DNA from: Thermogemmata fonticola
GTDB lineage: Bacteria > Planctomycetota > Planctomycetia > Gemmatales > Gemmataceae
Assembly (NCBI RefSeq): GCF_013694095.1
Contig: NZ_JACEFB010000002.1
Coordinates: 186,001-250,000 of the forward strand
Length of the DNA stretch: 64,000 nt
Direction: 5' to 3'
The notes below the pieces were generated by a model, which was not told the origin of the DNA, searched no databases, and saw only the letters and a list, made by a program, of their open reading frames with translations. The position numbers were made by a program, and so were the translations under genes. Shown one piece after another: positions 1 through 64,000 of this stretch (position 1 is the first letter of the stretch; every line of letters starts with the position of its first letter).

Positions 1-87
1 CCCTTCGGAGCTATGAATTCGTGTTTGTCTTTAATCAGTTTTTCCCTCAAAAGACTCCAGAGTGGAATCCTCGCTCACTTTGTGATG

Positions 88-2511
88 TCACGGCACGGGA
101 GCCTGCTTTGGAGCAGGAGTAGTGTTGGCTGGCGGAGAGCCAGTAGCGGGTTTGGCCTCGACATTCCCGTTGCTACTCGGTGAGGTTCCAGAAACTGGGG
201 TATTAGGATTATCCAGACTCTTCCCCGGAGCCGAGGACGAGGGTGGTAGCGTTTTGTTGTCCTCCTTCGTGGAGGTTGGAGGAGTGGGGGTGTTATTGGT
301 CGGGGTGCTGCCGGACGGGGGTGTGCCACTATTGGGAGAGGAGGGGTCTCCCGCCGGCGGAGTCGAAGTCCCGGCGGATGGTGTGGAGGCGTTGCTGGCC
401 GGTGTTGTGGGAGTCGACGGAGTCGGGGGTGGTGTGCCAGCCGGCGGAGTGGTGGTTTCTGCGGGGGGCGTGTATTTTTCGTAAAGGGAAACGATGCCGT
501 AGATGCTCAGTTCGATCAGGCCGGAGGTGAGTTGAGCTTCCGAGAGTACGCCGCCGCTGCCGGGGAATGCGGGGCCATAGGGGTTGTAACCACCTGTTCC
601 CGGAACGCCCAAACCCGGCGGGCCGCTAAAGCCGCTACTGCCGATACCCGGTGGAACACCGATTCCTGGAGGAACGCCCGGAGGCGTGCCGACGCCGCTG
701 GTACCATCCGGCGATCCTGTAAAGCCGCCACTGCCGGGATAGCCGATGCCCGGGGCCAAACCGAAACCTTCGCCTAGCTCTCCCGGTCCGCTGAAGAGAA
801 TCTCATCGCCACTACGGAAACCGCCTCCTCCGGGACCGTAGTCGAGCTTGCCGCGGAACCGATTCCACGTCACTTGGGTCACCTGGAAGCGTAACGGGGA
901 GTTGGCGAGGGACAGGAGCACATCTTGCATATAGTCCTGATCCACCACGATGACCAAGGCTACGGGCATACGGCGAACTTGGTCTGTGACATCTACATAC
1001 CGGCGGCGGTTAGCATCCACCACCGATTCCAACGTTCCCGCTCCCATGAGAGTGCCTTGCCGGGCAGTTCCGGTGCCTCCCATACCCGGCATGCCCGCAT
1101 ATTCCCCGTCCGGGCTGCCGACGCCGGTGCTGGTTGTTCCAGGAGGCGGGCCACTCAAGCTTGAACCAACCGCGCCTGTTCCACCGCCGGGAGGTGCACC
1201 AGGAGTCGAGCCACTGCTCGTGGCCTCTTCATCTTTTTCAAAGGCCGGGAATTTCGGCTTGACCAACTTGGTTTTCATGGCCCAACGGCTGTCGGTGTAA
1301 CCGAGCGCCAAGGCATCAATGCGGCGGATCGGCACCGTGGTGGTATCGAAGACTTGCTCCACCTTGACGATCCGGGTGACGTTGGTTCCTGGAGGGATGA
1401 CGTTGGGGTATTTGCTGAGATTGGCATCATTGGCATCGGGTTTGATTACGATCCGGTCGGCGGGAATGGCCACGTCCTTACCTTGAGAATCCTTGGCGAA
1501 GCGGGTGGCCCCCCGTCCGGGGACATACTCGCCGCCAATCTTGAACTCCACCGGCTGGATGCCGTCTACCGACCCATTAGGACCGGCGTCCAGCCAAACT
1601 TTTAGCGTCATGGACCGGTTGATTCCCAGAATCTGGACCCGATCGGTTAGATTACGTAATTCCCCTTCCAAATACCTCTGGTTTCCCCGTTGTTTGACTT
1701 CGAGAGTCACCTCCCAAATGCGGCTTTGGAAGCGGCGGCGCAAGGGATTCTGCGGCCCTTGGGGATTTTGGGGATCGTCAATGACTTGACCGTTATCTTC
1801 ATAGCGGACCGGCGTGAAGGAAGCGATTTGATCATTGACCCTCTTGAGGTCAAGTAACAGGGCGCGCTGGACCCAGTAATCTTCCATCAGCAGCCAAATC
1901 TGTTCCGAGGTGAGTTGTCGCTCCGGGAAGGCGGCAACGTGGCGCAGAACGTTCTGCCAACCGCCGAGGAATTGCGTGGGAGCGACCGTGTCGGCGATTC
2001 CAGTGCCGCTGCGTCCTTGCTTCGGATCGGCGTTGGAGTACATCGCTAAATACAGGCTGGGCAACTTGAAGGCCGCATACTGATCGGCATTATTGGGGAT
2101 CGGATCGCCGAATTTGAGGTCCTCCAAACGAACGGGTTCGAGGACCTCTGTCTCGACCTCTTTATCTTCCTGTTTGACCAGCTTTTTGACTTTACGAGCG
2201 AAGTTGTCGAAGTTCCGGCTCTTCGGCCAGACGTAAATATGCTTTTGGCTTTCCCAATTGGCTTTCCACAGGTCGCCCCGCTTCGAGGCCACTCGATCGA
2301 TGAGTTTATCCATCTCCTGGATCAATTTGACCGGCTTGGGATTGGATTTGCTGGCGATTTCCTTTTGGGCCTTTTCAATGGCAGCCTTGCGTTCACTGAT
2401 GGCCCCGCCGACGCCGGAAGTGATCATGATGACAGCGATCAGCACCAGCAACGGAACCAAACCCACCAGAATCCAGAAATGGTGCTTCTTCAGAGCGTCG
2501 TTGTTCTTCAT
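88..2511 (-). CDS. Large membrane-anchored protein downstream of PilM-like gene
   Basis: An 807-residue protein I cannot assign to a named family. It begins with a short basic stretch and one hydrophobic segment (about residues 12-34), followed by a charged, helix-prone region (about 36-115) that resembles the anchor plus coiled coil of PilO/GspM-like proteins. The middle (about 120-430) looks globular. From about 435 on, Gly/Pro/Ser/Thr-rich low-complexity stretches alternate with short ordered segments, and the last 90 residues are almost wholly Pro, Thr, Ser and Ala. The start is ATG. It lies 149 bases after the PilM-like gene on the same strand, so the two are probably co-transcribed, and a role as a membrane partner of that ATPase in a pilus or secretion machine is an inference from this context. 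No transposon or toxin features are visible. Confidence 0.75.
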   Translation of the reverse strand: MKNNDALKKHHFWILVGLVPLLVLIAVIMITSGVGGAISERKAAIEKAQKEIASKSNPKPVKLIQEMDKLIDRVASKRGDLWKANWESQKHIYVWPKSRNFDNFARKVKKLVKQEDKEVETEVLEPVRLEDLKFGDPIPNNADQYAAFKLPSLYLAMYSNADPKQGRSGTGIADTVAPTQFLGGWQNVLRHVAAFPERQLTSEQIWLLMEDYWVQRALLLDLKRVNDQIASFTPVRYEDNGQVIDDPQNPQGPQNPLRRRFQSRIWEVTLEVKQRGNQRYLEGELRNLTDRVQILGINRSMTLKVWLDAGPNGSVDGIQPVEFKIGGEYVPGRGATRFAKDSQGKDVAIPADRIVIKPDANDANLSKYPNVIPPGTNVTRIVKVEQVFDTTTVPIRRIDALALGYTDSRWAMKTKLVKPKFPAFEKDEEATSSGSTPGAPPGGGTGAVGSSLSGPPPGTTSTGVGSPDGEYAGMPGMGGTGTARQGTLMGAGTLESVVDANRRRYVDVTDQVRRMPVALVIVVDQDYMQDVLLSLANSPLRFQVTQVTWNRFRGKLDYGPGGGGFRSGDEILFSGPGELGEGFGLAPGIGYPGSGGFTGSPDGTSGVGTPPGVPPGIGVPPGIGSSGFSGPPGLGVPGTGGYNPYGPAFPGSGGVLSEAQLTSGLIELSIYGIVSLYEKYTPPAETTTPPAGTPPPTPSTPTTPASNASTPSAGTSTPPAGDPSSPNSGTPPSGSTPTNNTPTPPTSTKEDNKTLPPSSSAPGKSLDNPNTPVSGTSPSSNGNVEAKPATGSPPANTTPAPKQAPVP

Positions 2512-2660
2512 GACAGTGAACCTGTAACAGTTTGGTTAGGCTATGGTTTTGTTCCAATCGCTTGTTCAGGAATCAGGTGGCTTCGCGCTCCTGCCAAGTA
2601 GACGGTTCTGTCGGTTGCCGGAAGACTCCCCGTTGAAAGTCCGACGAGACTCACTCCAGA

Positions 2661-5264
2661 TCAAGGAGTATCCACAGGAACCGGTGGGACCGGTTCACGC
2701 CAGATGAACATGACAACAAACTCATGGCGTATGCGTCCACTACCGCTGCTAGTGGAAGGTGGTTGTCCCACCCTTGATCCACCGGGCAGGATGGGTCCGC
2801 CGGGAGCAACGCCGCCGCCTGTACCGACGGGTGGGGACGGTAGGCCGATTCCGCCGGCTGTCCCTGTGGGAGGAGGCGGCAAGCTAATACCACCGGAGCC
2901 AGCAGCACCCGGAGCACCTGCGTCGTCTGGACTTCCTGTTCCGGGGGGAATCATGCCTCCAGAACCACTGTAACCAGGCATACCGGGAGTCATGGCCGCT
3001 CGGCCTCCTTTGAGCGGCCGCCACTGCGGAGCCAATTCATCCGCAGGACTGGCAGCTCCCCCCGCTCCAGCCATCATGCTTCCGTAAGCCCCCATTGTAT
3101 CACCGGGAGCACCGCCAGGTGGAGTGCCCATGGCCATGCCAGGAGGACCGGAAGTCCCATCCGTTCCCCCGCGGCGACCACCTCCGAGAATGGCTTCCAG
3201 ATACGATTGCTGGATGTGGACCGGCAAGTGGGAGGTGGCATTGTTGACCGTCCAGACCTTGTACACAAAAACGTGAGACACTTTCCCTTTCACGGGGTCC
3301 TTGCCGCCGACGATATAACGGCTGATTTTGGTCTCATCTTGGGCAAATTTGTCAATCTGCTGGAGATTGCGGACCAGCCCCAACTTGATGAATTGTGGGC
3401 CAGCCTCGTGTTCGGTGTATCCCCGAATCTCGACCACCCAACCGCCCCCTTCTAGCGGTTTGGGCTTGTTGCGATTCTGCGTCTCATCCCGGACTCGTTC
3501 GTCTTCCTTCATTGTATCCGCAATGTTTTCGCGGTATTCCTTGAAGACGAGCGTATCGACCTGATCGAGGAACTTACCGAGGTCTTTGACCCAGCGTGTG
3601 TGGAAGGCTTCGACATTCACCACGGCTAGATATTTCGGATTCTCAGAGTTGGCATCATCCAGCATCTGGTCGATCCGCACGCCATCGCGCATGCGGCTGA
3701 GCCACCACTGGTAGGCGCGCAGGCCAATGTCCCCTTCCATTTTCCAGAACTTTTGCTGTTCCGGGTCTTGGAGGTTGCCGGGGTCTTGTCCATGTGGGGG
3801 GCGAGGCAGAGCTGCGGTTTGAACCTCCAGGAAACGCGGCCAGTTCAAGCGTTCTTCCTGTCCGGCGATGATCAGCTTCACATCGGACTGGGTTTCCTTG
3901 GCTTTAGTGATACGGCTGTTGTACTCGCTTTCCTGACGGCTGTAGTCTTTGGAAGCGGCTTCGACTTCTTTAATGCTCTTGTCGATGGCCGGGTCGCTGA
4001 GGGCTTTGTACGGTGCGGCATAGCTGAAGGCCAAGCCGAAGACGCCGAGCAGGAGCATGGCGGCAGCGGCAGCCGCATATGGCTTTTTGGCACGAATGAG
4101 GCGGTCGGTGCGGATTTCCGTGGGTAGCAGATTGGTCGTCAGGCGAGCCAAGCCCAATCCTTGCAAGGCCAAGCCGTAGGCGACGGGGAAGGTCAGCACG
4201 TTATCAGTGAAGAGCGGATCTTTCGTCACTTGTTCCCCGGCCAAGCGATGGAACTCAGTCGGCTTGCGCACATCCAGGGAGAGCTTTTCGCTGAGATATT
4301 TCTGCAACCCAGGCAGCTTGAAGGCGCTGCCAAGGCCCACCATGTAACTGATGTGACAGTCGCGATGTGTATTGCTGAAATATCCTAACGAGCGCTGGAC
4401 TTCGCCGACGAAATCGCTGAGCACCGGCTTGATCGCTTTGAGGATGTTAGCCATCTCTGGGCTTTTCGCGGCGTTGCGTTTGAGGTGCTCGGCTTTGGCG
4501 AACGTGAGTTTCAACTCTTTGGTCAGGGCACGTGTAAAGTTGTTCCCTCCGAGGGGGATCGGGCGCTGCCAGATAACTTTGTCCCCATCCGTAATGATCA
4601 GATTGGAGGCTTCGGTGCCAATGTCGAGGACAACGACACAGCGTTTTTTACCCCGCGGAGTGTCTTCCGGGGATGTTTCCTCGCCACCGCTGGTATCCTC
4701 GGCAGGTCCCCCTTTCTTGAAAATTTCGTAGATGGCGAAGTTGACCAAAGCCAATGGGGTCATTTGGATCAGGTGGACTTCCATGCGCGTGGATTGAAAA
4801 TAGCCGAGGTAGCGGGAGATCACATCCCGTTTCATGGCGAACAAGCCGATTTCCGTATCGGTGGCGAATCCCTCTACCGCTTCACCGCCTGCGATCTTCT
4901 GATAGTCCCAAATGACCTCATCGAGGGGAAAAGGAATCTGCTGCCGGGCTTCAAATTTGACAATGTCCCCGATCTTTTTCTCTTCGACCGGCGGGAGCTT
5001 GACGAAGCGGACCAAGCCGGATTGACCCGAAATGCTAATGGCAACCTCATCGTATTTGACTTTTTCCGCATTGCGGGAGAGGAATTTTTCCAAGGCTTCG
5101 CGGATGAGAGTGTCTGGGTCGGCGTCAGGCTGGGATAGGATTTTGGCATGCTCGATGTAGTCGAAGTCTGTGGCGGTGGGCCGGCCATCGATCAGCTCCA
5201 ACCGTAGGGCCTTGAGGGCACATTGGCCAATGTCTACTCCCCAAACGCCTATGTTTTTCGCCAT
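2661..5264 (-). CDS. pilM: PilM-like actin-fold ATPase fused to PilN-like region
   Basis: An 867-residue protein. Residues 1-360 match the PilM family: an N-terminal GVDIGQCALKAL phosphate-loop stretch, a second VVLDIGTEASNLIITDGDKV nucleotide-binding stretch near 215-235, and the VGLGSAFKLPGLQKYLSE motif near 310. PilM is a cytoplasmic actin-like protein that binds the N-terminus of PilN in type IV pilus and type II secretion assembly. Here, after about residue 375, a single hydrophobic segment (AAAAAMLLLGVFGLAFSYA) is followed by a helical, charged region and a mixed domain, like the topology of PilN, so this looks like a natural PilM-PilN fusion. A Gly/Pro/Met-rich tail occupies about 700-830. 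PilM proteins are normally near 350 residues, so the length supports fusion. The next gene downstream is the other membrane-anchored protein of this pair. Confidence 0.85.
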   Translation of the reverse strand: MAKNIGVWGVDIGQCALKALRLELIDGRPTATDFDYIEHAKILSQPDADPDTLIREALEKFLSRNAEKVKYDEVAISISGQSGLVRFVKLPPVEEKKIGDIVKFEARQQIPFPLDEVIWDYQKIAGGEAVEGFATDTEIGLFAMKRDVISRYLGYFQSTRMEVHLIQMTPLALVNFAIYEIFKKGGPAEDTSGGEETSPEDTPRGKKRCVVVLDIGTEASNLIITDGDKVIWQRPIPLGGNNFTRALTKELKLTFAKAEHLKRNAAKSPEMANILKAIKPVLSDFVGEVQRSLGYFSNTHRDCHISYMVGLGSAFKLPGLQKYLSEKLSLDVRKPTEFHRLAGEQVTKDPLFTDNVLTFPVAYGLALQGLGLARLTTNLLPTEIRTDRLIRAKKPYAAAAAAMLLLGVFGLAFSYAAPYKALSDPAIDKSIKEVEAASKDYSRQESEYNSRITKAKETQSDVKLIIAGQEERLNWPRFLEVQTAALPRPPHGQDPGNLQDPEQQKFWKMEGDIGLRAYQWWLSRMRDGVRIDQMLDDANSENPKYLAVVNVEAFHTRWVKDLGKFLDQVDTLVFKEYRENIADTMKEDERVRDETQNRNKPKPLEGGGWVVEIRGYTEHEAGPQFIKLGLVRNLQQIDKFAQDETKISRYIVGGKDPVKGKVSHVFVYKVWTVNNATSHLPVHIQQSYLEAILGGGRRGGTDGTSGPPGMAMGTPPGGAPGDTMGAYGSMMAGAGGAASPADELAPQWRPLKGGRAAMTPGMPGYSGSGGMIPPGTGSPDDAGAPGAAGSGGISLPPPPTGTAGGIGLPSPPVGTGGGVAPGGPILPGGSRVGQPPSTSSGSGRIRHEFVVMFIWREPVPPVPVDTP

Positions 5265-5312
5265 TGTGGTGCTACTCCGCCGGGTTGAAAAATCATTGCG
5301 AGTTCACACACA

Positions 5313-5342
5313 CCGGCATCCCTTCCTGCCGGAATTGTATCA
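5313..5342 (-). promoter_or_regulatory. Possible extended -10 and hairpin ahead of the PilM-like gene
   Basis: On the minus strand TGATACAAT (5342-5334) fits an extended -10 element, about 70 bases ahead of the PilM-like start. A perfect 6-bp inverted repeat, CCGGCA with an 8-base loop and TGCCGG (5313-5332), follows immediately and would fall at the start of the transcript. A TTGACC lies upstream but is too far (26 bases) for a normal -35. This is pattern reading only. Confidence 0.25.
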
Positions 5343-6093
5343 CCTTACCAGCAGTTGCATCTAGCGGTCAATGACCATAACGGATGAACTACTGGGATGT
5401 TGGCGCTTTTGGCGATGCTGCGAATGCCTCCGCGGGTGTCGAAGCGCGATTATACCCTCTGTTCTGCCGATGTGCAGGACTTTTCCGTATTCTTCTAATT
5501 TTCTCTGCTGGCGGTACCTTGTCCACCCGCTCTTTCCCTTGCGATTGTTCCGTTTGTCGTGCCGGAAGCAAAGGGTCGAAGGATAAATACGTTATTTGAC
5601 GGTGGGAGACCACTCCGCTTTGCGGTCAGCGTCTCAAACCAACTGTCCGATCAGGAAATCTACATCCTATGGCCGAGACGCAAGCGCTGTTTGCCAAAGA
5701 TTTGGGGGATGCCGGGAGGGAGGGGCTAGGGCAAAGCGTCGGATGGCTCCAAGCAGTGGTCTGGCATTTTTGGGGTCGATTCACGGATATCCGCGGGGAG
5801 TAAACCCTGCTTGTGGGAGAGTGCAGCCGTACAGACAGAGTAAAAGTTGAGCAATGTCAGATTTGAATGTACGTAGCGGCCCCTGAGTGCGGTGGAAGTT
5901 GGCTGCCGTAGACTTTGGATGTGATGAACTCAATATCACAATGGATGAACGGGCTGGAGGAGAAAGGCTGGGCGGTAGTATCCGTGCAGCGAAGCAGGCG
6001 AGTTCTTTGGAACGTCAGGGCGCCATCCCAATGGATAAGACGCAATCCAAGGCATGAGCTGGGAGCGATCTTCAGGAGGAGGATAAAGGGCGA
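5343..6093. other. Intergenic region, no gene seen
   Basis: About 750 bases between the divergent PilM-like and undecaprenyl-diphosphatase genes. Reading frames here are short and lack family signatures on either strand. It presumably holds both promoters; no terminator, RNA gene or repeat was recognised. Confidence 0.5.
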
Positions 6094-6975
6094 ATGCAAT
6101 GGTGGGAAGCGGCGATTCTGGGGTTAGTGCAAGGAGTGACGGAATTTCTGCCGATCAGCAGCACGGCCCATCTCTTGGTGGTGCGTCATCTTTTGGGTCA
6201 CGCCCATCCGGAGGATGCCTTCACAGTGGTCATCCAGATCGGCTCGATGGTAGCTGTCGTGGGGTATTTTCGCCGGGATTTGGCTCGTTTGATAGCGGGA
6301 AGTTGGGAGGTTTTGCGTCAGGGTGGCCGCCGGTTATCGCCAGATGGCCGTTGGGCGTTACTGGTGGGGATTGGAACGATACCTGCGGGAGTGGCAGGCT
6401 TTTTCGGCTATGGCTGGCTCAAGTCGCATGCATTTGCGTTGCCCGTGGTCGCCGTGGTGTCGGTGGTTTTTGCCGTTTTGATGGGGGTGGCGGAGTGGTG
6501 GTCAGCCTATCGGAAACGATCCGGCCGCGCTGCACGAACGGAGCAGGAGTTGAACTGGTGGGATGCCCTTTGGATTGGTTGCTGGCAGGCTTGTGCTCTG
6601 ATGCCAGGAGGCTCCCGTTCTGGCACGACGATTACGGGAGGACTGCTTCTCGGCCTGCATCGCACGGCGGCCACGCGCTTCTCCTTTGTTTTGGCCCTGC
6701 CGATTGTCCTCATGGCAGGATTCAAAGAGATATGGGAGGAATGTCAGCGCTGGCAGTGGCCCTCAACAGATTCGCCGCCGGGTCAGTTGGCCACTGTAGA
6801 GTCATGGGCTGCTTGGCTGATTGGTTTTCTCGTGTCCACTATTGTTTCTTACGGGGCGATTTGGTTCTTGCTCCGCTTTGTGCGGCGGAATAGCCTGTGG
6901 GTCTTCGTAGTGTATCGCCTTGGCTTTGGGGCCTTGTTGTTGGTGGTGTGGGCTTTGGGATGGCTTGTCCCGTGA
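6094..6975 (+). CDS. uppP: Undecaprenyl-diphosphatase UppP (BacA)
   Basis: A 293-residue multi-pass membrane enzyme that dephosphorylates undecaprenyl pyrophosphate to recycle the lipid carrier for cell-wall and surface-polysaccharide synthesis. The family signatures are present: GLVQGVTEFLPISSTAHL near residues 10-27, with the catalytic glutamate, and MPGGSRSGTTITGG near 170, which is the conserved PGxSRSxxT motif. Several hydrophobic segments run through the protein and the length is normal for the family. The ATG start gives the family-typical N-terminus; an AGGAGG lies rather far upstream, so the ribosome site is not ideal. The gene stands alone, convergent with the decayed toxin-immunity region. 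BacA overexpression gives bacitracin tolerance in other bacteria. Confidence 0.95.
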   Translation: MQWWEAAILGLVQGVTEFLPISSTAHLLVVRHLLGHAHPEDAFTVVIQIGSMVAVVGYFRRDLARLIAGSWEVLRQGGRRLSPDGRWALLVGIGTIPAGVAGFFGYGWLKSHAFALPVVAVVSVVFAVLMGVAEWWSAYRKRSGRAARTEQELNWWDALWIGCWQACALMPGGSRSGTTITGGLLLGLHRTAATRFSFVLALPIVLMAGFKEIWEECQRWQWPSTDSPPGQLATVESWAAWLIGFLVSTIVSYGAIWFLLRFVRRNSLWVFVVYRLGFGALLLVVWALGWLVP

Positions 6976-7006
6976 GGGAGCTTCCCTAGGGTGACCCCAC
7001 TCACGG
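6970..7006. terminator. Hairpin spanning two convergent stop codons
   Basis: CCGTGAG (6970-6976) pairs with CTCACGG (7000-7006). The left arm contains the stop of uppP and the right arm the stop of the minus-strand immunity remnant. There is no T-run on either side, so a true intrinsic terminator is not shown. Confidence 0.35.
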
Positions 7007-7476
7007 TTGAAGTAACTGGATAATTAGCCTTTCGATCTCAGCATCAGACAACAGACCGAACTTGATTGCGGTAACTTTACTTTCGGAGATAGTAACCCAT
7101 ACCGGACTGGCCGTTTCCGTGGCGCGAATTATGACTTCACGCTTGTTGTCGTGTTCTGTAAAAAGGAGTTTGACTTGATTCGGTAGTTGTCCACCGGAAA
7201 GCCCGGAAATCCAAGCCAGGTTCTCTTCGGGGTAATTGAAAGGTATAAGGCCCAGTTGTATAAGACCCCGGAAGCGCTTCACGATCTCAATGGCACGATG
7301 TCCCGCTCGAATATCTTTCACATTCCAGACTGACATACTCACGACAAGCCAGTTTCCTTGTTTCAGCTCATTCTCAAGACTTTTTGGAGCAATTTGTGGA
7401 GGAACGATATAATTAGCTCATTTTCGAGCATAACTCGCGACCGTCCCTTCTCGTCGGCAACAAAGGTGAATCCCAT
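7001..7476 (-). pseudogene. Frameshifted immunity gene of toxin tip 3
   Basis: The reading frame starts at ATG 7476, six bases after the stop of the toxin remnant, with GAGGAAG as ribosome site. It runs about 20 codons (MGFTFVADEKGRSRVMLEN) and then must shift frame near 7415. The second frame continues with ANYIVPPQIAPKSLENELKQ and the rest of a coherent protein of about 150 residues ending at 7001. The tight coupling behind a toxin domain is the usual arrangement of polymorphic-toxin immunity genes, and that assignment rests on position, not on a recognised family. A shortened version of 113 residues could still start at GTG 7342 or ATG 7336. Base composition is more AT-rich than the flanking genes. 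Confidence 0.6.
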
Positions 7477-7482
7477 GTTGAG

Positions 7483-8164
7483 TTACTTCCTCGCTGGGAC
7501 AATGATGTTAGTGTAGACGACTTCGTCAACATCCGATCGGACTTTGATTATAGTCTGAAAAACTCTTCCTCCAACTGCCTCAGCTATTTGTTGGTGAGCA
7601 GCAAGGATTTCGGGGGTTGCAGGGCCGACGAGTCGAATATCGCCCCCAGGTTTGATGACCCGTGCGATCTCCGAAATAGTAGCTCGCCGGTTCGAAGCAT
7701 TCTCGAGAGTGATGATGTCTACTGACTTGTCTGCGAAGGGCAACCGTTCACCTCTGGCCTGAGATTCGGGATTGGACGGCCTGGTGCTCCGGTAGTTGAA
7801 GTTGTAGTGCTGGATTGATATTGATCGCGCTGGGGTAACGCCCCTCACCACTGATACCGATATGCACCGGCCCCCGACCTGGTGGAGCAGTCGCCGGGCG
7901 GGATCGCAGGAGAATGGTGTTGCTACCGAGACCAAATAGGCCGAGAATGGCGTTCGGGCTATTGGTCCAAGTCGGGCCGTGCAGCAGCATGCCTTCCGAC
8001 CACTTCAGCCGCAGGGGTCCGCCGCCAGGCCGCGTGACCTCTGACAGGTCGAACGCCCCACCCCCCGCCTGCCCAGTATTCTGACACAAGTCTAATAACG
8101 CACGGCTTTACCGGCCTTAGCAGGCAAACTTGATGGTACAAACACTGTCCCACCTTTACATAAT
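7483..8164 (-). pseudogene. Decayed Rhs toxin tip 3, methyltransferase-like
   Basis: Three frames must be joined. The first piece ends VFVPSSLPAKAGKAVRY, like the linker at the end of pre-toxin regions. A second frame (about 7800-8107) encodes PTWTNSPNAILGLFGLGSN and PGRGPVHIGISGEGRYPSAI. A third frame (7483 to about 7830) encodes ARGERLPFADKSVDIITLEN and ISEIARVIKPGGDIRLVGP. The last two stretches resemble the SAM-binding and post-I motifs of class I methyltransferase folds, and this combination occurs as a C-terminal domain in polymorphic toxins. The switch between frames 2 and 3 lies between about 7800 and 7830. The stop (TAA at 7483) is six bases before its immunity partner. It cannot make an intact product as read. 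Confidence 0.6.
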
Positions 8165-8165
8165 C

Positions 8166-8412
8166 CTAGAGCTGACCAGCGGAAACGAGGTGCGGCAGGG
8201 CATGGAGAAAGAAGCGATGAAGCAGTTTGCCGAAGGTTGCCACATCAGCCGACGTTGGATTCTGGAGAATTCTCGATACAAGGTGGATGTCCTCTATGGC
8301 GTCGGTCATATGAAATATAAATTTCTCGAGCATCTCTTCGTATTGGGGGGGCCTCAGCCTCCCACTTATCAGCAAAAGCCCTGACCAACTTCTCTCTTAG
8401 ATCTTCCGTCAT
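8166..8412 (-). pseudogene. Small immunity-like gene broken at a C7 run
   Basis: It starts at ATG 8412 with a strong ribosome site (GGGGAGGAATAAAG before the ATG). The first frame reads MTEDLREKLVRAFADKWEAE and then meets a run of seven C on the coding strand (8345-8351). Removing one C joins it to the second frame, PQYEEMLEKFIFHMTDAIED and onward to the stop at 8166, giving a coherent acidic, helical protein of about 81 residues. As read, the first frame instead ends after about 55 codons in unrelated sequence. The intact start and single homopolymer defect make this the least damaged member of the region. An immunity role is inferred from its place between toxin tips. Confidence 0.55.
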
Positions 8413-8414
8413 CT

Positions 8415-8868
8415 TTATTCCTCCCCTAGAAGCGACCTGAGTCGAACACGCATTTCCGCAATTTTTACTTGCCACTCTGTAGTTGTCTTTTTACCAAGGT
8501 TGGGATTAGAGGCGAGCATTTACATCTGGTCGAGTAATCCATTAACTTCTTTATACCAATGTGGAATTGCTATCGGAATTTCTTATCTGTCTTCAGAATA
8601 TGCCCGTATAGGTGCCACAACGCTACACTTTCAAGGCCAGTTAGTCGTTTTCAAAACTTATGGGCAGCTAAATGCCATAGCAATTATTCCGTCTTCATAT
8701 TTCGCCTTTGTCTTAGCTAGTCTTGCTTCATCTTCTGGAAGAAAATCTTGCTGTGTTTTCAATTTGTAACTAACTCCCTGACGCTTGTCTCCAGTTGGTG
8801 TATTTGCCGCCGAGGCTCAGCAAACCACCGCCGACATGCAGTCCATTTGCCCAGTTCAGGCCGCCCCC
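8415..8868 (-). pseudogene. Decayed toxin tip 2 with four in-frame stops
   Basis: The 5' piece (8868-8770) encodes a Gly-rich linker, NWANGLHVGGGLLSLGGKYT, typical of the region just before a toxin domain. A shift of frame near 8800 leads into one 402-base frame (8816-8415) that reads like protein throughout: GVSYKLKTQQDFLPEDEARL, AKTKAKYEDGIIAMAFSCP, stop, VLKTTNWP, stop, KCSVVAPIRAYSEDR, stop, EIPIAIPHWYKEVNGLLDQM, stop, NPNLGKKTTTEWQVKIAEM and the final stop. Its last codons overlap the ribosome site of the downstream immunity-like gene, as in a coupled toxin-immunity pair. I do not recognise the domain. The nonsense codons within one retained frame indicate loss of function by point mutation. 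Confidence 0.5.
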
Positions 8869-8933
8869 TTACCAACAAGCTTGCGATGCCGTCCGTTCCC
8901 ACAAAGTGGCAGACGGCGTGTTTGATTGGGGCT

Positions 8934-9189
8934 TTAGGAACTCGCAGGCTTGCTCGTCGTCAGAATCTTCGGGCCAAGTTGTCGCACCCACGGTGGCTCA
9001 CTTGGAATGCCGTCTCTAATGACTCGCCACATGCATCGTGCACACATAATGGATAAAGTACACCTGCCTCTCGATGTGTATTGGATGCTCAAACTACCAG
9101 TACAGGTGGGACACATCAGAATGTTGAACGGTCTCCGCCGTGGCGTTTTGAATTAGGTCATCAAGATGATCTTTGCTTTCGTTATTCAT
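8934..9189 (-). pseudogene. Frameshifted zinc-ribbon immunity gene of toxin tip 1
   Basis: It starts at ATG 9189 (MNNESKDHLDDLIQNATAET), 24 bases after the end of toxin tip 1, with GAGAAAG upstream. Around 9100 the frame must change to continue as CPTCTGSLSIQYTS, then CARCMWRVIRDGIPSEPPW and a stop at 8934. The two CxxC pairs suggest a zinc ribbon. In the first frame translation stops after about 31 codons. Its position directly after the toxin domain suggests an immunity protein. Confidence 0.5.
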
Positions 9190-9212
9190 GATTACTTTCT
9201 CTCAATAAATCT

Positions 9213-10229
9213 CTAATAGTCTTGTAGTTTCAAGAACCATCCTGCAACCCTCTCGACGTAGGTTTCTTCCACGTCAATGTCGGCTATCTTGTTCCAAGCC
9301 CTGGCACTTCCGCGTTGTGCTCTTCGCCAGAGGCGATGATGAGTCTCTTCGTGGATGATAGTATCTAGCAGTTCCCTCCGGCTTACAAGCGAAGGACGAC
9401 CTATGCTCGTGTTACCCTGACCCTGGCACACTTGGCTGTTCAAGCGTTGCCTGCCCGTACGCTTTGAGACGACCCGAATAGCGTGGCGGATACGATAACT
9501 TGACGTTTGCAAGTGCTGAATCGGTTTTGACTACATGGTCAATCCATGCTTGGGGATGCTTATACCGACCACCACCACTAAGGGTCGGGCCACTCTTGAG
9601 CTTCACACTCCTACTCGTTGGACGGCTCCAAGCGCGTCGGAGGTCCCATCTATGGCTCGGACCGCATCAAGGGCGTCATCGCTGTATCGAGCTACCTTGC
9701 CGAACAGCTTACCCTTGGGATCAAGCCGGTAATGGCAAGGGCGCGATCAAGCCCGTCCAACCTCTCCATAGCGATCGGGTCGAACCTGATGCCAGCCTCC
9801 ACGCCACCCTTGACCTGGCCCGCGACCGGTATGAAGTCCACCACCATACTCGCGGCCCGTCGGGTATCTTGTCCGACCGCCTTCAGGTGGGCGATGACTG
9901 CGTCGGCGGCACGCGGGTCTTCGATGCGAGTCCACCTCATGGCGGCGATCTGGTACTCCAGCGGCAGGTCCTCCACGCGCCCGTTCCCCCATGATGTGGG
10001 GGTTATGGCAGAAGATGCAGCGGGGAATCGGACGCGGGACGAAATACGGAGGGCCTTCTTCAAGCCCGCTCGGATCGAGGGAGTTGAGGGGGTCGTTGCC
10101 GACGGTGCGGTAGAGGTTCACATCCCCCGCGGCGTAGGAGAGGGGATCAAGGCGCGTCCAGCGTAATAGGGTGAGGTAATAGTCGTAGGACAAGAAATAT
10201 GCGAGGACATTCTCTTTATTCTTCTGAGG
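9213..10229 (-). pseudogene. Rhs 3' end: core remnant, pre-toxin domain and HExxH toxin tip
   Basis: Only the last part of an Rhs/YD-repeat core remains. The frame is open from 10229 and reads LLRWTRLDPLSYAAGDVNLY then GNDPLNSLDPSGL, the hallmark end of the Rhs core. After a frame change at a G5 run (9986-9990) it encodes VDFIPVAGQVKGGVEAGIRF and LDRALAITGLIP, matching the PT-TG pre-toxin linker, then KLFGKVARYSDDALDAVRAI in another frame, then LKSGPTLSGGGRYKHPQAWI, and finally RELLDTIIHEETHHRLWRR with an EETYVERVA further on. HEETH is a zinc-metallopeptidase HExxH motif and the later glutamate could be the third ligand. At least four frame changes (near 9990, 9725, 9612 and 9500-9570) are needed. 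The several thousand bases of core expected upstream are absent. Confidence 0.7.
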
Positions 10230-10787
10230 TTAAATATGTGGGCGGAGGTTGGATTCTGGCAAGTGCATAGGGATGCGGTGTTATCAGTTTATAGAGTCAT
10301 CATGCTACACTGTAGCCGCCCTAAATCCAAGTAAAAACGCTGAATCCTTCTTACCTAATTGAGGAAAGGGAAATGAGGTGCTCTGATTGTAGATGTATTT
10401 CGCTTGTTTTTTGGATTATTCAGACGTGTTCTCAAGAGCTGTTCATTATTGGATAAAGTAGGTCTAGCAGGGCGGAAGATAAGGCTGTTTTCCATCCCGT
10501 GCTGTCATGTCCGTGCTGTTCCGATAGGAGTGAAGCTCCGAAAAAAGGTCCTACACCGGTACAAATGATAGCGCGTCTTGTTTCGTGAAAAGCGGTTTTA
10601 TGCAAAGCGCCAATTGTGCTGAGGTCGGGGGCATAATTCGAAGGGGGAGTGGGGCCATCGGATTGGCATATCGCGTCAACATAGGGCATGCTGTGGATAG
10701 CTCCGGGTGTCAGGGACGAGGGTGGCCCTCGCTTCCGTCCGATGGGTAGCGACCCCGGCATTACCACGATACAAGGATGTCCTGGCC
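10230..10787. other. AT-richer spacer at the end of the toxin region
   Basis: About 560 bases between the Rhs remnant and the first secreted-protein gene. It is more AT-rich than the genome background at its left end. Apart from one very short cysteine-rich frame at 10373-10456, I see no credible gene, repeat or RNA. Confidence 0.45.
10373..10456 (+). CDS. Possible 27-residue hydrophobic small ORF
   Basis: An ATG preceded by AGGAAAGGGAA opens a 27-codon frame, MRCSDCRCISLVFWIIQTCS followed by seven more residues. It has four Cys in the first 19 residues and a hydrophobic centre. The good ribosome site is the only support; it could be chance in a decayed region. Confidence 0.2.
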   Translation: MRCSDCRCISLVFWIIQTCSQELFIIG

Positions 10788-11339
10788 ATGAACCGATCGT
10801 ATTCCTTTCTCTTGGCCATTCTGTTTACAGGAGCAGTTTCGCAAGTAGCACAGGCTCATCCACCCGGCCCAGCTTCCCACGGGGTGTTTGGGTCTGGTCC
10901 GGTCTGGTTGGGATTATTCCCGCACATTCACCAGCATGGGCCATTTTACAACTATGGTCCCTATTATGGTTACCCACCCTTTGAACCCTACGGTCCGTGG
11001 ACAGCGAATTTGCAGTACAATCCAGCCTATTCTGGAACCTATTTCCACCCTGGCCGCATTGCTGAGGACAAGTCCGGTCATGGCGGCTTATTGACGCAGT
11101 GGGGTGGCGGAGGTTTCGGTTTGGGTGCGGGACTGGGCTTTCGCTCGGGTAGCGGGTTCTGGGGTGGAGGCACAGGTGCCATTCGGGGGACCGGTTGCCC
11201 GCCGAGCGGATGGTACCAAGGCCTTGGCCTGCGGGGGCATCGGAACACCTCCACGCCGTGTTCCGCCAACACTGCCGCTTCAGCGGGCCATTCCCCGACA
11301 GGCAGCAGCGGGTCTTCTCCGCCGCCAACCTCCAAGTGA
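10788..11339 (+). CDS. Secreted Gly/Pro/Tyr-rich protein
   Basis: A 183-residue protein with a clear signal peptide (MNRSYSFLLAILFTGAVSQV, cleavage probably after AQA). The mature part is rich in His, Pro, Tyr and Phe (residues about 25-75), then strongly Gly-rich (about 95-130), then Ser/Thr/Pro-rich at the C-terminus. I chose ATG 10788 over an upstream in-frame start because it places the signal peptide at the N-terminus and has AAGGA upstream. No domain is recognised. The next gene encodes a smaller secreted protein of similar style (signal peptide, aromatic/Pro-rich core), so the two may be paralogues or work together at the cell surface. Confidence 0.65.
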   Translation: MNRSYSFLLAILFTGAVSQVAQAHPPGPASHGVFGSGPVWLGLFPHIHQHGPFYNYGPYYGYPPFEPYGPWTANLQYNPAYSGTYFHPGRIAEDKSGHGGLLTQWGGGGFGLGAGLGFRSGSGFWGGGTGAIRGTGCPPSGWYQGLGLRGHRNTSTPCSANTAASAGHSPTGSSGSSPPPTSK

Positions 11340-11508
11340 TTCGTGAATGGCTTCCCGGAAGGCTGCTCTGCGTGATGTTCTCAGAACAGACTACTTGGCA
11401 ACGTAGATCTCGGACCTCGATGCGATGTTGTAACGCTCAACTGTTTTTTTCACACACAAGTGAGTGCAGATCCCCAAAGCCTACGAGTTATTCGGAAAGG
11501 AGAAAGCG

Positions 11509-11892
11509 ATGAAGAAGATGTTGCAAGGTTTGATCCTCGTGGTGCTAGCAGGTGGGCCCTTGTGTGCCGGCTGGTCTGCGGCGCAAGCGGGCGATCCGTG
11601 CTACGGGTCTCACTGCGGAAGCGGCAAGGCGCCACGGTATTACACCCTCCACGGTTTTTTGCATGGTGGCAAGCCGTTGCCGGTGTTTCAGGCTGCTCCG
11701 TGGTATCTGTACTGGCCTTATGACGGCCACTTTCTGACGCCAGCTCCGATCAGTGGCCCGTTCTACGCGCCACCACCTTACCCGAACACGGGGGTCAATC
11801 CCTATTTCCCGGCTCCTGTTGTAACTCCTCCGGCACCGCCGTCACCTCCGGCACCGCCATCGCCCCCAGTACCACCTTCGCCTGAAAAATGA
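11509..11892 (+). CDS. Small secreted Pro-rich protein
   Basis: A 127-residue protein with a signal peptide (MKKMLQGLILVVLAGGPLCA, probable cleavage after AQA). The mature part has two early Cys, a His/Tyr/Trp/Pro-rich core and a C-terminal tail of repeated PPAPPSP/PPVPPSP units. ATG 11509 is preceded by AAAGGAG at proper spacing; the frame extends upstream but the signal peptide fixes the start. Function is unknown. It lies 169 bases after the other secreted protein and may share its transcript. Confidence 0.7.
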   Translation: MKKMLQGLILVVLAGGPLCAGWSAAQAGDPCYGSHCGSGKAPRYYTLHGFLHGGKPLPVFQAAPWYLYWPYDGHFLTPAPISGPFYAPPPYPNTGVNPYFPAPVVTPPAPPSPPAPPSPPVPPSPEK

Positions 11893-12230
11893 CGTTTTCT
11901 GTACCAGCCCTCACCTTCTATCCCACACTCCTCCAGACCCAGTCCACGCTGCTTCCGAGGTGACAGCCCAGGATGGCGGGACTGGGTTGTTGCTTTGCGT
12001 GGAAACTGGAGGAATACGATTTATTCCGGACTCCTTTGGGGAGCGGGCATTCCGATGGTGGAGTGGAGCGAAGGCCAGGGATGCACGAGTGCGCAATACG
12101 GGGAAAAGGGTGCAAGTGGAGGGAAAAACTGCAGGGCGGACTGGCAATTCTCCGGACATGAATTACGATGAATGATGGCAGGTCTATGATCTGAGGTTAT
12201 ACATCCTGAGTAGTGAGGTGACATTTCCGT
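11893..12230. other. Intergenic region, no gene seen
   Basis: About 340 bases before the FHA gene. No credible gene or terminator was recognised; reading frames here are shadows without family features. Confidence 0.5.
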
Positions 12231-12641
12231 ATGAGCCAGCGTATTCTCGGTGAATTGGTGCCAGTGGGGGGGGGTGATCCTATTCCCTTGACGGCCGAGG
12301 TCATGGTCATCGGACGGCGACCGTCCTGCGACATCTGCCTCAATTTCCAGAACGTCTCCGGCACCCATTGTGAGTTGTCCTTGCGGAATGGCGTTTGGCA
12401 CATCCGGGACCTCAATAGCACGAATGGGATCAAGGTCAATGGGGAACGCACTCTGCGCCGGCCTCTGCGACCCGGAGATGAGATCGGAATTGCCAACCAC
12501 CGGTATCGCATCCAATATCAGCTTCCTCCGGGAAGTAGTTTTGACGACATCTTTGCGGAGGAGGAGGACCCATTTGCTCAATCCCTGCTCGAAAAGGCCG
12601 GTTTGGTGCGTCCGAAGAAACCGCCGCAAGGCCGGGGTTGA
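12231..12641 (+). CDS. FHA-domain protein
   Basis: A 136-residue protein made almost wholly of a forkhead-associated domain, which binds phosphothreonine peptides. The signature residues are visible: VIGRRPSCDICL (GR at strand 3-4 turn), NVSGTHCEL (S..H) and DLNSTNGIKVNGER (the N..NG turn). A short acidic and basic tail follows (about 100-136). GAGGTGA lies upstream of the ATG at normal spacing. In planctomycetes such single FHA proteins often read the output of Ser/Thr kinases; this window encodes two such kinases, but neither is adjacent, so a partner cannot be named. Confidence 0.9.
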   Translation: MSQRILGELVPVGGGDPIPLTAEVMVIGRRPSCDICLNFQNVSGTHCELSLRNGVWHIRDLNSTNGIKVNGERTLRRPLRPGDEIGIANHRYRIQYQLPPGSSFDDIFAEEEDPFAQSLLEKAGLVRPKKPPQGRG

Positions 12642-12837
12642 GTCGGTTCTCCTGCGAGGGGGTGATGAGTCACCAGTGTTGAGCGACGGGCGGCAACACC
12701 TCCTATACAACACCCAAGGCAAACGCTGCGGAACGCCGTTCCAGTGGCGAAGGGAAGGGTTTCGGTACCGGGGGGGAGACTTCCTCCACCCTCCTGCCAA
12801 TCCGATGGGCTAGAGAGTGAGGCGTTGAGGACACCTT

Positions 12838-13629
12838 ATGTCAGCGGTGCTCAGGGGTCAGGTAGCTTTGGTCACGGGTGCCTCTTCTGGGATTGGCCGG
12901 GCCACGGCGATTGCCTTAGCCCAAGCGGGTGCGGATGTGGCGTTGAACTATCTCACGTTGCCGGAAGGGGCGATCTCGGCTCAGAAAATCATTGAGGAGC
13001 AAGGGCGCCGGACTTTGCTCTGCCCCGTCGATGTGTCGGATCAGGCGGCGGTAGAACAGATGGTAGAACAGGTCGCGCGCCACTTCGGTCGCTTGGATAT
13101 TCTGGTCACGGCAGCGGTGTTCAGCGAGCGGGAACCGTTTTTGACGGCAGACATGGCAGGCTTCCGCAAGACATTCGACGTGAGTATGTGGGGTGCCTTT
13201 TACGTCCTGCGGGCTGCCTGCCGTCAAATGGTGGCCCAAGGACAAGGAGGCCGGGTGGTAATCGTCAGCTCTCCGCACGCACAGATCGCCTTTCCCAACT
13301 GCATGGCTTACAACATGGCCAAGGCCGCTTTGGACCAAATGATGCGCACCGCCGCTGTGGAACTGCTTCCCCATCGCATCCGGGTCAACGGCATTTATCC
13401 CGGCTGGACTGATACACCCGGAGAGCGCAAATACTACAGCGAAGAGGTGCTGCAAAAGGCCGCGCAAACCTTGCCGCTACGCCGCTTGGCCCAACCGGAG
13501 GAAATCGCCCGGGGTATCTTGTTCTTGGTTAGTCCCGACAGCGATTACATGACCGGGAGCATCCTCTCCATGGATGGTGGGATTTTCCTCCCTTGGTGGT
13601 CCAAGCGCGGCAGTGGCGAAAATCTTTAA
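12838..13629 (+). CDS. SDR-family oxidoreductase (FabG-like)
   Basis: A 263-residue classical short-chain dehydrogenase/reductase using NAD(P)H. The cofactor motif TGASSGIGRA is at residues 13-22, a catalytic Ser lies in VIVSSPHAQ (about 143), and the YNMAK motif (about 157-161) supplies Tyr and Lys. The C-terminus has the usual MDGG ending (SILSMDGGIFLPWW). Length and motifs resemble glucose 1-dehydrogenase and FabG-type 3-ketoacyl reductases; the substrate cannot be read from sequence. The gene stands alone, 196 bases after the FHA gene and convergent with the sulfotransferase gene. Confidence 0.9.
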   Translation: MSAVLRGQVALVTGASSGIGRATAIALAQAGADVALNYLTLPEGAISAQKIIEEQGRRTLLCPVDVSDQAAVEQMVEQVARHFGRLDILVTAAVFSEREPFLTADMAGFRKTFDVSMWGAFYVLRAACRQMVAQGQGGRVVIVSSPHAQIAFPNCMAYNMAKAALDQMMRTAAVELLPHRIRVNGIYPGWTDTPGERKYYSEEVLQKAAQTLPLRRLAQPEEIARGILFLVSPDSDYMTGSILSMDGGIFLPWWSKRGSGENL

Positions 13630-13738
13630 ATATCTGATCCTGATCCGTCCTGCGAGCGGGGGTCCGATTGCTGGTCCGGCCTTCTGCGATTGCTGATCCG
13701 GCTTTTATGTTGCCCATGCTCCACCGGGATGGCAGTGG

Positions 13739-14533
13739 CTACCACTGGAAGTTCTTCTCGTATCCCGTGGCGATGAGCAAGGAACCGTACCGGCTCTTCA
13801 CGTAGTCATACACCTTGTCCGTGAAATAATTGCGCCAATCACCAGCGATCCCTTTGCGCTCGTGAGCATGGACATCTTCGATACCTCTCGGCCGGCCCTT
13901 GGTGCGCGCTTCAAAACGGTGGGTCCGTACAGCTTCTCGGACTTGCTGGCGGCTGAAAGGTAGGCGGCACACCTTCAGGAAGATCTCCTCAAACAATTCC
14001 TCATCATGTTCAAGCAGGTCTTCGTAGCGATAAAGGCGCTCGCGTGCGGCAAGCCAGGACCATTGGATCATCGCCGGCCGGATTAGCGAAGTTTCTGCCA
14101 CATGAAGAAGACCATCCTCCATGTTCAACTCATGCAGTCTCTGTCGCATCAAATTATGCTCCGATCTCAAAATTGGATGGCTATACTTCAAGCTGAAATA
14201 CAGGGAAATAAGAGTATCGCGTAGATCCCGAATGATGACGAATCGGTGGTATTTACGGGGCAGAGCGACGCTGTGAAATTCCTCCCGGGTGATGTAGAGC
14301 GTGGGGTAGATTTTGCCATTTTCGACGGGGCGATTCATGAATTGGCGATTGTCAACTTCGGGAAGCACCAGATGATGATAGGCCAGGGTGTGCAGGATGG
14401 CGTGGACCCACTGGGAACCGGCTTTATGGTGAGTGATGTGGAACACGGTGGGAACGCGCACCTTCGTTGGGGAAGGTGCTAAGCCATTATGCCCCAGCCG
14501 CCCGAACAATGTATGGCGCAATAACCCGAGCAT
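13739..14533 (-). CDS. Sulfotransferase-family protein
   Basis: A 264-residue enzyme expected to transfer sulfate from PAPS to a carbohydrate or other acceptor. The 5'-phosphosulfate loop is HHKAGSQWVHAIL (residues about 35-47), in place of the usual KSGTTW. The 3'-phosphate site follows the pattern RDLRDTLISLYFS, and the C-terminal RKGIAGDWRNYF matches the KGxxGDWKNxF motif of the Sulfotransfer_1 family. ATG 14533 is chosen because it has GGGGGA upstream and gives a normal N-terminus; the frame is open further upstream. It is divergent from a glycosyltransferase gene, which suggests a role in decorating surface glycans. Confidence 0.85.
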   Translation of the reverse strand: MLGLLRHTLFGRLGHNGLAPSPTKVRVPTVFHITHHKAGSQWVHAILHTLAYHHLVLPEVDNRQFMNRPVENGKIYPTLYITREEFHSVALPRKYHRFVIIRDLRDTLISLYFSLKYSHPILRSEHNLMRQRLHELNMEDGLLHVAETSLIRPAMIQWSWLAARERLYRYEDLLEHDEELFEEIFLKVCRLPFSRQQVREAVRTHRFEARTKGRPRGIEDVHAHERKGIAGDWRNYFTDKVYDYVKSRYGSLLIATGYEKNFQW

Positions 14534-15013
14534 TGTGGTTCCCCCTTGGGTATGGTCTGTTTTCGCAATCTGCCCAAATGCCGCTGACCCCGCAGGTTGC
14601 GAGAAGCGATGATGTGGGGGGTATCGGACAGAGCAGTTGCAGGACTTGATGGAGATTCTCCCGGTTTGCGGCCTTTTATCTTTTCTCTGCCTCGTCAAAA
14701 CCGATCTATCTTTCCCAGATTTCCAAGTCTTCTCCTGCTGTTGGGGTCAGAAGGGGATTCTCAAGACGGGTTGTTGGAGGATTCCGCATTCCAGTGGGAC
14801 CTGGCTGCGAGAGGATTTGTTGGGGGAGATTTGCGGTCTCGCAAGGAATTTAGGTTACGGCGGCGGAACCGCGATCAGGAGCGACTTTGTCGCTTGTCAA
14901 TTGCTCTTCTCTTGGAAAGATAGGTTTGGTAGAGACAGGTTTTCTGTGGGGTGGATCAGGAGAAGGTGGATGGATCAAGGTGGTCCCAATCTGGGTGCGT
15001 GGAGCGAGTGGGA
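14534..15013. other. Divergent intergenic region, no gene seen
   Basis: About 480 bases between the divergent sulfotransferase and glycosyltransferase genes. It should contain both promoters, but no convincing -35/-10 pair was found. Frames are short or overlap the gene ends. Confidence 0.45.
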
Positions 15014-16033
15014 ATGCATCTCGTCGCCTTGGTGGAAAGTGAGGAGCATGTTTGCTATCGCTATCGGCTCAAAGCGTTTCAGGGTCTTTGGGCCGCCGCA
15101 GGATATCGTCTGAGTTGGTATCGCCTGCCGCGAGGTTGGTGGGGACGCTGGTTTTGGGATCCGCGGTTGTGCCAAGCCGATGCGGTGATTCTTCAGAGGA
15201 AGTTGCTGCCGTCGTGGGCGGTTCATCGTTTGCGGCGGTATGCTCGGTTCTTGATCTACGACTTCGACGATGCACTGTGGCTGCGGGATTCCTACGCTCG
15301 TGAGGGGTTGGAGGACAGGCGCCGGCGGAGGCGCTTTGCTACGCTTGTTCGGATGTGTGATTTGGTCGTGGCGGGTAATGCGTTCTTAGCTGCTGCGGTT
15401 CGTCATTTTGCGCCGTCCACTCCTGTTGTGGTCATTCCCACGAGTGTTGATCCGTCGCTCTATCCGTTGGCCCGGCATGAAGCCGATCTCAGCGAAGGCA
15501 TCCGGCTGGTGTGGATCGGCTCACGGAGCACGTTACAGGGGCTGGTTCGTTTTCGAGAGACATTGGAACAGATCGGTCAGGCTGTGCCGGGCGTGCGTTT
15601 GCGGTTGATCTGTGATCAACCGCTGGTCCTGCGACATTTGCCGGTCGATTTTGTACCCTGGCGCGCGGAGACTGAAGCAGCGGTGTTGGCGAGTGCGGAT
15701 ATCGGGATTTCCTGGTTGCCGATGGATGACTGGAGTCGGGGTAAGTGCGGCTTGAAAGTGTTGCAGTATCAGGCTGCGGGCTTGCCGGTGGTGGCCAACC
15801 CTGTTGGGGTTCAAGCGGAGATGGTGCGATCCGGTCAGACGGGCTATTTGGTCCAGAGTAGCGAAGAGTGGGTGGACGCTATTCGCGTGCTAGGCCAAGA
15901 CCAAGAGCTGAGGCGGCAGATGGGTAGGGCGGGGCGGCGGCAAGTGGAGCAGCATTACAGCGTAGAGGTGGCGAGCCAACAGTGGCTCAGCGCCTTGGCC
16001 ACCTGGTTAGTGCCGCTGCGTCAGGCGAGTTAG
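15014..16033 (+). CDS. GT4-like glycosyltransferase
   Basis: A 339-residue GT-B-type glycosyltransferase. Residues 1-170 form a divergent acceptor domain with YDFDDALW (near 80-87), a motif common in this subgroup. The C-terminal half has the donor-site patterns VVIPTSVDPSLYP, RLVWIGSRSTLQGL and LKVLQYQAAGLPVVANPVG, in which the usual acidic residue of the EX7E motif is Gln. ATG 15014 (MHLVALVESEEH) is preferred to an upstream in-frame ATG because the family begins with such a beta strand. It is followed after nine bases by the kinase-like gene, so the pair is an operon, probably for surface polysaccharide or LPS synthesis. Confidence 0.85.
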   Translation: MHLVALVESEEHVCYRYRLKAFQGLWAAAGYRLSWYRLPRGWWGRWFWDPRLCQADAVILQRKLLPSWAVHRLRRYARFLIYDFDDALWLRDSYAREGLEDRRRRRRFATLVRMCDLVVAGNAFLAAAVRHFAPSTPVVVIPTSVDPSLYPLARHEADLSEGIRLVWIGSRSTLQGLVRFRETLEQIGQAVPGVRLRLICDQPLVLRHLPVDFVPWRAETEAAVLASADIGISWLPMDDWSRGKCGLKVLQYQAAGLPVVANPVGVQAEMVRSGQTGYLVQSSEEWVDAIRVLGQDQELRRQMGRAGRRQVEQHYSVEVASQQWLSALATWLVPLRQAS

Positions 16034-16042
16034 GGGCAGGGT

Positions 16043-17791
16043 ATGTTCGGCCCTCTGGTACGCAAACTCCGGGCTTGGTGGGGGCGTAATGCTCCTCAAC
16101 AATGCCAGCAGGGGGTGTGGTGGCAGACCACGCCGTCTTGGGCGACCTGGAGGGCGCTGTCTCCCCACGACCTTCTCGCTTTGCGGAACTTACCTGGCTG
16201 CCACCTGGTCAAAGCGAATTTGGCTCGCCGCATCTATCGGCTATCCTTGGGTGCAGAATGGGTTTACCTCAAGGAATCACGGGTTGTCGGGTGGCGCGGT
16301 TGGCTGCGGGAATGTCTGCGGCTGCCCAAGGCCCGCCTGGAGTTTGAAAACGCCTTACGCCTCCGCCAGCTCGGTATTCCAACGATCGAACCATTGGCTT
16401 GGGGAGGCGAATCTCGCTGGTGGCCGGGAACTAGTTACTTCCTTAGTCGTGGTTTGCCTGGGGCAGTTACCTTGGGTGATTTCCTGACCCAAACTTTTGC
16501 CAAGCTCTCTCCCCGCTGCCAAGTTCATCTGCGGCAGCACTTGGCCCGGAGCTTGGGGACGCTGCTCGCCCGGATGCATGAACAAGGCGTTATTCACTCT
16601 GATTTGCACCCCGGCAACCTTCTGCTCGACATGACTGAAGAGCATCGGCCCCGCTTAATTTTGATCGATCTCCACAATGTCCAATTCCAGGCGTGCCCGT
16701 TGTCCTGGTCAGCCAGTCGGGCGAATCTCGTCCTGCTCAATCGCTGGTTTCAGCTCCGAACGCATCGGACGGATCGTTTGCGCTTCTGGCAGGCCTACTA
16801 CCAGGGCAGGCTTTCCTGGGCTACGCTGTCTGAGTCGGAGAAGCAGCGGCGGATTGCGGAGGTGGAGGCAGCCACCTTGCGTTCCAATCAGCGGCTCTGG
16901 TCGGCTCGCCGGAGGCGTTACTCCCGTCCCAACCGCCATTGCCAACGAGTGGTCCAGAAAAGCTATCGCGGTCTCGCTGTCCGGGAGCTTCCGGCGATGA
17001 TGGTCCAGCACTGGATGCAACAGGCGGACGCCTGGATCGACCAAGCCCGGCAGGCGCAGGCTCCGACCACCGTGTGGTGTTCCTCCCAGGAAAAGGTGAC
17101 GGTCCGCTTGCTCAAGGACAGTTCCGATGGCACAGTTCTGGCCGTGCGGGGGAGCAGTCCTGATAGTTCCTATGAGGTGGTAATCAAACGTTTTTGTTTG
17201 CGGCGATGGTATGAAGTGGTGCAGCATCTGCTGCGCTGCTCCGCGGTCTGGCGGGCGTGGTTTCAGGGCTTTGCCATTTTGGATCGTGCCTTGCCCACCC
17301 CTCGACCTCTAGCCATCTGGCACCGCTGCTTTTGGGGCGTGCCGACTCACGGTTATCTGGTCACGGAATATCTGCCAAATGCCGTTCCTTTGCAACAACG
17401 CCCCGACTGGGTTCGGTTGGATCGGCTGGCTCGCCTCCTCCGCCTCCTCCACGATCGGGGATTATCCCATCGCGACCTCAAGGGGGACAATATCTTGGTA
17501 ACGGCCCAAGGGGAACCGGTCCTGATCGATCTAGTGGGCGTGCGCTCTTTGCGATCCGTGAGCATCCGGCGGCGGATCAAGGACCTGATGCGCCTGAATG
17601 TCAGTTTTCTTGGGCATCCCCAAGTGCGGCTCAGCCAGCGTTTGCGTTTTCTCCAGATTTACGCCTCGCATCCACCCGCCCTGTGGTCCCGTAGCTCCAA
17701 TCTGAAGGCGGAATGGAAAAGGTGGTGGAAGTGGATTGAGCGACGAAGTTTGGAGAAGCTGAAGCGCTGGAAGCGATATCAGTCGGAGTAA
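16043..17791 (+). CDS. Tandem LPS-kinase-like protein (two Kdo/WaaP-type domains)
   Basis: A 582-residue protein with two kinase-like domains in tandem. The first has VIHSDLHPGNLLLDM (about 183-197) and ILIDLHNVQ (the DxG-like metal site as DLH). The second has LSHRDLKGDNILV (about 474-486) and VLIDLVGVRS. Both resemble the WaaP/RfaP and KdkA LPS-core kinases, which phosphorylate heptose or Kdo. The family is normally about 250-270 residues with one domain, so this is a duplication or fusion. It starts nine bases after the glycosyltransferase, supporting a glycan-modifying role at the inner membrane. Whether both domains are active is unknown; each keeps the catalytic-loop Asp. Confidence 0.8.
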   Translation: MFGPLVRKLRAWWGRNAPQQCQQGVWWQTTPSWATWRALSPHDLLALRNLPGCHLVKANLARRIYRLSLGAEWVYLKESRVVGWRGWLRECLRLPKARLEFENALRLRQLGIPTIEPLAWGGESRWWPGTSYFLSRGLPGAVTLGDFLTQTFAKLSPRCQVHLRQHLARSLGTLLARMHEQGVIHSDLHPGNLLLDMTEEHRPRLILIDLHNVQFQACPLSWSASRANLVLLNRWFQLRTHRTDRLRFWQAYYQGRLSWATLSESEKQRRIAEVEAATLRSNQRLWSARRRRYSRPNRHCQRVVQKSYRGLAVRELPAMMVQHWMQQADAWIDQARQAQAPTTVWCSSQEKVTVRLLKDSSDGTVLAVRGSSPDSSYEVVIKRFCLRRWYEVVQHLLRCSAVWRAWFQGFAILDRALPTPRPLAIWHRCFWGVPTHGYLVTEYLPNAVPLQQRPDWVRLDRLARLLRLLHDRGLSHRDLKGDNILVTAQGEPVLIDLVGVRSLRSVSIRRRIKDLMRLNVSFLGHPQVRLSQRLRFLQIYASHPPALWSRSSNLKAEWKRWWKWIERRSLEKLKRWKRYQSE

Positions 17792-17971
17792 CCGAGTTGC
17801 CGACTTTGCCGAAAGCGTCAAGAACAAGGGGGGTATCGACCGATGAATCAGCCGCAGCGGAGAGGAATAATTAGGATGTCTGGTCTGTGATACGGAAAGT
17901 CTAGCGGTGGCGAGTGGGCAACGACATCTAAAGCCCAAGTACGGGTTAGGAACTGCCCAAGGGACACGTGC

Positions 17972-18940
17972 ATGAAGCATTCAGCGCACTGCCAGAGTCG
18001 GCGATCGTTGCGGGGTGCACGGTCCTTGGTGCTCCTGGCGGTTGGGTGTGGCCTGGCGGCGGGTTGTGCCGATTGGCTGGCTTTGCCCTCGCGGACACCT
18101 CCCATCACTCAGCCTTTGATCCGTTCGGTGGGCCAAGGGGATGAGCTTGGGATGCCGGCTCCAGCTCCTACCCTGCCGGGCCGATTTGCTACGCGGCGAG
18201 GAAACTATGTCTTCTACCACGATGTCCCTTGGCCCTCTTCTGATACCCTGCTGAACGACGTAGAGACTTTGCCCGACGAGTTGAGGGAAGCTTTAGAACT
18301 ACCCTTAGGGCAAACCTGCCTCATCCAAGTGTTCCTGTTCGAGTCCCAAGAACGTTACGAGCGGTACATCAAGGCCCGCTATCCTCATCTGCCCACACGC
18401 CGAGCATATTTCCTGCAAGAACCTCGACCGGGAGGCCGGGATGACCTCAAAGTTCTCACTTGGATGGGCGAGCATTTGTACACAGACCTACGCCATGAAT
18501 TGACCCATGCTTGGCTCCACAGTGTCCTCAAGGAGGTTCCCCTGTGGTTAGATGAGGGTCTAGCCAGTTGCTTTGAATGGCCAGCGAGCCAGCGCGGCAT
18601 CCATCCCCAGCATCTGGAACATTTGCGGCGGCAGGGCGTGCACAGTGATCTGTCCCGGCTTGAACGGTTGGAGCGTGTCGAAGAGATGGAAAAGCCGGAG
18701 TACCGCGAGGCGTGGGCTTGGACGCATTTTTTACTTTACGGTCCGCCGCCGGCACGCCAGGTGCTTCGGGAGTATATGCAGCACCTGCGCAATACCTCTC
18801 GCCCCGGACCGTTATGGCCACGCCTCCAACAGCACTTCGCCGATCCTCAAGCCGCCCTCCAGCTTCATGTAGAGAGTTTGGAGTGGCCGGTGCGCTGGGG
18901 ATCGCGCCCTGTTACGTCCGCAACGCCGCCTGCACCATGA
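17972..18940 (+). CDS. Lipoprotein with gluzincin (HExxH) peptidase domain
   Basis: A 322-residue protein with a lipoprotein signal: a basic N-terminus, a hydrophobic stretch and LAAGC with the lipidated Cys near residue 32. The peptidase motif HELTHAWLH lies near 174-182, followed by LWLDEGLASCFEW, whose Glu is the expected third zinc ligand. This is the pattern of the DUF1570/peptidase MA group common in planctomycetes. It is probably exported and held at a membrane. The stop codon ends exactly where the stop of the next, convergent PEP-CTERM gene begins, so the two share a transcript boundary. Substrate unknown. Confidence 0.85.
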   Translation: MKHSAHCQSRRSLRGARSLVLLAVGCGLAAGCADWLALPSRTPPITQPLIRSVGQGDELGMPAPAPTLPGRFATRRGNYVFYHDVPWPSSDTLLNDVETLPDELREALELPLGQTCLIQVFLFESQERYERYIKARYPHLPTRRAYFLQEPRPGGRDDLKVLTWMGEHLYTDLRHELTHAWLHSVLKEVPLWLDEGLASCFEWPASQRGIHPQHLEHLRRQGVHSDLSRLERLERVEEMEKPEYREAWAWTHFLLYGPPPARQVLREYMQHLRNTSRPGPLWPRLQQHFADPQAALQLHVESLEWPVRWGSRPVTSATPPAP

Positions 18941-19309
18941 CTAGGGCAATGACTGGGAAGAATCCCCAGTCTTGGCCAACGGGGGGGAGGAAGCCACGGC
19001 CTTGGAGTGTTTCCGTCGCTTGCGCAGGCTGTGGTAGCCAGCCGCCGTAGCCAACCCCGCCAAAGCCGTGAGCAGAGTTGCCGGTTCAGGAACCTGCCGG
19101 GGGGGGACCACCACGGGAGGCGGATCAACCGGCGGGACCACGACCGGAGGAGGATTGACTGGAGGGGGCGTGACCGGTGGTCCTGGCGGCTGAATTACCG
19201 GTGGAAAGAAACCCAAAGCCGTTGGAGAGCTGAGCACGAACAGACCCAAAACCCATCCAAACGTTCTGCGTTTTCGGCTCCAACCGTGCAAAGGACGAGT
19301 GCCGTCCAT
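18941..19309 (-). CDS. PEP-CTERM sorted surface protein
   Basis: A 122-residue protein. Residues about 12-34 form a signal-type hydrophobic segment. A Pro/Val repeat region follows (PPVNPPPVVVPPVDPPPV, about 40-70). The sorting signal is VPEPATLLTALAGLATAAG (about 73-91) followed by the basic cluster RKRRK. PEP-CTERM proteins are cut and attached by exosortase/archaeosortase-like enzymes in bacteria that make exopolysaccharide. Here another 22 residues (HSKAVASSPPLAK and on) follow the basic cluster, whereas the signal normally ends there. There is almost no globular region between signal peptide and sorting motif. Confidence 0.75.
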   Translation of the reverse strand: MDGTRPLHGWSRKRRTFGWVLGLFVLSSPTALGFFPPVIQPPGPPVTPPPVNPPPVVVPPVDPPPVVVPPRQVPEPATLLTALAGLATAAGYHSLRKRRKHSKAVASSPPLAKTGDSSQSLP

Positions 19310-19625
19310 GATCCGTGTCCTCAGGGGGTATGAGTAAGGGAGGTAAACTTCCTCCCTCGGCGATCATCGGCATGAGGCGCGGGACCACTCCATGCATTTC
19401 CGTTTTGACTAACCCACAAGGCCTTTCATTTTTCCTGCAAGTGGTATTCAATCGAGCGATCCTGGAGGGGATGCCGGATTTTGGGATTACGCAGGGGAAC
19501 GGTTCGGAAAAACACGCTCTCAGAACGAAGCGAGCGGAGACCTGCTAGTCCCCTGGACGACCTGACTATTACGAGGCGCCCAATCGTGAGCGGATTTTCC
19601 GGGCTGCGTCAGGAGGACACAGGTC
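19310..19625. other. Divergent intergenic region, no gene seen
   Basis: About 316 bases between the PEP-CTERM gene and the BBP7-type gene, which are divergent. No gene is supported and no clear promoter was identified. Confidence 0.45.
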
Positions 19626-21536
19626 ATGCGCCGTCGCTGGGTGTGGATTGCGGGATTTGGTTTGGTCACGGGACCTTGGGCAGCACCAGCTTGGTCGCAA
19701 AGTGCTCCCCCAGCTCCTACTCCTCCCGCACGTGCCGCGCGGTTGGGATTACCGGTCGCTGTGACCGCTGCCGAGCCACCCAGCTTCATCTCCCCAACGG
19801 CTTCGGCCATCCTTCCTGCAGGTTCGGCGTCAGTTCATACCCTTACTGCTTCTTCTCCACCTGGAGTTCGTTGGAGTGAACAAGTGCCGCTTTTTGTCCC
19901 ATCGGCCACGTCACCGCCATCGGCCGTACTGCCGGGGGATGGCTTGGTTATGCCGGGGACTCCGATTGCCGCGGTGATTCCAAGTGTTCAGCCGCCTCCT
20001 GCTACCCATGCGGCTCCTGTTCCCACGGCGCCCGTTGCTGCGACATTCGCCACATCAGCCGCTCCAAACACTTCCACGGGAGCAATTCCGCCATCGATGC
20101 CCGGTGTCATTTGGACTTATCCTCCCGTGGTGTCATGGCCTGCCAACACCGGGACCGTCCCGATGGGTTCTGGCGGAACACCCGCCGTTCTGCCCATGCC
20201 GGCTGTCCTGGGGGGGCAAACGCAGCCGTCCCAGAGCTACGGTGCTCAGACTCCGAACATAACCGAAATTCGCCCACCAACGACTGCTCCGGCGGGTAAC
20301 CCATCCTCACCACCAGGAACTTCTCCGCCGCCTGTGGCGACCTACGTTCCCTCGGTTCCTCCGAGCAGTGGAGTATTCGTATCCCCTGGTTTGGAGCCGC
20401 CTTTGTATGCTCCGGTGGGTTGGGATGCACTGCAACGGCTGACAGCACCTAGTAAGTATTACGCCAGCGCAGAGTTTCTGCTCTGGTGGACTAAGAGTGC
20501 CCATTTGCCACCGCTGTTGACGACTAGTTCCCCGCAGTTTCAGGGGATTCCCGGCTTAGGGGATACACGCCTGCTCTTCGGCGGCAACTTTGGCAATACC
20601 CTGCACGCCGGCGGCCGCTTCACGATCGGCCGGTGGTTCGGGAACGACCAAATTCGCGGCGTTGAAGGTCGGCTGTTTTTCCTCGGACGGACTGATTCTA
20701 CCTTCGCGGTCACTTCTGCGGAGTACCCTGTGTTGGCCCGTCCATTCTTCAACGTCAACACGCCGTTTGGACCGTTCTCGGAAGTCATTGCCTCACCGGG
20801 AAGGGGTGTAGGAGCGGCAATCATTGACCTGCAAAACGATGTTTGGGGCGCGGAAGTGAATTATCGCCGCAATCTCTGGAGTTCGGGCTGCGCCCGGTTG
20901 GATGCCTTGGTCGGCTACCGCTACTTCGGCATGAAAGAGCGCTTAGGGATCACCGAGTCTTTCATTAGCACGGGGCAGAATCCGATCCGGATCAATGGTA
21001 TTCCCGTGGTCAGCGGCACGATCAATGACATTTTCCGAGCGGAGAATCATTTTCACGGTGGTCAGATCGGTTTGGCTTGGGAGCACCGTTGGGGCCTGTG
21101 GACGTTCGATGCACGAGCCACCGTGGCCTTCGGAAATGTGAGGCAACTCGGAGAAATCGACGGCGGGCAAACTCTGCTCCTGGCTAACGGCCAAACGGTA
21201 CGTTATGCCGGCGGGTTGCTCGCTTTACCCAACGCGAATATCGGCCGCTATACGCATGACCAGTTTGCCGTGCTCCCTGAAGTGGGAGTCAACATTGGTT
21301 ATCAGCTCACCTCACATATGCGACTATTCGTCGGTTATAACTTCCTCTACCTCGGCAATGCTTTACGCCCGGAACGGATGATCGACACTAACATCGACAT
21401 TGCCCGCATCCCCAATTTTGCTGTGCCCGGAGGAGGGACCACTCCTGTCGCCGGTTTGCCTCGGCCGGCGCCCCTATTCCGCACTAACGACTTCTTTGTC
21501 CAAGGGATCAACTTCGGTCTGGAGTTCCGCTGGTGA
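19626..21536 (+). CDS. BBP7-family outer-membrane beta-barrel protein
   Basis: A 636-residue exported protein. A signal peptide (MRRRWVWIAGFGLVTGPWAA) is followed by a long Pro/Ala/Thr/Ser-rich segment (about 25-265) and then a C-terminal barrel of about 365 residues. The barrel starts with YYASAEFLLWWTKSAHLPPL and contains GGRFTIGRWFGNDQIRGVEG, RLDALVGYRYFGMKERLGI and the closing NFGLEFRW with a terminal aromatic residue. These match the BBP7 group of planctomycete outer-membrane proteins. The barrel may be a surface or porin-like component; no substrate can be assigned. The Pro-rich region is probably a periplasmic linker. Confidence 0.85.
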   Translation: MRRRWVWIAGFGLVTGPWAAPAWSQSAPPAPTPPARAARLGLPVAVTAAEPPSFISPTASAILPAGSASVHTLTASSPPGVRWSEQVPLFVPSATSPPSAVLPGDGLVMPGTPIAAVIPSVQPPPATHAAPVPTAPVAATFATSAAPNTSTGAIPPSMPGVIWTYPPVVSWPANTGTVPMGSGGTPAVLPMPAVLGGQTQPSQSYGAQTPNITEIRPPTTAPAGNPSSPPGTSPPPVATYVPSVPPSSGVFVSPGLEPPLYAPVGWDALQRLTAPSKYYASAEFLLWWTKSAHLPPLLTTSSPQFQGIPGLGDTRLLFGGNFGNTLHAGGRFTIGRWFGNDQIRGVEGRLFFLGRTDSTFAVTSAEYPVLARPFFNVNTPFGPFSEVIASPGRGVGAAIIDLQNDVWGAEVNYRRNLWSSGCARLDALVGYRYFGMKERLGITESFISTGQNPIRINGIPVVSGTINDIFRAENHFHGGQIGLAWEHRWGLWTFDARATVAFGNVRQLGEIDGGQTLLLANGQTVRYAGGLLALPNANIGRYTHDQFAVLPEVGVNIGYQLTSHMRLFVGYNFLYLGNALRPERMIDTNIDIARIPNFAVPGGGTTPVAGLPRPAPLFRTNDFFVQGINFGLEFRW

Positions 21537-21660
21537 CTGAGGCAGGGCTGCCAAACCTCAGGTTCCCCATATTGGGCCTTTCTAATCTGTGAATACTTGT
21601 CTGCCTTCTGGATGAGCAGCAGAGATGGTATGTGTCCCACAATAAGAGGTGAGCGGCGGG

Positions 21661-22080
21661 CTAGTACCAAATGGCGAGCAGACGATGGCCGAAGATGAGG
21701 CAGCCGGCAACAGCGGCGGTCATGCTGGCGACTAACACAGCTCCCGCGGCAATGTCCAAACAACCTTCGATGCGGGCCTTACTAGCGCCATCCAGACCGT
21801 GGAAAAGGGTTTCGATCGCACTGTTGAATAGCTCCGCTGTCAGGACCAGCCCGATGCAGCCAATGATGATGCACCATTCCCACAGGGCACACTGGAGGAC
21901 CGTAGCCATAGCCAATGCCAAGACGGCAAAAAAGAAGTGGACGAAGAAACTGGAGTGTCCGCGGATGCCACGCTTGACGCCCCGCCAGGCTTCCGCGAAC
22001 TTGTCCCGCCAGCGGCGCCGCGCCCGGCGAGCGATCGGCTCCCGGACGGTGGTCTCCTCCCCCCACCACACACTCGTCAT
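21661..22080 (-). CDS. dgkA: Diacylglycerol kinase (DgkA type)
   Basis: A 139-residue membrane enzyme that phosphorylates diacylglycerol or undecaprenol to recycle lipids. The family signature ELFNSAIETLFHGLDG is present, along with three hydrophobic segments (FFVHFFFAVLALAMATV, CIIIGCIGLVLTA, and the C-terminal AAGAVLVASMTAAVAGCLI). ATG 22080 was chosen because AGGAG lies eight bases upstream and the family length is about 120; an upstream in-frame start would add 81 residues of low-complexity sequence. The gene lies downstream of the LptD-like gene on the same strand (249 bases apart), consistent with envelope-lipid metabolism. Confidence 0.9.
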   Translation of the reverse strand: MTSVWWGEETTVREPIARRARRRWRDKFAEAWRGVKRGIRGHSSFFVHFFFAVLALAMATVLQCALWEWCIIIGCIGLVLTAELFNSAIETLFHGLDGASKARIEGCLDIAAGAVLVASMTAAVAGCLIFGHRLLAIWY

Positions 22081-22329
22081 CCGGCAACTCCTGCTCTGAG
22101 AAAGTCGGCTGACTCCATCATAACCGCTCTCTGTTCCTTCCGCCGCTGGAGTACGCCGGGATAGCGCATCTCCCCGGCTCGGTGTTTCGGTGATAGCTTC
22201 TCCTTCTGCTGAACAGTTTAACCTCTCCTTCCGCCCGATAGTCGGGTTTTGCCTCTCTCTCGTTAGTCGCGCTTCGCCTCCCGCCACCAGTAGTATGGGC
22301 TTGGCTGTTGCAATCCGAGTCATCTTTAC

Positions 22330-25092
22330 TTACCGTCCCCGTTGCATGCCCTGCGTGACCGGATTGACCATTCCTAAGGGGACACCGGCGAAGCGTCCTT
22401 GGCCGCTCAAGGCAGCCAAAACATTGGGTACGATCAGGAATTGGAAGCCGAAGTTGTTCACCAGGGAGTTGTAGGTGAAGCCGATGCTGACGGTCATGTC
22501 CGTGCCCGTGCGGGTCAAGGTGATGGCATTGGTCAAGGCTTGATTGAGGCCAAAATCATAACTGGATGAGGCCGTAAAGTAATACCGCCGGCTCAGTACG
22601 TACCCCACACTGGCGATAACAGCCCGGCTGTTGATCGGATCGATCTGTCGGTAGCCGATATAGAAGGTAGTGCGATCCGGGCGGTTGAAGTAAGTGCCGA
22701 AGGTGTAATAGCGGGAGCCATTGTCGTAAGGTTCAAACCACCCAGTGGCGGTGAAGGCTGTTCGATCGCCGATGTTCCATAGGAAGTCATATTCCAGGAA
22801 GGCGAAAGGTTTACCGAAGTTGTCCCGATCGGCCTGAGGGAAGTAGGAGACGGACGTGCTCAGGATAGCGACATCGACCGTGTGTTCTTGGCCGGGAAAG
22901 CCGCGCTTGGTCTGCCAGCGCTGTCGTAGGTCCAGTTGCAACACATGGAGGTCGTCCAGAGTGTCCAGACGATTAAGCACTTGGCGGCGGATGAGATAGC
23001 GTTGAGGGTTGTACGGGCTGGTGGGCAGGGGGGCAGAGGCCAGAAGCACGCCGTCGCTACCGGCGAGGTAGGCGGGTTGCAGCGGGGTCATCGTACGCCA
23101 GGATTGATCGGTAGCATCGTCATTGAGGCGATCCAGCAGTGGCAGTTGCGTGAACGGAACATTGGAACGGGCGTAGAAGTAGTTGGCACCCCAGACGGCT
23201 TTGTGATACAAACCACGGATGTTGAACAGATCGCTGCTGACGTTCTCGTAGAGGCGGGACATGGGTAAGCTCAGACGGGTCCCCCCGCCGCCCCAAACGC
23301 GACCCACTGCGTCTCCATGCAAATCATCGCTATATCCGGTCAGGTCGAGCATGCCGTACGGAGCTAGCTTGACGGGTCCCAAGGCCAGCGGCAGGCTCAG
23401 CTCCTCTTGCCAACCTACACGCCCGGCATTGATGGCGACATCCGTCGGCAACAACGAGAAGGGCGGTTGCTGCGCCGGACGAGCACGGGCATAACCGGCA
23501 TGGACCCGCGTCGAATAGACAAACCAGTCGTTGAGGAAGGTCTGGCCAATCAGGGCGCCGTCTAGTCGCGGCAGCCATTGGGTTTCAGGGTTCCACGGCC
23601 GGTCCAAGCGAGGCTCGACCAGTCCTGCCGCCCACCACTTGCCCCGGTTATACGTCAGATAGGCGAATGTCTCCTGATTGACATCGGTGTCGAATTCGAT
23701 CTTGTAGTATTGCTCGAAGAAGTTCTTATCGCTCAGGTGGGCCAGTTGGCCTTGGAAGTATAACCCCTCGATCAGCTCTTGCTGATGTCGCCAGAGCAGG
23801 CGATGGCGAAAGAAAGGTGGAACGGGTTCGGGGCCGCGATTGCCGCCGAGAATGTCTACGCCGTCGTCCCAAACCCCGTAGAAGAGCGCACGTCCTGTGG
23901 TGGCGGACAAGCCGGGCACTTCCGCCGGGATATTGTAGAAGTATTCGGAACCTAAGGCGGGGCCGCGCTTGGAGAGATAGTCCAGGTGGAGCCGCCATTT
24001 TTGGCCCGGCGGGGGACGCAAAGCCAGCAGATCGAACACATCCCAAGTGGTGTAGAATTGCGTGCCGAAAATACGGTTCTGCCCGAAACTGAAGCCGACA
24101 AACGGTCCCAGCGGGTCTGTAGCGTCGGCTCGGATGCGGGGATAATACGCGACGGGTAGCCCCAGAAGGCGGGGAACAGCCCCATATGCCGTGACCAGTT
24201 GCTCACGTCCAAAAACCGGTTCGCCGGTGCGCAGATCACGATAGGGCAGGCCGAAGAGGTTCCGCAGTTGGGCGAAACGTTCCTCGTACGTTACTCGCGG
24301 CGCATCGATGCGGAACCCCGGATCGCTGGGCAGTTTGCTGGCATTGATCGAGCCTCGGAGGATCTCCCAGTTCTCGGCATCCAACCGCCGGACTTCAGCA
24401 CCGGAGACATGCACCGGGTCCGGGGCGGGCGCTGGCTGAAAATCCAAGGTTCCCTCTAGCGCGATCGCCCTTTGCCGCTCCACGTCGTAATACACCTCCT
24501 GGGCACGCAGGGTTTGTAGCGGACCGCGGGCACTTTTGGTCCGCACGACGACATTGCCCCGGAGATACACCTCCACTTCGCTACGCCCATCACCGGGGGT
24601 ACGGAAACCCCCTGGCAGCTCTTCCATTGGTCCGCCCCGGACCCAGACGACTCCCTCATCGGTGGCTAGCTCGATCTGTTCCCCATCATCCGTGGTGGCA
24701 TTGATGATGACGCCGCCGAGGAAAATCCAGCGCTCAGACTTGTCGGGCAGCACTTCCCGGCTGATGGTGTTGGGAGTGCCATAACGACGAGTGAAGAGGA
24801 AGCGGCGCGGCTTGTTGGCAGGCACTGGCAAGGCCCTTCCCGGCGGCAGAGAGGGGGAAGGCTCCTGGAGCCTCTGGGGTTGAAAAGCCACCCGCTTTGG
24901 GACAACTGGCGGGGGGACGACCCACACTTCCTCAGGTGGTCGGGCACGGGAAGCAGGAGCAGAACTTTCCTCGGAGGAAGGAAGCTCTTGGGCCTGAAGA
25001 ATGCCGGGAACCGCTGCCCACAGCAGCAGGCCGATCGCTCCTTTCCAGCATTTGCGCCGATCCGGTTCCACGGCGGCTCCATCGGCAGTCAC
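22330..25092 (-). CDS. LptD-like outer-membrane protein
   Basis: A 920-residue protein starting at GTG with a signal peptide (KGAIGLLLWAAVPGILQAQE). An N-terminal OstA/LptA-type beta-jellyroll region (about 105-300) includes FLGGVIINATTDDGEQIELA, YLRGNVVVRTKSARGPLQTL and QEVYYDVERQRAIALEG. The rest (about 340-920) is a predicted beta barrel rich in aromatic and charged strands. LptD inserts LPS into the outer leaflet. The N-terminal part here is longer than in Escherichia coli LptD (about 780 residues total) and Pro-rich before the jellyroll. Planctomycetes keep lipid A and Lpt genes, so a bona fide LPS-assembly role is plausible but the partner LptE is not seen nearby. Confidence 0.8.
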   Translation of the reverse strand: MTADGAAVEPDRRKCWKGAIGLLLWAAVPGILQAQELPSSEESSAPASRARPPEEVWVVPPPVVPKRVAFQPQRLQEPSPSLPPGRALPVPANKPRRFLFTRRYGTPNTISREVLPDKSERWIFLGGVIINATTDDGEQIELATDEGVVWVRGGPMEELPGGFRTPGDGRSEVEVYLRGNVVVRTKSARGPLQTLRAQEVYYDVERQRAIALEGTLDFQPAPAPDPVHVSGAEVRRLDAENWEILRGSINASKLPSDPGFRIDAPRVTYEERFAQLRNLFGLPYRDLRTGEPVFGREQLVTAYGAVPRLLGLPVAYYPRIRADATDPLGPFVGFSFGQNRIFGTQFYTTWDVFDLLALRPPPGQKWRLHLDYLSKRGPALGSEYFYNIPAEVPGLSATTGRALFYGVWDDGVDILGGNRGPEPVPPFFRHRLLWRHQQELIEGLYFQGQLAHLSDKNFFEQYYKIEFDTDVNQETFAYLTYNRGKWWAAGLVEPRLDRPWNPETQWLPRLDGALIGQTFLNDWFVYSTRVHAGYARARPAQQPPFSLLPTDVAINAGRVGWQEELSLPLALGPVKLAPYGMLDLTGYSDDLHGDAVGRVWGGGGTRLSLPMSRLYENVSSDLFNIRGLYHKAVWGANYFYARSNVPFTQLPLLDRLNDDATDQSWRTMTPLQPAYLAGSDGVLLASAPLPTSPYNPQRYLIRRQVLNRLDTLDDLHVLQLDLRQRWQTKRGFPGQEHTVDVAILSTSVSYFPQADRDNFGKPFAFLEYDFLWNIGDRTAFTATGWFEPYDNGSRYYTFGTYFNRPDRTTFYIGYRQIDPINSRAVIASVGYVLSRRYYFTASSSYDFGLNQALTNAITLTRTGTDMTVSIGFTYNSLVNNFGFQFLIVPNVLAALSGQGRFAGVPLGMVNPVTQGMQRGR

Positions 25093-25316
25093 TTTAGGCT
25101 CGACACTTGACAGAATCCCCCTAGCGGCTGGCGACTATATACCCTGCCGCCAACAAATCAAGCGGAGTTTTGCTCGAAGGTCACCACACCGCGCTTCTGC
25201 AAAAAGGCGGGTAGAGAGATGTCCCTGTCCGTTTCACGCAAGTGGTCTCCATCTGGTCTAGCCTTACATGGTCCGCCAGCATGTTGGCCCTTAGAACACA
25301 ATCGCTGTTGGCGTTT

Positions 25317-26177
25317 TCAGGAAGACACGGGCTGCACCGTGCGTAAGCAGCCGACCAAATCGCTGTGGGAGACGGGTCGATTGAGGGGAATGAGGAGGTA
25401 CGAAGCAGGAGAAGCAGCGCAATCCAAGATGATCTGCCGTTCGTGGGGAATGTCGAAACCATCGGGACAGGGGAGGTGGCCGCTGATCAATAGATCGCCG
25501 TCGCAGTGGTGCAAGAAAGCGGTCACATGGTCCAGGGTTGTGTCCCGCCCCCACACCAGGCTGTGGATGGCTCCCCCCGGTGCTAGGTCCGTGGGGTCCA
25601 GTGGTTCCCTCTGCAATCGTTGAAGAGCAAAGTGAACCGAATGGCGAATGCTAGGTAGACTATGAGAGATGACTAGGCGATTGGGTGTGCGGAGCAACAC
25701 GGGCAGCTCTGCGAATAGATCCAAATAGGCTTGGTAGATGGAGGATGCCCAGCTCCCGTAAGCCTGGCGCACCCCTTCTTCAAAGAGTTCATTACAGTTG
25801 ACATCCCCTTTGAGGATCGGTCGGTCAGTCCATTGGGCCAACTCATGATTGCCGAGCAGATAGTGCACCTGTTTCGGGAATTGTACCAGCAGGGCAGCAA
25901 ATAGGTCCACAAGCTGATGCGACTTATCTCCCCCTTGGGGGTAGCGGAAGGGACCATGAATAAGCTCTTGCAGAACGAGGTGGCGGCGGGGATGGCGTGC
26001 TAGGTCCGCCACTTGCAGCAGCGCCTGGAAATTGGCCAAGTGACCGTGCAAGTCGCCGCAGATGACGGCTTCGTCGGCGTCCATCAAGTTGATCACACGG
26101 CCTTGACGGCCCGGCATGGCGCGTAACAGCACGCGCGCCTGACGTAGGAGGACCAGTAACCGCTCTGGAGCTGGCAT
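25317..26177 (-). CDS. Metallophosphoesterase with altered second motif
   Basis: A 286-residue protein of the calcineurin-like phosphoesterase superfamily. The first metal motif GDLHGH is near residues 41-46 and the LLGNHE motif near 117-122. Late histidines appear in VISHSLPS (near 176) and ISGHLPCP (near 237). Where PPP-type enzymes have GDYVDRGP, this protein reads VLQELIHGP, so the bridging Asp and the catalytic Arg are not conserved. It may be a non-canonical phosphoesterase or a binding protein. It is the last gene of the minus-strand block containing the Kor subunits, 109 bases after the CBS-zinc-ribbon gene. Confidence 0.75.
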   Translation of the reverse strand: MPAPERLLVLLRQARVLLRAMPGRQGRVINLMDADEAVICGDLHGHLANFQALLQVADLARHPRRHLVLQELIHGPFRYPQGGDKSHQLVDLFAALLVQFPKQVHYLLGNHELAQWTDRPILKGDVNCNELFEEGVRQAYGSWASSIYQAYLDLFAELPVLLRTPNRLVISHSLPSIRHSVHFALQRLQREPLDPTDLAPGGAIHSLVWGRDTTLDHVTAFLHHCDGDLLISGHLPCPDGFDIPHERQIILDCAASPASYLLIPLNRPVSHSDLVGCLRTVQPVSS

Positions 26178-26286
26178 AATCCTGGCAACCGATAGGGACT
26201 CCGGGAATATCCTAAGAGCCTCGAACCAATCGAGCGAAGGATCGTTATCTCTGGCGAAACGCTGTCCAAAAGAGAGACGGCGCTAT

Positions 26287-26796
26287 TCAATCCGCGCAGA
26301 AACGGATCAGGTGTCGGAGTACATCGCGGACGGAAATGACCCCCACCGGTCGGCCATTCTGGACCACCGGCAGGTGGCGGTAACCGCCGGCATCCATCTT
26401 GGCCAATGCTGCCGCTAGAATGTCGCCCATTTGGACGGTTTCCGGCTTCGGCGTCATGTATTGCTGGACCGGCTGATGTTCATAATCCGCTTCCCCCGCG
26501 ATGCGGAGCAGAAAGTCACGTTCCGTCAGAATGCCCACGAGCGCTCCTTGCGGATCCGTGACGAGCAAGGCTCCGACTTTGTGCTCTATCATGGCCCGCA
26601 TCGCCGTGCACAGGTCGGCATCCAAGCCGATGGTCACAGCCGGGCGAGGTTGCAGGACGGCGACCGTATCGGTCATCAAGCTCATTTCGACCTGTCCTTG
26701 AGGTTGGGGCAGGTCTAGGGCAGTGAGCGGTGTCTGGCAGCGTTCGCATTCATCGGCGCCGGGAGGATTGACATGGTCGCAGGCCGGACAACGCAT
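26287..26796 (-). CDS. Zinc-ribbon plus CBS-pair protein
   Basis: A 169-residue protein. Residues 3-20 form a zinc ribbon (CPAC and CERC pairs), followed by a CBS pair: AMIEHKVGALLVTDPQGALV (first CBS) and DAGGYRHLPVVQNGRPVGVI (second CBS). CBS pairs bind adenine nucleotides and act as energy sensors. The gene lies directly after korB (126 bases) and resembles the CBS protein on the other side of korAB, especially in the GGYRHLPVV...GRPVGVIS stretch. A role in sensing energy state for the Kor enzyme is an inference from this placing. Confidence 0.85.
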   Translation of the reverse strand: MRCPACDHVNPPGADECERCQTPLTALDLPQPQGQVEMSLMTDTVAVLQPRPAVTIGLDADLCTAMRAMIEHKVGALLVTDPQGALVGILTERDFLLRIAGEADYEHQPVQQYMTPKPETVQMGDILAAALAKMDAGGYRHLPVVQNGRPVGVISVRDVLRHLIRFCAD

Positions 26797-26922
26797 CGCC
26801 TCATCCCTCCCAGATTCAGTCCGTTGTCACGAGGATGACCCGCGTTAGACTCGAGTCTGAATGCTCCGATGGATTGGGACTAAAGCTGTCTATTCATGGG
26901 GAGAAAGAGCCGTTGGCCGTCC

Positions 26923-27969
26923 TCACTCCACGGTCCAAACGTCCTCAGCTTTGAACAAGTCTTCCAGCCGGCCTTTCCCTTTACGGGTGATGGCGTCCGC
27001 GATGCGGGCATCCAGCAGTTCTTCGTAAGTGGGTTTGCGGACAGCCCGGAGTACCCCCACAGGTTCCGGGAAGGGGCGGACGGTATCCTGACTGGTGTCA
27101 TGGACAAAGCGGCTAAGCAGGTAAGCCAGCGTCGGGTCCTCCGCCGCTTCATCGTGGACGAGAATATCGTCGAGACCGCAGTCCTTGCCGACTTCTACCA
27201 CCTCTGGTTTGATGCCATTGAGGCGGATTCCCTTGTTGCGGTCCTTGCCAAAGAGCATCGGCTTACCGTGTTCCAGGTACAGCAGGTTATCGGCCTTGAC
27301 GCTTTTATCTGTGGCGTACTCGAACACGCCGTCATTGAAGATTTTGCAGTTCTGATAGATTTCGACGAACGCGCTCCCCTTGTGATGAGCTGCTCGTTGC
27401 AGAATCTGCACCATGTGCTGCACGTCCACGTCGATCGTGCGAGCGACGAAGGTGGCCTCGGCCGCCAGAGCTAGAGACAAAGGACGTACGGGAGTCTCGA
27501 ACGATCCGCCGGGACTGGTTTTGCTCAATGTGCCCAAGCGGCTGGAGGGAGAGTACTGGCCCTTGGTCAAGCCGTAGATTTCGTTGTTGAAAAGCAGGAT
27601 TTTGATGTCCACATTGCGGCGCAGAGCGTGGATCAGGTGGTTGCCCCCGATCGATAAGCCATCGCCATCGCCGGTGACCACCCAGACCAGCAGGTCGGGA
27701 TTAGCTAGACGCAGTCCCGTGGCGATGGTAGGCGCCCGACCGTGAATCGTGTGGAAGCCGTAGGTATTCATGTAATAGGGGAAGCGGCTGGAGCAGCCGA
27801 TCCCGGAGACGAAGACGATTTTTTCCCGCGGAATGCCGAGGGAGGCCAACGCCTTCTTCATTTGTGCCAGGATCGAGTAATCGCCGCAGCCGGGACACCA
27901 ACGGACCTCCTGGTCCGTCTTGAAGTCGTCCGGCTTGAGTGTGGGCAGTGGGGCAGTTGTGATGGCCAT
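26923..27969 (-). CDS. korB: 2-oxoacid:ferredoxin oxidoreductase, beta subunit
   Basis: A 348-residue subunit that binds thiamine diphosphate in the enzyme that oxidises a 2-oxoacid (probably 2-oxoglutarate) to acyl-CoA and reduces ferredoxin. Motifs: WCPGCGDYSILAQMKKAL (residues about 24-41), GCSSRFPYYMNTYGFHTIHG (about 56-75) and the TPP/metal site TGDGDGLSIGGNH near 100. NEIYGLTKGQYSPSS is the conserved YGLTxGQ segment. It lies 232 bases downstream of the alpha subunit with no convincing gene between. The length is normal for KorB. Confidence 0.93.
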   Translation of the reverse strand: MAITTAPLPTLKPDDFKTDQEVRWCPGCGDYSILAQMKKALASLGIPREKIVFVSGIGCSSRFPYYMNTYGFHTIHGRAPTIATGLRLANPDLLVWVVTGDGDGLSIGGNHLIHALRRNVDIKILLFNNEIYGLTKGQYSPSSRLGTLSKTSPGGSFETPVRPLSLALAAEATFVARTIDVDVQHMVQILQRAAHHKGSAFVEIYQNCKIFNDGVFEYATDKSVKADNLLYLEHGKPMLFGKDRNKGIRLNGIKPEVVEVGKDCGLDDILVHDEAAEDPTLAYLLSRFVHDTSQDTVRPFPEPVGVLRAVRKPTYEELLDARIADAITRKGKGRLEDLFKAEDVWTVE

Positions 27970-28201
27970 AGTTTAGGGTCCTGTAGAGCGTCCATAATGG
28001 TAAAGGATGGAAGTCCTCACTTCAGATTTTACGGTATGCACTTCGGATTCTGCAGTCTTCGTGCGGGCATCCAGTATGGACACCGTTGTGTCGGAAGCCG
28101 CAGGCTGAGCTTGCCGGGCGTCCTGAGGGCGGATAGCTTTCCAAGATTGCTGTAAATTGTGCGTGAACATGGCCACATTCGGGGCTGTCGGGAGAGCACT
28201 G

Positions 28202-30178
28202 TCAGGAGGTTTTTTGGCTTAGGGCCTTTTCGACCGCGGCTTCCAGCTCGGAGACTAGGAACGGTTTGCCTTGGACTTTGCTGACGGAGATGGCGGGAAC
28301 CAGGTACTTGGCCCGCAAGAGCCAGCAGAGCTGGCCCGTGTTGAGTTCGGGAACAAGGATAGTTTTGTAGCGTTTGAGGACAGCTTCCGTGTTTTTCGGC
28401 ATGGGGTTGAGGTAGCGGAAGTGGGTCTGAGCGACCTTGATTCCGCGGCGGCGGAGGCGTTCGACGGCTGTGGTGATGGCCCCGTAGGTTCCTCCCCAAC
28501 CAGCTAAAAGGATATCGGCGTCGGTATCCCCTGTGACTTCCAGTTCGGGGATGAAGTCGGCAATGTTCTCGATTTTCTGGCGGCGGACGCGGGTCATGTG
28601 TTCGTGATTGAGAGGGTCGTAGCTGATGTTGCCTGTGATGTCCTGTTTTTCCAAGCCGCCGATGCGATGTTCTAAGCCGGGGGTGCCTGGAATGGCCCAA
28701 GGCCGCACGAGCCGGGCATCGCGCTTGTAGGGAAGGAATTTGCCAGCGCCGCCCCCTTCGCCGTCCATACTCGTCTCATGGGCCGGACCGTTCCACCCCT
28801 GGCTGTTGGGCTGGGTGGCGAAGGTGATGGACAGCCGCGGCAAGTTCTGAATGTCCGGAATGCGCCACGGTTCCGCACCGTTGGCCAAGTAGCCATCTGA
28901 GAGGAAGAAGACCGGGCACATGAACTGCGTGGCCAAGCGGACTGCTTCGAGGATCATGTCGAAGCAATCGGCTGGGGAACGAGGAGCGACGACAGCCACG
29001 GGGCTATCCCCATTGCGGCCGAAAAGGGCCTGGAGCAGGTCAGCCTGTTCGGTCTTGGTTGGCAGTCCGGTGCTGGGTCCGCCACGCTGCACGTCGATGA
29101 CCACTAAAGGCAGCTCGGTCATGACGGCCAGGTTGATCGCCTCGCTTTTCAGGCAGACACCAGGGCCGCTGGTTCCGGTCACCCCAATGGCACCGCCGTA
29201 ACTGGCCCCGATGGCCACTCCCACAGCGGCGATCTCATCCTCGGCTTGGAAGGTTTTCACACCGTAGCGCCGCATTTCGGCCAGCCCTTCCAGAATCGGA
29301 CTCGCCGGGGTGATCGGGTAACTGCCATATACAAGGGTGCGGCCGCTGAGCAGGGCAGCCGCAGTCAGGCCGAGCACCGTCGCCTCATTGCCGGTGATTT
29401 TGCGGTAGGTACCTGGAGCTAGTCGCGCGCGCTCCACGCGGTATTGGACGTGGGACAGTTCTAGGGTTTCCCCGTAGTTGTAACCGGCCTTGAGAGCCGC
29501 GGTGTTGGCTTGCAAGTATTGCGGATTTTTGGCGAACTTTTCTTGAATCCATTTAAGGGTCGGTTCCGTTGGCCGCTCATAGAGCCAGTAAACCAGACCC
29601 AAGGCGAAGAAGTTCTTGCAGCGGTCCGCTTCCTTGGGGCTAAGTTTGCATTGGGCAACTGCCTCGCGGGTAAGTTTGGCGATGGGAACCCGAATGACGC
29701 GGTAATTGTTCAGACTGCCGTCCTCAAGGGGGTTGCGTTCATAACGGGCTTTTTCCAGATCGGTAGGTGTAAAGTTATCGGTGTTCACGATCAGAATGCC
29801 GCCCGGTCTCAGGTCCTTGATGTTAGTTTTGAGGGCAGCCGGATTCATCACTACCAGGGCGTCGAGTTCGTCGCCAGGGGTGTGGATGTCGTTGCTGCTG
29901 AAGTGGATTTGGAAGCCGGAGACCCCAGCCAGTGTACCCGCCGGAGCACGGATTTCCGCGGGATAATCGGGGAAGGTGGCAATGTCGTTGCCGACGATGG
30001 CCGAGGTGTTGGTGAACTGGGTTCCGGCTAATTGCATGCCATCCCCGGAATCTCCTGCAAAGCGAATAGTCGCTTCGCGCAGAATCTGGATAGGGCGGCG
30101 AGTTTGCTCGGGAACGTGAGAATGTTGGGAGTGTTCCATAGGAGGAGAAGTTGTAGCGGAGCCGTTTTCTAGGGTCAT
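28202..30178 (-). CDS. korA: 2-oxoacid:acceptor oxidoreductase, fused alpha/gamma subunit
   Basis: A 658-residue subunit. The N-terminal part (about 35-225) is the gamma-type domain, with [17 protein letters not shown] and [18 protein letters not shown]. The remainder is the pyrimidine-binding alpha region, with [18 protein letters not shown] and [20 protein letters not shown], typical of KorA. With the beta subunit it forms the ferredoxin-linked enzyme used in an oxygen-sensitive branch of the TCA cycle. No ferredoxin-like delta subunit lies next to it, as is normal for the two-subunit type. The ATG start follows AGGGACC. Confidence 0.93.
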
Positions 30179-30393
30179 GAGATCAGGTCCCTGTGAAATA
30201 ATGGGTGGTCATAGTTATTAGGGCTGCACCGTAGGGGGGGAGAGTTCATCCAAGGGCATCCCTCATCAGGTATCATACGTTCTCTTCATCGGCTGGCAGC
30301 CAGGGGGTGTTCAATCCATGAACAAGCAGGGCAGGCCATCCTTGCGCCAAGCCGCTGGGGATGAGGGGCAGGGAAGGAGGACAGACGGGCAGC

Positions 30394-30912
30394 CTAGGCA
30401 CCTTCGGGAGCTTCGGGAAACTGCCGGGGATCAGGCGGCTGATTGAAAACCACCGCCGGAAAATGCTCCACGATGTAGTGGACCACTTGTCGGGCGGAAA
30501 TGACCCCGACTGGCCGTCCGTTGCTGTCCACCACCGGCAGGTGCCGGTAGCCGCCCTCTTGCATGCGGCGAATAGCCACACGTAGAGGCTCTTGCAATTC
30601 CGCCGTTGCGGGAGACGGTGTCATCACCTCCCGCAGGGGAATATCGAGAGAGCGACCCGGAGCTAACACCCGGGTGAGCAGGTCACGCTCGGTGAACAAA
30701 CCGACCAGCCGTCCGCCGCTGGTGACCAACAGGCAGCCACTGCGGCCTGCTCGCATGGTCTCCACCGCTGCCCGCACCAACGCGTCCGCATCCAGGGTCA
30801 GAGCCGGAGCGGGAGCGAGCCGGGCGACACTGTCCACCCGTAGGTTTTTGGACAACTCCCGCGCTACGGGGTCCGGCGATCGGCTAGCCTGTGCTGACAT
30901 CGGCTGGTCCAT
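30394..30912 (-). CDS. CBS-pair protein
   Basis: A 172-residue protein made of two CBS motifs: RAGRSGCLLVTSGGRLVGLF (first) and QEGGYRHLPVVDSNGRPVGV (second). It lacks the zinc ribbon of its relative on the far side of korAB. ATG 30912 has GAGGG close upstream; a second ATG four codons later is possible. It lies between hemW (44 bases upstream) and korA (215 bases downstream) on the same strand. Nucleotide binding is likely; the regulated partner is unproven. Confidence 0.85.
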   Translation of the reverse strand: MDQPMSAQASRSPDPVARELSKNLRVDSVARLAPAPALTLDADALVRAAVETMRAGRSGCLLVTSGGRLVGLFTERDLLTRVLAPGRSLDIPLREVMTPSPATAELQEPLRVAIRRMQEGGYRHLPVVDSNGRPVGVISARQVVHYIVEHFPAVVFNQPPDPRQFPEAPEGA

Positions 30913-30925
30913 TATCCCTCATCCC

Positions 30926-30941
30926 ACACCCAGACGGGTGT
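30926..30941 (-). terminator. Short hairpin between hemW and CBS gene
   Basis: ACACCC and GGGTGT form a 6-bp stem with a 4-base loop in the 44-base gap. No T-run follows on the minus strand, so it is as likely a processing or attenuating element as a terminator. Confidence 0.25.
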
Positions 30942-30956
30942 CAGGATGGCTTATTC

Positions 30957-32222
30957 CTATTGTGGAACATTTTCCACAACGGGCAAGTTGTAGCGGCGGC
31001 TTGGTTCGATGGAACCGCACGGTGAGGCGGCGGCCCATAACTGCGCAATCACGGCATCGGCCACAAACAACCCCCTCCGCGTCAGGCGCAGAGCCGCCCC
31101 CTCTTCTTCCAGCAACCCTTCTTCCTGCAACTGCCGGATGGCTCCGCCGGCTAGCTCGTCCACGGCTACCCCCGTTTGCTCGTGGAACGCTCGGCGATCG
31201 ATACCTCGGCGCCGCCGCAATTGTACCGCCAACGTCTCGCAGGCGCGCTCCCAAGGAGACAACTTCTCCCGATAAACCGTCACGGACTGACCCCGCATGA
31301 GGCGTTGGATGTACTGCCGGGTGTCCCGGACGTTCCCCTCGCGGCAGCCCCGAACATACCGGACCGCACCCGCGCCAAAGCCGTAATAGGCTTCGTTGGC
31401 CCAATAGGTCTCATTGTGCCGGCACCGATAGCCCGGACGGGCAAAGTTCGAGATTTCGTAATGCTCAAATCCCGCTGACGTCAAACGGTCGATGGCGAAG
31501 GCATACATCTCGCATTCGACCTCTTCGGGCACCGCTTGGACCTGACCGCGTTGCCAGCGTTTCCAAAGCGGTGTTCCCTTCTCGTATGTCAAACTATAGG
31601 TGGAGAGATGTTCCGGACGCAGGGCCAAGGCGCATTCCACATCAGCGGCCCAATCGGCCAAAGTTGTGCCGGGTATGGCAAAGATCAGGTCCAGGGAGAC
31701 GACGAATCCGGCGTCTCTGGCCCAAGCTACGACCTCTTCTGCTTGCGTGCTGGTGTGCCGCCGTTCCAAGGCTTGCAACGACTCGGAACGGAATGACTGA
31801 ACGCCGACACTCAGGCGCGTGACTCCATACGCCCGCAACAGGGCCAGCTTGTCGGGATCGAGACTTTCCGGCGTGGCTTCCACCGAAAACTCGATTGCCG
31901 CTGGGGAGGCATCCGCTGTTGCACCCGGTGCTTCAGGGTCAAAGGCCAAGGGCAGCCAATGCTTCAGAAGCGACAGCAACTCCTCCAGTAGAGGCAGGGG
32001 CAGATAAGTGGGAGTGCCTCCGCCGAGAAAGAGGGTTTGGACGGGTCGCGGGTACTCTAATTGCCGCAGTTCACAAGCTAGGGCTTGCAGGTAATCCCGC
32101 ATGAGATGATCTGCACCGGCGATCACGGCAAAATCACAATAGCCGCAGTGATGGGCACAAAAGGGAATGTGTACATAGGCTGCACGTGGCTCTTCCCAAG
32201 CGGCTTCCCTCATTCCGGACAT
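30957..32222 (-). CDS. hemW: HemW-like radical SAM protein
   Basis: A 421-residue radical SAM protein. YVHIPFCAHHCGYCDFAVIA near residues 15-34 contains the CxxxCxxC iron-sulfur motif, followed by FLGGGTPTYLP and SVEATPESLDPDKLALL. The C-terminal HemN_C region has RLMRGQSVTVYREKLSPWER. HemW binds heme and is thought to act as a heme chaperone rather than coproporphyrinogen oxidase. ATG 32222 with AAGGATC upstream at good spacing is preferred over GTG two codons earlier. It heads the minus-strand block with CBS-korA-korB. Confidence 0.85.
   Translation of the reverse strand: MSGMREAAWEEPRAAYVHIPFCAHHCGYCDFAVIAGADHLMRDYLQALACELRQLEYPRPVQTLFLGGGTPTYLPLPLLEELLSLLKHWLPLAFDPEAPGATADASPAAIEFSVEATPESLDPDKLALLRAYGVTRLSVGVQSFRSESLQALERRHTSTQAEEVVAWARDAGFVVSLDLIFAIPGTTLADWAADVECALALRPEHLSTYSLTYEKGTPLWKRWQRGQVQAVPEEVECEMYAFAIDRLTSAGFEHYEISNFARPGYRCRHNETYWANEAYYGFGAGAVRYVRGCREGNVRDTRQYIQRLMRGQSVTVYREKLSPWERACETLAVQLRRRRGIDRRAFHEQTGVAVDELAGGAIRQLQEEGLLEEEGAALRLTRRGLFVADAVIAQLWAAASPCGSIEPSRRYNLPVVENVPQ
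30960..30979 (-). other. Perfect palindromic hairpin in the end of hemW
   Basis: TTGTGGAA, a 4-base loop and TTCCACAA form an 8-bp perfect stem that overlaps the last codons of hemW. With the second hairpin just downstream it could stall or end transcription, but no T-tract follows. Confidence 0.4.
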
Positions 32223-32370
32223 TGCCACGGATCCTTTTCCAGTTCTGGCTAGAGAATCTCCGTTACCTCTTTCCGCTTGACGCCGAACCCATCTGTACCC
32301 GCTGACTGGAGCAGCTCCCTGTGGTTCCCCCAGCTTCAGGGGGTCATTCCATCTTACGGCATCCGGTCTG

Positions 32371-32410
32371 ATTGTTAGGAGTTTACCGCTATTGTTAGGA
32401 GTTTACCGCT
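32371..32410. repeat. Two exact copies of a 20-bp unit
   Basis: ATTGTTAGGAGTTTACCGCT occurs twice head to tail with no mismatch. It lies about 150 bases upstream of hemW on its 5' side. Confidence 0.95.
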
Positions 32411-32752
32411 TTTGGTTCGCTGAGATTGTATCCTGATGTACCTCAGTTTTGATCCTTGCGGTTCTGATCTCACACCGGAGAGGCCATACTTCCCGGAAGC
32501 AAAACCTGTGGTAATTTTTTCTCACCTCTGGTCAGAAGCGGTGCAGAAAGGGGAAAGAGGCTTGCGGCTTGGGGGTTGCGCCGCGGCGGGATGTGAGCGT
32601 GGAAGGACAGAGTCTGGACGTCAGAAATGCCGGAAAAACCCGGAGCAGCGGGGAATCAAGGGGGAAAGTGGCCGGTTATTCGGCTGTGGAGATGGCGCGA
32701 TGTTTGAGGATTGGCACGGTGGATGCATAGGTAGAAAAATGTCCGTTCACAC

Positions 32753-32781
32753 GGGCCGGCGGCGTCGCGGAGGACCGGCCC
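32753..32781. other. GC-rich hairpin
   Basis: GGGCCGG (32753-32759) pairs perfectly with CCGGCCC (32775-32781) around a 15-base loop. No T-run follows on either strand. It could belong to an untranslated RNA or be chance. Confidence 0.35.
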
Positions 32782-33201
32782 GGAGGAGAACGGATGCTGA
32801 TCGCAGAAGCAGTTTCTAACCGGCGATCTGGGTACGCCCCCGGATCGTTCCTTCCCCCGACCTATCCCCCTGGCATATTCCCGCAGCCGGCGGTGAACCA
32901 TCCGCCGGCTCGCCTCGCTTTTCTATCTTCCATTCCTCAAACTCGAAATGCGGGACCTGATCGCTGGGGCGAATTTTCATCCTTGCGAGGAGGTTTTCTG
33001 GACCTCAAGAGGCGATGTTGTCTTGCCCAAGGTGTGGGCGACGGTGGAGAATGGGGAGGCATCCATCGGGGCTGCAGAAGTTGGCAAAACCATTGGGAGT
33101 GTCCGCCCAAGAGTCAGGCTAGATAGGTTTGTTTTGGAGCGAGGCACAAAAAGGGTTTGTGTCATTCCCATGAACGACGGACACGGCGCCTGGAGCACGC
33201 T

Positions 33202-33720
33202 ATGCCCTATACACCGATTTTGGCCACGTTGGGTTACGTTTTCTCTCCGGACCGCAAGCAGGTACTGTTGGTGCATCGCAATGCTCGTCCGCAGGACCCC
33301 CACTACGGCAAGTACAACGGTTTAGGGGGGAAACTGCACCGTGGCGAAGATGTGGTCAGCGGCCTGTGCCGGGAAATCCGCGAAGAGGCCGGCATCGAGT
33401 GCGAGGAGGTGGAGCTGGCCGGAACCATATCGTGGCCTGGGTTCGGCAAAGGGGGCGAGGATTGGTTTGGCTTCATCTTCCGGGTCGGGCGTTTTCGGGG
33501 GGAGCCACGGGAACGTAACCCCGAAGGGAGCCTGCATTGGGTTCCGATCTGCGAGGTGCTCCAATTACCTCTCTGGGAGGGGGATCGCTACTTTCTGCCG
33601 CTGGTGTTGAGCTGGGAAAGCCCGGTGTTTCACGGCGTCATGCCCTATCAGGATGGGCGCCCGGTCGGTTGGCATTATTGTCAGGCCAAAGCGGACGGAA
33701 GATTTGCGTTTCCAGCATAA
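33202..33720 (+). CDS. Nudix hydrolase (8-oxo-dGTP diphosphatase-like)
   Basis: A 172-residue protein with a full Nudix box, GGKLHRGEDVVSGLCREIRE then EAGI (about residues 40-63). It resembles the MutT/NUDT1-like group: it begins ILATLGYVFSPDRKQVLLVH and has LGGKLHRGE. Such enzymes hydrolyse oxidised nucleoside triphosphates such as 8-oxo-dGTP. ATG 33202 with GGAG seven bases upstream is chosen over an earlier in-frame start because the family begins at the first beta strand. It is followed by a kinase gene but no shared function is evident. Confidence 0.88.
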   Translation: MPYTPILATLGYVFSPDRKQVLLVHRNARPQDPHYGKYNGLGGKLHRGEDVVSGLCREIREEAGIECEEVELAGTISWPGFGKGGEDWFGFIFRVGRFRGEPRERNPEGSLHWVPICEVLQLPLWEGDRYFLPLVLSWESPVFHGVMPYQDGRPVGWHYCQAKADGRFAFPA

Positions 33721-33799
33721 AACCGGACTGGAGAATGGAGCAAAGTCTCGAGCATGGCGGAGATTCGTGTGCTAAGTTTGGGTAAGTTCGGTTCTTTTG

Positions 33800-34822
33800 A
33801 TGAAGTGTTTATCAGTTCTTTCATTGCAGCGACTACACCGGGAGGTGCCTTTGGCTAGCCTGTTTCCACGTATCCGGTCTTTGACTCCTGGGGCGTTTGT
33901 CCTGACGCCAGGTGCAGAACCAGCACCGGGGTACCGATTGCGGCGGATGCGCGGGCGGGGGGGATTCGCGGAAGTATGGGAAGCAGACGCTCCAAGCGGC
34001 CAAACAGTGGCATTGAAATTCATGCCAAGCATGAATGCCACCAGCACGGCACGGGAACTGCGCTCCCTGCAATCCCTCTTGCCTTTGAAACATCCCCATC
34101 TGCTGCCGGCCTACGATGTGTGGTGCGTGCCGGGATACATTGTCATCGTTATGGAATTGGCGGACGCCACCCTGCTGGATTTGATGCTCCTGTATCACAA
34201 CGAATTGGGTCAGCCGATCGAAACTTCGCTTCTGTGCCGCTATCTTTGGCAGGTTGCCGATGCTTTAGATTTCCTCAACGCCCGCCAGCATAGCCGGGAA
34301 GGACGCAAGGTGGGCTTCCAGCATGGGGATGTCAAGCCGAATAATATCTTGCTGGTGGGGGAAACCGCCAAGCTGAGCGATTACGGTTTGGCCACGCCCA
34401 CGCATGGTCCCGTGACTCCCTGTCCCCGGCAAGGGACCCGCGAGTATGCCGCCCCGGAAATCTTCACCGGGTATTACTCGGAGCGCTCCGATCAGTTCAG
34501 TCTCGCAGTGACCTACTATGTTTTGCGGACCGGTGCCTTTCCTTTTCCGGCTCTGCCCACGGAACTGCCCCGGCAATTCAGCCGGCCGGCCCCCGACCTG
34601 ACCCTCGTAACTCCTGCGGAACAGCCCCCCTTGCAACGGGCCTTGGCTCCAGTTCCCCAGGATCGGTATCCAACTTGCCGGGAATTTATGGCGGATATCC
34701 TCAAGGCCCACCGCTACAAAGTCGTCCGCGATAGCGATGACCACTGGCTTATCATCCGCGATAAGAAGCGCTCCTCGACTGTCACGACGGTTTCGTTGCT
34801 GCGTCGGCCTCCCCATGCCTAA
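33800..34822 (+). CDS. Atypical Ser/Thr protein kinase
   Basis: A 340-residue protein kinase domain with a short N-terminal lead (about 1-45). The Gly loop is MRGRGGFAEVWEA, the catalytic Lys is in VALKFMPS, the catalytic loop reads FQHGDVKPNNILL (HGD in place of HRD) and the DFG position reads LSDYGLA. The activation segment ends in REYAAPEIF. The missing Arg before the catalytic Asp makes this a non-RD kinase, which usually does not need activation-loop phosphorylation. No membrane segment or extra domain is visible. A TTG one codon earlier could also start translation. Confidence 0.85.
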   Translation: MKCLSVLSLQRLHREVPLASLFPRIRSLTPGAFVLTPGAEPAPGYRLRRMRGRGGFAEVWEADAPSGQTVALKFMPSMNATSTARELRSLQSLLPLKHPHLLPAYDVWCVPGYIVIVMELADATLLDLMLLYHNELGQPIETSLLCRYLWQVADALDFLNARQHSREGRKVGFQHGDVKPNNILLVGETAKLSDYGLATPTHGPVTPCPRQGTREYAAPEIFTGYYSERSDQFSLAVTYYVLRTGAFPFPALPTELPRQFSRPAPDLTLVTPAEQPPLQRALAPVPQDRYPTCREFMADILKAHRYKVVRDSDDHWLIIRDKKRSSTVTTVSLLRRPPHA

Positions 34823-34987
34823 ATACCCCACCTTCGGCCAAAGAGGGGCTTCTTGAAAGGCCAACTAAGAATCCCAAACCTATTGCGCGAAATCTAGGTT
34901 AGCGAAGCGGTGACAGCTTACCAATAACTCGAACGGTAGAGAGGGAAAGGAGAATTACAACCTCCCATTCATCAAAAGGAAGGAGCG

Positions 34988-35434
34988 TTACGAACCTGCT
35001 GCTGGGCGGGACGGAAAGGGATGAGCTTGCAGGGGCACTCCCAGCTCCTGGAGCAAGGCTTGGACCTGTGTTGCGATCTGATCACGCACGCGGCGGAATT
35101 CTTCCGGCGGCAGGTCGCGGGGATCAGGAATCTGCCAATCGTAGCGGCGACGGGCACGAACACGGGGGCAGGCGTCACCGCACCCCATGGTTACCGCCAC
35201 ATCGACTTCCTGATCATTGTACAATTCGATACTTTTGGAGTTGTGCTGGGTCAAATCATAACCCAACTCTGCCATCGCAGCGATGGCTTGGGGATTGATC
35301 CGTCCGCTCGGTCGGCTGCCGGCGGAGAGCGCCTCGACGTGTTCCCCGCCATACATTCGGGCAAAAGCTTGGGCCATCTGGCTACGGTTGGAGTTTTCCA
35401 CGCATACGAACAGAATCCGCACTTTTTCCGGCAT
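34988..35434 (-). CDS. arsC: Arsenate reductase ArsC (thioredoxin type)
   Basis: A 148-residue protein of the low-molecular-weight phosphatase fold. The P-loop is VCVENSNRS with Cys11 and Arg17, and a Cys pair follows in GCGDACP (Cys85 and Cys89). This three-Cys arrangement is that of thioredoxin-coupled arsenate reductases, which reduce As(V) to As(III). A late DWQIPDP supplies the general acid Asp. The gene stands alone; no arsenite pump or ArsR regulator is seen in this window. Confidence 0.9.
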   Translation of the reverse strand: MPEKVRILFVCVENSNRSQMAQAFARMYGGEHVEALSAGSRPSGRINPQAIAAMAELGYDLTQHNSKSIELYNDQEVDVAVTMGCGDACPRVRARRRYDWQIPDPRDLPPEEFRRVRDQIATQVQALLQELGVPLQAHPFPSRPAAGS

Positions 35435-35658
35435 GAGGATGACTCCGACTTTAACGGTGCGGGAAACCAGTAACGGCTAGAAGCTCGCTTCCCTGAAGGT
35501 GTATACCCGCTTTACTTCTCAGCGGTACTTGCCCGGTTCACTCCTAATATTACTCGGTGTGCCCCACAAGTTATCTGCATGCTGTGTATCATGGTAACTG
35601 CCGGGAATTGCCTCGGTGTCAGCTTGAGGTAGGCACCTCCGTCAGGGGCAGACACCTC

Positions 35659-37491
35659 TCATGACCGGAGGGTCAAAGCGAGCAGTTGGGGCGGCTCGGC
35701 TTGGGGAAGTTCCCCTTTTTCCAGCACCGTATCGACTAAGTAGTAGAGCAATTCGCGCAGTTCGTCGGGTTGCAATTCATCCGCGATGGCTTCGGCCTTG
35801 GCGCGGAATTTATCGACCAGTTTATCTGCCTTGGTGAAGACATCGGCGGCAAAGTACAACTCTCGGACCCGCTGGAACCATTCCGCCGGTTGTTCTGGTG
35901 TTGTGGCGGGCTGTGTGGCGCTGCCACGGAGGAGGTGGAGCAGTTCGCTGCGCTCGGCCGCGGGAAGGGCTTCCAAAGCCAGAGCCAACAGAAGTGTGGG
36001 ACGGGCCGCGAAGGTGTCCTGCCCGGCAAGGAGTTTGTTATGATCGTCACCGACCCAATCCTGGATGTCATTGAGGATTTGGAAGGCCACGCCGAGGTGG
36101 CGGGCAAAGTCGGCCACGGATTTTTCTAGGCCATTCACTGGCCCGGCCAAACGGATGCCGCAGTAAAGAGCCGCTTCAAAGGCAGGGGCTGTCTTGAGGG
36201 CGTAAATTTTGAGGGCTTCAAGAGTCGATAAGGCTTGGGGAGCTTCCCGCCACAACAACTCGGCTCCCTGACCTTCGGAGAGTTTTGTGTGAGCTTCGGC
36301 CAGTTTGTCCAGAATGTCGGCGGCGGTGTCGCTGCCTAAAGCCTGACGATCGCGGGAGACCAAGCGGTAACCTAAGCCGATGAGATAATCGCCGACATTG
36401 ATGGCCGTTCCCAAGCCGTAAACCCGATGCAGCGTCTGCTGGCCATAGCGGTAGGCATCGTCATCTTCGATGTCGTCATGGACTAAGCTCGCTTTGTGGA
36501 AAGTTTCGATAGCCAAAGCGGTGCGTTTGACCGCATCGGAGAATTCCCAGCCTTCTGCTTGGCGGGTGGCAGGTGCGCCGCGCATGGCGTCGTAAGCGGC
36601 CAAAGTGATGAAGGGGCGGAAACGCTTGCCCCCGCGCATCAGGAAATCCAGGGCAATGGCCTCTTGGCGGATGAGAGGGTCGATGTGGTGAAGGGCTTCG
36701 CTCAGGGATAATTTTCCTCCCCGCGGAGGGGCCGCCAAACGATAGAGTTCCGCTTCCTCGAACAGCTTGTTGGCGGCCCGCATCAGGTGCATGTAGGTCT
36801 TCGTTTGTTGGGGAGGAGGAGGCGTGTGGACGCCCATCGTCTCGAAGACCCAGTCATTGTCCACGGAAGTGTTCTTGCAATTGCTGGAAAGCAAAGGAGT
36901 GGCCAAGCAAGGAATACCCGCCAGCAACACCTTGTCGAAGGCTTTCTCCAGCACGTTGAGGCATGCGACACCGACGATCGCGTCCACATGACCGGAGACG
37001 ATGATTTTCAGAACGATCGGTGTACCTTCGCTGATGAGCACCTTGTAGCCTAGCTGTTCCGCTTTGGTGCGAAAGTCGCCGACATGGCAGGCTCCGCATT
37101 TGCGGCAATCCAGCCCGAATTCATCGTAATCCGCCGGGCAACCCTCCGCATTTTTCAGACAGTGGGGCAGTAGCATCAAGCGGCGATGGAAGGGGACGGC
37201 TGCTACCTGGTCCCGCCAAAAGGCGTTGGTGATCATGACCATAGTGAAGCCCAAGTACCGCTCGCTCAGCCCCAACTGCCGCAACACTTCTTCGGCCATC
37301 GCCCGTGTGGATTCCTTGGTTAGCGGCTTGGACTTGTCCAAGCGGCGGCAGTACGCGTCGGCCGCAGCCCGGATGGCATCACGCAGGCTCCGTTCGGGCG
37401 GTACATCCTTGAAAGCAGCGGTGGATGGCCGGGCTGTGGAAACGGGGGAGCGTTCGTGGACGGTTGCCGTGGCGTCAATTGCAGTGGTCAC
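35659..37491 (-). CDS. DUF116-polyprenyl diphosphate synthase fusion
   Basis: A 610-residue protein starting at GTG with GGAGGG just upstream. The N-terminal part (about 55-245) matches DUF116: LLPHCLKNAEGCPADYDEFG and CRKCGACHVGDF show several Cys likely to bind metal, followed by VDAIVGVACLNVLEKAFDKV. The C-terminal part (about 270-560) is a trans-prenyltransferase: GGKRFRPFITLAAYDAMRG, the first Asp-rich motif SLVHDDIEDDDAYRYGQQ (about 338), and a second motif QILNDIQDWVGDD (about 472), where the first Asp is Asn as in many isoprenyl synthases. It should make geranylgeranyl or longer diphosphates. The DUF116 fusion is unusual and hints at a coupled redox or metal step. It heads the isoprenoid-like cluster discussed in the findings. 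Confidence 0.85.
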   Translation of the reverse strand: MTTAIDATATVHERSPVSTARPSTAAFKDVPPERSLRDAIRAAADAYCRRLDKSKPLTKESTRAMAEEVLRQLGLSERYLGFTMVMITNAFWRDQVAAVPFHRRLMLLPHCLKNAEGCPADYDEFGLDCRKCGACHVGDFRTKAEQLGYKVLISEGTPIVLKIIVSGHVDAIVGVACLNVLEKAFDKVLLAGIPCLATPLLSSNCKNTSVDNDWVFETMGVHTPPPPQQTKTYMHLMRAANKLFEEAELYRLAAPPRGGKLSLSEALHHIDPLIRQEAIALDFLMRGGKRFRPFITLAAYDAMRGAPATRQAEGWEFSDAVKRTALAIETFHKASLVHDDIEDDDAYRYGQQTLHRVYGLGTAINVGDYLIGLGYRLVSRDRQALGSDTAADILDKLAEAHTKLSEGQGAELLWREAPQALSTLEALKIYALKTAPAFEAALYCGIRLAGPVNGLEKSVADFARHLGVAFQILNDIQDWVGDDHNKLLAGQDTFAARPTLLLALALEALPAAERSELLHLLRGSATQPATTPEQPAEWFQRVRELYFAADVFTKADKLVDKFRAKAEAIADELQPDELRELLYYLVDTVLEKGELPQAEPPQLLALTLRS

Positions 37492-37842
37492 GGTCCCTCC
37501 AGGGGTGCGAGGTTGAATTCAAACCGCAGAGCCTCACATCAAGTACGACTCATATGGCGGTCGGAGGTTGGCGGGAACCTTTCAGTGCTGCGTAGGCGAC
37601 ACTTCAGGTCATGCTGACTCCAACCGGATAGACGGCTCCGTTATCTCTACGGAGACCGCAGACAGCTCTGCAATCCCTCCGTATTACTAATTGGAAGCTT
37701 CTGGGGTCGATGACAAGGCGACGCAGGTAAAATGCCGGAAAAAACAGGCCTGCTGTTCCTCCTGCCCTCCCGACCCACTGACTTTCTACGTCCATCCACG
37801 CTCTATACCACGTTTGAGCCTGTTCCTTACGAGGAGCCTGCC
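37492..37842. other. Intergenic region, no gene seen
   Basis: About 350 bases between the DUF116-prenyl synthase gene and the divergent ThuA-like gene. No gene or clear terminator is supported. Confidence 0.45.
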
Positions 37843-39009
37843 ATGCGATCTCTGCTTTGCCTTGCGAGTTGGTGTTGCCTCCGATATTGCCAGCGGATGC
37901 TTGCCAAGTTGAAGTTCTCCCCGCGGATGGCCAGTGGCATACCGGTCTTAGGATTGGCGGTGGGGGTTGCCGGCCTCGTGACTGCCTCTGTGGCGGGCCA
38001 AGCCGACAAGTCGTTCCTCGCGGAATCCTCAGCCAAAGCGATGCATACGGAATCATTTGTCCCCCCTGGCACATTGGCTATGATTCAACCAACTGCAACT
38101 CAGTTGCGCATCGACTTCGATCCTTACGATCAGTCCCAGGTTCCCTTGGAAGTCGAACCGGCGGCGGATTACAAGGGCAAACGCATTTTGTTGGTCGCGG
38201 GCCGTGCTAGTCATGGACCGGGGGAACATGAGTTCTTCGCCGGCTGTGTAATCCTGGCGAAGCTGCTGCGGCAGAACGCCAACGTGTTTCCCATTCTGTC
38301 GCGTGATGGCTGGCCTAAGAACGAAAAAATGCTGGAAACAGCGGACTGCATTGTCCTGTACATGGATGGCGGCGGGGGGCATCCTGCCATTCAACCCAAG
38401 CGGATGGAGTTGGTCCAGCGCCAAATCGACCGGGGTGTCGGCTGGGTCAACTTGCACTATGCGGTGGAATACCCTGTGCGGCAAGGGACGCGGGATATTG
38501 CCGGCTCGGTCAAACGCTGGCTGGGAGGATATTACGAGACAGGCTATTCCATCAATCCCCACTGGGATGCGGAAATACGGAGTTTGCCCAAGCACCCAAT
38601 CACACGAGGAGTGACGCCCTTCCGCTTGCGGGATGAGTGGTACTACGGCATTCGCTTTTTGGAGGACCTCCGCGGGGTGACGCCGATTCTCCAGGCGGTG
38701 CCGCCAGATAACACCCGGCGCACCGAGGCCACGAAGCTGCGGGCCGGCCAGATCGAAACTTTAGCTTGGGCCTATGAACGCCCCGATGGCGGGCGGAGTT
38801 TCGGCTTCACCGGCGGCCACTTCCATCGCAACTGGGGCAGCGAACATTTCCGTAGGATCGTGGTCAACGCTATCCTGTGGTGTGCTAAGGAAGAGATACC
38901 GCCGCAGGGGGCCAAGGTGGCGTTCGATCCGATCGATCTCAATCGCCATCTCGACCGCAAAGGGAAGGGGGAGTTTCGCCCCATCCTACCGCCGGCTCCC
39001 GACCGGTGA
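37843..39009 (+). CDS. Secreted ThuA-like protein
   Basis: A 388-residue protein. A hydrophobic N-terminal region (FSPRMASGIPVLGLAVGVAG) suggests export or anchoring. The rest is a ThuA/trehalose-utilisation-like domain with a class I glutamine amidotransferase-like fold: GKRILLVAGRASHGPGEHEF, CIVLYMDGGGGHPAIQPKRM and FGFTGGHFHRNWGSEHFRRI. Planctomycetes encode many such proteins, usually near sugar-breakdown genes; the enzymatic activity is poorly defined. ATG 37843 has GAGGAG upstream and precedes the hydrophobic segment by about 25 residues. It is on the opposite strand to its neighbours and may be unrelated to the lipid-like cluster. Confidence 0.8.
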   Translation: MRSLLCLASWCCLRYCQRMLAKLKFSPRMASGIPVLGLAVGVAGLVTASVAGQADKSFLAESSAKAMHTESFVPPGTLAMIQPTATQLRIDFDPYDQSQVPLEVEPAADYKGKRILLVAGRASHGPGEHEFFAGCVILAKLLRQNANVFPILSRDGWPKNEKMLETADCIVLYMDGGGGHPAIQPKRMELVQRQIDRGVGWVNLHYAVEYPVRQGTRDIAGSVKRWLGGYYETGYSINPHWDAEIRSLPKHPITRGVTPFRLRDEWYYGIRFLEDLRGVTPILQAVPPDNTRRTEATKLRAGQIETLAWAYERPDGGRSFGFTGGHFHRNWGSEHFRRIVVNAILWCAKEEIPPQGAKVAFDPIDLNRHLDRKGKGEFRPILPPAPDR

Positions 39010-39119
39010 GGTGGAGGTTGGTGACAACTCGAACGCAACCTACCCATCCTGCCGCTCTCCCTGGTTCGATGAGGTGGAGGTTTATGCCACCTCGAATCGC
39101 CGCTGCCATTCGGACCGGT

Positions 39120-40901
39120 TTATGGGGCGGATGGAGGCAGTCGTTTGACGGCTTTTCCTAGGGCGGCCAAGGTGAAAATGAGGGGGTAGAGTTTCTCGTA
39201 GTACCACAGGCGGGCGAAGTACAGGCCGATGGGCGACGCTTGGCGGAACCGTTCGCTCTCCACCGCTTCGATCAGCCAGGTCAGGCCGCGTTCGACAGCT
39301 TGCCGCTCTGGTGTATTCTGGGCGAGGTCCAGCAGAATCTCCACACACAAGGCGGTTTCCTCGACAGAGGATGGGCAACCGGCGGCTCCGCCCCAGCCCC
39401 CGTCGCTGTTTTGTGCCCCCAGCAAATACTCCACCCCCCGCCGGCATTCGGCAATGTTCTCCTTCCCCCAGTCGCGATAGGCGGCTAATACTCGGCAGGT
39501 GCCATAGACAGGATTGGTTTCATCCGGGGCGTGTTCATTGCCGAACCATAAAGGGAGCCAGCTTCCGTCCGCTTGCTGGCAACAGCGTAGGAAATTCCAG
39601 GCGCGATCGACTACCTGCTCAAGCTGAGAACGAACGGGTCCCCCTACGTTGTGCCACAGGCGTAGGGCACGTAGGGCATGAGCGGTCAGGTCCGGGCCGC
39701 TGCGGTCAAAGGGCAATTTTCCCCAGCCGCGGCAGAAGGTGGGGAAGCCGCCGTCAGAGTTCTGCAATTGGCAGAGCCATTTTCGAGCCAGGTCCAATTC
39801 GGTGGGTGGTGGGCAGGGGTGGCCCAGCAGATGCTCCAGCGCGAGAATCGCAGAGGGGGTATCGTCGCAATCGGGTACGCCGCCGGGTAGATCGGTCCAG
39901 GCCCATCCCCCCGGTGCAGCTCCGGTGTAGGGATGCCTGTGGCGGTGTTGCTGCTGGAGTAACCAGTCACGCAGATGTTCCGGGTTTTTCAGAGATGGCA
40001 GGTCTTCTGCGGCGGCGAAAGCCTGGATGGCCAAGGTGGTAACCCAGGTGGCCAGATTGGTGTCGATGGGCCAGCTTCCATCCGGACGTTGAGAATGGAC
40101 CAGAAATTGGACGCCCTGAGCGATGATGGCTTCCGCGGTGGTGTCGCGCTGCCGCAGGCGAGCTAATGCCATGATTACGAAGCTGGTCAAGGGTGTGGCT
40201 TCCAGATACCCCCCGCTAGCCGGCTGAATCTGCCGTAGAAGGCGGAGAGTGCGTCGGCGCGTGAAACGGCGGAGCAGCGCCGCTAGTGGGTTCCAGGTTC
40301 CCCGGTGAGCGTGAATACACTGGCCGATGGCGATCAGCGCAGGCAGAGCATAGCTGACAACGGGAAGGCGTGCGAAGCGATACCAGCTTTGCGGCAGCGC
40401 GGCCAATTCGAAGGGCAAGCGCGGGACCTCCTGCCACGGGACTAGACCGGCTATAGCGCAGCTCATCAAGATCGGCACGGAGAACGTTCGGTCCCTTCCA
40501 TAGCGGCGGCGGATGGCTTCGGCGCGGCGTTCAGCGGTCGCACCGGCCTGCTGGGATATGTACTCTTCCAGGCGGGTGACGCTGTCCGCCCAAGTTTTCT
40601 CGGCGCCAATTAGGCGGAAGGCAGCTCGCACCAGCATCGCTGTGGAGAGATTCGACCGGCTGCGGACGGTGTCTCCCCAGCCACCGTCGGCATTCTGGTG
40701 TTTCACCAGCCAGTGCAAACCAGCGGTGATGCGTTCGCTATGCTCGAAGGGGTTGACAAGCTGCAAGGCCATGACCGCTGTGGCGGTGGACAAGGCCGAA
40801 CTGGATAATTCCCCGAGCCAATGGCCTGCCGCTGTTCGCTCCGCTAGTAATGCCTCCCGGACGCGCTGATAGGCTGCTGTCAATCGTGCCGGTTGGATCA
40901 T
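39120..40901 (-). CDS. Class II terpene cyclase-like protein (squalene-hopene cyclase family)
   Basis: A 593-residue protein with many QW repeats (HQNADGGWG, SQRPDGSWP, LQNSDGGFP, CQQADGSW, AQNSDGGWG) and the class II catalytic motif in GGVPDCDDTPSAI (DxDDTx, near residue 343). A late NPVYGTCRVLAAY corresponds to the family's YGT segment. Squalene-hopene cyclases are normally about 630-720 residues, so this is short, and the N-terminal region differs. It should protonate and cyclise a polyprene, but the substrate need not be squalene. ATG 40901 has GGGGGAG upstream; an earlier GTG at 41003 has no ribosome site. Neighbours on this strand are the ferredoxin-like and lipoyl-like proteins. Confidence 0.8.
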   Translation of the reverse strand: MIQPARLTAAYQRVREALLAERTAAGHWLGELSSSALSTATAVMALQLVNPFEHSERITAGLHWLVKHQNADGGWGDTVRSRSNLSTAMLVRAAFRLIGAEKTWADSVTRLEEYISQQAGATAERRAEAIRRRYGRDRTFSVPILMSCAIAGLVPWQEVPRLPFELAALPQSWYRFARLPVVSYALPALIAIGQCIHAHRGTWNPLAALLRRFTRRRTLRLLRQIQPASGGYLEATPLTSFVIMALARLRQRDTTAEAIIAQGVQFLVHSQRPDGSWPIDTNLATWVTTLAIQAFAAAEDLPSLKNPEHLRDWLLQQQHRHRHPYTGAAPGGWAWTDLPGGVPDCDDTPSAILALEHLLGHPCPPPTELDLARKWLCQLQNSDGGFPTFCRGWGKLPFDRSGPDLTAHALRALRLWHNVGGPVRSQLEQVVDRAWNFLRCCQQADGSWLPLWFGNEHAPDETNPVYGTCRVLAAYRDWGKENIAECRRGVEYLLGAQNSDGGWGGAAGCPSSVEETALCVEILLDLAQNTPERQAVERGLTWLIEAVESERFRQASPIGLYFARLWYYEKLYPLIFTLAALGKAVKRLPPSAP

Positions 40902-41082
40902 GCTGCTGATTTGCTCCCCCGCCTCCGTTGTTTCGCTTTCCCTTACGGGCTGGTGTCGTGTTTTACGGAAACGCTTAGTGTCTAGGATCGTGCTTGTAAG
41001 CACCGGCTTCTTGCGCTCCCGGCTTCGCTTGCTCGCCGGCTGCTTGGGCTATCGACTGCTTCTGCTCACCGGCGGCTTCCGC

Positions 41083-42219
41083 TCACAGGCCGAGATTGTC
41101 GAGGTCGTCCACGAGCTTATCCAATTCATCCTTGGGTTGCTCGGTTTTGTGACTCTGGCGTTTGGGAATGCCCACGCTCATGCCCACGGCTTGCCGGCCT
41201 GCGTTAATCAGTTCCCGATCCCGTTCGGCGACAGCAAGGGATAAGGCATCCCCACTCTCGCCGCCAAACAGCTTGCTTAGGTCGATCTTGACGCTTCCGG
41301 TAGCGCCGATCTCCGCCCCAGCTATTGCCGGTGATTTGTACTCCGGGAACATGATCGCTTGCTGGGGGCACACCCGGCTGCAAGCTGGACATCCCTTCTT
41401 GCACTGGTCGGGGTTCTCGACGAGGATCCGTTCCAGAGCATCCACTCCGTACACGCCAAAAAGACAGAAGTCGAGGCATTCCAAGCAGTTCGTGCACCGG
41501 CTGTAATCGATCACCGGGTACCAGCGCCGGGGGGTGGGTTCGAGGAATGTCGCGGCTGTCATACTTCCCGCTTCTGGTGGCGGATGGACGGAATTTGCCG
41601 GCGGCTCCGAAAAGGGGTGCACCGTTCCGTTCGGTGTGGCTGTTCCGTTCCACTGCAAGGCCAGGCCCAAACTGACCCAGACGGGGGGTGCTGCCCCGAC
41701 CGCGTCCTTGGTGGCATCCTTCGCCTGCCTTTGCTGGCACTCTTCAGCAATCCGTTCGATTTCGGCGAGAACTTCCTCCGCCCGTTCCGCCTCCCGGAGA
41801 TCTACGGGATAGATCCAGCGGGAGGGTATCTCCCCTTTGGGGCCGATTCCCGCCTGCTCTGGGGCTTCTGTCTGGTCTTGAGCTTCCCTGGAAGGAGAGG
41901 GTTCCGCCTCCTCTGAGGCCTCTTCCTCTGCTTTGCCCAACTGTGTTTTGCCGAAATGTCCTTGAATGCCGTGGCGGTCCAGGATCCAGAAAGCGGCGCG
42001 GGGATACAGCCACGAAAGAACAACCAAGTCGCCTCGCACCGCTTGCAAAAACAGCAAGCCCGAATGGTCCGGCTCCAGATCGTAGAGGTTGGGCACGACG
42101 GCTACCTCGTATTCCGGGCGGCCCAACAGGGCGGCCACAATCGCCTCTTCCAGCGAACGTTTCGCCGGATGCTTCCCAGGCGACTGCGAGATCACAATGG
42201 TTAATCGGTTGCGGGCCAT
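41083..42219 (-). CDS. Long ferredoxin-like [4Fe-4S] protein
   Basis: A 378-residue protein. The first 160 residues look like a separate domain (MARNRLTIVISQSPGKHPAK onward), followed by an acidic, Gln/Glu-rich linker. Two iron-sulfur motifs lie near residues 240-290: CTNCLECLDFC and CKKGCPACSRVCPQQAIMFP. The spacing differs from plain bacterial ferredoxins. It may carry electrons between other Fe-S proteins of the cluster. The start has GAGAAG upstream. It is separated from the cyclase gene by 181 bases and from the GcvH-like gene by 131 bases. Confidence 0.8.
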   Translation of the reverse strand: MARNRLTIVISQSPGKHPAKRSLEEAIVAALLGRPEYEVAVVPNLYDLEPDHSGLLFLQAVRGDLVVLSWLYPRAAFWILDRHGIQGHFGKTQLGKAEEEASEEAEPSPSREAQDQTEAPEQAGIGPKGEIPSRWIYPVDLREAERAEEVLAEIERIAEECQQRQAKDATKDAVGAAPPVWVSLGLALQWNGTATPNGTVHPFSEPPANSVHPPPEAGSMTAATFLEPTPRRWYPVIDYSRCTNCLECLDFCLFGVYGVDALERILVENPDQCKKGCPACSRVCPQQAIMFPEYKSPAIAGAEIGATGSVKIDLSKLFGGESGDALSLAVAERDRELINAGRQAVGMSVGIPKRQSHKTEQPKDELDKLVDDLDNLGL

Positions 42220-42350
42220 GACGGCTTCTCCTCTCTGGTTCCGGAGGCGTTTCTTGCGGTAGGTGGATCACTCAGCGGGCGGGCCGGTAGGTGCCTTGAC
42301 TTCGCGGCTAGTCCCTGAGCAGCAAGGTTTATGGCTTCCTAACGGCCAGT

Positions 42351-42824
42351 TTATTCCTCCAATCCCAACTTGTTCATTTGAGCTTTGATGATCCGCTGGG
42401 TATTTTCCCATCCCGCTTCCAGATGCGCATGATATTGATCGACGGTGAGAGTCTCTGCTGGATCGGCCCGGAGTTGGAATAACCAGCCGGCGCCGTAGCA
42501 ATCGACGTTGATCAGGCCGGGGTCCTGCAATACTTCTGGGTTGATCTGGATGACCTGCCCTGCCAAAGGGGCATACAGTCCGGAGGTGGCTTTCTGCGTC
42601 TCAATGAACCCGATTTCTTGACGGGCCGCAACGTGCTGGCCAGCATCGATCCGCCACTCCAGAAAGTATACATCCCGCATCAGGCGTACCGCATAAGAGG
42701 TGAAGCCGAAGGTGTGGATCCCTTCCTCTCCCACGCGGCACCACATGTGGTTCTTGCAGTAGCGCAGCTCCGAGGGCAGGACTGCCAGGTACTTCCCCAT
42801 CGCAAATGTGCGCGGCTCGGTCAT
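42351..42824 (-). CDS. GcvH-like lipoyl carrier protein
   Basis: A 157-residue protein of the glycine-cleavage H family. The lipoylated Lys is in FIETQKATSGLYAPLAG (Lys78), in place of the usual ESVKAASD. YCKNHMWCR and GIHTFGFTSYAV match the H-protein core. Its length is longer than GcvH (about 127-130 residues), with extensions at both ends. No gcvT or gcvP lies nearby, so it is not part of a normal glycine cleavage operon. It sits between a radical SAM gene and a ferredoxin-like gene, which suggests that it carries a substrate or redox group for another pathway. An alternative start at Met9 is possible. Confidence 0.82.
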   Translation of the reverse strand: MTEPRTFAMGKYLAVLPSELRYCKNHMWCRVGEEGIHTFGFTSYAVRLMRDVYFLEWRIDAGQHVAARQEIGFIETQKATSGLYAPLAGQVIQINPEVLQDPGLINVDCYGAGWLFQLRADPAETLTVDQYHAHLEAGWENTQRIIKAQMNKLGLEE

Positions 42825-42908
42825 CGCTGCCGGACCTTGCTCTAGTAGCTTCGTGTCACGTCACGGACACGCTTGCCATTGTACCCCTGTGGCATCTAGC
42901 GTCTCGAC

Positions 42909-42954
42909 GGCTCAGATCACGTACATCGGCTGGCTCAGATCACGTATATCGGCT
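42909..42954. repeat. Tandem 23-bp duplication at the end of the radical SAM gene
   Basis: GGCTCAGATCACGTACATCGG with two more bases (42909-42931) is followed directly by a copy with one mismatch (42932-42954). The second copy covers the last codons and stop of the minus-strand radical SAM gene, and the first copy repeats them downstream of the stop. Confidence 0.9.
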
Positions 42955-44436
42955 GCTGATATACTGCGGGTCGAAAAAGCGGGGCAGATGCCGGTCGATT
43001 TGGATCAACCCCTTACGCGTACAGCGGATGCTCTCGGAATCCACTTGGAGGTAGCCTTGGTCGCAGAGTTGTTGAATCGTTGGACGAAACTCATCCCGAA
43101 TGTCCACGCCGTATTTGTCCCGGAAGTAAGCGACATCCAGATAGCCGGTCTTCAGCAAAAGAATCACCTCGCGGATCAGTCGGTCGCGTTCGGTGGTGAC
43201 TAAGGCACGTCCGAAGGGCAACTCTCCAGCCTGGAGCTTGCCAATGTACTGTTCCCAGGTATCGACATTTTGCACATGCACGCCGTTGATGTGGCCAAAG
43301 GAAGCAACCCCGGTGCCGAACATATCTGCTCCGTGCCAGAGCGCTTCCCGATAGACAAAGCGGGTGGTCGCAGGGTTGCGGACCGCTGTGGTCGCACTGG
43401 TGACGGTGTATCCCGCCCGTTCCAACTCGGCGAAGGCATACTCGACCCAGGCGCGTTTCGTGGGCCAGTCAGCAATCTCCAGCCGCTGTTGAGTCGTTTC
43501 ATCCACCAGGGTTAGTTGCCATCCGGTTTGGTTCTGGTTTCCGCTACCGTCGGCGCGGTTCGCCGGAGAAGTCGGGAGGCTCTCGGAACCGGCCTGCCGC
43601 AACTCGCGGGAGAAAATCGTGTTGTAGGGCAACTCCATCTGATAAATGGTGACGCAATCCGGTGCCAATTCCAAGGTTTTGGCAACACACCGCCGCCAGT
43701 TGTCCCAGTCCTCCCCGACCATTCCCGCGATCAGATCGATGTTGATCTGCGGGAAACCCAGTTCTCTGGCCCAAGCGTAGGCTCGATAGATCTCCTCTTC
43801 GCTGTGAGCGCGGCCGTTGAACTGGAGAATCTCCGGTTTGAAATTTTCCACCCCTAAGCTCAAACGGGTGATGCCGTGCTGGCAGAGGGTTTCCAGCTTG
43901 TGTTTCTGTAAAGTGCCTGGTTCGCACTCAAAGGTGATCTCACGTGCTGCATCCCATGGCATAATCTCCCGCAAGCGGTGGAGCAGCCGGTCCAATTGCC
44001 CTGCGCTAAGATAGGAGGGCGTTCCTCCCCCGAAATAGACATAATCCAAGGGCCGGTTCCCGACGCACGCCGTGCGGCTGAGCAATTCGACTTCCTGAAT
44101 CAACGCTTCCAGATAAATCTCGATGTCCCGTGCGTTTTTGTCCGTATAGACCCGAAAGTAGCAGAACTTGCAGCGTTTGCGGCAGAAGGGAATGTGCACA
44201 TACAAGCCCAAAGGCACATTGGGGCGTGGAGGCCGGGAGAGAGCCTCGTACACTGCCGGTACCCATTCCTTCTTCCAGAAGGAAAACGGCGGATAGTTGG
44301 CGATGAAGTAGTTGCCTAATCCTGTTTGTTCCTGTTCCGCCTCGGTGGGAATTTTGTCCCGCAGACTGGATCCGGTTGGCGCCGCATTGGATTCCACACT
44401 TTTTTCCCGGTGCGAAGACTCGGCTGTCGCGCTCAT
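42940..44436 (-). CDS. HemN-like radical SAM protein
   Basis: A 498-residue radical SAM enzyme of the coproporphyrinogen III oxidase-like group. The CxxxCxxC motif is in YVHIPFCRKRCKFCYFRVYT (near residue 80-99), with YVYFGGGTPSYLS and CEPGTLQKHKLETLCQHGI following. The N-terminal 60 residues and the C-terminal part differ from HemN and from the HemW in this window. The role in porphyrin synthesis is doubtful; members of this group include enzymes for other methylations or rearrangements. ATG 44436 has GAGGGG at good spacing; GTG two codons earlier is possible. It is first in the series radical SAM, lipoyl carrier, ferredoxin-like, cyclase. Confidence 0.82.
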   Translation of the reverse strand: MSATAESSHREKSVESNAAPTGSSLRDKIPTEAEQEQTGLGNYFIANYPPFSFWKKEWVPAVYEALSRPPRPNVPLGLYVHIPFCRKRCKFCYFRVYTDKNARDIEIYLEALIQEVELLSRTACVGNRPLDYVYFGGGTPSYLSAGQLDRLLHRLREIMPWDAAREITFECEPGTLQKHKLETLCQHGITRLSLGVENFKPEILQFNGRAHSEEEIYRAYAWARELGFPQINIDLIAGMVGEDWDNWRRCVAKTLELAPDCVTIYQMELPYNTIFSRELRQAGSESLPTSPANRADGSGNQNQTGWQLTLVDETTQQRLEIADWPTKRAWVEYAFAELERAGYTVTSATTAVRNPATTRFVYREALWHGADMFGTGVASFGHINGVHVQNVDTWEQYIGKLQAGELPFGRALVTTERDRLIREVILLLKTGYLDVAYFRDKYGVDIRDEFRPTIQQLCDQGYLQVDSESIRCTRKGLIQIDRHLPRFFDPQYISSRYT

Positions 44437-44442
44437 GTCCAC

Positions 44443-44884
44443 CCCTCACTTCCGCCAAGGACGGCTCACACTCCCCTTCTGCCTCCTGCTTCCTTACGCG
44501 GGTCCCGTATGCCCTGCCTCTCACTTTTCTACCTCTCTTTATACGACACTCCATCCCTCCATCTTACGCCGCTTCCGGGAATACCCAGCGTCAACCGACG
44601 GACAAGGCGTGCTAGCTGGCCGTTCTTTTCCCCGAAATAACGGTTGTCGCTTGCCTCTCAATCGAGTAGACATGGGAGATTGGCCGCTATTTGTCTGGCG
44701 TGTGTGGAATTGATCGGACCGGAATAGAGAACACTGCCGCTGTTTTTGCATGACTCGGTGGCCGAAAATCTGTCTCTTTGGTATCGTTGTTTTCACGATC
44801 CCGTGGGAAAGCGGGGAAGGGCGGAGCAAGCGGCTGTGCACTGTTGAACCCCGTAAACTCCCGTAACGCTCAGGAGGTTGAACG
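44443..44884. other. Divergent intergenic region, no gene seen
   Basis: About 440 bases between the divergent radical SAM and Gfo/Idh/MocA genes. No gene or RNA was recognised and no promoter could be assigned with confidence. Confidence 0.45.
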
Positions 44885-46039
44885 ATGCCGAAGCAACCGT
44901 TGCGGATTGGAATGGTGGGCTATGGCTTCATGGGCCGTGCCCATACGAATGCCTACCTGCAAGCCGGGCGATTTTTCCCCTCAGCTCGCTATGAGGTGGT
45001 GTTGCAAGCGGTCTGTGCTCGGGATGCGGCCAAAGTCCGGGCTTTTGCCGAGCAGTGGGGTTACGCCTCCATCGAGACCGATTGGCGCAAACTGGTCGAA
45101 CGCAAGGATATCGATGTTGTGGATATTTGCGTGCCCAACAATCTGCATAAGGAAATTGCGATCGCGGCAGCAGCACATGGCAAGGGAGTGCTCTGCGAAA
45201 AGCCCCTCGCCCTCAATGCCGCGGAAGGGCGCGAAATGGTTGAAGCGGTGGAAAAGGCCGGTGTTCCCAACATGGTTTGGTACAACTACCGCCGCATTCC
45301 CGCGGTTAGTTTAGCTAAGCGCTTGGTCGATGATGGCCGCTTAGGACGCGTCTTCCACTATCGCGCCAAGTTTCTCCAGGATTGGACCATCAAGGCGGAC
45401 CTGCCTCAAGGCGGACAGGCTCTCTGGCGCTTGGATGTTCAGGCGGCGGGAAGCGGCGTCTCCGGCGATCTGCTCGCCCACTGTATCGACACCGCTATTT
45501 GGATGAATGGACGCATCGAAAGCGTCTGTGCCATGACGGAAACCTTCATCAAGGAACGGTTCCACAACCTCACAGGAAAGGTCGAACCGGTGGGGATTGA
45601 TGACGCCTGCATATTCTTTGGCCGCTTCGCCAACGGCTCCCTCGCCAATTTTGAAAGCACGCGCTATGCACGAGGGCATAAGGCCCAATACACCTTCGAG
45701 ATCAATGGCGAGAACATGTCCCTGTTTTGGGACCTGCACGACCTGCACCGCTTGCAGGTGTTCGATTATCGGGATGAAGGCCGCATCCGGGGATGGAAGA
45801 GCGTCCACGTCACCGACAACAGCCCAGAGCACCCTTACATGGATAAGTGGTGGGTACCGGGCCTAGCGATCGGTTATGACGCCAGCTTTACCCATCAGGT
45901 CGCCGATTTCCTCCAAGGGCTGGAAACAGGCCGGCCCGCGGCTCCGACTTTCCGTGATGCCTTGGAAACCCAGTTGGTGCTTGATGCGATCTTGGAGTCC
46001 GCTCGGACCCAAAAATGGGTCACCGTCCCCCAATTGTAA
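44885..46039 (+). CDS. Gfo/Idh/MocA-family oxidoreductase
   Basis: A 384-residue NAD(P)-dependent dehydrogenase. The N-terminal Rossmann motif is [17 protein letters not shown], and the conserved [15 protein letters not shown] lies near residue 105. [15 protein letters not shown] precedes it as usual. The C-terminal domain carries the sugar site and later [19 protein letters not shown]. Substrates in this family are sugars, inositols and related polyols. AGGAGG lies eight bases upstream of the ATG, a very strong site. It is monocistronic here, near a nitrilase-like gene on the other strand. Confidence 0.92.
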
Positions 46040-46200
46040 GCCGAGGAAGGGGACGGCCTGGGTGAGTGCTTTCTGACCGAGAAACGGCCTGAGGGACGGT
46101 TGCCCTGGTGGGTGCGCGGGTAGTCGATTATTTTGGGGCAGGAGCTTGGCTAGATTTTTGGGGCGAAAGCTTGGCTTTCCGTATCGGGAACACGGGCCCT

Positions 46201-47658
46201 CTACTTCGGCGTGGTGTGAAGCGACGAGGGGATTTCACAGGGAATGACGGGACAATGCCGGCGGATCGCCGCCCGGAAATCTCCCAGACTGCCCCAATAG
46301 GTGCGGCGGGATAGGTCCACTTCAGCCACGGCCACACTCCCCCATTTTTCCGCCTGAGCCAACACCGCTCCGCTGCGATCATAGATCGCCGATATCATCC
46401 AATTCCGCGATACATCCTCATACGTGCTGCTGATGAGGAAAACATGATTCTCCGCCGCCCGCGCTTGGGCCAGGTGCGGATTGCATCCCCACACGGGCCA
46501 GGCGATCAGCTCGGCTCCTCGCAGGGTGAGAGTTCGGGCCACTTCAGGGAAAAAGCCGTCGTAGCACACCATCATCCCGATTTTTCCCAAACGGGTCTCA
46601 AAGACGGGATAATCCTCTCCTGGAGTTAAGCCCGCTTCCTCCTCACTACGCGGCAGGCAGACTTTGCGATATTTGCCGAGCAGTTGTCCCTCCGGACCGA
46701 AGAGGACGGCGACGTTGTACAGACAGTGCCGGTCCCGCTCGACTAGCCCCGCCACGATATGCAACTGATAGCGGCGAGCCAATTCTGCAAAATACCGGCA
46801 ACAAGGGCCCTCTGGGATCGTTTCCGCGACCTCCGCAAAACTCCGCTGGAGGCCCACGTACGGGATCACCTCTCCGAGGACGACGAGATGGGCTTGGAGT
46901 CGGGCGGCTTCGGCAATCAGTTTTTCGTACTGTCGGCAATTGTCGAGGGGAGTTTTGCCGCCTTGCGGTTTGTAATGGACGGTGGCGAGTCGGACCAGAC
47001 GGGGATTCGGTGCCGAGCAGGGTCGGCACTCCGCCGGCTGCCACTGGACGCGACCGCCGGGTGCCCAGCGTAGATGCAAGCGCACGACCGCCTCGCTAGC
47101 CTCGGCCGGTGCACGGTATTGGCCCTCGACCACGCTCCAGCCGTCGGCCCGCTTCGGCTGAGTTTCCGGAAACTCCGTTTCCGCCATCACGGTAAAGCCC
47201 CGGAGAAAATGCCGGACAGTCGGTTCATCAGACCGGGCTTTCTGTCCGCGGCTGTTCCGCCAATGGACGGTCGCCAGAACGCAACGGCGTTCGACCGCCA
47301 CTCCCTGGGCGCGGTAAGCCATCCGGAACTGATACCACTGGCCGCCCGTGACTGGGAATCGCTTCTCCCAATAGCCGCCCAGTCCCGGTTGGTTGTCCTG
47401 TTGGATTGTCAGGATCAGCGTGCCATCGGCCTGGTGTTCCACGGTAAAGTGCGGGCGGATTTCTGGACGCGGGCTGCCAGGGAACCATCCCAGCTTCTCT
47501 GCCGCCTGAAGGTTGGCTTCCGCACGTAACTCTGGCGGTGACCCGCTTTGGTTGGAGTCTGCGGGGACAGTCCTCCCTTCTGACCATACAGCCCACAGGG
47601 TAGCCGCACTGATAATAAACAACGTTCCGATGCCCCAAGCCGAAAGCCGCCCTTTCAT
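46201..47658 (-). CDS. Membrane-anchored nitrilase-superfamily protein
   Basis: A 485-residue protein. A hydrophobic N-terminal anchor ([19 protein letters not shown]) is followed by a beta-rich domain of about 160 residues ([40 protein letters not shown]) resembling a carbohydrate-binding or jelly-roll module. The nitrilase/CN-hydrolase domain follows, with the triad Glu in [11 protein letters not shown], Lys in [13 protein letters not shown] and Cys in [13 protein letters not shown]. Such enzymes cleave amides or nitriles. The external location would be unusual for the family. AGGAGG (as TAGGAGGTTTCGAGA before ATG) fixes the start. Confidence 0.85.
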
Positions 47659-48065
47659 TCTCGAAACCTCCTACGGCGAAGTTTTCTCGAAATCTCCCGT
47701 TGGCGAACCGCGACTCGTCTTTGTCCCAACTCCTTCCAGATTACCTGGAGGGCGTCACTTGGACAATCATCAATTCCGATGTGCTTAGATTTCCGCTGGA
47801 GTTGCAATTCCCTTGAGTCCTTTCCTCAAACCTTTCCCCCTCGGACGGATCAATTCACGCGCGGAAGGTATCTCAAGTTCCGGCGCAGAAAATATCGCCG
47901 AATGAATCATCTTCCTGCACTTGGACCGGGGAAAAAAACAGTTTCTCGCTAGACACCTGCGGAAAGGGAGTTAGACTAAAGACAAGTCTCGACTCGCAGA
48001 AGGGTGAGGAAAAGTTCACGGACCATTTCGGGAGGAATGCCCCATTGATTTTGGGAGGGGTTGCT
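47659..48065. other. Divergent intergenic region, no gene seen
   Basis: About 400 bases between the nitrilase-like and surface-protein genes. A short partial inverted repeat (AGACT...AGTCT) is present; no gene is supported. Confidence 0.4.
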
Positions 48066-48689
48066 ATGAAACGTTTGCCATTGCGCTGTGAACTACTGGA
48101 AGATCGTTGCCAACCCGCAGGAATCGTTACGGCGAGTCTGGTCGGGGCAACCTTGACCCTCACAGGCGATGACTTGGCCAATCAGATCAACGTATTTCTC
48201 AATGGAGACACAGTCAACATCGTCGGGAAGGAGTTGACGGTTATCGTCGGGGGAACCAATTTTTCCGGGGTTAGTCAAATCGACGTACAGTTAGCGGGCC
48301 GGAACGATGAGGTGGAATTCGTCGGCAACTTCGACGGTGACATCCAAGTGCAAGACACATGGGGTAAGGACAAAGTGAAGTTGAAGGGGAATTATGGGGG
48401 TGCTGTGACGGTGGATTTGGGAGTAGGAGGAGACAGGTTTGAAGCGGAACGCGGAACCTTTTCAGGTACAATACAGGTGGATTTAGGTTCGGGAAATGAT
48501 CGGGTAGAACTAGAGAAGGCCACCTTTGTGGCAGCCGTGGACATCGATGCGGGGAGCGGGCGAGATCGCTTGGAATTGGAAAAGGTCAACTTTCAGGTGG
48601 CCAGTTCAGTGGATGGGGGCAGCGAGGGTGGGTTCGTGAAGAAGTGGAAGCAAGTCAGGGGTCCAATAGCCATCTTGAACTTCACGTGA
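48066..48689 (+). CDS. Small surface protein with LEDR..PA N-terminus
   Basis: A 207-residue protein beginning MKRLPLRCELLEDRCQPAG, which matches the LEPR-XLL-like N-terminal motif found on large planctomycete surface proteins. The rest is a series of short Asp/Gly/Asn-rich beta repeats: GGDRFEAERGTF, GSGNDRVELEKATF, GSGRDRLELEKVNF, of about 20 residues each, similar to hemolysin-type calcium-binding repeats. It is small for this group. ATG 48066 has a GGGAGGGG site; an in-frame start seven codons upstream is also possible. It ends in a strong terminator. Confidence 0.75.
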   Translation: MKRLPLRCELLEDRCQPAGIVTASLVGATLTLTGDDLANQINVFLNGDTVNIVGKELTVIVGGTNFSGVSQIDVQLAGRNDEVEFVGNFDGDIQVQDTWGKDKVKLKGNYGGAVTVDLGVGGDRFEAERGTFSGTIQVDLGSGNDRVELEKATFVAAVDIDAGSGRDRLELEKVNFQVASSVDGGSEGGFVKKWKQVRGPIAILNFT

Positions 48690-48738
48690 CGGCAGAGGAA
48701 TCGCGGTTTCCCCCGAGGCACAATTCCGGGTGACGGGA

Positions 48739-48776
48739 GGCGGCCATGCAGTTTAGGGCGGGCCGCCATTTTTTTT
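48739..48776 (+). terminator. Intrinsic terminator of the small surface-protein gene
   Basis: GGCGGCC (48739-48745) pairs with GGCCGCC (48761-48767), followed by A and eight T (48769-48776). The element lies inside the 3' end of the convergent membrane-protein gene, whose last codons it overlaps. Confidence 0.75.
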
Positions 48777-50399
48777 GGAGGCCGAGGAAGCAGAAGAGAG
48801 GATTTCCTCCGAACGCAGGGCGAAGAGAACAGCGGCCTGACAGCGGGCGATTTCCCGCCAGCGATCCGGGCGAGAGAGGAGATACTGTTCCAAGGAGCTT
48901 TTGGGGGTATAAGGAGAGGTGGCGATGAGGGCCAAAGGAAAGCCGTAGCGCTGCTGCCACTGTTCAAAGATGGGGCCGAGTTGTTCCGGCGGCAAGGCAA
49001 TTGTGTCAGTATAAAGTTGTAGCCAAGCATCTCCGTACAGTTCGCAGCGATCATCCATGAAAATTTTGAATTGGGGTGTGAAGTAGATAAGGAAGCCGCC
49101 GAAGTTGGGATCGTTGTAGATGGGCGTACCGGGGGGCAAAGTGCGGGCATAGTGCTGGAGCGTGTCACGCAGCTCAATGGGAGTCATCGTGGGGCTAAGC
49201 CGTGCCCAACCGGTCCCGAAGAGGGGCACGGGGGTGCGGGTCAGTTGGAGGACCAGAGCCACGCTGACAGCCAACAGGGGCGCCAGAACCATAAGGGGGC
49301 GGACAGGGCGAGGTGCGGGAGGGCAAACGAGGGTGCCATCGCTGAACCGGCGCAGCCAGCGGTAGAAGCGGGTGGCTGGCCAGAGGGCGGGCAGAGTCAC
49401 CGCAACGGTCACGGCAAACAAGGGTGCCTGGCGGATGCTTTGAAAACTGAAGTAGAACCAGACGAGCGGCAGAAGCCAGGTGATCCGGATGGCGGGAAGC
49501 GCGCTGATCAGCAGAAGCAGATAAACGACCCCCAGCGCCAGCGTTGGCCAAGTAAATGGACGGGTAGGATCGAGCGGCATATGCTCCCCGATCACGCGGG
49601 GTAGGACGGGTGAGGAGACAATCGACTTCCAGATGCGAAACATCTCCAAACCGTGAGGATTGACCAGCGGAGCCAAGGCGCATGCGCTAAGAACTCCCGC
49701 CCAAAGCCCGACCTCGCGCCAGTGCCGCCAGGGTGTCTCCCCCAGTGAAAGACCAGTGTAACGGTTCAACAGGAAAACGATGCCCCACGCGCTCCCCGCA
49801 AGACCCAGCATCAGGATTCCCCCTAGCACTCCGCCATGGAGATTGGTCCAGAGAATGTACAAAAGGGGCAGAGTGTAAAGCCGCCAAGAGGAGAGACTGC
49901 GCTGCTCCGCGTCGAGGAGGATGGCCATCGTCCAGGCCAGAGCAGCGATCGTGACCATGTGGGGACGTACATAGTAATGGAACGCCCCAGCGAATAAGCA
50001 GGCTGCAACCATCAACCCCGCGAGAATTGGCGCCATGCCATAGTGTAACGCACGGTGGAACAGCCAGGCGTACAGGGTTGCCAAGGCCGCCGTGAAGATG
50101 AGGAATAGCAAATCCAATTGGCCGACACGGTGGAGTAATGCCATGAGCACTTCCGCTCCCCATTGTTGCGGCACCCACCGCTGTCCCGCACACGTGAAGC
50201 TGAAAGGATCGCTCTGAGGCATCCCCTGCGTCAGGATGATCTCGCCGACCACGATGTGCCAAAGAGAGCCGGGATCGTAAAAAGCCCGTTCCCGCAAGAG
50301 GACCATGAGCGCGATCCACACGGCTAAGAACACGGCGATTTCAGCATAGAGCCAGCGGAGTCGCATAAGGGTTGCTCGGAAGGGAAAGAGACCAATCAT
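48753..50399 (-). CDS. Multi-pass membrane protein (glycosyltransferase-like)
   Basis: A protein of about 548 residues with some ten hydrophobic segments (LYAEIAVFLAVWIALMVLL, LLFLIFTAALATLYAWLF, LYTLPLLYILWTNLHGGV and others), then a soluble C-terminal part (about 400-540). The N-terminal layout, with YDPGSLWHIVVGEIIL and an acidic PQSDPFSF loop, resembles membrane glycosyltransferases of the GT-C type or their planctomycete relatives, but no motif proves this. The start is uncertain: ATG 50399 is chosen; a TTG at 50537 overlaps the stop of the upstream gene and adds 46 residues; ATG 50366 is also possible. The end overlaps the terminator of the convergent gene. Confidence 0.7.
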   Translation of the reverse strand: MIGLFPFRATLMRLRWLYAEIAVFLAVWIALMVLLRERAFYDPGSLWHIVVGEIILTQGMPQSDPFSFTCAGQRWVPQQWGAEVLMALLHRVGQLDLLFLIFTAALATLYAWLFHRALHYGMAPILAGLMVAACLFAGAFHYYVRPHMVTIAALAWTMAILLDAEQRSLSSWRLYTLPLLYILWTNLHGGVLGGILMLGLAGSAWGIVFLLNRYTGLSLGETPWRHWREVGLWAGVLSACALAPLVNPHGLEMFRIWKSIVSSPVLPRVIGEHMPLDPTRPFTWPTLALGVVYLLLLISALPAIRITWLLPLVWFYFSFQSIRQAPLFAVTVAVTLPALWPATRFYRWLRRFSDGTLVCPPAPRPVRPLMVLAPLLAVSVALVLQLTRTPVPLFGTGWARLSPTMTPIELRDTLQHYARTLPPGTPIYNDPNFGGFLIYFTPQFKIFMDDRCELYGDAWLQLYTDTIALPPEQLGPIFEQWQQRYGFPLALIATSPYTPKSSLEQYLLSRPDRWREIARCQAAVLFALRSEEILSSASSASKKNGGPP

Positions 50400-50533
50400 T
50401 CCCACCGCCACTGGGGTTGGACGTTCTGCGTCCAGCAAAAACAGCGGCAGAGTTATGCAGCTTCGCAAGGCATTAGAAGTGTAGAACACGCTCTCAGCGT
50501 TTGGGGAGCGTTCAGGAATCGGCCAAGAGAAGA

Positions 50534-53500
50534 TCAAGGCTTTTTCGGAGGACTGCGCTGCTGGAGGAGAAAGGCGAGCAGATCGTAAAGGTCTTTTTCC
50601 GGCAAGAGTTGGGCGAAATTGGCCGGCATGGGAGAAAGGGGCGTTTCGCGGTCGGAGACAATCTCCTTTTTAGGAAGGCGCAGCGTCTTGCCCGCGGTAT
50701 CAGCTAGCAGCAGCACGTTGGGGTCTTCGCTGGGGAGGACCAGACCGGTCAGCGTGCGCTCGTCCGTGGTGAGTATGACGTGGGCACGGAAGGCGGGATC
50801 AACATTGCGGTTGGGATCGAGAATATCTTCGAGGAGTCGTTCCGCTCCGCGCTGGGCAATGCCGTCCAGTTGGGGGGCGACGGTGCCGCCTTCCGAACCG
50901 AGGCGGTGGCAGGGAGCGCAATGCTGGATGAAGAGCCGGGCGCCGGCTTGCAGATCGGCCCGGTGCCGGGAAAAAGCCGCCGTTCGCTGGCGGATCAGAT
51001 TTTGCAGATTTTGATCGAGAGGGGGAAGATTCTTCGTAAGAGCGGTGAGCTGTTTTTCCAACTCCGGCTGACGCAGAGCTTGAAGCCGCTCGCGGATGGG
51101 ACGTTCCTGAAGGATTTGCGGGGAGAGTTCCTGGTGCTGGGCCGCTTGGAGCAACAGTTCCGCACCGGGCCGGCTGGTAGCGAGTTGCATGGCAACAGCA
51201 TGGGCCAAGCGATAGGGGGCCTGCTTGAGAGCCTCGCGCAAGGCGGCTCGCAGCGAGGGGAGGTTCAAAGCGTGGGGCTGAGCCGCTAACGTGAGCAGGA
51301 GATGTTCCCGCAGGGGCGGTGGTGTAGTGGGGGCAGTGAGCAGTTGTTCCAGAGGGGCAGCCGTGGCAGCGGCATAGTCACGCAAGGCCAAAGTGATGGT
51401 CTGCTGGCGCACCGGTAACAGCGCCGCGGGATGAGCGAGCAAGGAGGCGAGGGCGGGGGCGGCCCAGCGATCCAAGTTCTGGCGGCGCGGCCCATCCGCT
51501 AGAGAAGGCCGCAGTAATGACAATACCTCCAGCGCCAGGGCTTGCTGGGCAGCGGGTTGGGCGGGCTGCAATGCCTCGCGTAGCAGGTTTTCCAAAGCCG
51601 TGGGGAAGAGCGCATCTTCCACCACTTGTCCCGAACGACCTCGGAAAAAGGACCGGGCAATACGCAGAGCGGTGTCTGCGTCGGCGGATCCGTCCGGCTT
51701 CAGGACAACCGCGAGCGAACGCAATGTCTCGGCGGGAGCATGGCGAGCAAGGAACTCCACCCCGCGGAGATAATCCTCGAAGCGGAGTTGACAGCGCTGT
51801 TGGAGAGATTGCGGAGTCCAGCCGGCCTCCCGCCAAGCTTGGGCCAGGAAGACGGCGGAGTCAGGCGTCGGCAGTCCATGCAGGACGTCCAGCACAAAAG
51901 GCAAGTCCGACGGCCGTTCCTGGAGTCGGCGGGCCGCAGCGGACCAACCGGTACTGGCGTCTCGCAAGATATTTCTTAGAGCGATCCGGCCGGCATGGCG
52001 CAGGTGGGTATCATCCGGCGGGCAAGTGCGGAGCAGGTCCAACAGGTGGGACAGGGCGTCAGCACTGGGATTAAGGATCAGATAATCGACGGCGGCGCGC
52101 CGGCGATGGGGATCCTGGCTTTCGGCCAATGTCCGGCAAGCGGTGGGTGGGTCCCAGCGGACCTGCCGCTCTGCGAGGGCTTGCGGAAAGCGCTGAGCCA
52201 ATTGGAGCCGGGCTAGCAGCCGGACGGTCAGGTTGGTGTGATTCGCTAGGCGGAGCAGTTCTTCCAGCGGAGCAACCGTCAGGTCGCGGAAGGGAAGGCG
52301 GGGAGGAGCCGCCGGTGCCTGGCCTGTGCCCCGCCAAACGATCCGCCAGATGCGTCCGCGTTCCCGATCCCGGCCCGGATGGCGCAGATCGACTTCGTAA
52401 TGGCCAATGATCCGGTTGTAGAAGTCAGCTACGTAGAGAGCACCATCGGGTCCCAGCTTCAAATCCACCGGGCGGAACCAGCGATCCCGGCTAACCAAAA
52501 AATCCGGTTGTTCCACCGCGACCGGGGAGGAACCGTGCCATTCGATCCGGTCGCAGTTGATGCGGTTGGTCACGACGTTACCCAGAAACATATGGCCGTG
52601 CCATGAGGTAGGAAAATGGTCGGCCTGATACCAGACCAATCCGCACAAAGCGGTGCTGCCGTGATCGTGGCGAGTGACATGGGGGCCAAAGCCGAGACCG
52701 TCATGCGGTTTGCCGAAGCTGTCGTAGTAGGCCTGAGGAATCAACTGCGTTATGGGTCGAGAATGACAATCGGCGGTGTAGAGCCGGTCCCACGGATCCA
52801 AAGCAATGCCGAAGGGATTGACTTGCCCGTAAGTGAAGACTTCTATCCGGGAGCCATCGGGGCGGAAGCGGAAGGTGTGCCCGGAGTGCATGCGGACAGT
52901 ATGGCCATCGCGGCCGCGGACGGTGCTGTCGTTGGCAAAGCCATGGCAGGCATACACCCATCCGTCCGGCAAGAGCGTAAAGGAGTTGTACATGCCGTGG
53001 GTGTCACGGAAACCAAAACCGCGCAACAGAACCTCCTGCTCATCGGCGCGGCCATCCCCATCACGGTCGGTGTACTTGCGGATTTCCCCGCAACTGGAGA
53101 CCAAGGCCGATCGCCCATCCGGTAAAGGTAAGATGCCGATGGGGATGTTCAGGTCCTCGGCGAAAGTTTGAATGGTGCGGGCTTGGCCGGTTTGGGGATC
53201 GAAGTCCGAGAGGATATACACTTTGTCCCGTCCCTGGCCGGGTTCGGCAGGAAAGGGATAATGGCGGCTCGTGGTGATCCAAAGGCGTCCGCGAGCGTCG
53301 AAGGCCATCTGGATGGGCTTGTCGATCCGCGGTTCCGACGCCACCAATTGTATCTCGAAACCGGGAGCTAAGGTGAAGGCTTGTTGTTCGGCTTGAGGTG
53401 TCAAGGGGTCAGTGGGAGCCACCAGGTGTGGGGGCAACGTCGGCGGTGCTTGTCCCGCCGAGCGGGGATGAATCACCGAGGTGGCTCCCCATGCCAGGAT

Positions 53501-53554
53501 CAGGCTTGCCGCCAGCAGGGTGGGCCGCCATCGCGGAGCGTAACCGTATCTCAT
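50534..53554 (-). CDS. PVC-type beta-propeller dehydrogenase-HEAT-cytochrome c
   Basis: A 1006-residue exported protein (signal peptide WRPTLLAASLILAWGATSV). The N-terminal half (about 45-420) is a membrane-bound dehydrogenase-type beta propeller: AFDARGRLWITTSRHYPFPA, LPDGRSALVSSCGEIRKYTD and DLKLGPDGALYVADFYNRII. Residues about 430-870 form HEAT-like helical repeats. The C-terminal domain is a cytochrome c with FIQHCAPCHRLG (CxxCH heme site, near 890). Such proteins are frequent in planctomycetes and are thought to oxidise sugars or alcohols in the periplasm. The stop overlaps a possible TTG start of the following membrane-protein gene (TTGA). Confidence 0.88.
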   Translation of the reverse strand: MRYGYAPRWRPTLLAASLILAWGATSVIHPRSAGQAPPTLPPHLVAPTDPLTPQAEQQAFTLAPGFEIQLVASEPRIDKPIQMAFDARGRLWITTSRHYPFPAEPGQGRDKVYILSDFDPQTGQARTIQTFAEDLNIPIGILPLPDGRSALVSSCGEIRKYTDRDGDGRADEQEVLLRGFGFRDTHGMYNSFTLLPDGWVYACHGFANDSTVRGRDGHTVRMHSGHTFRFRPDGSRIEVFTYGQVNPFGIALDPWDRLYTADCHSRPITQLIPQAYYDSFGKPHDGLGFGPHVTRHDHGSTALCGLVWYQADHFPTSWHGHMFLGNVVTNRINCDRIEWHGSSPVAVEQPDFLVSRDRWFRPVDLKLGPDGALYVADFYNRIIGHYEVDLRHPGRDRERGRIWRIVWRGTGQAPAAPPRLPFRDLTVAPLEELLRLANHTNLTVRLLARLQLAQRFPQALAERQVRWDPPTACRTLAESQDPHRRRAAVDYLILNPSADALSHLLDLLRTCPPDDTHLRHAGRIALRNILRDASTGWSAAARRLQERPSDLPFVLDVLHGLPTPDSAVFLAQAWREAGWTPQSLQQRCQLRFEDYLRGVEFLARHAPAETLRSLAVVLKPDGSADADTALRIARSFFRGRSGQVVEDALFPTALENLLREALQPAQPAAQQALALEVLSLLRPSLADGPRRQNLDRWAAPALASLLAHPAALLPVRQQTITLALRDYAAATAAPLEQLLTAPTTPPPLREHLLLTLAAQPHALNLPSLRAALREALKQAPYRLAHAVAMQLATSRPGAELLLQAAQHQELSPQILQERPIRERLQALRQPELEKQLTALTKNLPPLDQNLQNLIRQRTAAFSRHRADLQAGARLFIQHCAPCHRLGSEGGTVAPQLDGIAQRGAERLLEDILDPNRNVDPAFRAHVILTTDERTLTGLVLPSEDPNVLLLADTAGKTLRLPKKEIVSDRETPLSPMPANFAQLLPEKDLYDLLAFLLQQRSPPKKP

Positions 53555-53736
53555 GGAGTTTTTTCCTCTCGGTGTCTATGAAGAAGCAGCCATAATTCTA
53601 GGAAAATCCGGTGAGCTTTCCCTAGATCGCGCGAGCTATTCCATATCGCCCAGGCTATTCTCGGAGGGCGATATGGTCCGACATCCAGCGGTCAACAGAC
53701 CGAAGCCCAAGTCACGGTGACAGGTGGCTCTACTCG

Positions 53737-54639
53737 CTAACGTCGGATATTTCTCAGGTTGGGGTGGGCATCGGCCAGGCGTTCTAGCGCTTCTTGAGTG
53801 ACAGCGGTCTGGACAACGTTCAGGGTACGCAAGCCCTCCAGGTTCTGAAGTTGTGCCAGCCCCTTGTCTGTGATCTTGCAATGGGCCAAATGCAGGCTGC
53901 GGAGTCGCTCCATAGCCGCGATTGTTTTCAGACCCGCATCGGTGATTTTCGGATTCTGACTCAGATTGAGGTGCTCCAAACGTGTCAGGGCTTTCAAGGG
54001 GACGATACTGCTGTCGGTCAGGCCCGCGTCGATCAGGCTCAAAGATCGCAATTGGGAACACTGGGTGATGGCGGCGAGACTGGCCGGCGAAAGCACGGCA
54101 TGTTCGATCGCCAGTTTTTGAAGCTGGGGCAGATTTTTTAGGGCTGCGTAGCCCTTTGCAGTGCAGAGTCGGCCTTCGGCTATGTGGATACCGCCGATCT
54201 GGGGGAACTGGGCCAGTTGGAGCAGGAGCTTGTCATTGGCTGCCTCACAACGCACCAAAAGAGGAGCTTGGGGCGGCAGGAGGGGGTCCACTTCCACAGT
54301 TACTTTAGCGGCAGCCAGAGCCTGCCGGATGCGTTCTACTTCCTGAGGTATCACGTCCTGCGCCGGTGCTGGCGGCTCAACCCCTCCCGTTCCCCTAGCG
54401 ATGCACAGGGATAGGGCCAGAAACAGCGTGAGGCACCTATAGGAAAGGAAGCAGGCTGGGAACCGCAAATCGGCTGGGGTGGCTAGATTTTGTGTTGATT
54501 CAACGGGGCAAACCGGGCTAGAGTCCGGAGAGGGGATTTGTTGCCGTTCCACAATGCGAAGGGAAGAAGCCCCACCCATTTTCGCGGTCGGATCACGCTT
54601 CCACTGCTGCGGTTGGTGTGTCAGGGGAGTCTTCGTCAT
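53737..54639 (-). CDS. Leucine-rich-repeat protein
   Basis: About 300 residues. A signal-type hydrophobic segment (FLSYRCLTLFLALSLCI) is preceded by about 50 residues of low-complexity sequence, so the true start may be later. The C-terminal part has LRR units such as RLEHLNLSQNPKITDAGLKT, RLRSLHLAHCKITDKGLAQL and GLRTLNVVQTAVTQEALERL, with the AxDxGL pattern of the RNase-inhibitor/F-box-like class. It is probably exported and binds another protein. TTG 54687 extends the frame but has no ribosome site; ATG 54639 is listed. No neighbour shares its strand closely enough to define an operon. Confidence 0.65.
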   Translation of the reverse strand: MTKTPLTHQPQQWKRDPTAKMGGASSLRIVERQQIPSPDSSPVCPVESTQNLATPADLRFPACFLSYRCLTLFLALSLCIARGTGGVEPPAPAQDVIPQEVERIRQALAAAKVTVEVDPLLPPQAPLLVRCEAANDKLLLQLAQFPQIGGIHIAEGRLCTAKGYAALKNLPQLQKLAIEHAVLSPASLAAITQCSQLRSLSLIDAGLTDSSIVPLKALTRLEHLNLSQNPKITDAGLKTIAAMERLRSLHLAHCKITDKGLAQLQNLEGLRTLNVVQTAVTQEALERLADAHPNLRNIRR

Positions 54640-54952
54640 AGTTTGTGGGCGTTTGTTGGGCTCGGGGGATAGTCCTTGGATTCGCAAGCCTCTGGTGGGT
54701 CAAGTCACCCTTCTTAGCTTGGGTGCCGTCGGTGTTCTCATGTTCTGTGGGAACCTATACGGAGAATCGCTTGGGGTCAGTGGGGGCATCAGGGATTTGC
54801 CGCCTCCTCAGGGAAAAATCCGCGAAACAGGCGGGGGCAACTCTCATTTCTCTTTTGCAAAAGCGCAGGTATGATAGGACTAGGGTGGTTTCCGGCCAGG
54901 AGGGGAAACACAACCAGGAGCCTCCTCCCGCCTTAGAGGGAAGACATTGACC

Positions 54953-56674
54953 ATGTCGGAAGTAGCGTCTTCCACCGGGTCGGCCGCTTCGGCGGTTCCG
55001 CCCCCCGATTTGACCGGCCGCATCCTCGGCGATTATCGCTTGCTCCGCCGCTTAGGATACGGCGGGATGGGGCAAGTTTATCTGGCCGAGCAATTGTCCC
55101 TCAAGCGAGAAGTGGCCCTGAAACTGATCCGTTCCGACCTTCAGGATACGGAGACGGCCCGAAAGCGTTTCCAAGCCGAAGCGGAGGCCGTCGCCCGTCT
55201 CAATCACCCCAACATCGTGCAGATCTACCAACTGGGGGAATCTGACGGCTTCCGTTTCATGGTGTTAGAGTACGTGGAAGGGCGGAATCTGCGGCACTAT
55301 CTGGAACGGAAAGGCCCGCCGGACTTGGCCATTTGCTTGAGCATCATCCGTCAAGTGGCGCTGGCCTTACAGCGTGCCCACGAGGTGGGGATCGTGCACC
55401 GGGACATTAAGCCAGAAAATATCCTCCTGACGCGGAAAGTGGAGGTGAAGGTGGCGGACTTCGGCTTGTCGCGTTTTTTCGCGCCTGAAGGTCCCGCCCT
55501 GCATCTGACGCAAAGCGGGGTGACTTTGGGCACGCCGCTGTACATGTCCCCGGAGCAAGTCCAGGGCCAACCCGTGGATCACCGTAGCGACATATACTCG
55601 TTTGGCGTCACCTGCTTTCACTTGCTGGCAGGGGAGCCGCCATTTCAGGGGAAGACAGCGTTTGACGTGGCCCTCAAGCATGTGCAAGAGGAGCCACCCC
55701 CCTTGTCTGCCTTCCGGCCTGATTTGCCGCCAGACCTCTGTGCCATGGTGCACAAGATGATGGCTAAAAGGCCGGAGCAGCGGTATCAATCCGTACGCGA
55801 GATTCTGCGGGACTTGAACCGTATCCGGGAACAACTCCACTCTGGAGGCGGGGTTCACAAGGCGGCAGCGGAGATGCATCTGTCATTTTCCGGCTTGCGC
55901 TCCGAAAGTCCCTCTCCGTCGCCCTCGGCTTCACACCAAACGACTGTGCCGTTTCCTGCCCATCCCCCGCTGCACCGCCGGAGCATGTGGTGGTTGGCCC
56001 TGCTTGTGGGCGTGTTGGGTGCCGGCTTCGGGGCTGTGATAGCCTTGGCTGTGCATGCCACTCGTCTACGCCCCGGTTCCAGCGAAGAGGCAGCTCCCCC
56101 CAACGTTAGCAACTCAACTCCCAACGAAGACTTTCGCTATCTGTCCCCCCTCGTTCCCCGGCGAGAGCGGGAACTGCTCGCCATCCTCAATAAGCGCGGC
56201 AGCAAACCGGATGATGTTGTGGCAGCCACGCTGGAACTGGTGCTCCTCTACGTACAGCAAGGACGCTTGCAGGAAGCCGAGGAGCGAATCCAAAATCTGG
56301 AAAGGGAATTCGTCGAACGCCCCTTCCCAAAAGGGGAGAAAAACTCGCCTCTGTTGCGCGCAGTGCAATCGGCTTCCCGACTTGCAAAGGCCGCCTTGCA
56401 GGCGTATAGCCCGGAGGTCGATGCCGCCCAACGCTCCAACGAGATGTTTGTCAAGGCCTTAGAACAGGCCGCCATTCCTCCCAAAAGCCCCAAATTCGAC
56501 CGCCTCGAACGCGGTTTGGCGGCAGTGCAGATGCTCCTGATGCGCTACCCCGACCTGGGGGAACTGTGCCATGCCGCACTGGATCGCAATGCCCAAGCTC
56601 TAGGAGTGACGATCCTCAGCCCGCCCGTGCTGGAACAATTGCGGCAACCACCTCGCCTTGGCCGCAAAGACTGA
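54953..56674 (+). CDS. PknB-type Ser/Thr protein kinase, membrane-anchored
   Basis: A 573-residue kinase. The catalytic domain (about 20-280) has LGYGGMGQVYLAEQLSLKRE, VALKLIRSD, VHRDIKPENILL (RD type), VADFGLSRFF and YMSPEQVQGQPVDHRSDIYS. A transmembrane segment (MWWLALLVGVLGAGFGAVIA, near 345) separates it from an external helical region (about 385-573) that looks TPR-like. This is the classical bacterial kinase layout: cytoplasmic kinase, one membrane segment, external sensor. ATG 54953 is preferred to TTG two codons earlier. A single-FHA protein elsewhere in the window could read its output, but this is not shown. Confidence 0.9.
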   Translation: MSEVASSTGSAASAVPPPDLTGRILGDYRLLRRLGYGGMGQVYLAEQLSLKREVALKLIRSDLQDTETARKRFQAEAEAVARLNHPNIVQIYQLGESDGFRFMVLEYVEGRNLRHYLERKGPPDLAICLSIIRQVALALQRAHEVGIVHRDIKPENILLTRKVEVKVADFGLSRFFAPEGPALHLTQSGVTLGTPLYMSPEQVQGQPVDHRSDIYSFGVTCFHLLAGEPPFQGKTAFDVALKHVQEEPPPLSAFRPDLPPDLCAMVHKMMAKRPEQRYQSVREILRDLNRIREQLHSGGGVHKAAAEMHLSFSGLRSESPSPSPSASHQTTVPFPAHPPLHRRSMWWLALLVGVLGAGFGAVIALAVHATRLRPGSSEEAAPPNVSNSTPNEDFRYLSPLVPRRERELLAILNKRGSKPDDVVAATLELVLLYVQQGRLQEAEERIQNLEREFVERPFPKGEKNSPLLRAVQSASRLAKAALQAYSPEVDAAQRSNEMFVKALEQAAIPPKSPKFDRLERGLAAVQMLLMRYPDLGELCHAALDRNAQALGVTILSPPVLEQLRQPPRLGRKD

Positions 56675-57000
56675 ACCTTCCTCTGCCGGCTTTTTCTGGA
56701 CTCGGTTTCCAGGCCATCGACGGAATCCACTCTGCCGCCCACGATGGAACCGGCTTCGCCGTTGCAGGAGATGAAATCACGTTCGCCACCCTCTTTTGGG
56801 CTTCGCCTGGATTGTTGTTTTGCCAAACGAACTGCCTCGTGCGGACCGAACCACTTTGGGCGGTGCAGCGCGGAACTACATGGGCGTTGAGGCCGTGGAA
56901 AGCAAGGGAAAATCCAACTCAAAAAGGGCCGTTGATCCTGGTGGCGGAAATTTTTTAGTTTTCTTTACTAAATATCCTTTACAAATAGTGGCAGAGATGT
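56675..57000. promoter_or_regulatory. Region before ROK gene with operator-like palindrome
   Basis: A 326-base intergenic region. At 56954-56972 lies TTTAGT, seven bases (TTTCTTT) and ACTAAA, a perfect 6-bp palindrome, 28 bases before the ROK start. ROK repressors such as XylR bind palindromes of the TTAGT...ACTAA type, so this is a likely operator for self-regulation. No exact -35/-10 pair could be placed with confidence, though AT-rich sequence follows the palindrome. The rest of the region holds no gene. Confidence 0.5.
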
Positions 57001-58230
57001 ATGATAGCGGGTATGCGAGGGCAGAATGTAGCCAAATGGGTCAGGCTCAATGGTCGGAGCAAGGCGGAAGCATTGCCACGACCGTCGCTGGTGGGCCGGC
57101 TGAACGAGCGGTTGGTGTTACAGTTGTTGCAGAACCGCGGTCCACTGTCGCGGGCGGAGGTGGTTCGTGCCAGCGGCCTAAGTGCACCGACGGTGTCGAA
57201 GGCGGTGGCGTCGTTGCTGCGTGCGGGGCTGGTGGAAGAGGTGGAAGAAGGGGTCACGGCGGAGTCGAGTCGGGGCCGGCCAGCGGTGAAGGTGCGCCTG
57301 GCGCGTTCGCGGGTCCAAGTTCTGGGTGTAGCGGTGGACGCGGGGCATTGCTGGGTGGCGGCAGCAGGATTGGATGGGACGCTGCGCCAGCCAGTCCGCC
57401 GAGTGGTGACACCGGGGAGCTACGAACAACTTCTGGCTGTGCTTGAGGAAGCAGCACGGGACTTGATGGAGGCCGAGGTGCAGACTTTGGGGTTAGGGAT
57501 GAGTTTGCCGGGACTGGTCGATGATCGGGCCGGGCGGGGGATTTTGTCCCCGAACGTGCCGATGACCAACGGCCACACACCGGCGGCGGACTTGGGGCGC
57601 CGCTTGGGTTTGCCCGCTGTCCTGTTGCAGGAATCCCATGCGTTGTGCCTCGCGGAACGGCATTACGGCTTGGCCCAGCAGGTGGACGATTTCGCCGTGT
57701 TGGATGTGGCCACTGGGGTGGGTCTGGGCGTGATGCTTGGCGGTCGGCTGTTTACCGGGCATAACGGCCTGGCGGGGGAAATTGGCCACATGACGGTCGT
57801 GACGGAGGGGGGGCGGCGCTGCGGCTGCGGCAACAACGGCTGTCTGGAAACGGTAGTCAGCGATACTGCCCTCGCTTGGCAGGCGTCGCAGAAGCTCGGG
57901 CGCCCGGTGGGAGGGGATGAAGTCGTCGAACTGGCCCGCCGTGGCCAAATCGATCTGTCCGCGGAGCTGGACGGTATGGCCAGCTATCTCGCGTTAGCTG
58001 TCGCCGCTGTGATCAACATTTTCAACCCCGCCGCGGTCTTTATTCACACTCCCCTGTTTGACATCGAACCCGACTTGTTGGATCGGGTGATCGCACGGGC
58101 GCAGCAACGGGCCTTACCGCCTTCGTTCCAGCAGTGCCGCATCCTCCGCGCCCAAGGAACGAAATACCAGGGAGCGATTGCTGGGATCATCGAGGCTTTG
58201 ACGGATGCAGTGGCGCCCCGGATAACTTAG
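57001..58230 (+). CDS. ROK-family transcriptional regulator
   Basis: A 409-residue regulator. The N-terminal winged helix (about 30-80) reads LSRAEVVRASGLSAPTVSKA, a clear helix-turn-helix. The ROK part follows with GVAVDAGHCWVAAAGLDGTL, the ATP/sugar site region ATGVGLGVMLGGRLFTGHNG and GEIGHMTVVTEGGRRCGCGN with the zinc-binding GCGNNGCLE and ALAVAAVINIFNPAAVFIH. ROK repressors usually respond to sugars or their phosphates; the kinase activity may or may not be retained. It sits just upstream of the large ThuA-cytochrome protein, suggesting control of a carbohydrate pathway. Two early ATG codons (57001 and 57013) are possible starts. Confidence 0.9.
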   Translation: MIAGMRGQNVAKWVRLNGRSKAEALPRPSLVGRLNERLVLQLLQNRGPLSRAEVVRASGLSAPTVSKAVASLLRAGLVEEVEEGVTAESSRGRPAVKVRLARSRVQVLGVAVDAGHCWVAAAGLDGTLRQPVRRVVTPGSYEQLLAVLEEAARDLMEAEVQTLGLGMSLPGLVDDRAGRGILSPNVPMTNGHTPAADLGRRLGLPAVLLQESHALCLAERHYGLAQQVDDFAVLDVATGVGLGVMLGGRLFTGHNGLAGEIGHMTVVTEGGRRCGCGNNGCLETVVSDTALAWQASQKLGRPVGGDEVVELARRGQIDLSAELDGMASYLALAVAAVINIFNPAAVFIHTPLFDIEPDLLDRVIARAQQRALPPSFQQCRILRAQGTKYQGAIAGIIEALTDAVAPRIT

Positions 58231-58451
58231 CACGGCTTTCGCCGGGCCAAGCGGCACGAAGGGAGAGTGGCCTGCTGCCAACGATTCCTACTGCTGCATG
58301 CTGGCATACCTCCGAGATTCATCCCGGCTGGTTTACTCCAGCGGTGGAGAGTAGGGAAGCATCGAGAAAGATTGACCCTGGCGGCGCAGGAATACTCGGT
58401 TGAATCCCTGACTCACCACGATCCATGAGTCACTACGGGAGGGAAGCGCTC

Positions 58452-61400
58452 ATGCGTTGGCTCAGCTCGCTGATCCTATTAGGAACAGTGGCCACGCTGA
58501 CTGTGGTATCGCAATCAGTTCTTCGGCAGCCTGCCGATTCTAACCGGCCCTCAGTTGCCCCGGCTTCGGCCCCTCCTTTGCGGCTGTTGTTCCTGGGCGA
58601 CGACGCCGGACATCAACCCCGCACACGCTACCAAATCATTCGTCCTGTGTTGGCGGCGCGCGGTATTCATGTGGATTATGCGGATAGCCTGGAGGTGCTG
58701 CGTCCGGAGACCCTTTCCCGCTACGATGGTTTGATCATCTATGCCAATCATCCTCGCATTGCTCCGGAACAAGAGAAGGCGCTAGTGGAGTATGTGGCTT
58801 CCGGGAAAGGGTTTATTCCCATCCATTGCGCTAGTTACTGCTTCTTGAATTCCCCGCGGTATGTCGCCTTGGTGGGGGCGCAATTCCGTAGTCATGGCAG
58901 CGGAGTATTCCGCCCGCGAGTGGTTCGCCCTGATCATCCTATCATGCAGGGGTATGAGCCATTTAGCAGTTGGGATGAGACGTATGTGCATACCCGGCAC
59001 AACGAGCAGGGACGGACGGTGTTGGAGGTCCGCACGGATGGCGACATGCAAGAGCCGTGGACTTGGGTGCGCCATGAGGGCAAGGGTCGGGTGTTCTACA
59101 CCGCTTGGGGGCATGATCAGCGGACCTGGAGCCATCCTGGCTTCCACAACCTGCTGGAGCGAGGGATTCGCTGGGCGTGCGGACAGGATCCCGCCATCGC
59201 AGGAGCATATCGAGACAAGCCGGAGATGACGAAGCTGCCAACGGGACCTGAACCGTTCGAATATGTGGCGGCAAAAATCCCGTTCTATCCGCCGTCGAAG
59301 GTGTGGGGAAAGCAGGCGGAGCCGCTCAACAAGATGCAGAAGCCACTGCCGACTGCCGTGAGCCTGCAACGGATGGTGACTCCGGTCGGTTTCGCCGTTC
59401 GTCCTTTTGTGACGGAGGAGCAGTTGGGCGGCAAGCCGCTAGCCATGACCTGGGATGAACGAGGCCGGCTATTCGTGGCGATCACCTTCGACTACCCGAA
59501 CGAACTCCAGCCGCCGGGTCAGGGCCGGGACCGCATCGTGATGTGTGAGGATACCGATGGGGACGGCCAGGCCGATCGCGTCACTACGTTTGCCGACCGC
59601 CTCAGTATTCCCACCAGTCTGTTGCCCTACCGCGGCGGGCTGATCGTGCATCAACCCCCGCAGACTCTGTTTCTCAAGGATACTGATGGGGATGGCCGAG
59701 CTGACCGGCGGGAAGTTCTGCTCAGTGGCTGGGGCACCTACGATACACACGCCGGTCCCAGCAACCTGCGTTATGGCTTCGACAACTGGATTTACGGCGC
59801 CGTGGGATACGCCGGTTTCCGCGGTACGGTGGCCGGACAACGCCACGCCTTCGGCCAGGGCTTCTATCGCTTCCGCATCGAAGCGACCGGCACAGGGGCG
59901 GACGAACGGCTGACCGTCACGGCTCTGGAGTTCCTCCGCAGCACAAGCAACAACACCTGGGGTTTGAACTTTGATGAATGGGGCCGGCTCTTCGGCAGTA
60001 CGGCCAATGGCTGCCCGATCGTCCACATGCCGATTGCCAATCGCTACTACGAGAAGGTACGCGGGTTATCTCCAACGGTGTTGGCGAATATCGCTCCCGA
60101 TAACCACTTCGAGCCGATCACGAGCAAAGTCCGGCAGGTGGACTGGCATGGTGGGTTCACTGCCGCTTCGCATATCGCCCTCTATACAGCGCGAAGTTAT
60201 CCGCCGGAGTATTGGAACCGAGCAGCCTTCGTCTCGGATCCAACGGGCCATCTGACCGCCGCCTTCCTGCTCCAAGATCGGGGAGCAACGGTGCGGGCGC
60301 GCTACGGCTGGAATCTGCTGGCGAGTGATGACGAATGGTGCGCACCGATCGATGCTCAAGTCGGGCCGGATGGCCATGTCTGGATCATCGACTGGTACAA
60401 CTACATTGTGCAACACAATCCGACACCCGCGGGGTATCGGACCGGTCGGGGGAACGCCTACGAGACGGATCTACGGGACAAAAAACACGGGCGGATTTAC
60501 CGGGTCGTGTACACGGCAGCTCCCATCGAGCCACGCCCCGATTTGGCCGCTGCCAACCCCCGCGCCTGGATAGCGGCCTTAGATCATCCCAATCTGACCT
60601 GGCGCTTGCATGCCCAGCGCCTTCTAGTAGAGCGCGGCCAAACGGATGTGGTAGAACCTTTGCTCGCCTGTCTTTCCCGTGAGGGTTTCGCCCCGCTGCA
60701 CGCCTTGTGGACCCTGCACGGATTGGGCCGGCTCGATGGTCAGGATCAGCGAGCGGCGGAAGCGGTGCTAGCCGCCCTCCGCCATCCACAGGTTGCAGTC
60801 CGAGCGGCCGCCTGGCAGGTGATCCCGCGCCAAAATGCTCTGCTGGCACGCTTAGCCGATGCTTGGCGGCAGGAGGGTTACCCCTACGTGCAGCTCTCGG
60901 CCTTGTTGGCGCTGAGTGAATTTCCACCGCATCCGGAGGCTGCCCGGCTCTTGATTCAAGCCTGCCGGAACTGGTCTTTTCTGGATGACGAATTGCAAAC
61001 AGCGCTGACCATAGCTTCCGCCGTACATGCGTCCCATCTGTTGGCCCAACTCGCGGACTTGCCCGATCGTTCGGAGACGCAGGCGATGGTAGAGCGGGTC
61101 GCCCGGCACTTGGCTAGCCAGCGGGAAAGTACTGCTTTGGGAGCTATTCTCCAGTCCGCATCCCAAGCGTCCCCCGCACTGACTGAGCGTCTGCTGGCTG
61201 GTTTGGCCGCTGGTTGGCCGGCGACTCAGCGCTTGGACTCAACGGAAGGAGTAGCCAAAGCCATCCCCGCACTGCTACCTCGCCTTTCTGCCCAGGGACG
61301 TGCCCGCTTGCTCAAACTCGCGTCAGCTTGGGGTGTGAGCGGATTGGAGAAGCAGTTGCAGGACTTGGCCGCCTCTGCCCGTCAAGTCTTAGCTGACGCT

Positions 61401-62840
61401 CAACGTTCGAATGCGGAGCGGGCCGCTGCCGCTCGCCTGCTCATCGAGTTCCAGCCGCAGGAAAATGCCGCAGTTGAGGCGGTGTTGGCCGCCTTCACTC
61501 CTACGATTCCTCCTCCATTGGCTGAAGAGCTGTTAGATGCCCTGCGGGCGTCCCAAGCACCCGCTCTAGGACCGGCCCTGGTCAAGGTGCTCAAACAACT
61601 GCCGCCGGCGAGCCGTGACCGTGCCCTGGCTTTGATCGTGGAACGCCCCGATGCCGTTCGTGCTTTGCTGGATGCGATCGAAAAAGGCGAGGCCCGCTTC
61701 GACTGGCTGGCCTTGGATCAGCGCGTCAGTCTGGCGGCACATCCGGATAAGACCATCGCCGCCCGCGCCCGCAAGTTGCTCGACCTCGGCGGAGGATTGC
61801 CCAACCCGGACCGGCAGAAAGTCATCGAGGACCTCAAGCCGATCGTGTTGGCGAAAAACGGCGATGCCGCTCAGGGGAAAAAAGTCTTCACCCAACATTG
61901 TAGCAAATGCCATCAGCACTCCGGGGAAGGAACGGCCATCGGGCCGGACTTGACCGGCTTCGCCGTCCATCCCAAGGAGGAAATCCTCATCCACATCCTG
62001 GACCCCTCCCGCAGTGTGGAAGGCAACTTCAAGGCCTGGCGAGTCCAAACAACGGATGAACGAACCTTGCTGGGCATCATCGGTGCGCAAACGGCGACCA
62101 CCCTGGAGCTGATCGACGGGGAAGCCCGGCGCCATGTGTTGCCCAAGGATGAGATCGCGTCTCTGGTTGAAACCGATAAATCCCTGATGCCGGAAGGGTT
62201 TGAAAAGGTCATGAGCACCCAGGAACTGATCGACCTGCTGGAGTTCCTGACCCTCAAGGGGAAATATGTGCCGTTGCCTTTAGATCGTGTAGCTACCGTC
62301 GTTAGCACCAAAGATATGTTCTTTGATCGGGGAGGAACGGCGGAACGCCTCATCTTCCCGGATTGGAAACCGAAGGTGTTTGAGGGCGTTCCCTTCGTGC
62401 TCGTCGATCCTCAGAAGGATACGGTGAAGAATGTCGTCATGCTCTATGGGCCGCAGGGAGTTGTTCCTCCTCAGATGCCCCGGCGTGTCACTTTGCCCTA
62501 CTCTGGCAAAGCGAAGGCGATCCATCTGCTCAGCGGGATCGGCGGTTGGGCAGCGCAGAGGCCCATGCCCAACGGCACAGTCAGCCTGATTGTCCGCCTG
62601 CACTATGCCGACGGCAGCACGGAGGACCACGAGTTGCGCAACGGGGTGCATTTTGCGGATTACATCGGCCGGTTTGATGTGCCGGGGTCCAAGTTCGCCT
62701 TTGCCCTCCGCAATCAACAGGTGCGTTACCTGACCATCCCGGTGAAGCGTCCAGACGCCATCCTGCAATCCATCGAGTTCATCAAAGGTCCGGATCGGAC
62801 TGCCCCGATTGTCGTAGCAGTGACGGTGGAGACACCGTAA
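58452..62840 (+). CDS. Giant ThuA-dehydrogenase-HEAT-cytochrome c fusion
   Basis: A 1462-residue exported protein (signal peptide MRWLSSLILLGTVATLTVVS; ATG 58452 with GGAGGG upstream, in frame with an earlier ATG). Domains in order: a ThuA-like domain (about 45-260; LRLLFLGDDAGHQPRTRYQI and KGRVFYTAWGHDQRTWSHPG), a dehydrogenase-type beta propeller (about 300-650; LAMTWDERGRLFVAITFDYP and DAQVGPDGHVWIIDWYNYIV), HEAT-like repeats (about 660-1110) and a cytochrome c with FTQHCSKCHQHSG (CxxCH near 1150). A further beta-rich domain ends the protein (about 1250-1462). It is probably a periplasmic oxidising enzyme complex in one chain. It follows the ROK gene on the same strand. Confidence 0.88.
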   Translation: MRWLSSLILLGTVATLTVVSQSVLRQPADSNRPSVAPASAPPLRLLFLGDDAGHQPRTRYQIIRPVLAARGIHVDYADSLEVLRPETLSRYDGLIIYANHPRIAPEQEKALVEYVASGKGFIPIHCASYCFLNSPRYVALVGAQFRSHGSGVFRPRVVRPDHPIMQGYEPFSSWDETYVHTRHNEQGRTVLEVRTDGDMQEPWTWVRHEGKGRVFYTAWGHDQRTWSHPGFHNLLERGIRWACGQDPAIAGAYRDKPEMTKLPTGPEPFEYVAAKIPFYPPSKVWGKQAEPLNKMQKPLPTAVSLQRMVTPVGFAVRPFVTEEQLGGKPLAMTWDERGRLFVAITFDYPNELQPPGQGRDRIVMCEDTDGDGQADRVTTFADRLSIPTSLLPYRGGLIVHQPPQTLFLKDTDGDGRADRREVLLSGWGTYDTHAGPSNLRYGFDNWIYGAVGYAGFRGTVAGQRHAFGQGFYRFRIEATGTGADERLTVTALEFLRSTSNNTWGLNFDEWGRLFGSTANGCPIVHMPIANRYYEKVRGLSPTVLANIAPDNHFEPITSKVRQVDWHGGFTAASHIALYTARSYPPEYWNRAAFVSDPTGHLTAAFLLQDRGATVRARYGWNLLASDDEWCAPIDAQVGPDGHVWIIDWYNYIVQHNPTPAGYRTGRGNAYETDLRDKKHGRIYRVVYTAAPIEPRPDLAAANPRAWIAALDHPNLTWRLHAQRLLVERGQTDVVEPLLACLSREGFAPLHALWTLHGLGRLDGQDQRAAEAVLAALRHPQVAVRAAAWQVIPRQNALLARLADAWRQEGYPYVQLSALLALSEFPPHPEAARLLIQACRNWSFLDDELQTALTIASAVHASHLLAQLADLPDRSETQAMVERVARHLASQRESTALGAILQSASQASPALTERLLAGLAAGWPATQRLDSTEGVAKAIPALLPRLSAQGRARLLKLASAWGVSGLEKQLQDLAASARQVLADAQRSNAERAAAARLLIEFQPQENAAVEAVLAAFTPTIPPPLAEELLDALRASQAPALGPALVKVLKQLPPASRDRALALIVERPDAVRALLDAIEKGEARFDWLALDQRVSLAAHPDKTIAARARKLLDLGGGLPNPDRQKVIEDLKPIVLAKNGDAAQGKKVFTQHCSKCHQHSGEGTAIGPDLTGFAVHPKEEILIHILDPSRSVEGNFKAWRVQTTDERTLLGIIGAQTATTLELIDGEARRHVLPKDEIASLVETDKSLMPEGFEKVMSTQELIDLLEFLTLKGKYVPLPLDRVATVVSTKDMFFDRGGTAERLIFPDWKPKVFEGVPFVLVDPQKDTVKNVVMLYGPQGVVPPQMPRRVTLPYSGKAKAIHLLSGIGGWAAQRPMPNGTVSLIVRLHYADGSTEDHELRNGVHFADYIGRFDVPGSKFAFALRNQQVRYLTIPVKRPDAILQSIEFIKGPDRTAPIVVAVTVETP

Positions 62841-63023
62841 GATTAAGGAGGAATCTCGAAGATAGAGTAGCCCGCCCCCCTGGAGCCAATGCTGCCGGCT
62901 CCGTGACCAACCGAGGGAAAGCTGTGCGGGAATGCAGCCCACCAGGCTGTCCTGAGCATTCCGGCCTGTACTGCCAGCGTCCAGATTACCCGTATCCGTC
63001 CTCCTAATGGGAGGTTCCGATCA

Positions 63024-64000
63024 ATGTCCAAATTGCTGCACTGCATCACCGGGGTAAATCGAGTGACTTTAGGGCGTGCGACCCTGCTGTTCGCCCTGAT
63101 GGCGGGGATGCTCGTACTGGTGGGACAGGAATTCGCTCGGCTCCAGGCCCAAGGCAGTGACAAGGCAGCGGCATTTTCTCCCCAACAGGTTGCTTTCTTC
63201 GAGAAGCAGGTTCAACCGCTGTTACGGCAGCACTGCTGGAAATGCCACGGGGATGATCCCGGCAAGCTCCGCGGAGGACTGGACCTGCGGACGCGCCATG
63301 CTATCCTGCAAGGAGGCGATAGCGGCCCTGCCGTCGATCTGCGTCAGCCGGACAAAAGTCTTTTGCTCCAAGCGGTGCACTACAAAGATGAGCACATCCG
63401 TATGCCGCCGAAGGGGAAACTCTCGGAGGCAGAGATCGCCATCTTGGAAAAGTGGGTCAAGGACGGGTTGCCGGTGCCCGCGGATCGCTTGGGAGGCGGG
63501 GTGGCGCGTTCGCCAGGAGGACATGACGCCGAGGAGGCGAAAAAGTACTGGGCTTATCAGCCGGTGCGTCGTCCGGCCATTCCCGCCGTTCGTAACACCT
63601 CCTGGGTGCGCACCCCCATTGACGCATTCATCCTGGCCCGCTTGGAGGAACGCGGCCTGCATCCAGTCGCACCCGCCGATAAAGTGACCCTCATCCGCCG
63701 CGCCTACTTTGACCTGCTCGGTTTGCCCCCCACGCCGGAACAGATCGACGCCTTCGTGCAAGATACTTCCCCCCAAGCGTGGGAAAAATTGATCGACCAA
63801 TTGCTTGCCAGTCCTCATTACGGGGAAAAGTGGGGCCGCCACTGGCTTGATGTCGTCCGCTATGCCGAAACCAACGGCTTCGAGCGAGACGGCCCCAAAC
63901 CCTTCGTCTGGAGATACCGCGACTACGTCATCCGCTCCTTCAACGATGATAAACCCTACGACCGCTTCATTCTCGAACAACTGGCTGGGGATGAATTGCC
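63024..64000 (+). CDS. PSCyt1/DUF1549-type cytochrome protein (cut at window end)
   Basis: The first 325 codons of a longer protein. A signal segment ([19 protein letters not shown]) is followed by a planctomycete cytochrome domain with [13 protein letters not shown] (CxxCH, near residue 73) and the characteristic [20 protein letters not shown]. The DUF1549 region begins with [20 protein letters not shown] and includes [19 protein letters not shown] and [14 protein letters not shown], with a DUF1553 part expected beyond the window. GGGAGG precedes the ATG. Such proteins often pair with DUF1501 proteins and with sugar-breakdown genes. Confidence 0.9.

Follow-up and report, generated by a model that had tools for sequence, protein, structure and literature searches.

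A GcvH paralogue family of Planctomycetota, encoded with Fe-S, radical SAM and terpene cyclase genes, points to a possible overlooked role of lipoic acid

Introduction

What does a GcvH-like lipoyl carrier do where the genes of glycine cleavage do not surround it? The question is raised by a gene of Thermogemmata fonticola, here called HL, which lies in a stretch of 64,000 nucleotides (the window, that is, the whole of the DNA that was analysed). Few lipoate-dependent systems have been described. Excerpts of PMC10332631 name the 2-oxoacid dehydrogenases and glycine cleavage, to which sHdr sulfur oxidation was added in 2018. A sequence-only reading of the window had described the HL product as a GcvH-like carrier outside a glycine-cleavage context and had suggested that its load might be an acyl or redox group used by another enzyme, which is plausible.

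Results

Fold and extensions of HL

The HL protein matches the Pfam family GCV_H with 90.3 bits (cut-off 22.2), and the open reading frame is therefore not a chance one. With this score and 125 HL loci, an artefact is ruled out. The Biotin_lipoyl score of HL is 22.4 bits. HL stays below the cut-offs of the NCBI curated GcvH models TIGR00527 (87.6 bits; cut-off 115.85) and NF002270 (98.1 bits; cut-off 117), and also below those of the models NF045810 (GcvH_rel_desulf; 56.3 bits; cut-off 150) and TIGR03077 (22.5 bits; cut-off 144.05).

An AlphaFold2 model of HL, computed with 56 HL sequences as input, has a mean pLDDT of 93.1. It has 22 Foldseek matches at E <= 0.001, which are H proteins, the last and weakest being the GcvH-like protein 5a35 (21% identity). 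The model is superimposable on the E. coli H protein (3a7l) with a TM-score of 0.87 (normalised to the target) and an rmsd of 1.5.

The lipoyl-lysine region that had been singled out from the sequence, FIETQKATSGLYAP, stands at residues 73–86 of HL, and the extensions that had been noticed on both sides are real (Table 1). In the N-terminal extension, F7, M9 and G10 are conserved. The C-terminal extension is a helix (residues 128–152), the last part of which falls on gap columns in 22 of 23 GcvH rows. Residues W139, Q143, K147 and Q149 of this helix are kept in 98–102 of 105 HL sequences and are weaker in the deep HL sequences. Two long HL open reading frames (734 aa in L181 and 682 aa in L182) were considered as fusions and rejected, as Pfam finds GCV_H alone, at the C-terminal end; they are probably open high-GC frames.

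Table 1 Features of the HL locus (window positions)
Feature	Position	Strand	Basis or detail
GcvH-like lipoyl carrier paralogue (HL)	42351..42824	-	157 aa; GCV_H match, trees, GcvH fold
Lipoyl-lysine motif FIETQKATSGLYAP	42567..42608	-	HL residues 73–86, including K78 and E75
HL C-terminal helix (residues 128–152; 25 residues)	42369..42443	-	W139, Q143, K147 and Q149 conserved
2[4Fe-4S] protein ('Fd') with alpha/beta N-terminal domain	41083..42219	-	eight invariant Cys; within 8 kb of HL in 104/125 loci
HemN-like radical SAM protein (CRKRCKFC), of the partly separate module B	42940..44442	-	domain matches
Class II terpene cyclase, squalene-hopene cyclase-like	39120..41003	-	DCDD and four QW-type repeats
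DUF116 fused to polyprenyl diphosphate synthase (DUF116-PPS)	35659..37491	-	Pfam

Separation of HL from glycine-cleavage H proteins

The T. fonticola genome (4.8 Mb, 97% complete) has two GCV_H genes. The genome's own gcvH is on contig C9, between gcvT and gcvP1, and is followed by gcvP2 and an open reading frame of the BPL/LplA/LipB family that is, judged by its position, lipoate-ligase-like. The LipA gene is on C1. Ligase-family matches number three in the genome, none of them on the HL contig; the third, on C4, scores 22.6 bits against a cut-off of 21. When the genome's own GcvT and GcvP1 are used as blastp queries, no match is found among the window's open reading frames of at least 90 aa, in agreement with the earlier statement that no gcvT or gcvP is near.

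In a maximum-likelihood tree, HL and GcvH fall on opposite sides of one branch with a support of 99/93. This tree has 67 rows, comprising 40 of 105 HL sequences (20 picked, 20 random) and 27 GcvH rows, among which the genome's own GcvH is entered twice and four PDB chains are included. The second tree (86 rows), for which 20 further HL sequences were added and the doubled row was dropped, splits 60 HL from 26 GcvH sequences at 100/96 and sets the 24 deep HL sequences apart at 100/99. Both trees are unrooted and therefore do not give the order in which HL and GcvH arose. A gcvT or gcvP1 relative lies within 8 kb of none of 105 HL genes and of 18 of 23 GcvH rows (the genome's own GcvH counted twice and some sequence stretches short); the loci were picked by GcvH-type matches, so this count describes context and is no random sample.

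With the genome's own gcvH elsewhere and HL apart in both trees, HL is a GcvH paralogue family set apart from the glycine-cleavage H proteins, which bears out the sequence-only reading of a GcvH-like carrier outside glycine cleavage. HL does not group with the genome's own H protein, and the gcv genes have an H gene of their own.

When a profile of HL is run over 294 sampled genomes of the phylum, 52 of them score 119–236 bits; a gap in scores follows, and GcvH-level matches begin at 103.8 bits and go down from there. In the window's class, HL is present in 19 of 21 genomes, the exceptions being G087 and G167. Among the best 80 of 307 HL relatives in GTDB genomes, 78 bear planctomycete names and two are named just 'bacterium'.

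Residues of HL and GcvH

HL shares with GcvH (E. coli 3a7l/3ab9, T. thermophilus 1onl, M. tuberculosis 3hgb) the fold, the lipoyl lysine, the glutamate at −3, His26 and Trp28. In our set of 125 HL sequences (105, four of them deep, and 20 added deep ones), both the lipoyl lysine K78 and the glutamate E75 are invariant.

HL differs from GcvH at several other positions. In particular, position 27, which corresponds to Glu-14 of E. coli, is Glu in all 22 GcvH sequences and in both references and in none of the 125 HL sequences, where it is mostly Met, Leu or Phe and also Tyr, Thr, His, Cys, Ser, Ala or Val. In simulations of the E. coli H protein, as given in excerpts of PMC7733448, Glu-14 bonds the aminomethyl nitrogen. 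Arg47 is invariant in the 125 HL sequences, and 0/22 GcvH sequences have Arg there. The residue before the lipoyl lysine is Val in 22/22 GcvH sequences and never Val in HL. The motif HEW, present in 22/22 GcvH sequences, is replaced by H-x-W, with x other than E, in 125/125 HL sequences. Asp-68 of E. coli likewise belongs to the aminomethyl path; its counterpart is Gly in the window's HL and is Asp or Glu in 20/20 of the added deep HL sequences and 31/105 of the others, indicating that this part of the path is not lost throughout. From the alignment, the cleft of the H protein appears to be retained in HL and may have been reshaped for a cargo without positive charge.

Genes around HL

In the window, the HemN-like radical SAM gene is followed by HL, the Fe-S protein gene and the cyclase gene; an oppositely oriented ThuA-like gene comes next, and then DUF116-PPS. 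Domain matches confirm the radical SAM and Fe-S genes that had been seen to flank HL. The ThuA-like gene (37732–39009, +) breaks the run from cyclase to DUF116-PPS and is outside the conserved neighbour families. Elsewhere in the window (30957–32228, −), an open reading frame of 423 aa codes for a HemN-type radical SAM protein 27% identical to the HL-adjacent one and perhaps of the housekeeping HemW type.

In the deep loci, the genes usually form a run of HL, a CobW-type GTPase, the 2[4Fe-4S] protein, a radical SAM protein, DUF116-PPS, a prenyltransferase-like protein (PT20) and a class II cyclase; in a few of them, the radical SAM or cyclase gene is elsewhere or past the contig end. Within 8 kb of HL, the 24 deep loci have the Fe-S protein (23), CobW (23), DUF116-PPS (20), radical SAM (18), PT20 (16) and cyclase (11). 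Among the 101 other loci this run is disrupted, and the neighbours are the Fe-S protein (81), the HemN-like radical SAM (64), a propeller protein (58), Fe-ADH (47), ALDH (39), an AMP-ligase-like protein (37), cyclase (25), DUF116-PPS (24), the second radical SAM (18) and CobW (5). Seven of the 125 loci are without any module gene. Some loci are near-duplicates from one species, and the neighbour counts are thus not independent. Many genomes of the phylum share the fusion of DUF116, which has several Cys, with a polyprenyl diphosphate synthase, and its gene often adjoins that of a class II terpene cyclase.

Further partners lie outside the window in T. fonticola: CobW is on C4, and the second radical SAM gene is on C2, about 0.27 Mb away. 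On C6 (L201:4965-8998, G000), the AMP-ligase-like, ALDH and Fe-ADH genes are clustered with a propeller gene. An open reading frame near this cluster (L201 14995-15789) was considered as a dedicated lipoate ligase and rejected, as it reads as a biotin ligase that, from its motif, we take to be of the BirA type.

Eight Cys, arranged as two ferredoxin-like motifs, are invariant among 64 sequences of the Fe-S protein. In the structural model of this protein, the N-terminal domain of alternating strands and helices is confident and the ferredoxin part is poorly modelled. Foldseek finds nothing for the N-terminal domain at E <= 0.001, and a profile search of PDB sequences with the Fe-S protein gives zero matches at the same threshold. 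A chelatase-like fold, considered for this domain, found no support: VIA-align gives middling rows across unrelated alpha/beta folds (best Z 8.8), and no fold match is convincing. The DUF116 part has three chance-level rows in a phmmer search of the PDB (E 0.15 to 1). The label 'AMP-ligase-like' rests on a Pfam score of 20.9 bits, under the cut-off of 29.9, and on weak NCBIfam matches. In ten loci, DUF116-PPS adjoins a gene with a weak chorismate-lyase-like match (E 0.021, below the cut-off), seen in one of two copies and not in a further copy that was scanned; this match is too weak to base a pathway on.

Co-occurrence of HL with two gene modules

Presence of these genes was compared in 65 chosen genomes: 21 from the window's class, 8 HL-bearing ones from two further families and 36 others, most of which are of high completeness. 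Presence cut-offs were placed at gaps in the E-values, and Fisher tests were run with no correction for relatedness. HL is present in 30 genomes, the Fe-S protein in 32 (30 shared with HL), DUF116-PPS in 32 (29 shared), the second radical SAM in 31 (30 shared) and CobW in 30 (29 shared). The HemN-like radical SAM and AMP-ligase-like genes occur in an identical set of 33 genomes, 29 of them shared with HL. These counts are not independent, as the genomes were chosen and are related.

The pattern resolves the genes into two sets. Module A is composed of the Fe-S protein, CobW, radical SAM and DUF116-PPS, with cyclase and PT20 alongside. Module B is composed of the HemN-like radical SAM and AMP-ligase-like genes, with ALDH, Fe-ADH and propeller alongside, and is often adjacent to module A. 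HL is present in 29 of the 29 genomes that have the Fe-S protein, DUF116-PPS and both module B markers.

HL is absent from four genomes that have module B without the Fe-S gene. In two of these (G242 and G198), module B is collinear without HL (L157:2824-9829 and L158:2638-10041); the other two (G077 and G087) have both module B marker genes, and G087 retains a diverged DUF116-PPS. The AMP-ligase-like protein of these four genomes therefore does not need HL. In L157 and L158, module B is followed by a relative (34–35% identity) of the weakly chorismate-lyase-like protein.

G167 and G284 lack HL as well; in both, the Fe-S protein and DUF116-PPS occur while module B does not, indicating that the Fe-S protein has an HL-independent use. 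G284 is without CobW and the second radical SAM as well. Searched with the HL profile in six frames, the module loci of the two genomes contain no HL, and genome-wide the profile gives GcvH-level scores only; G284 has a GcvH-type gene beside gcvP. The Fe-S protein, DUF116-PPS and cyclase persist at L166 and L167 (G167) and L164 (G284), where neither HL nor module B is detected. G277 contains HL together with the Fe-S protein and the second radical SAM, and DUF116-PPS, CobW and module B are undetected in it; its assembly is a draft in about 1010 contigs and is 86% complete.

Discussion

A proposed lipoyl arm between the two modules

Our preferred reading, which we hold tentatively and at less than an even chance, is that HL is a dedicated lipoyl carrier that passes an uncharged intermediate between modules A and B of a planctomycete pathway. 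It is the simplest account of the presence of HL with both modules, of its kept lipoyl site and of its apparently remade cleft. Lys78 would be lipoylated by the general ligase of the cell and LipA. The reduced arm would then load an uncharged intermediate, a thioester being the likeliest linkage, and present it to the enzymes of the other module. The 2[4Fe-4S] protein may reset the thiol/disulfide state of the arm. Judged by family names, module B could activate a carboxylate and form an aldehyde or alcohol, and module A looks able to make a polyprenyl chain and cyclise it, with radical chemistry as well. It is possible, though rather doubtful, that lipoic acid is used in this way in lipid or terpenoid biosynthesis, with HL as the covalent hand-over arm for a (mero)terpenoid typical of many Planctomycetota.

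Lipoyl domains of the 2-oxoacid dehydrogenase E2 subunits are acyl-dihydrolipoyl carriers, and HL would work alike if its cargo were a thioester. The E2 domains are a different family, in line with the preference of HL for GCV_H over Biotin_lipoyl.

Several observations count against an arm between the modules. The pattern of HL with both modules hangs on six exception genomes, two of them untidy (G284 and G087), and in the incomplete draft G277 HL is present with module B undetected. Module B occurs without HL in four genomes, 7/125 loci are without module genes, and the Asp-68 position keeps an acidic residue in the added deep HL sequences. The constancy of the Fe-S protein as a neighbour would suit a pure redox role equally.

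The principal alternative is such a redox role, with the Fe-S protein as partner, although it is unlikely. The lipoyl dithiol/disulfide would move electrons between the Fe-S protein and a radical SAM protein or the DUF116 domain, with no covalent substrate. In accordance, the Fe-S protein, with its eight invariant Cys, is the most constant neighbour of HL (81/101 and 23/24 loci), two radical SAM families accompany HL, and no lipoamide dehydrogenase is among the named conserved neighbours. However, G167 and G284 retain the Fe-S protein and DUF116-PPS with HL undetected, and an electron relay leaves the retention of an H fold with its cleft without explanation.

It is improbable that HL is a non-lipoylated scaffold, in which the fold would have a purely structural function and the lysine would stay unmodified. 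Large changes in HL, such as the invariant Arg47 and the C-terminal helix, would fit a scaffold, but the strict conservation of Lys78 and Glu75 in 125/125 sequences is hard to explain without lipoylation.

The sequence-only reading had drawn a parallel with the lipoyl-binding proteins of sulfur systems. Like HL, LbpA of the sHdr system is a single lipoyl-domain, GcvH-like protein encoded outside glycine cleavage, by Hdr-like and radical SAM genes (excerpts of PMC6067878 and PMC10332631). By analogy, the arm of HL would bring sulfur for a C-S bond-forming step, a role we regard as quite improbable. Two conserved cysteines mark most LbpA proteins, some archaeal ones being exempt (excerpts of PMC6067878), whereas HL has no conserved Cys column, the best column reaching 12/125. 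A Pfam scan of nine genes between 34988 and 47658 of the window, eight of them also scanned with NCBIfam, finds no shdr gene near HL, and the hits of the Fe-S protein on HdrA models are weak and of the ferredoxin type. A dedicated sLpl(AB) ligase and LipS1/S2 nearby are features of the LbpA systems; as for ligases, no ligase-family match lies on the HL contig in this genome. The parallel with sulfur systems thus finds no support: the Cys pair is absent, and the conserved neighbours that can be named indicate isoprenoid chemistry.

The GcvH of B. subtilis passes lipoyl groups on to other lipoyl proteins. That HL is a spare GcvH of this kind, a relay of lipoyl groups or a second H protein for the gcv cluster, is very improbable: HL has the GcvH fold and lipoyl motif, and LipA and an LplA-like open reading frame are coded in the genome, but HL is apart from GcvH in both trees, is never near gcvT/P (0/105), lacks Glu-14 in 125/125 sequences and shares the genome with a gcv-linked GcvH.

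Meaning of the HL family

A GcvH paralogue with its own gene context is a known kind of thing, as LbpA and GcvH-L exemplify. GcvH-L of Streptococcus (5a35) and the families NF045810 and TIGR03077 are GcvH-like proteins that their authors separated from GcvH, as HL is separated here. A literature search, with most subscription journals outside its scope, found no description of the HL family, its residues or its gene set, and titles and abstract beginnings on DUF116 and on planctomycete cyclase and CobW genes describe no such gene set. The HL family thus offers a well-defined candidate for an additional, so far overlooked use of lipoate, and the gene set names its likely partners; lipoyl-dependent terpenoid assembly, if true, would be a new role for lipoate. 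As HL is widespread in Planctomycetota, whose cell biology is noted for being unusual, this role is open to test. In addition, planctomycete 'GcvH' annotations mix two protein families, which are separable in the analysed set by HEW versus H-x-W.
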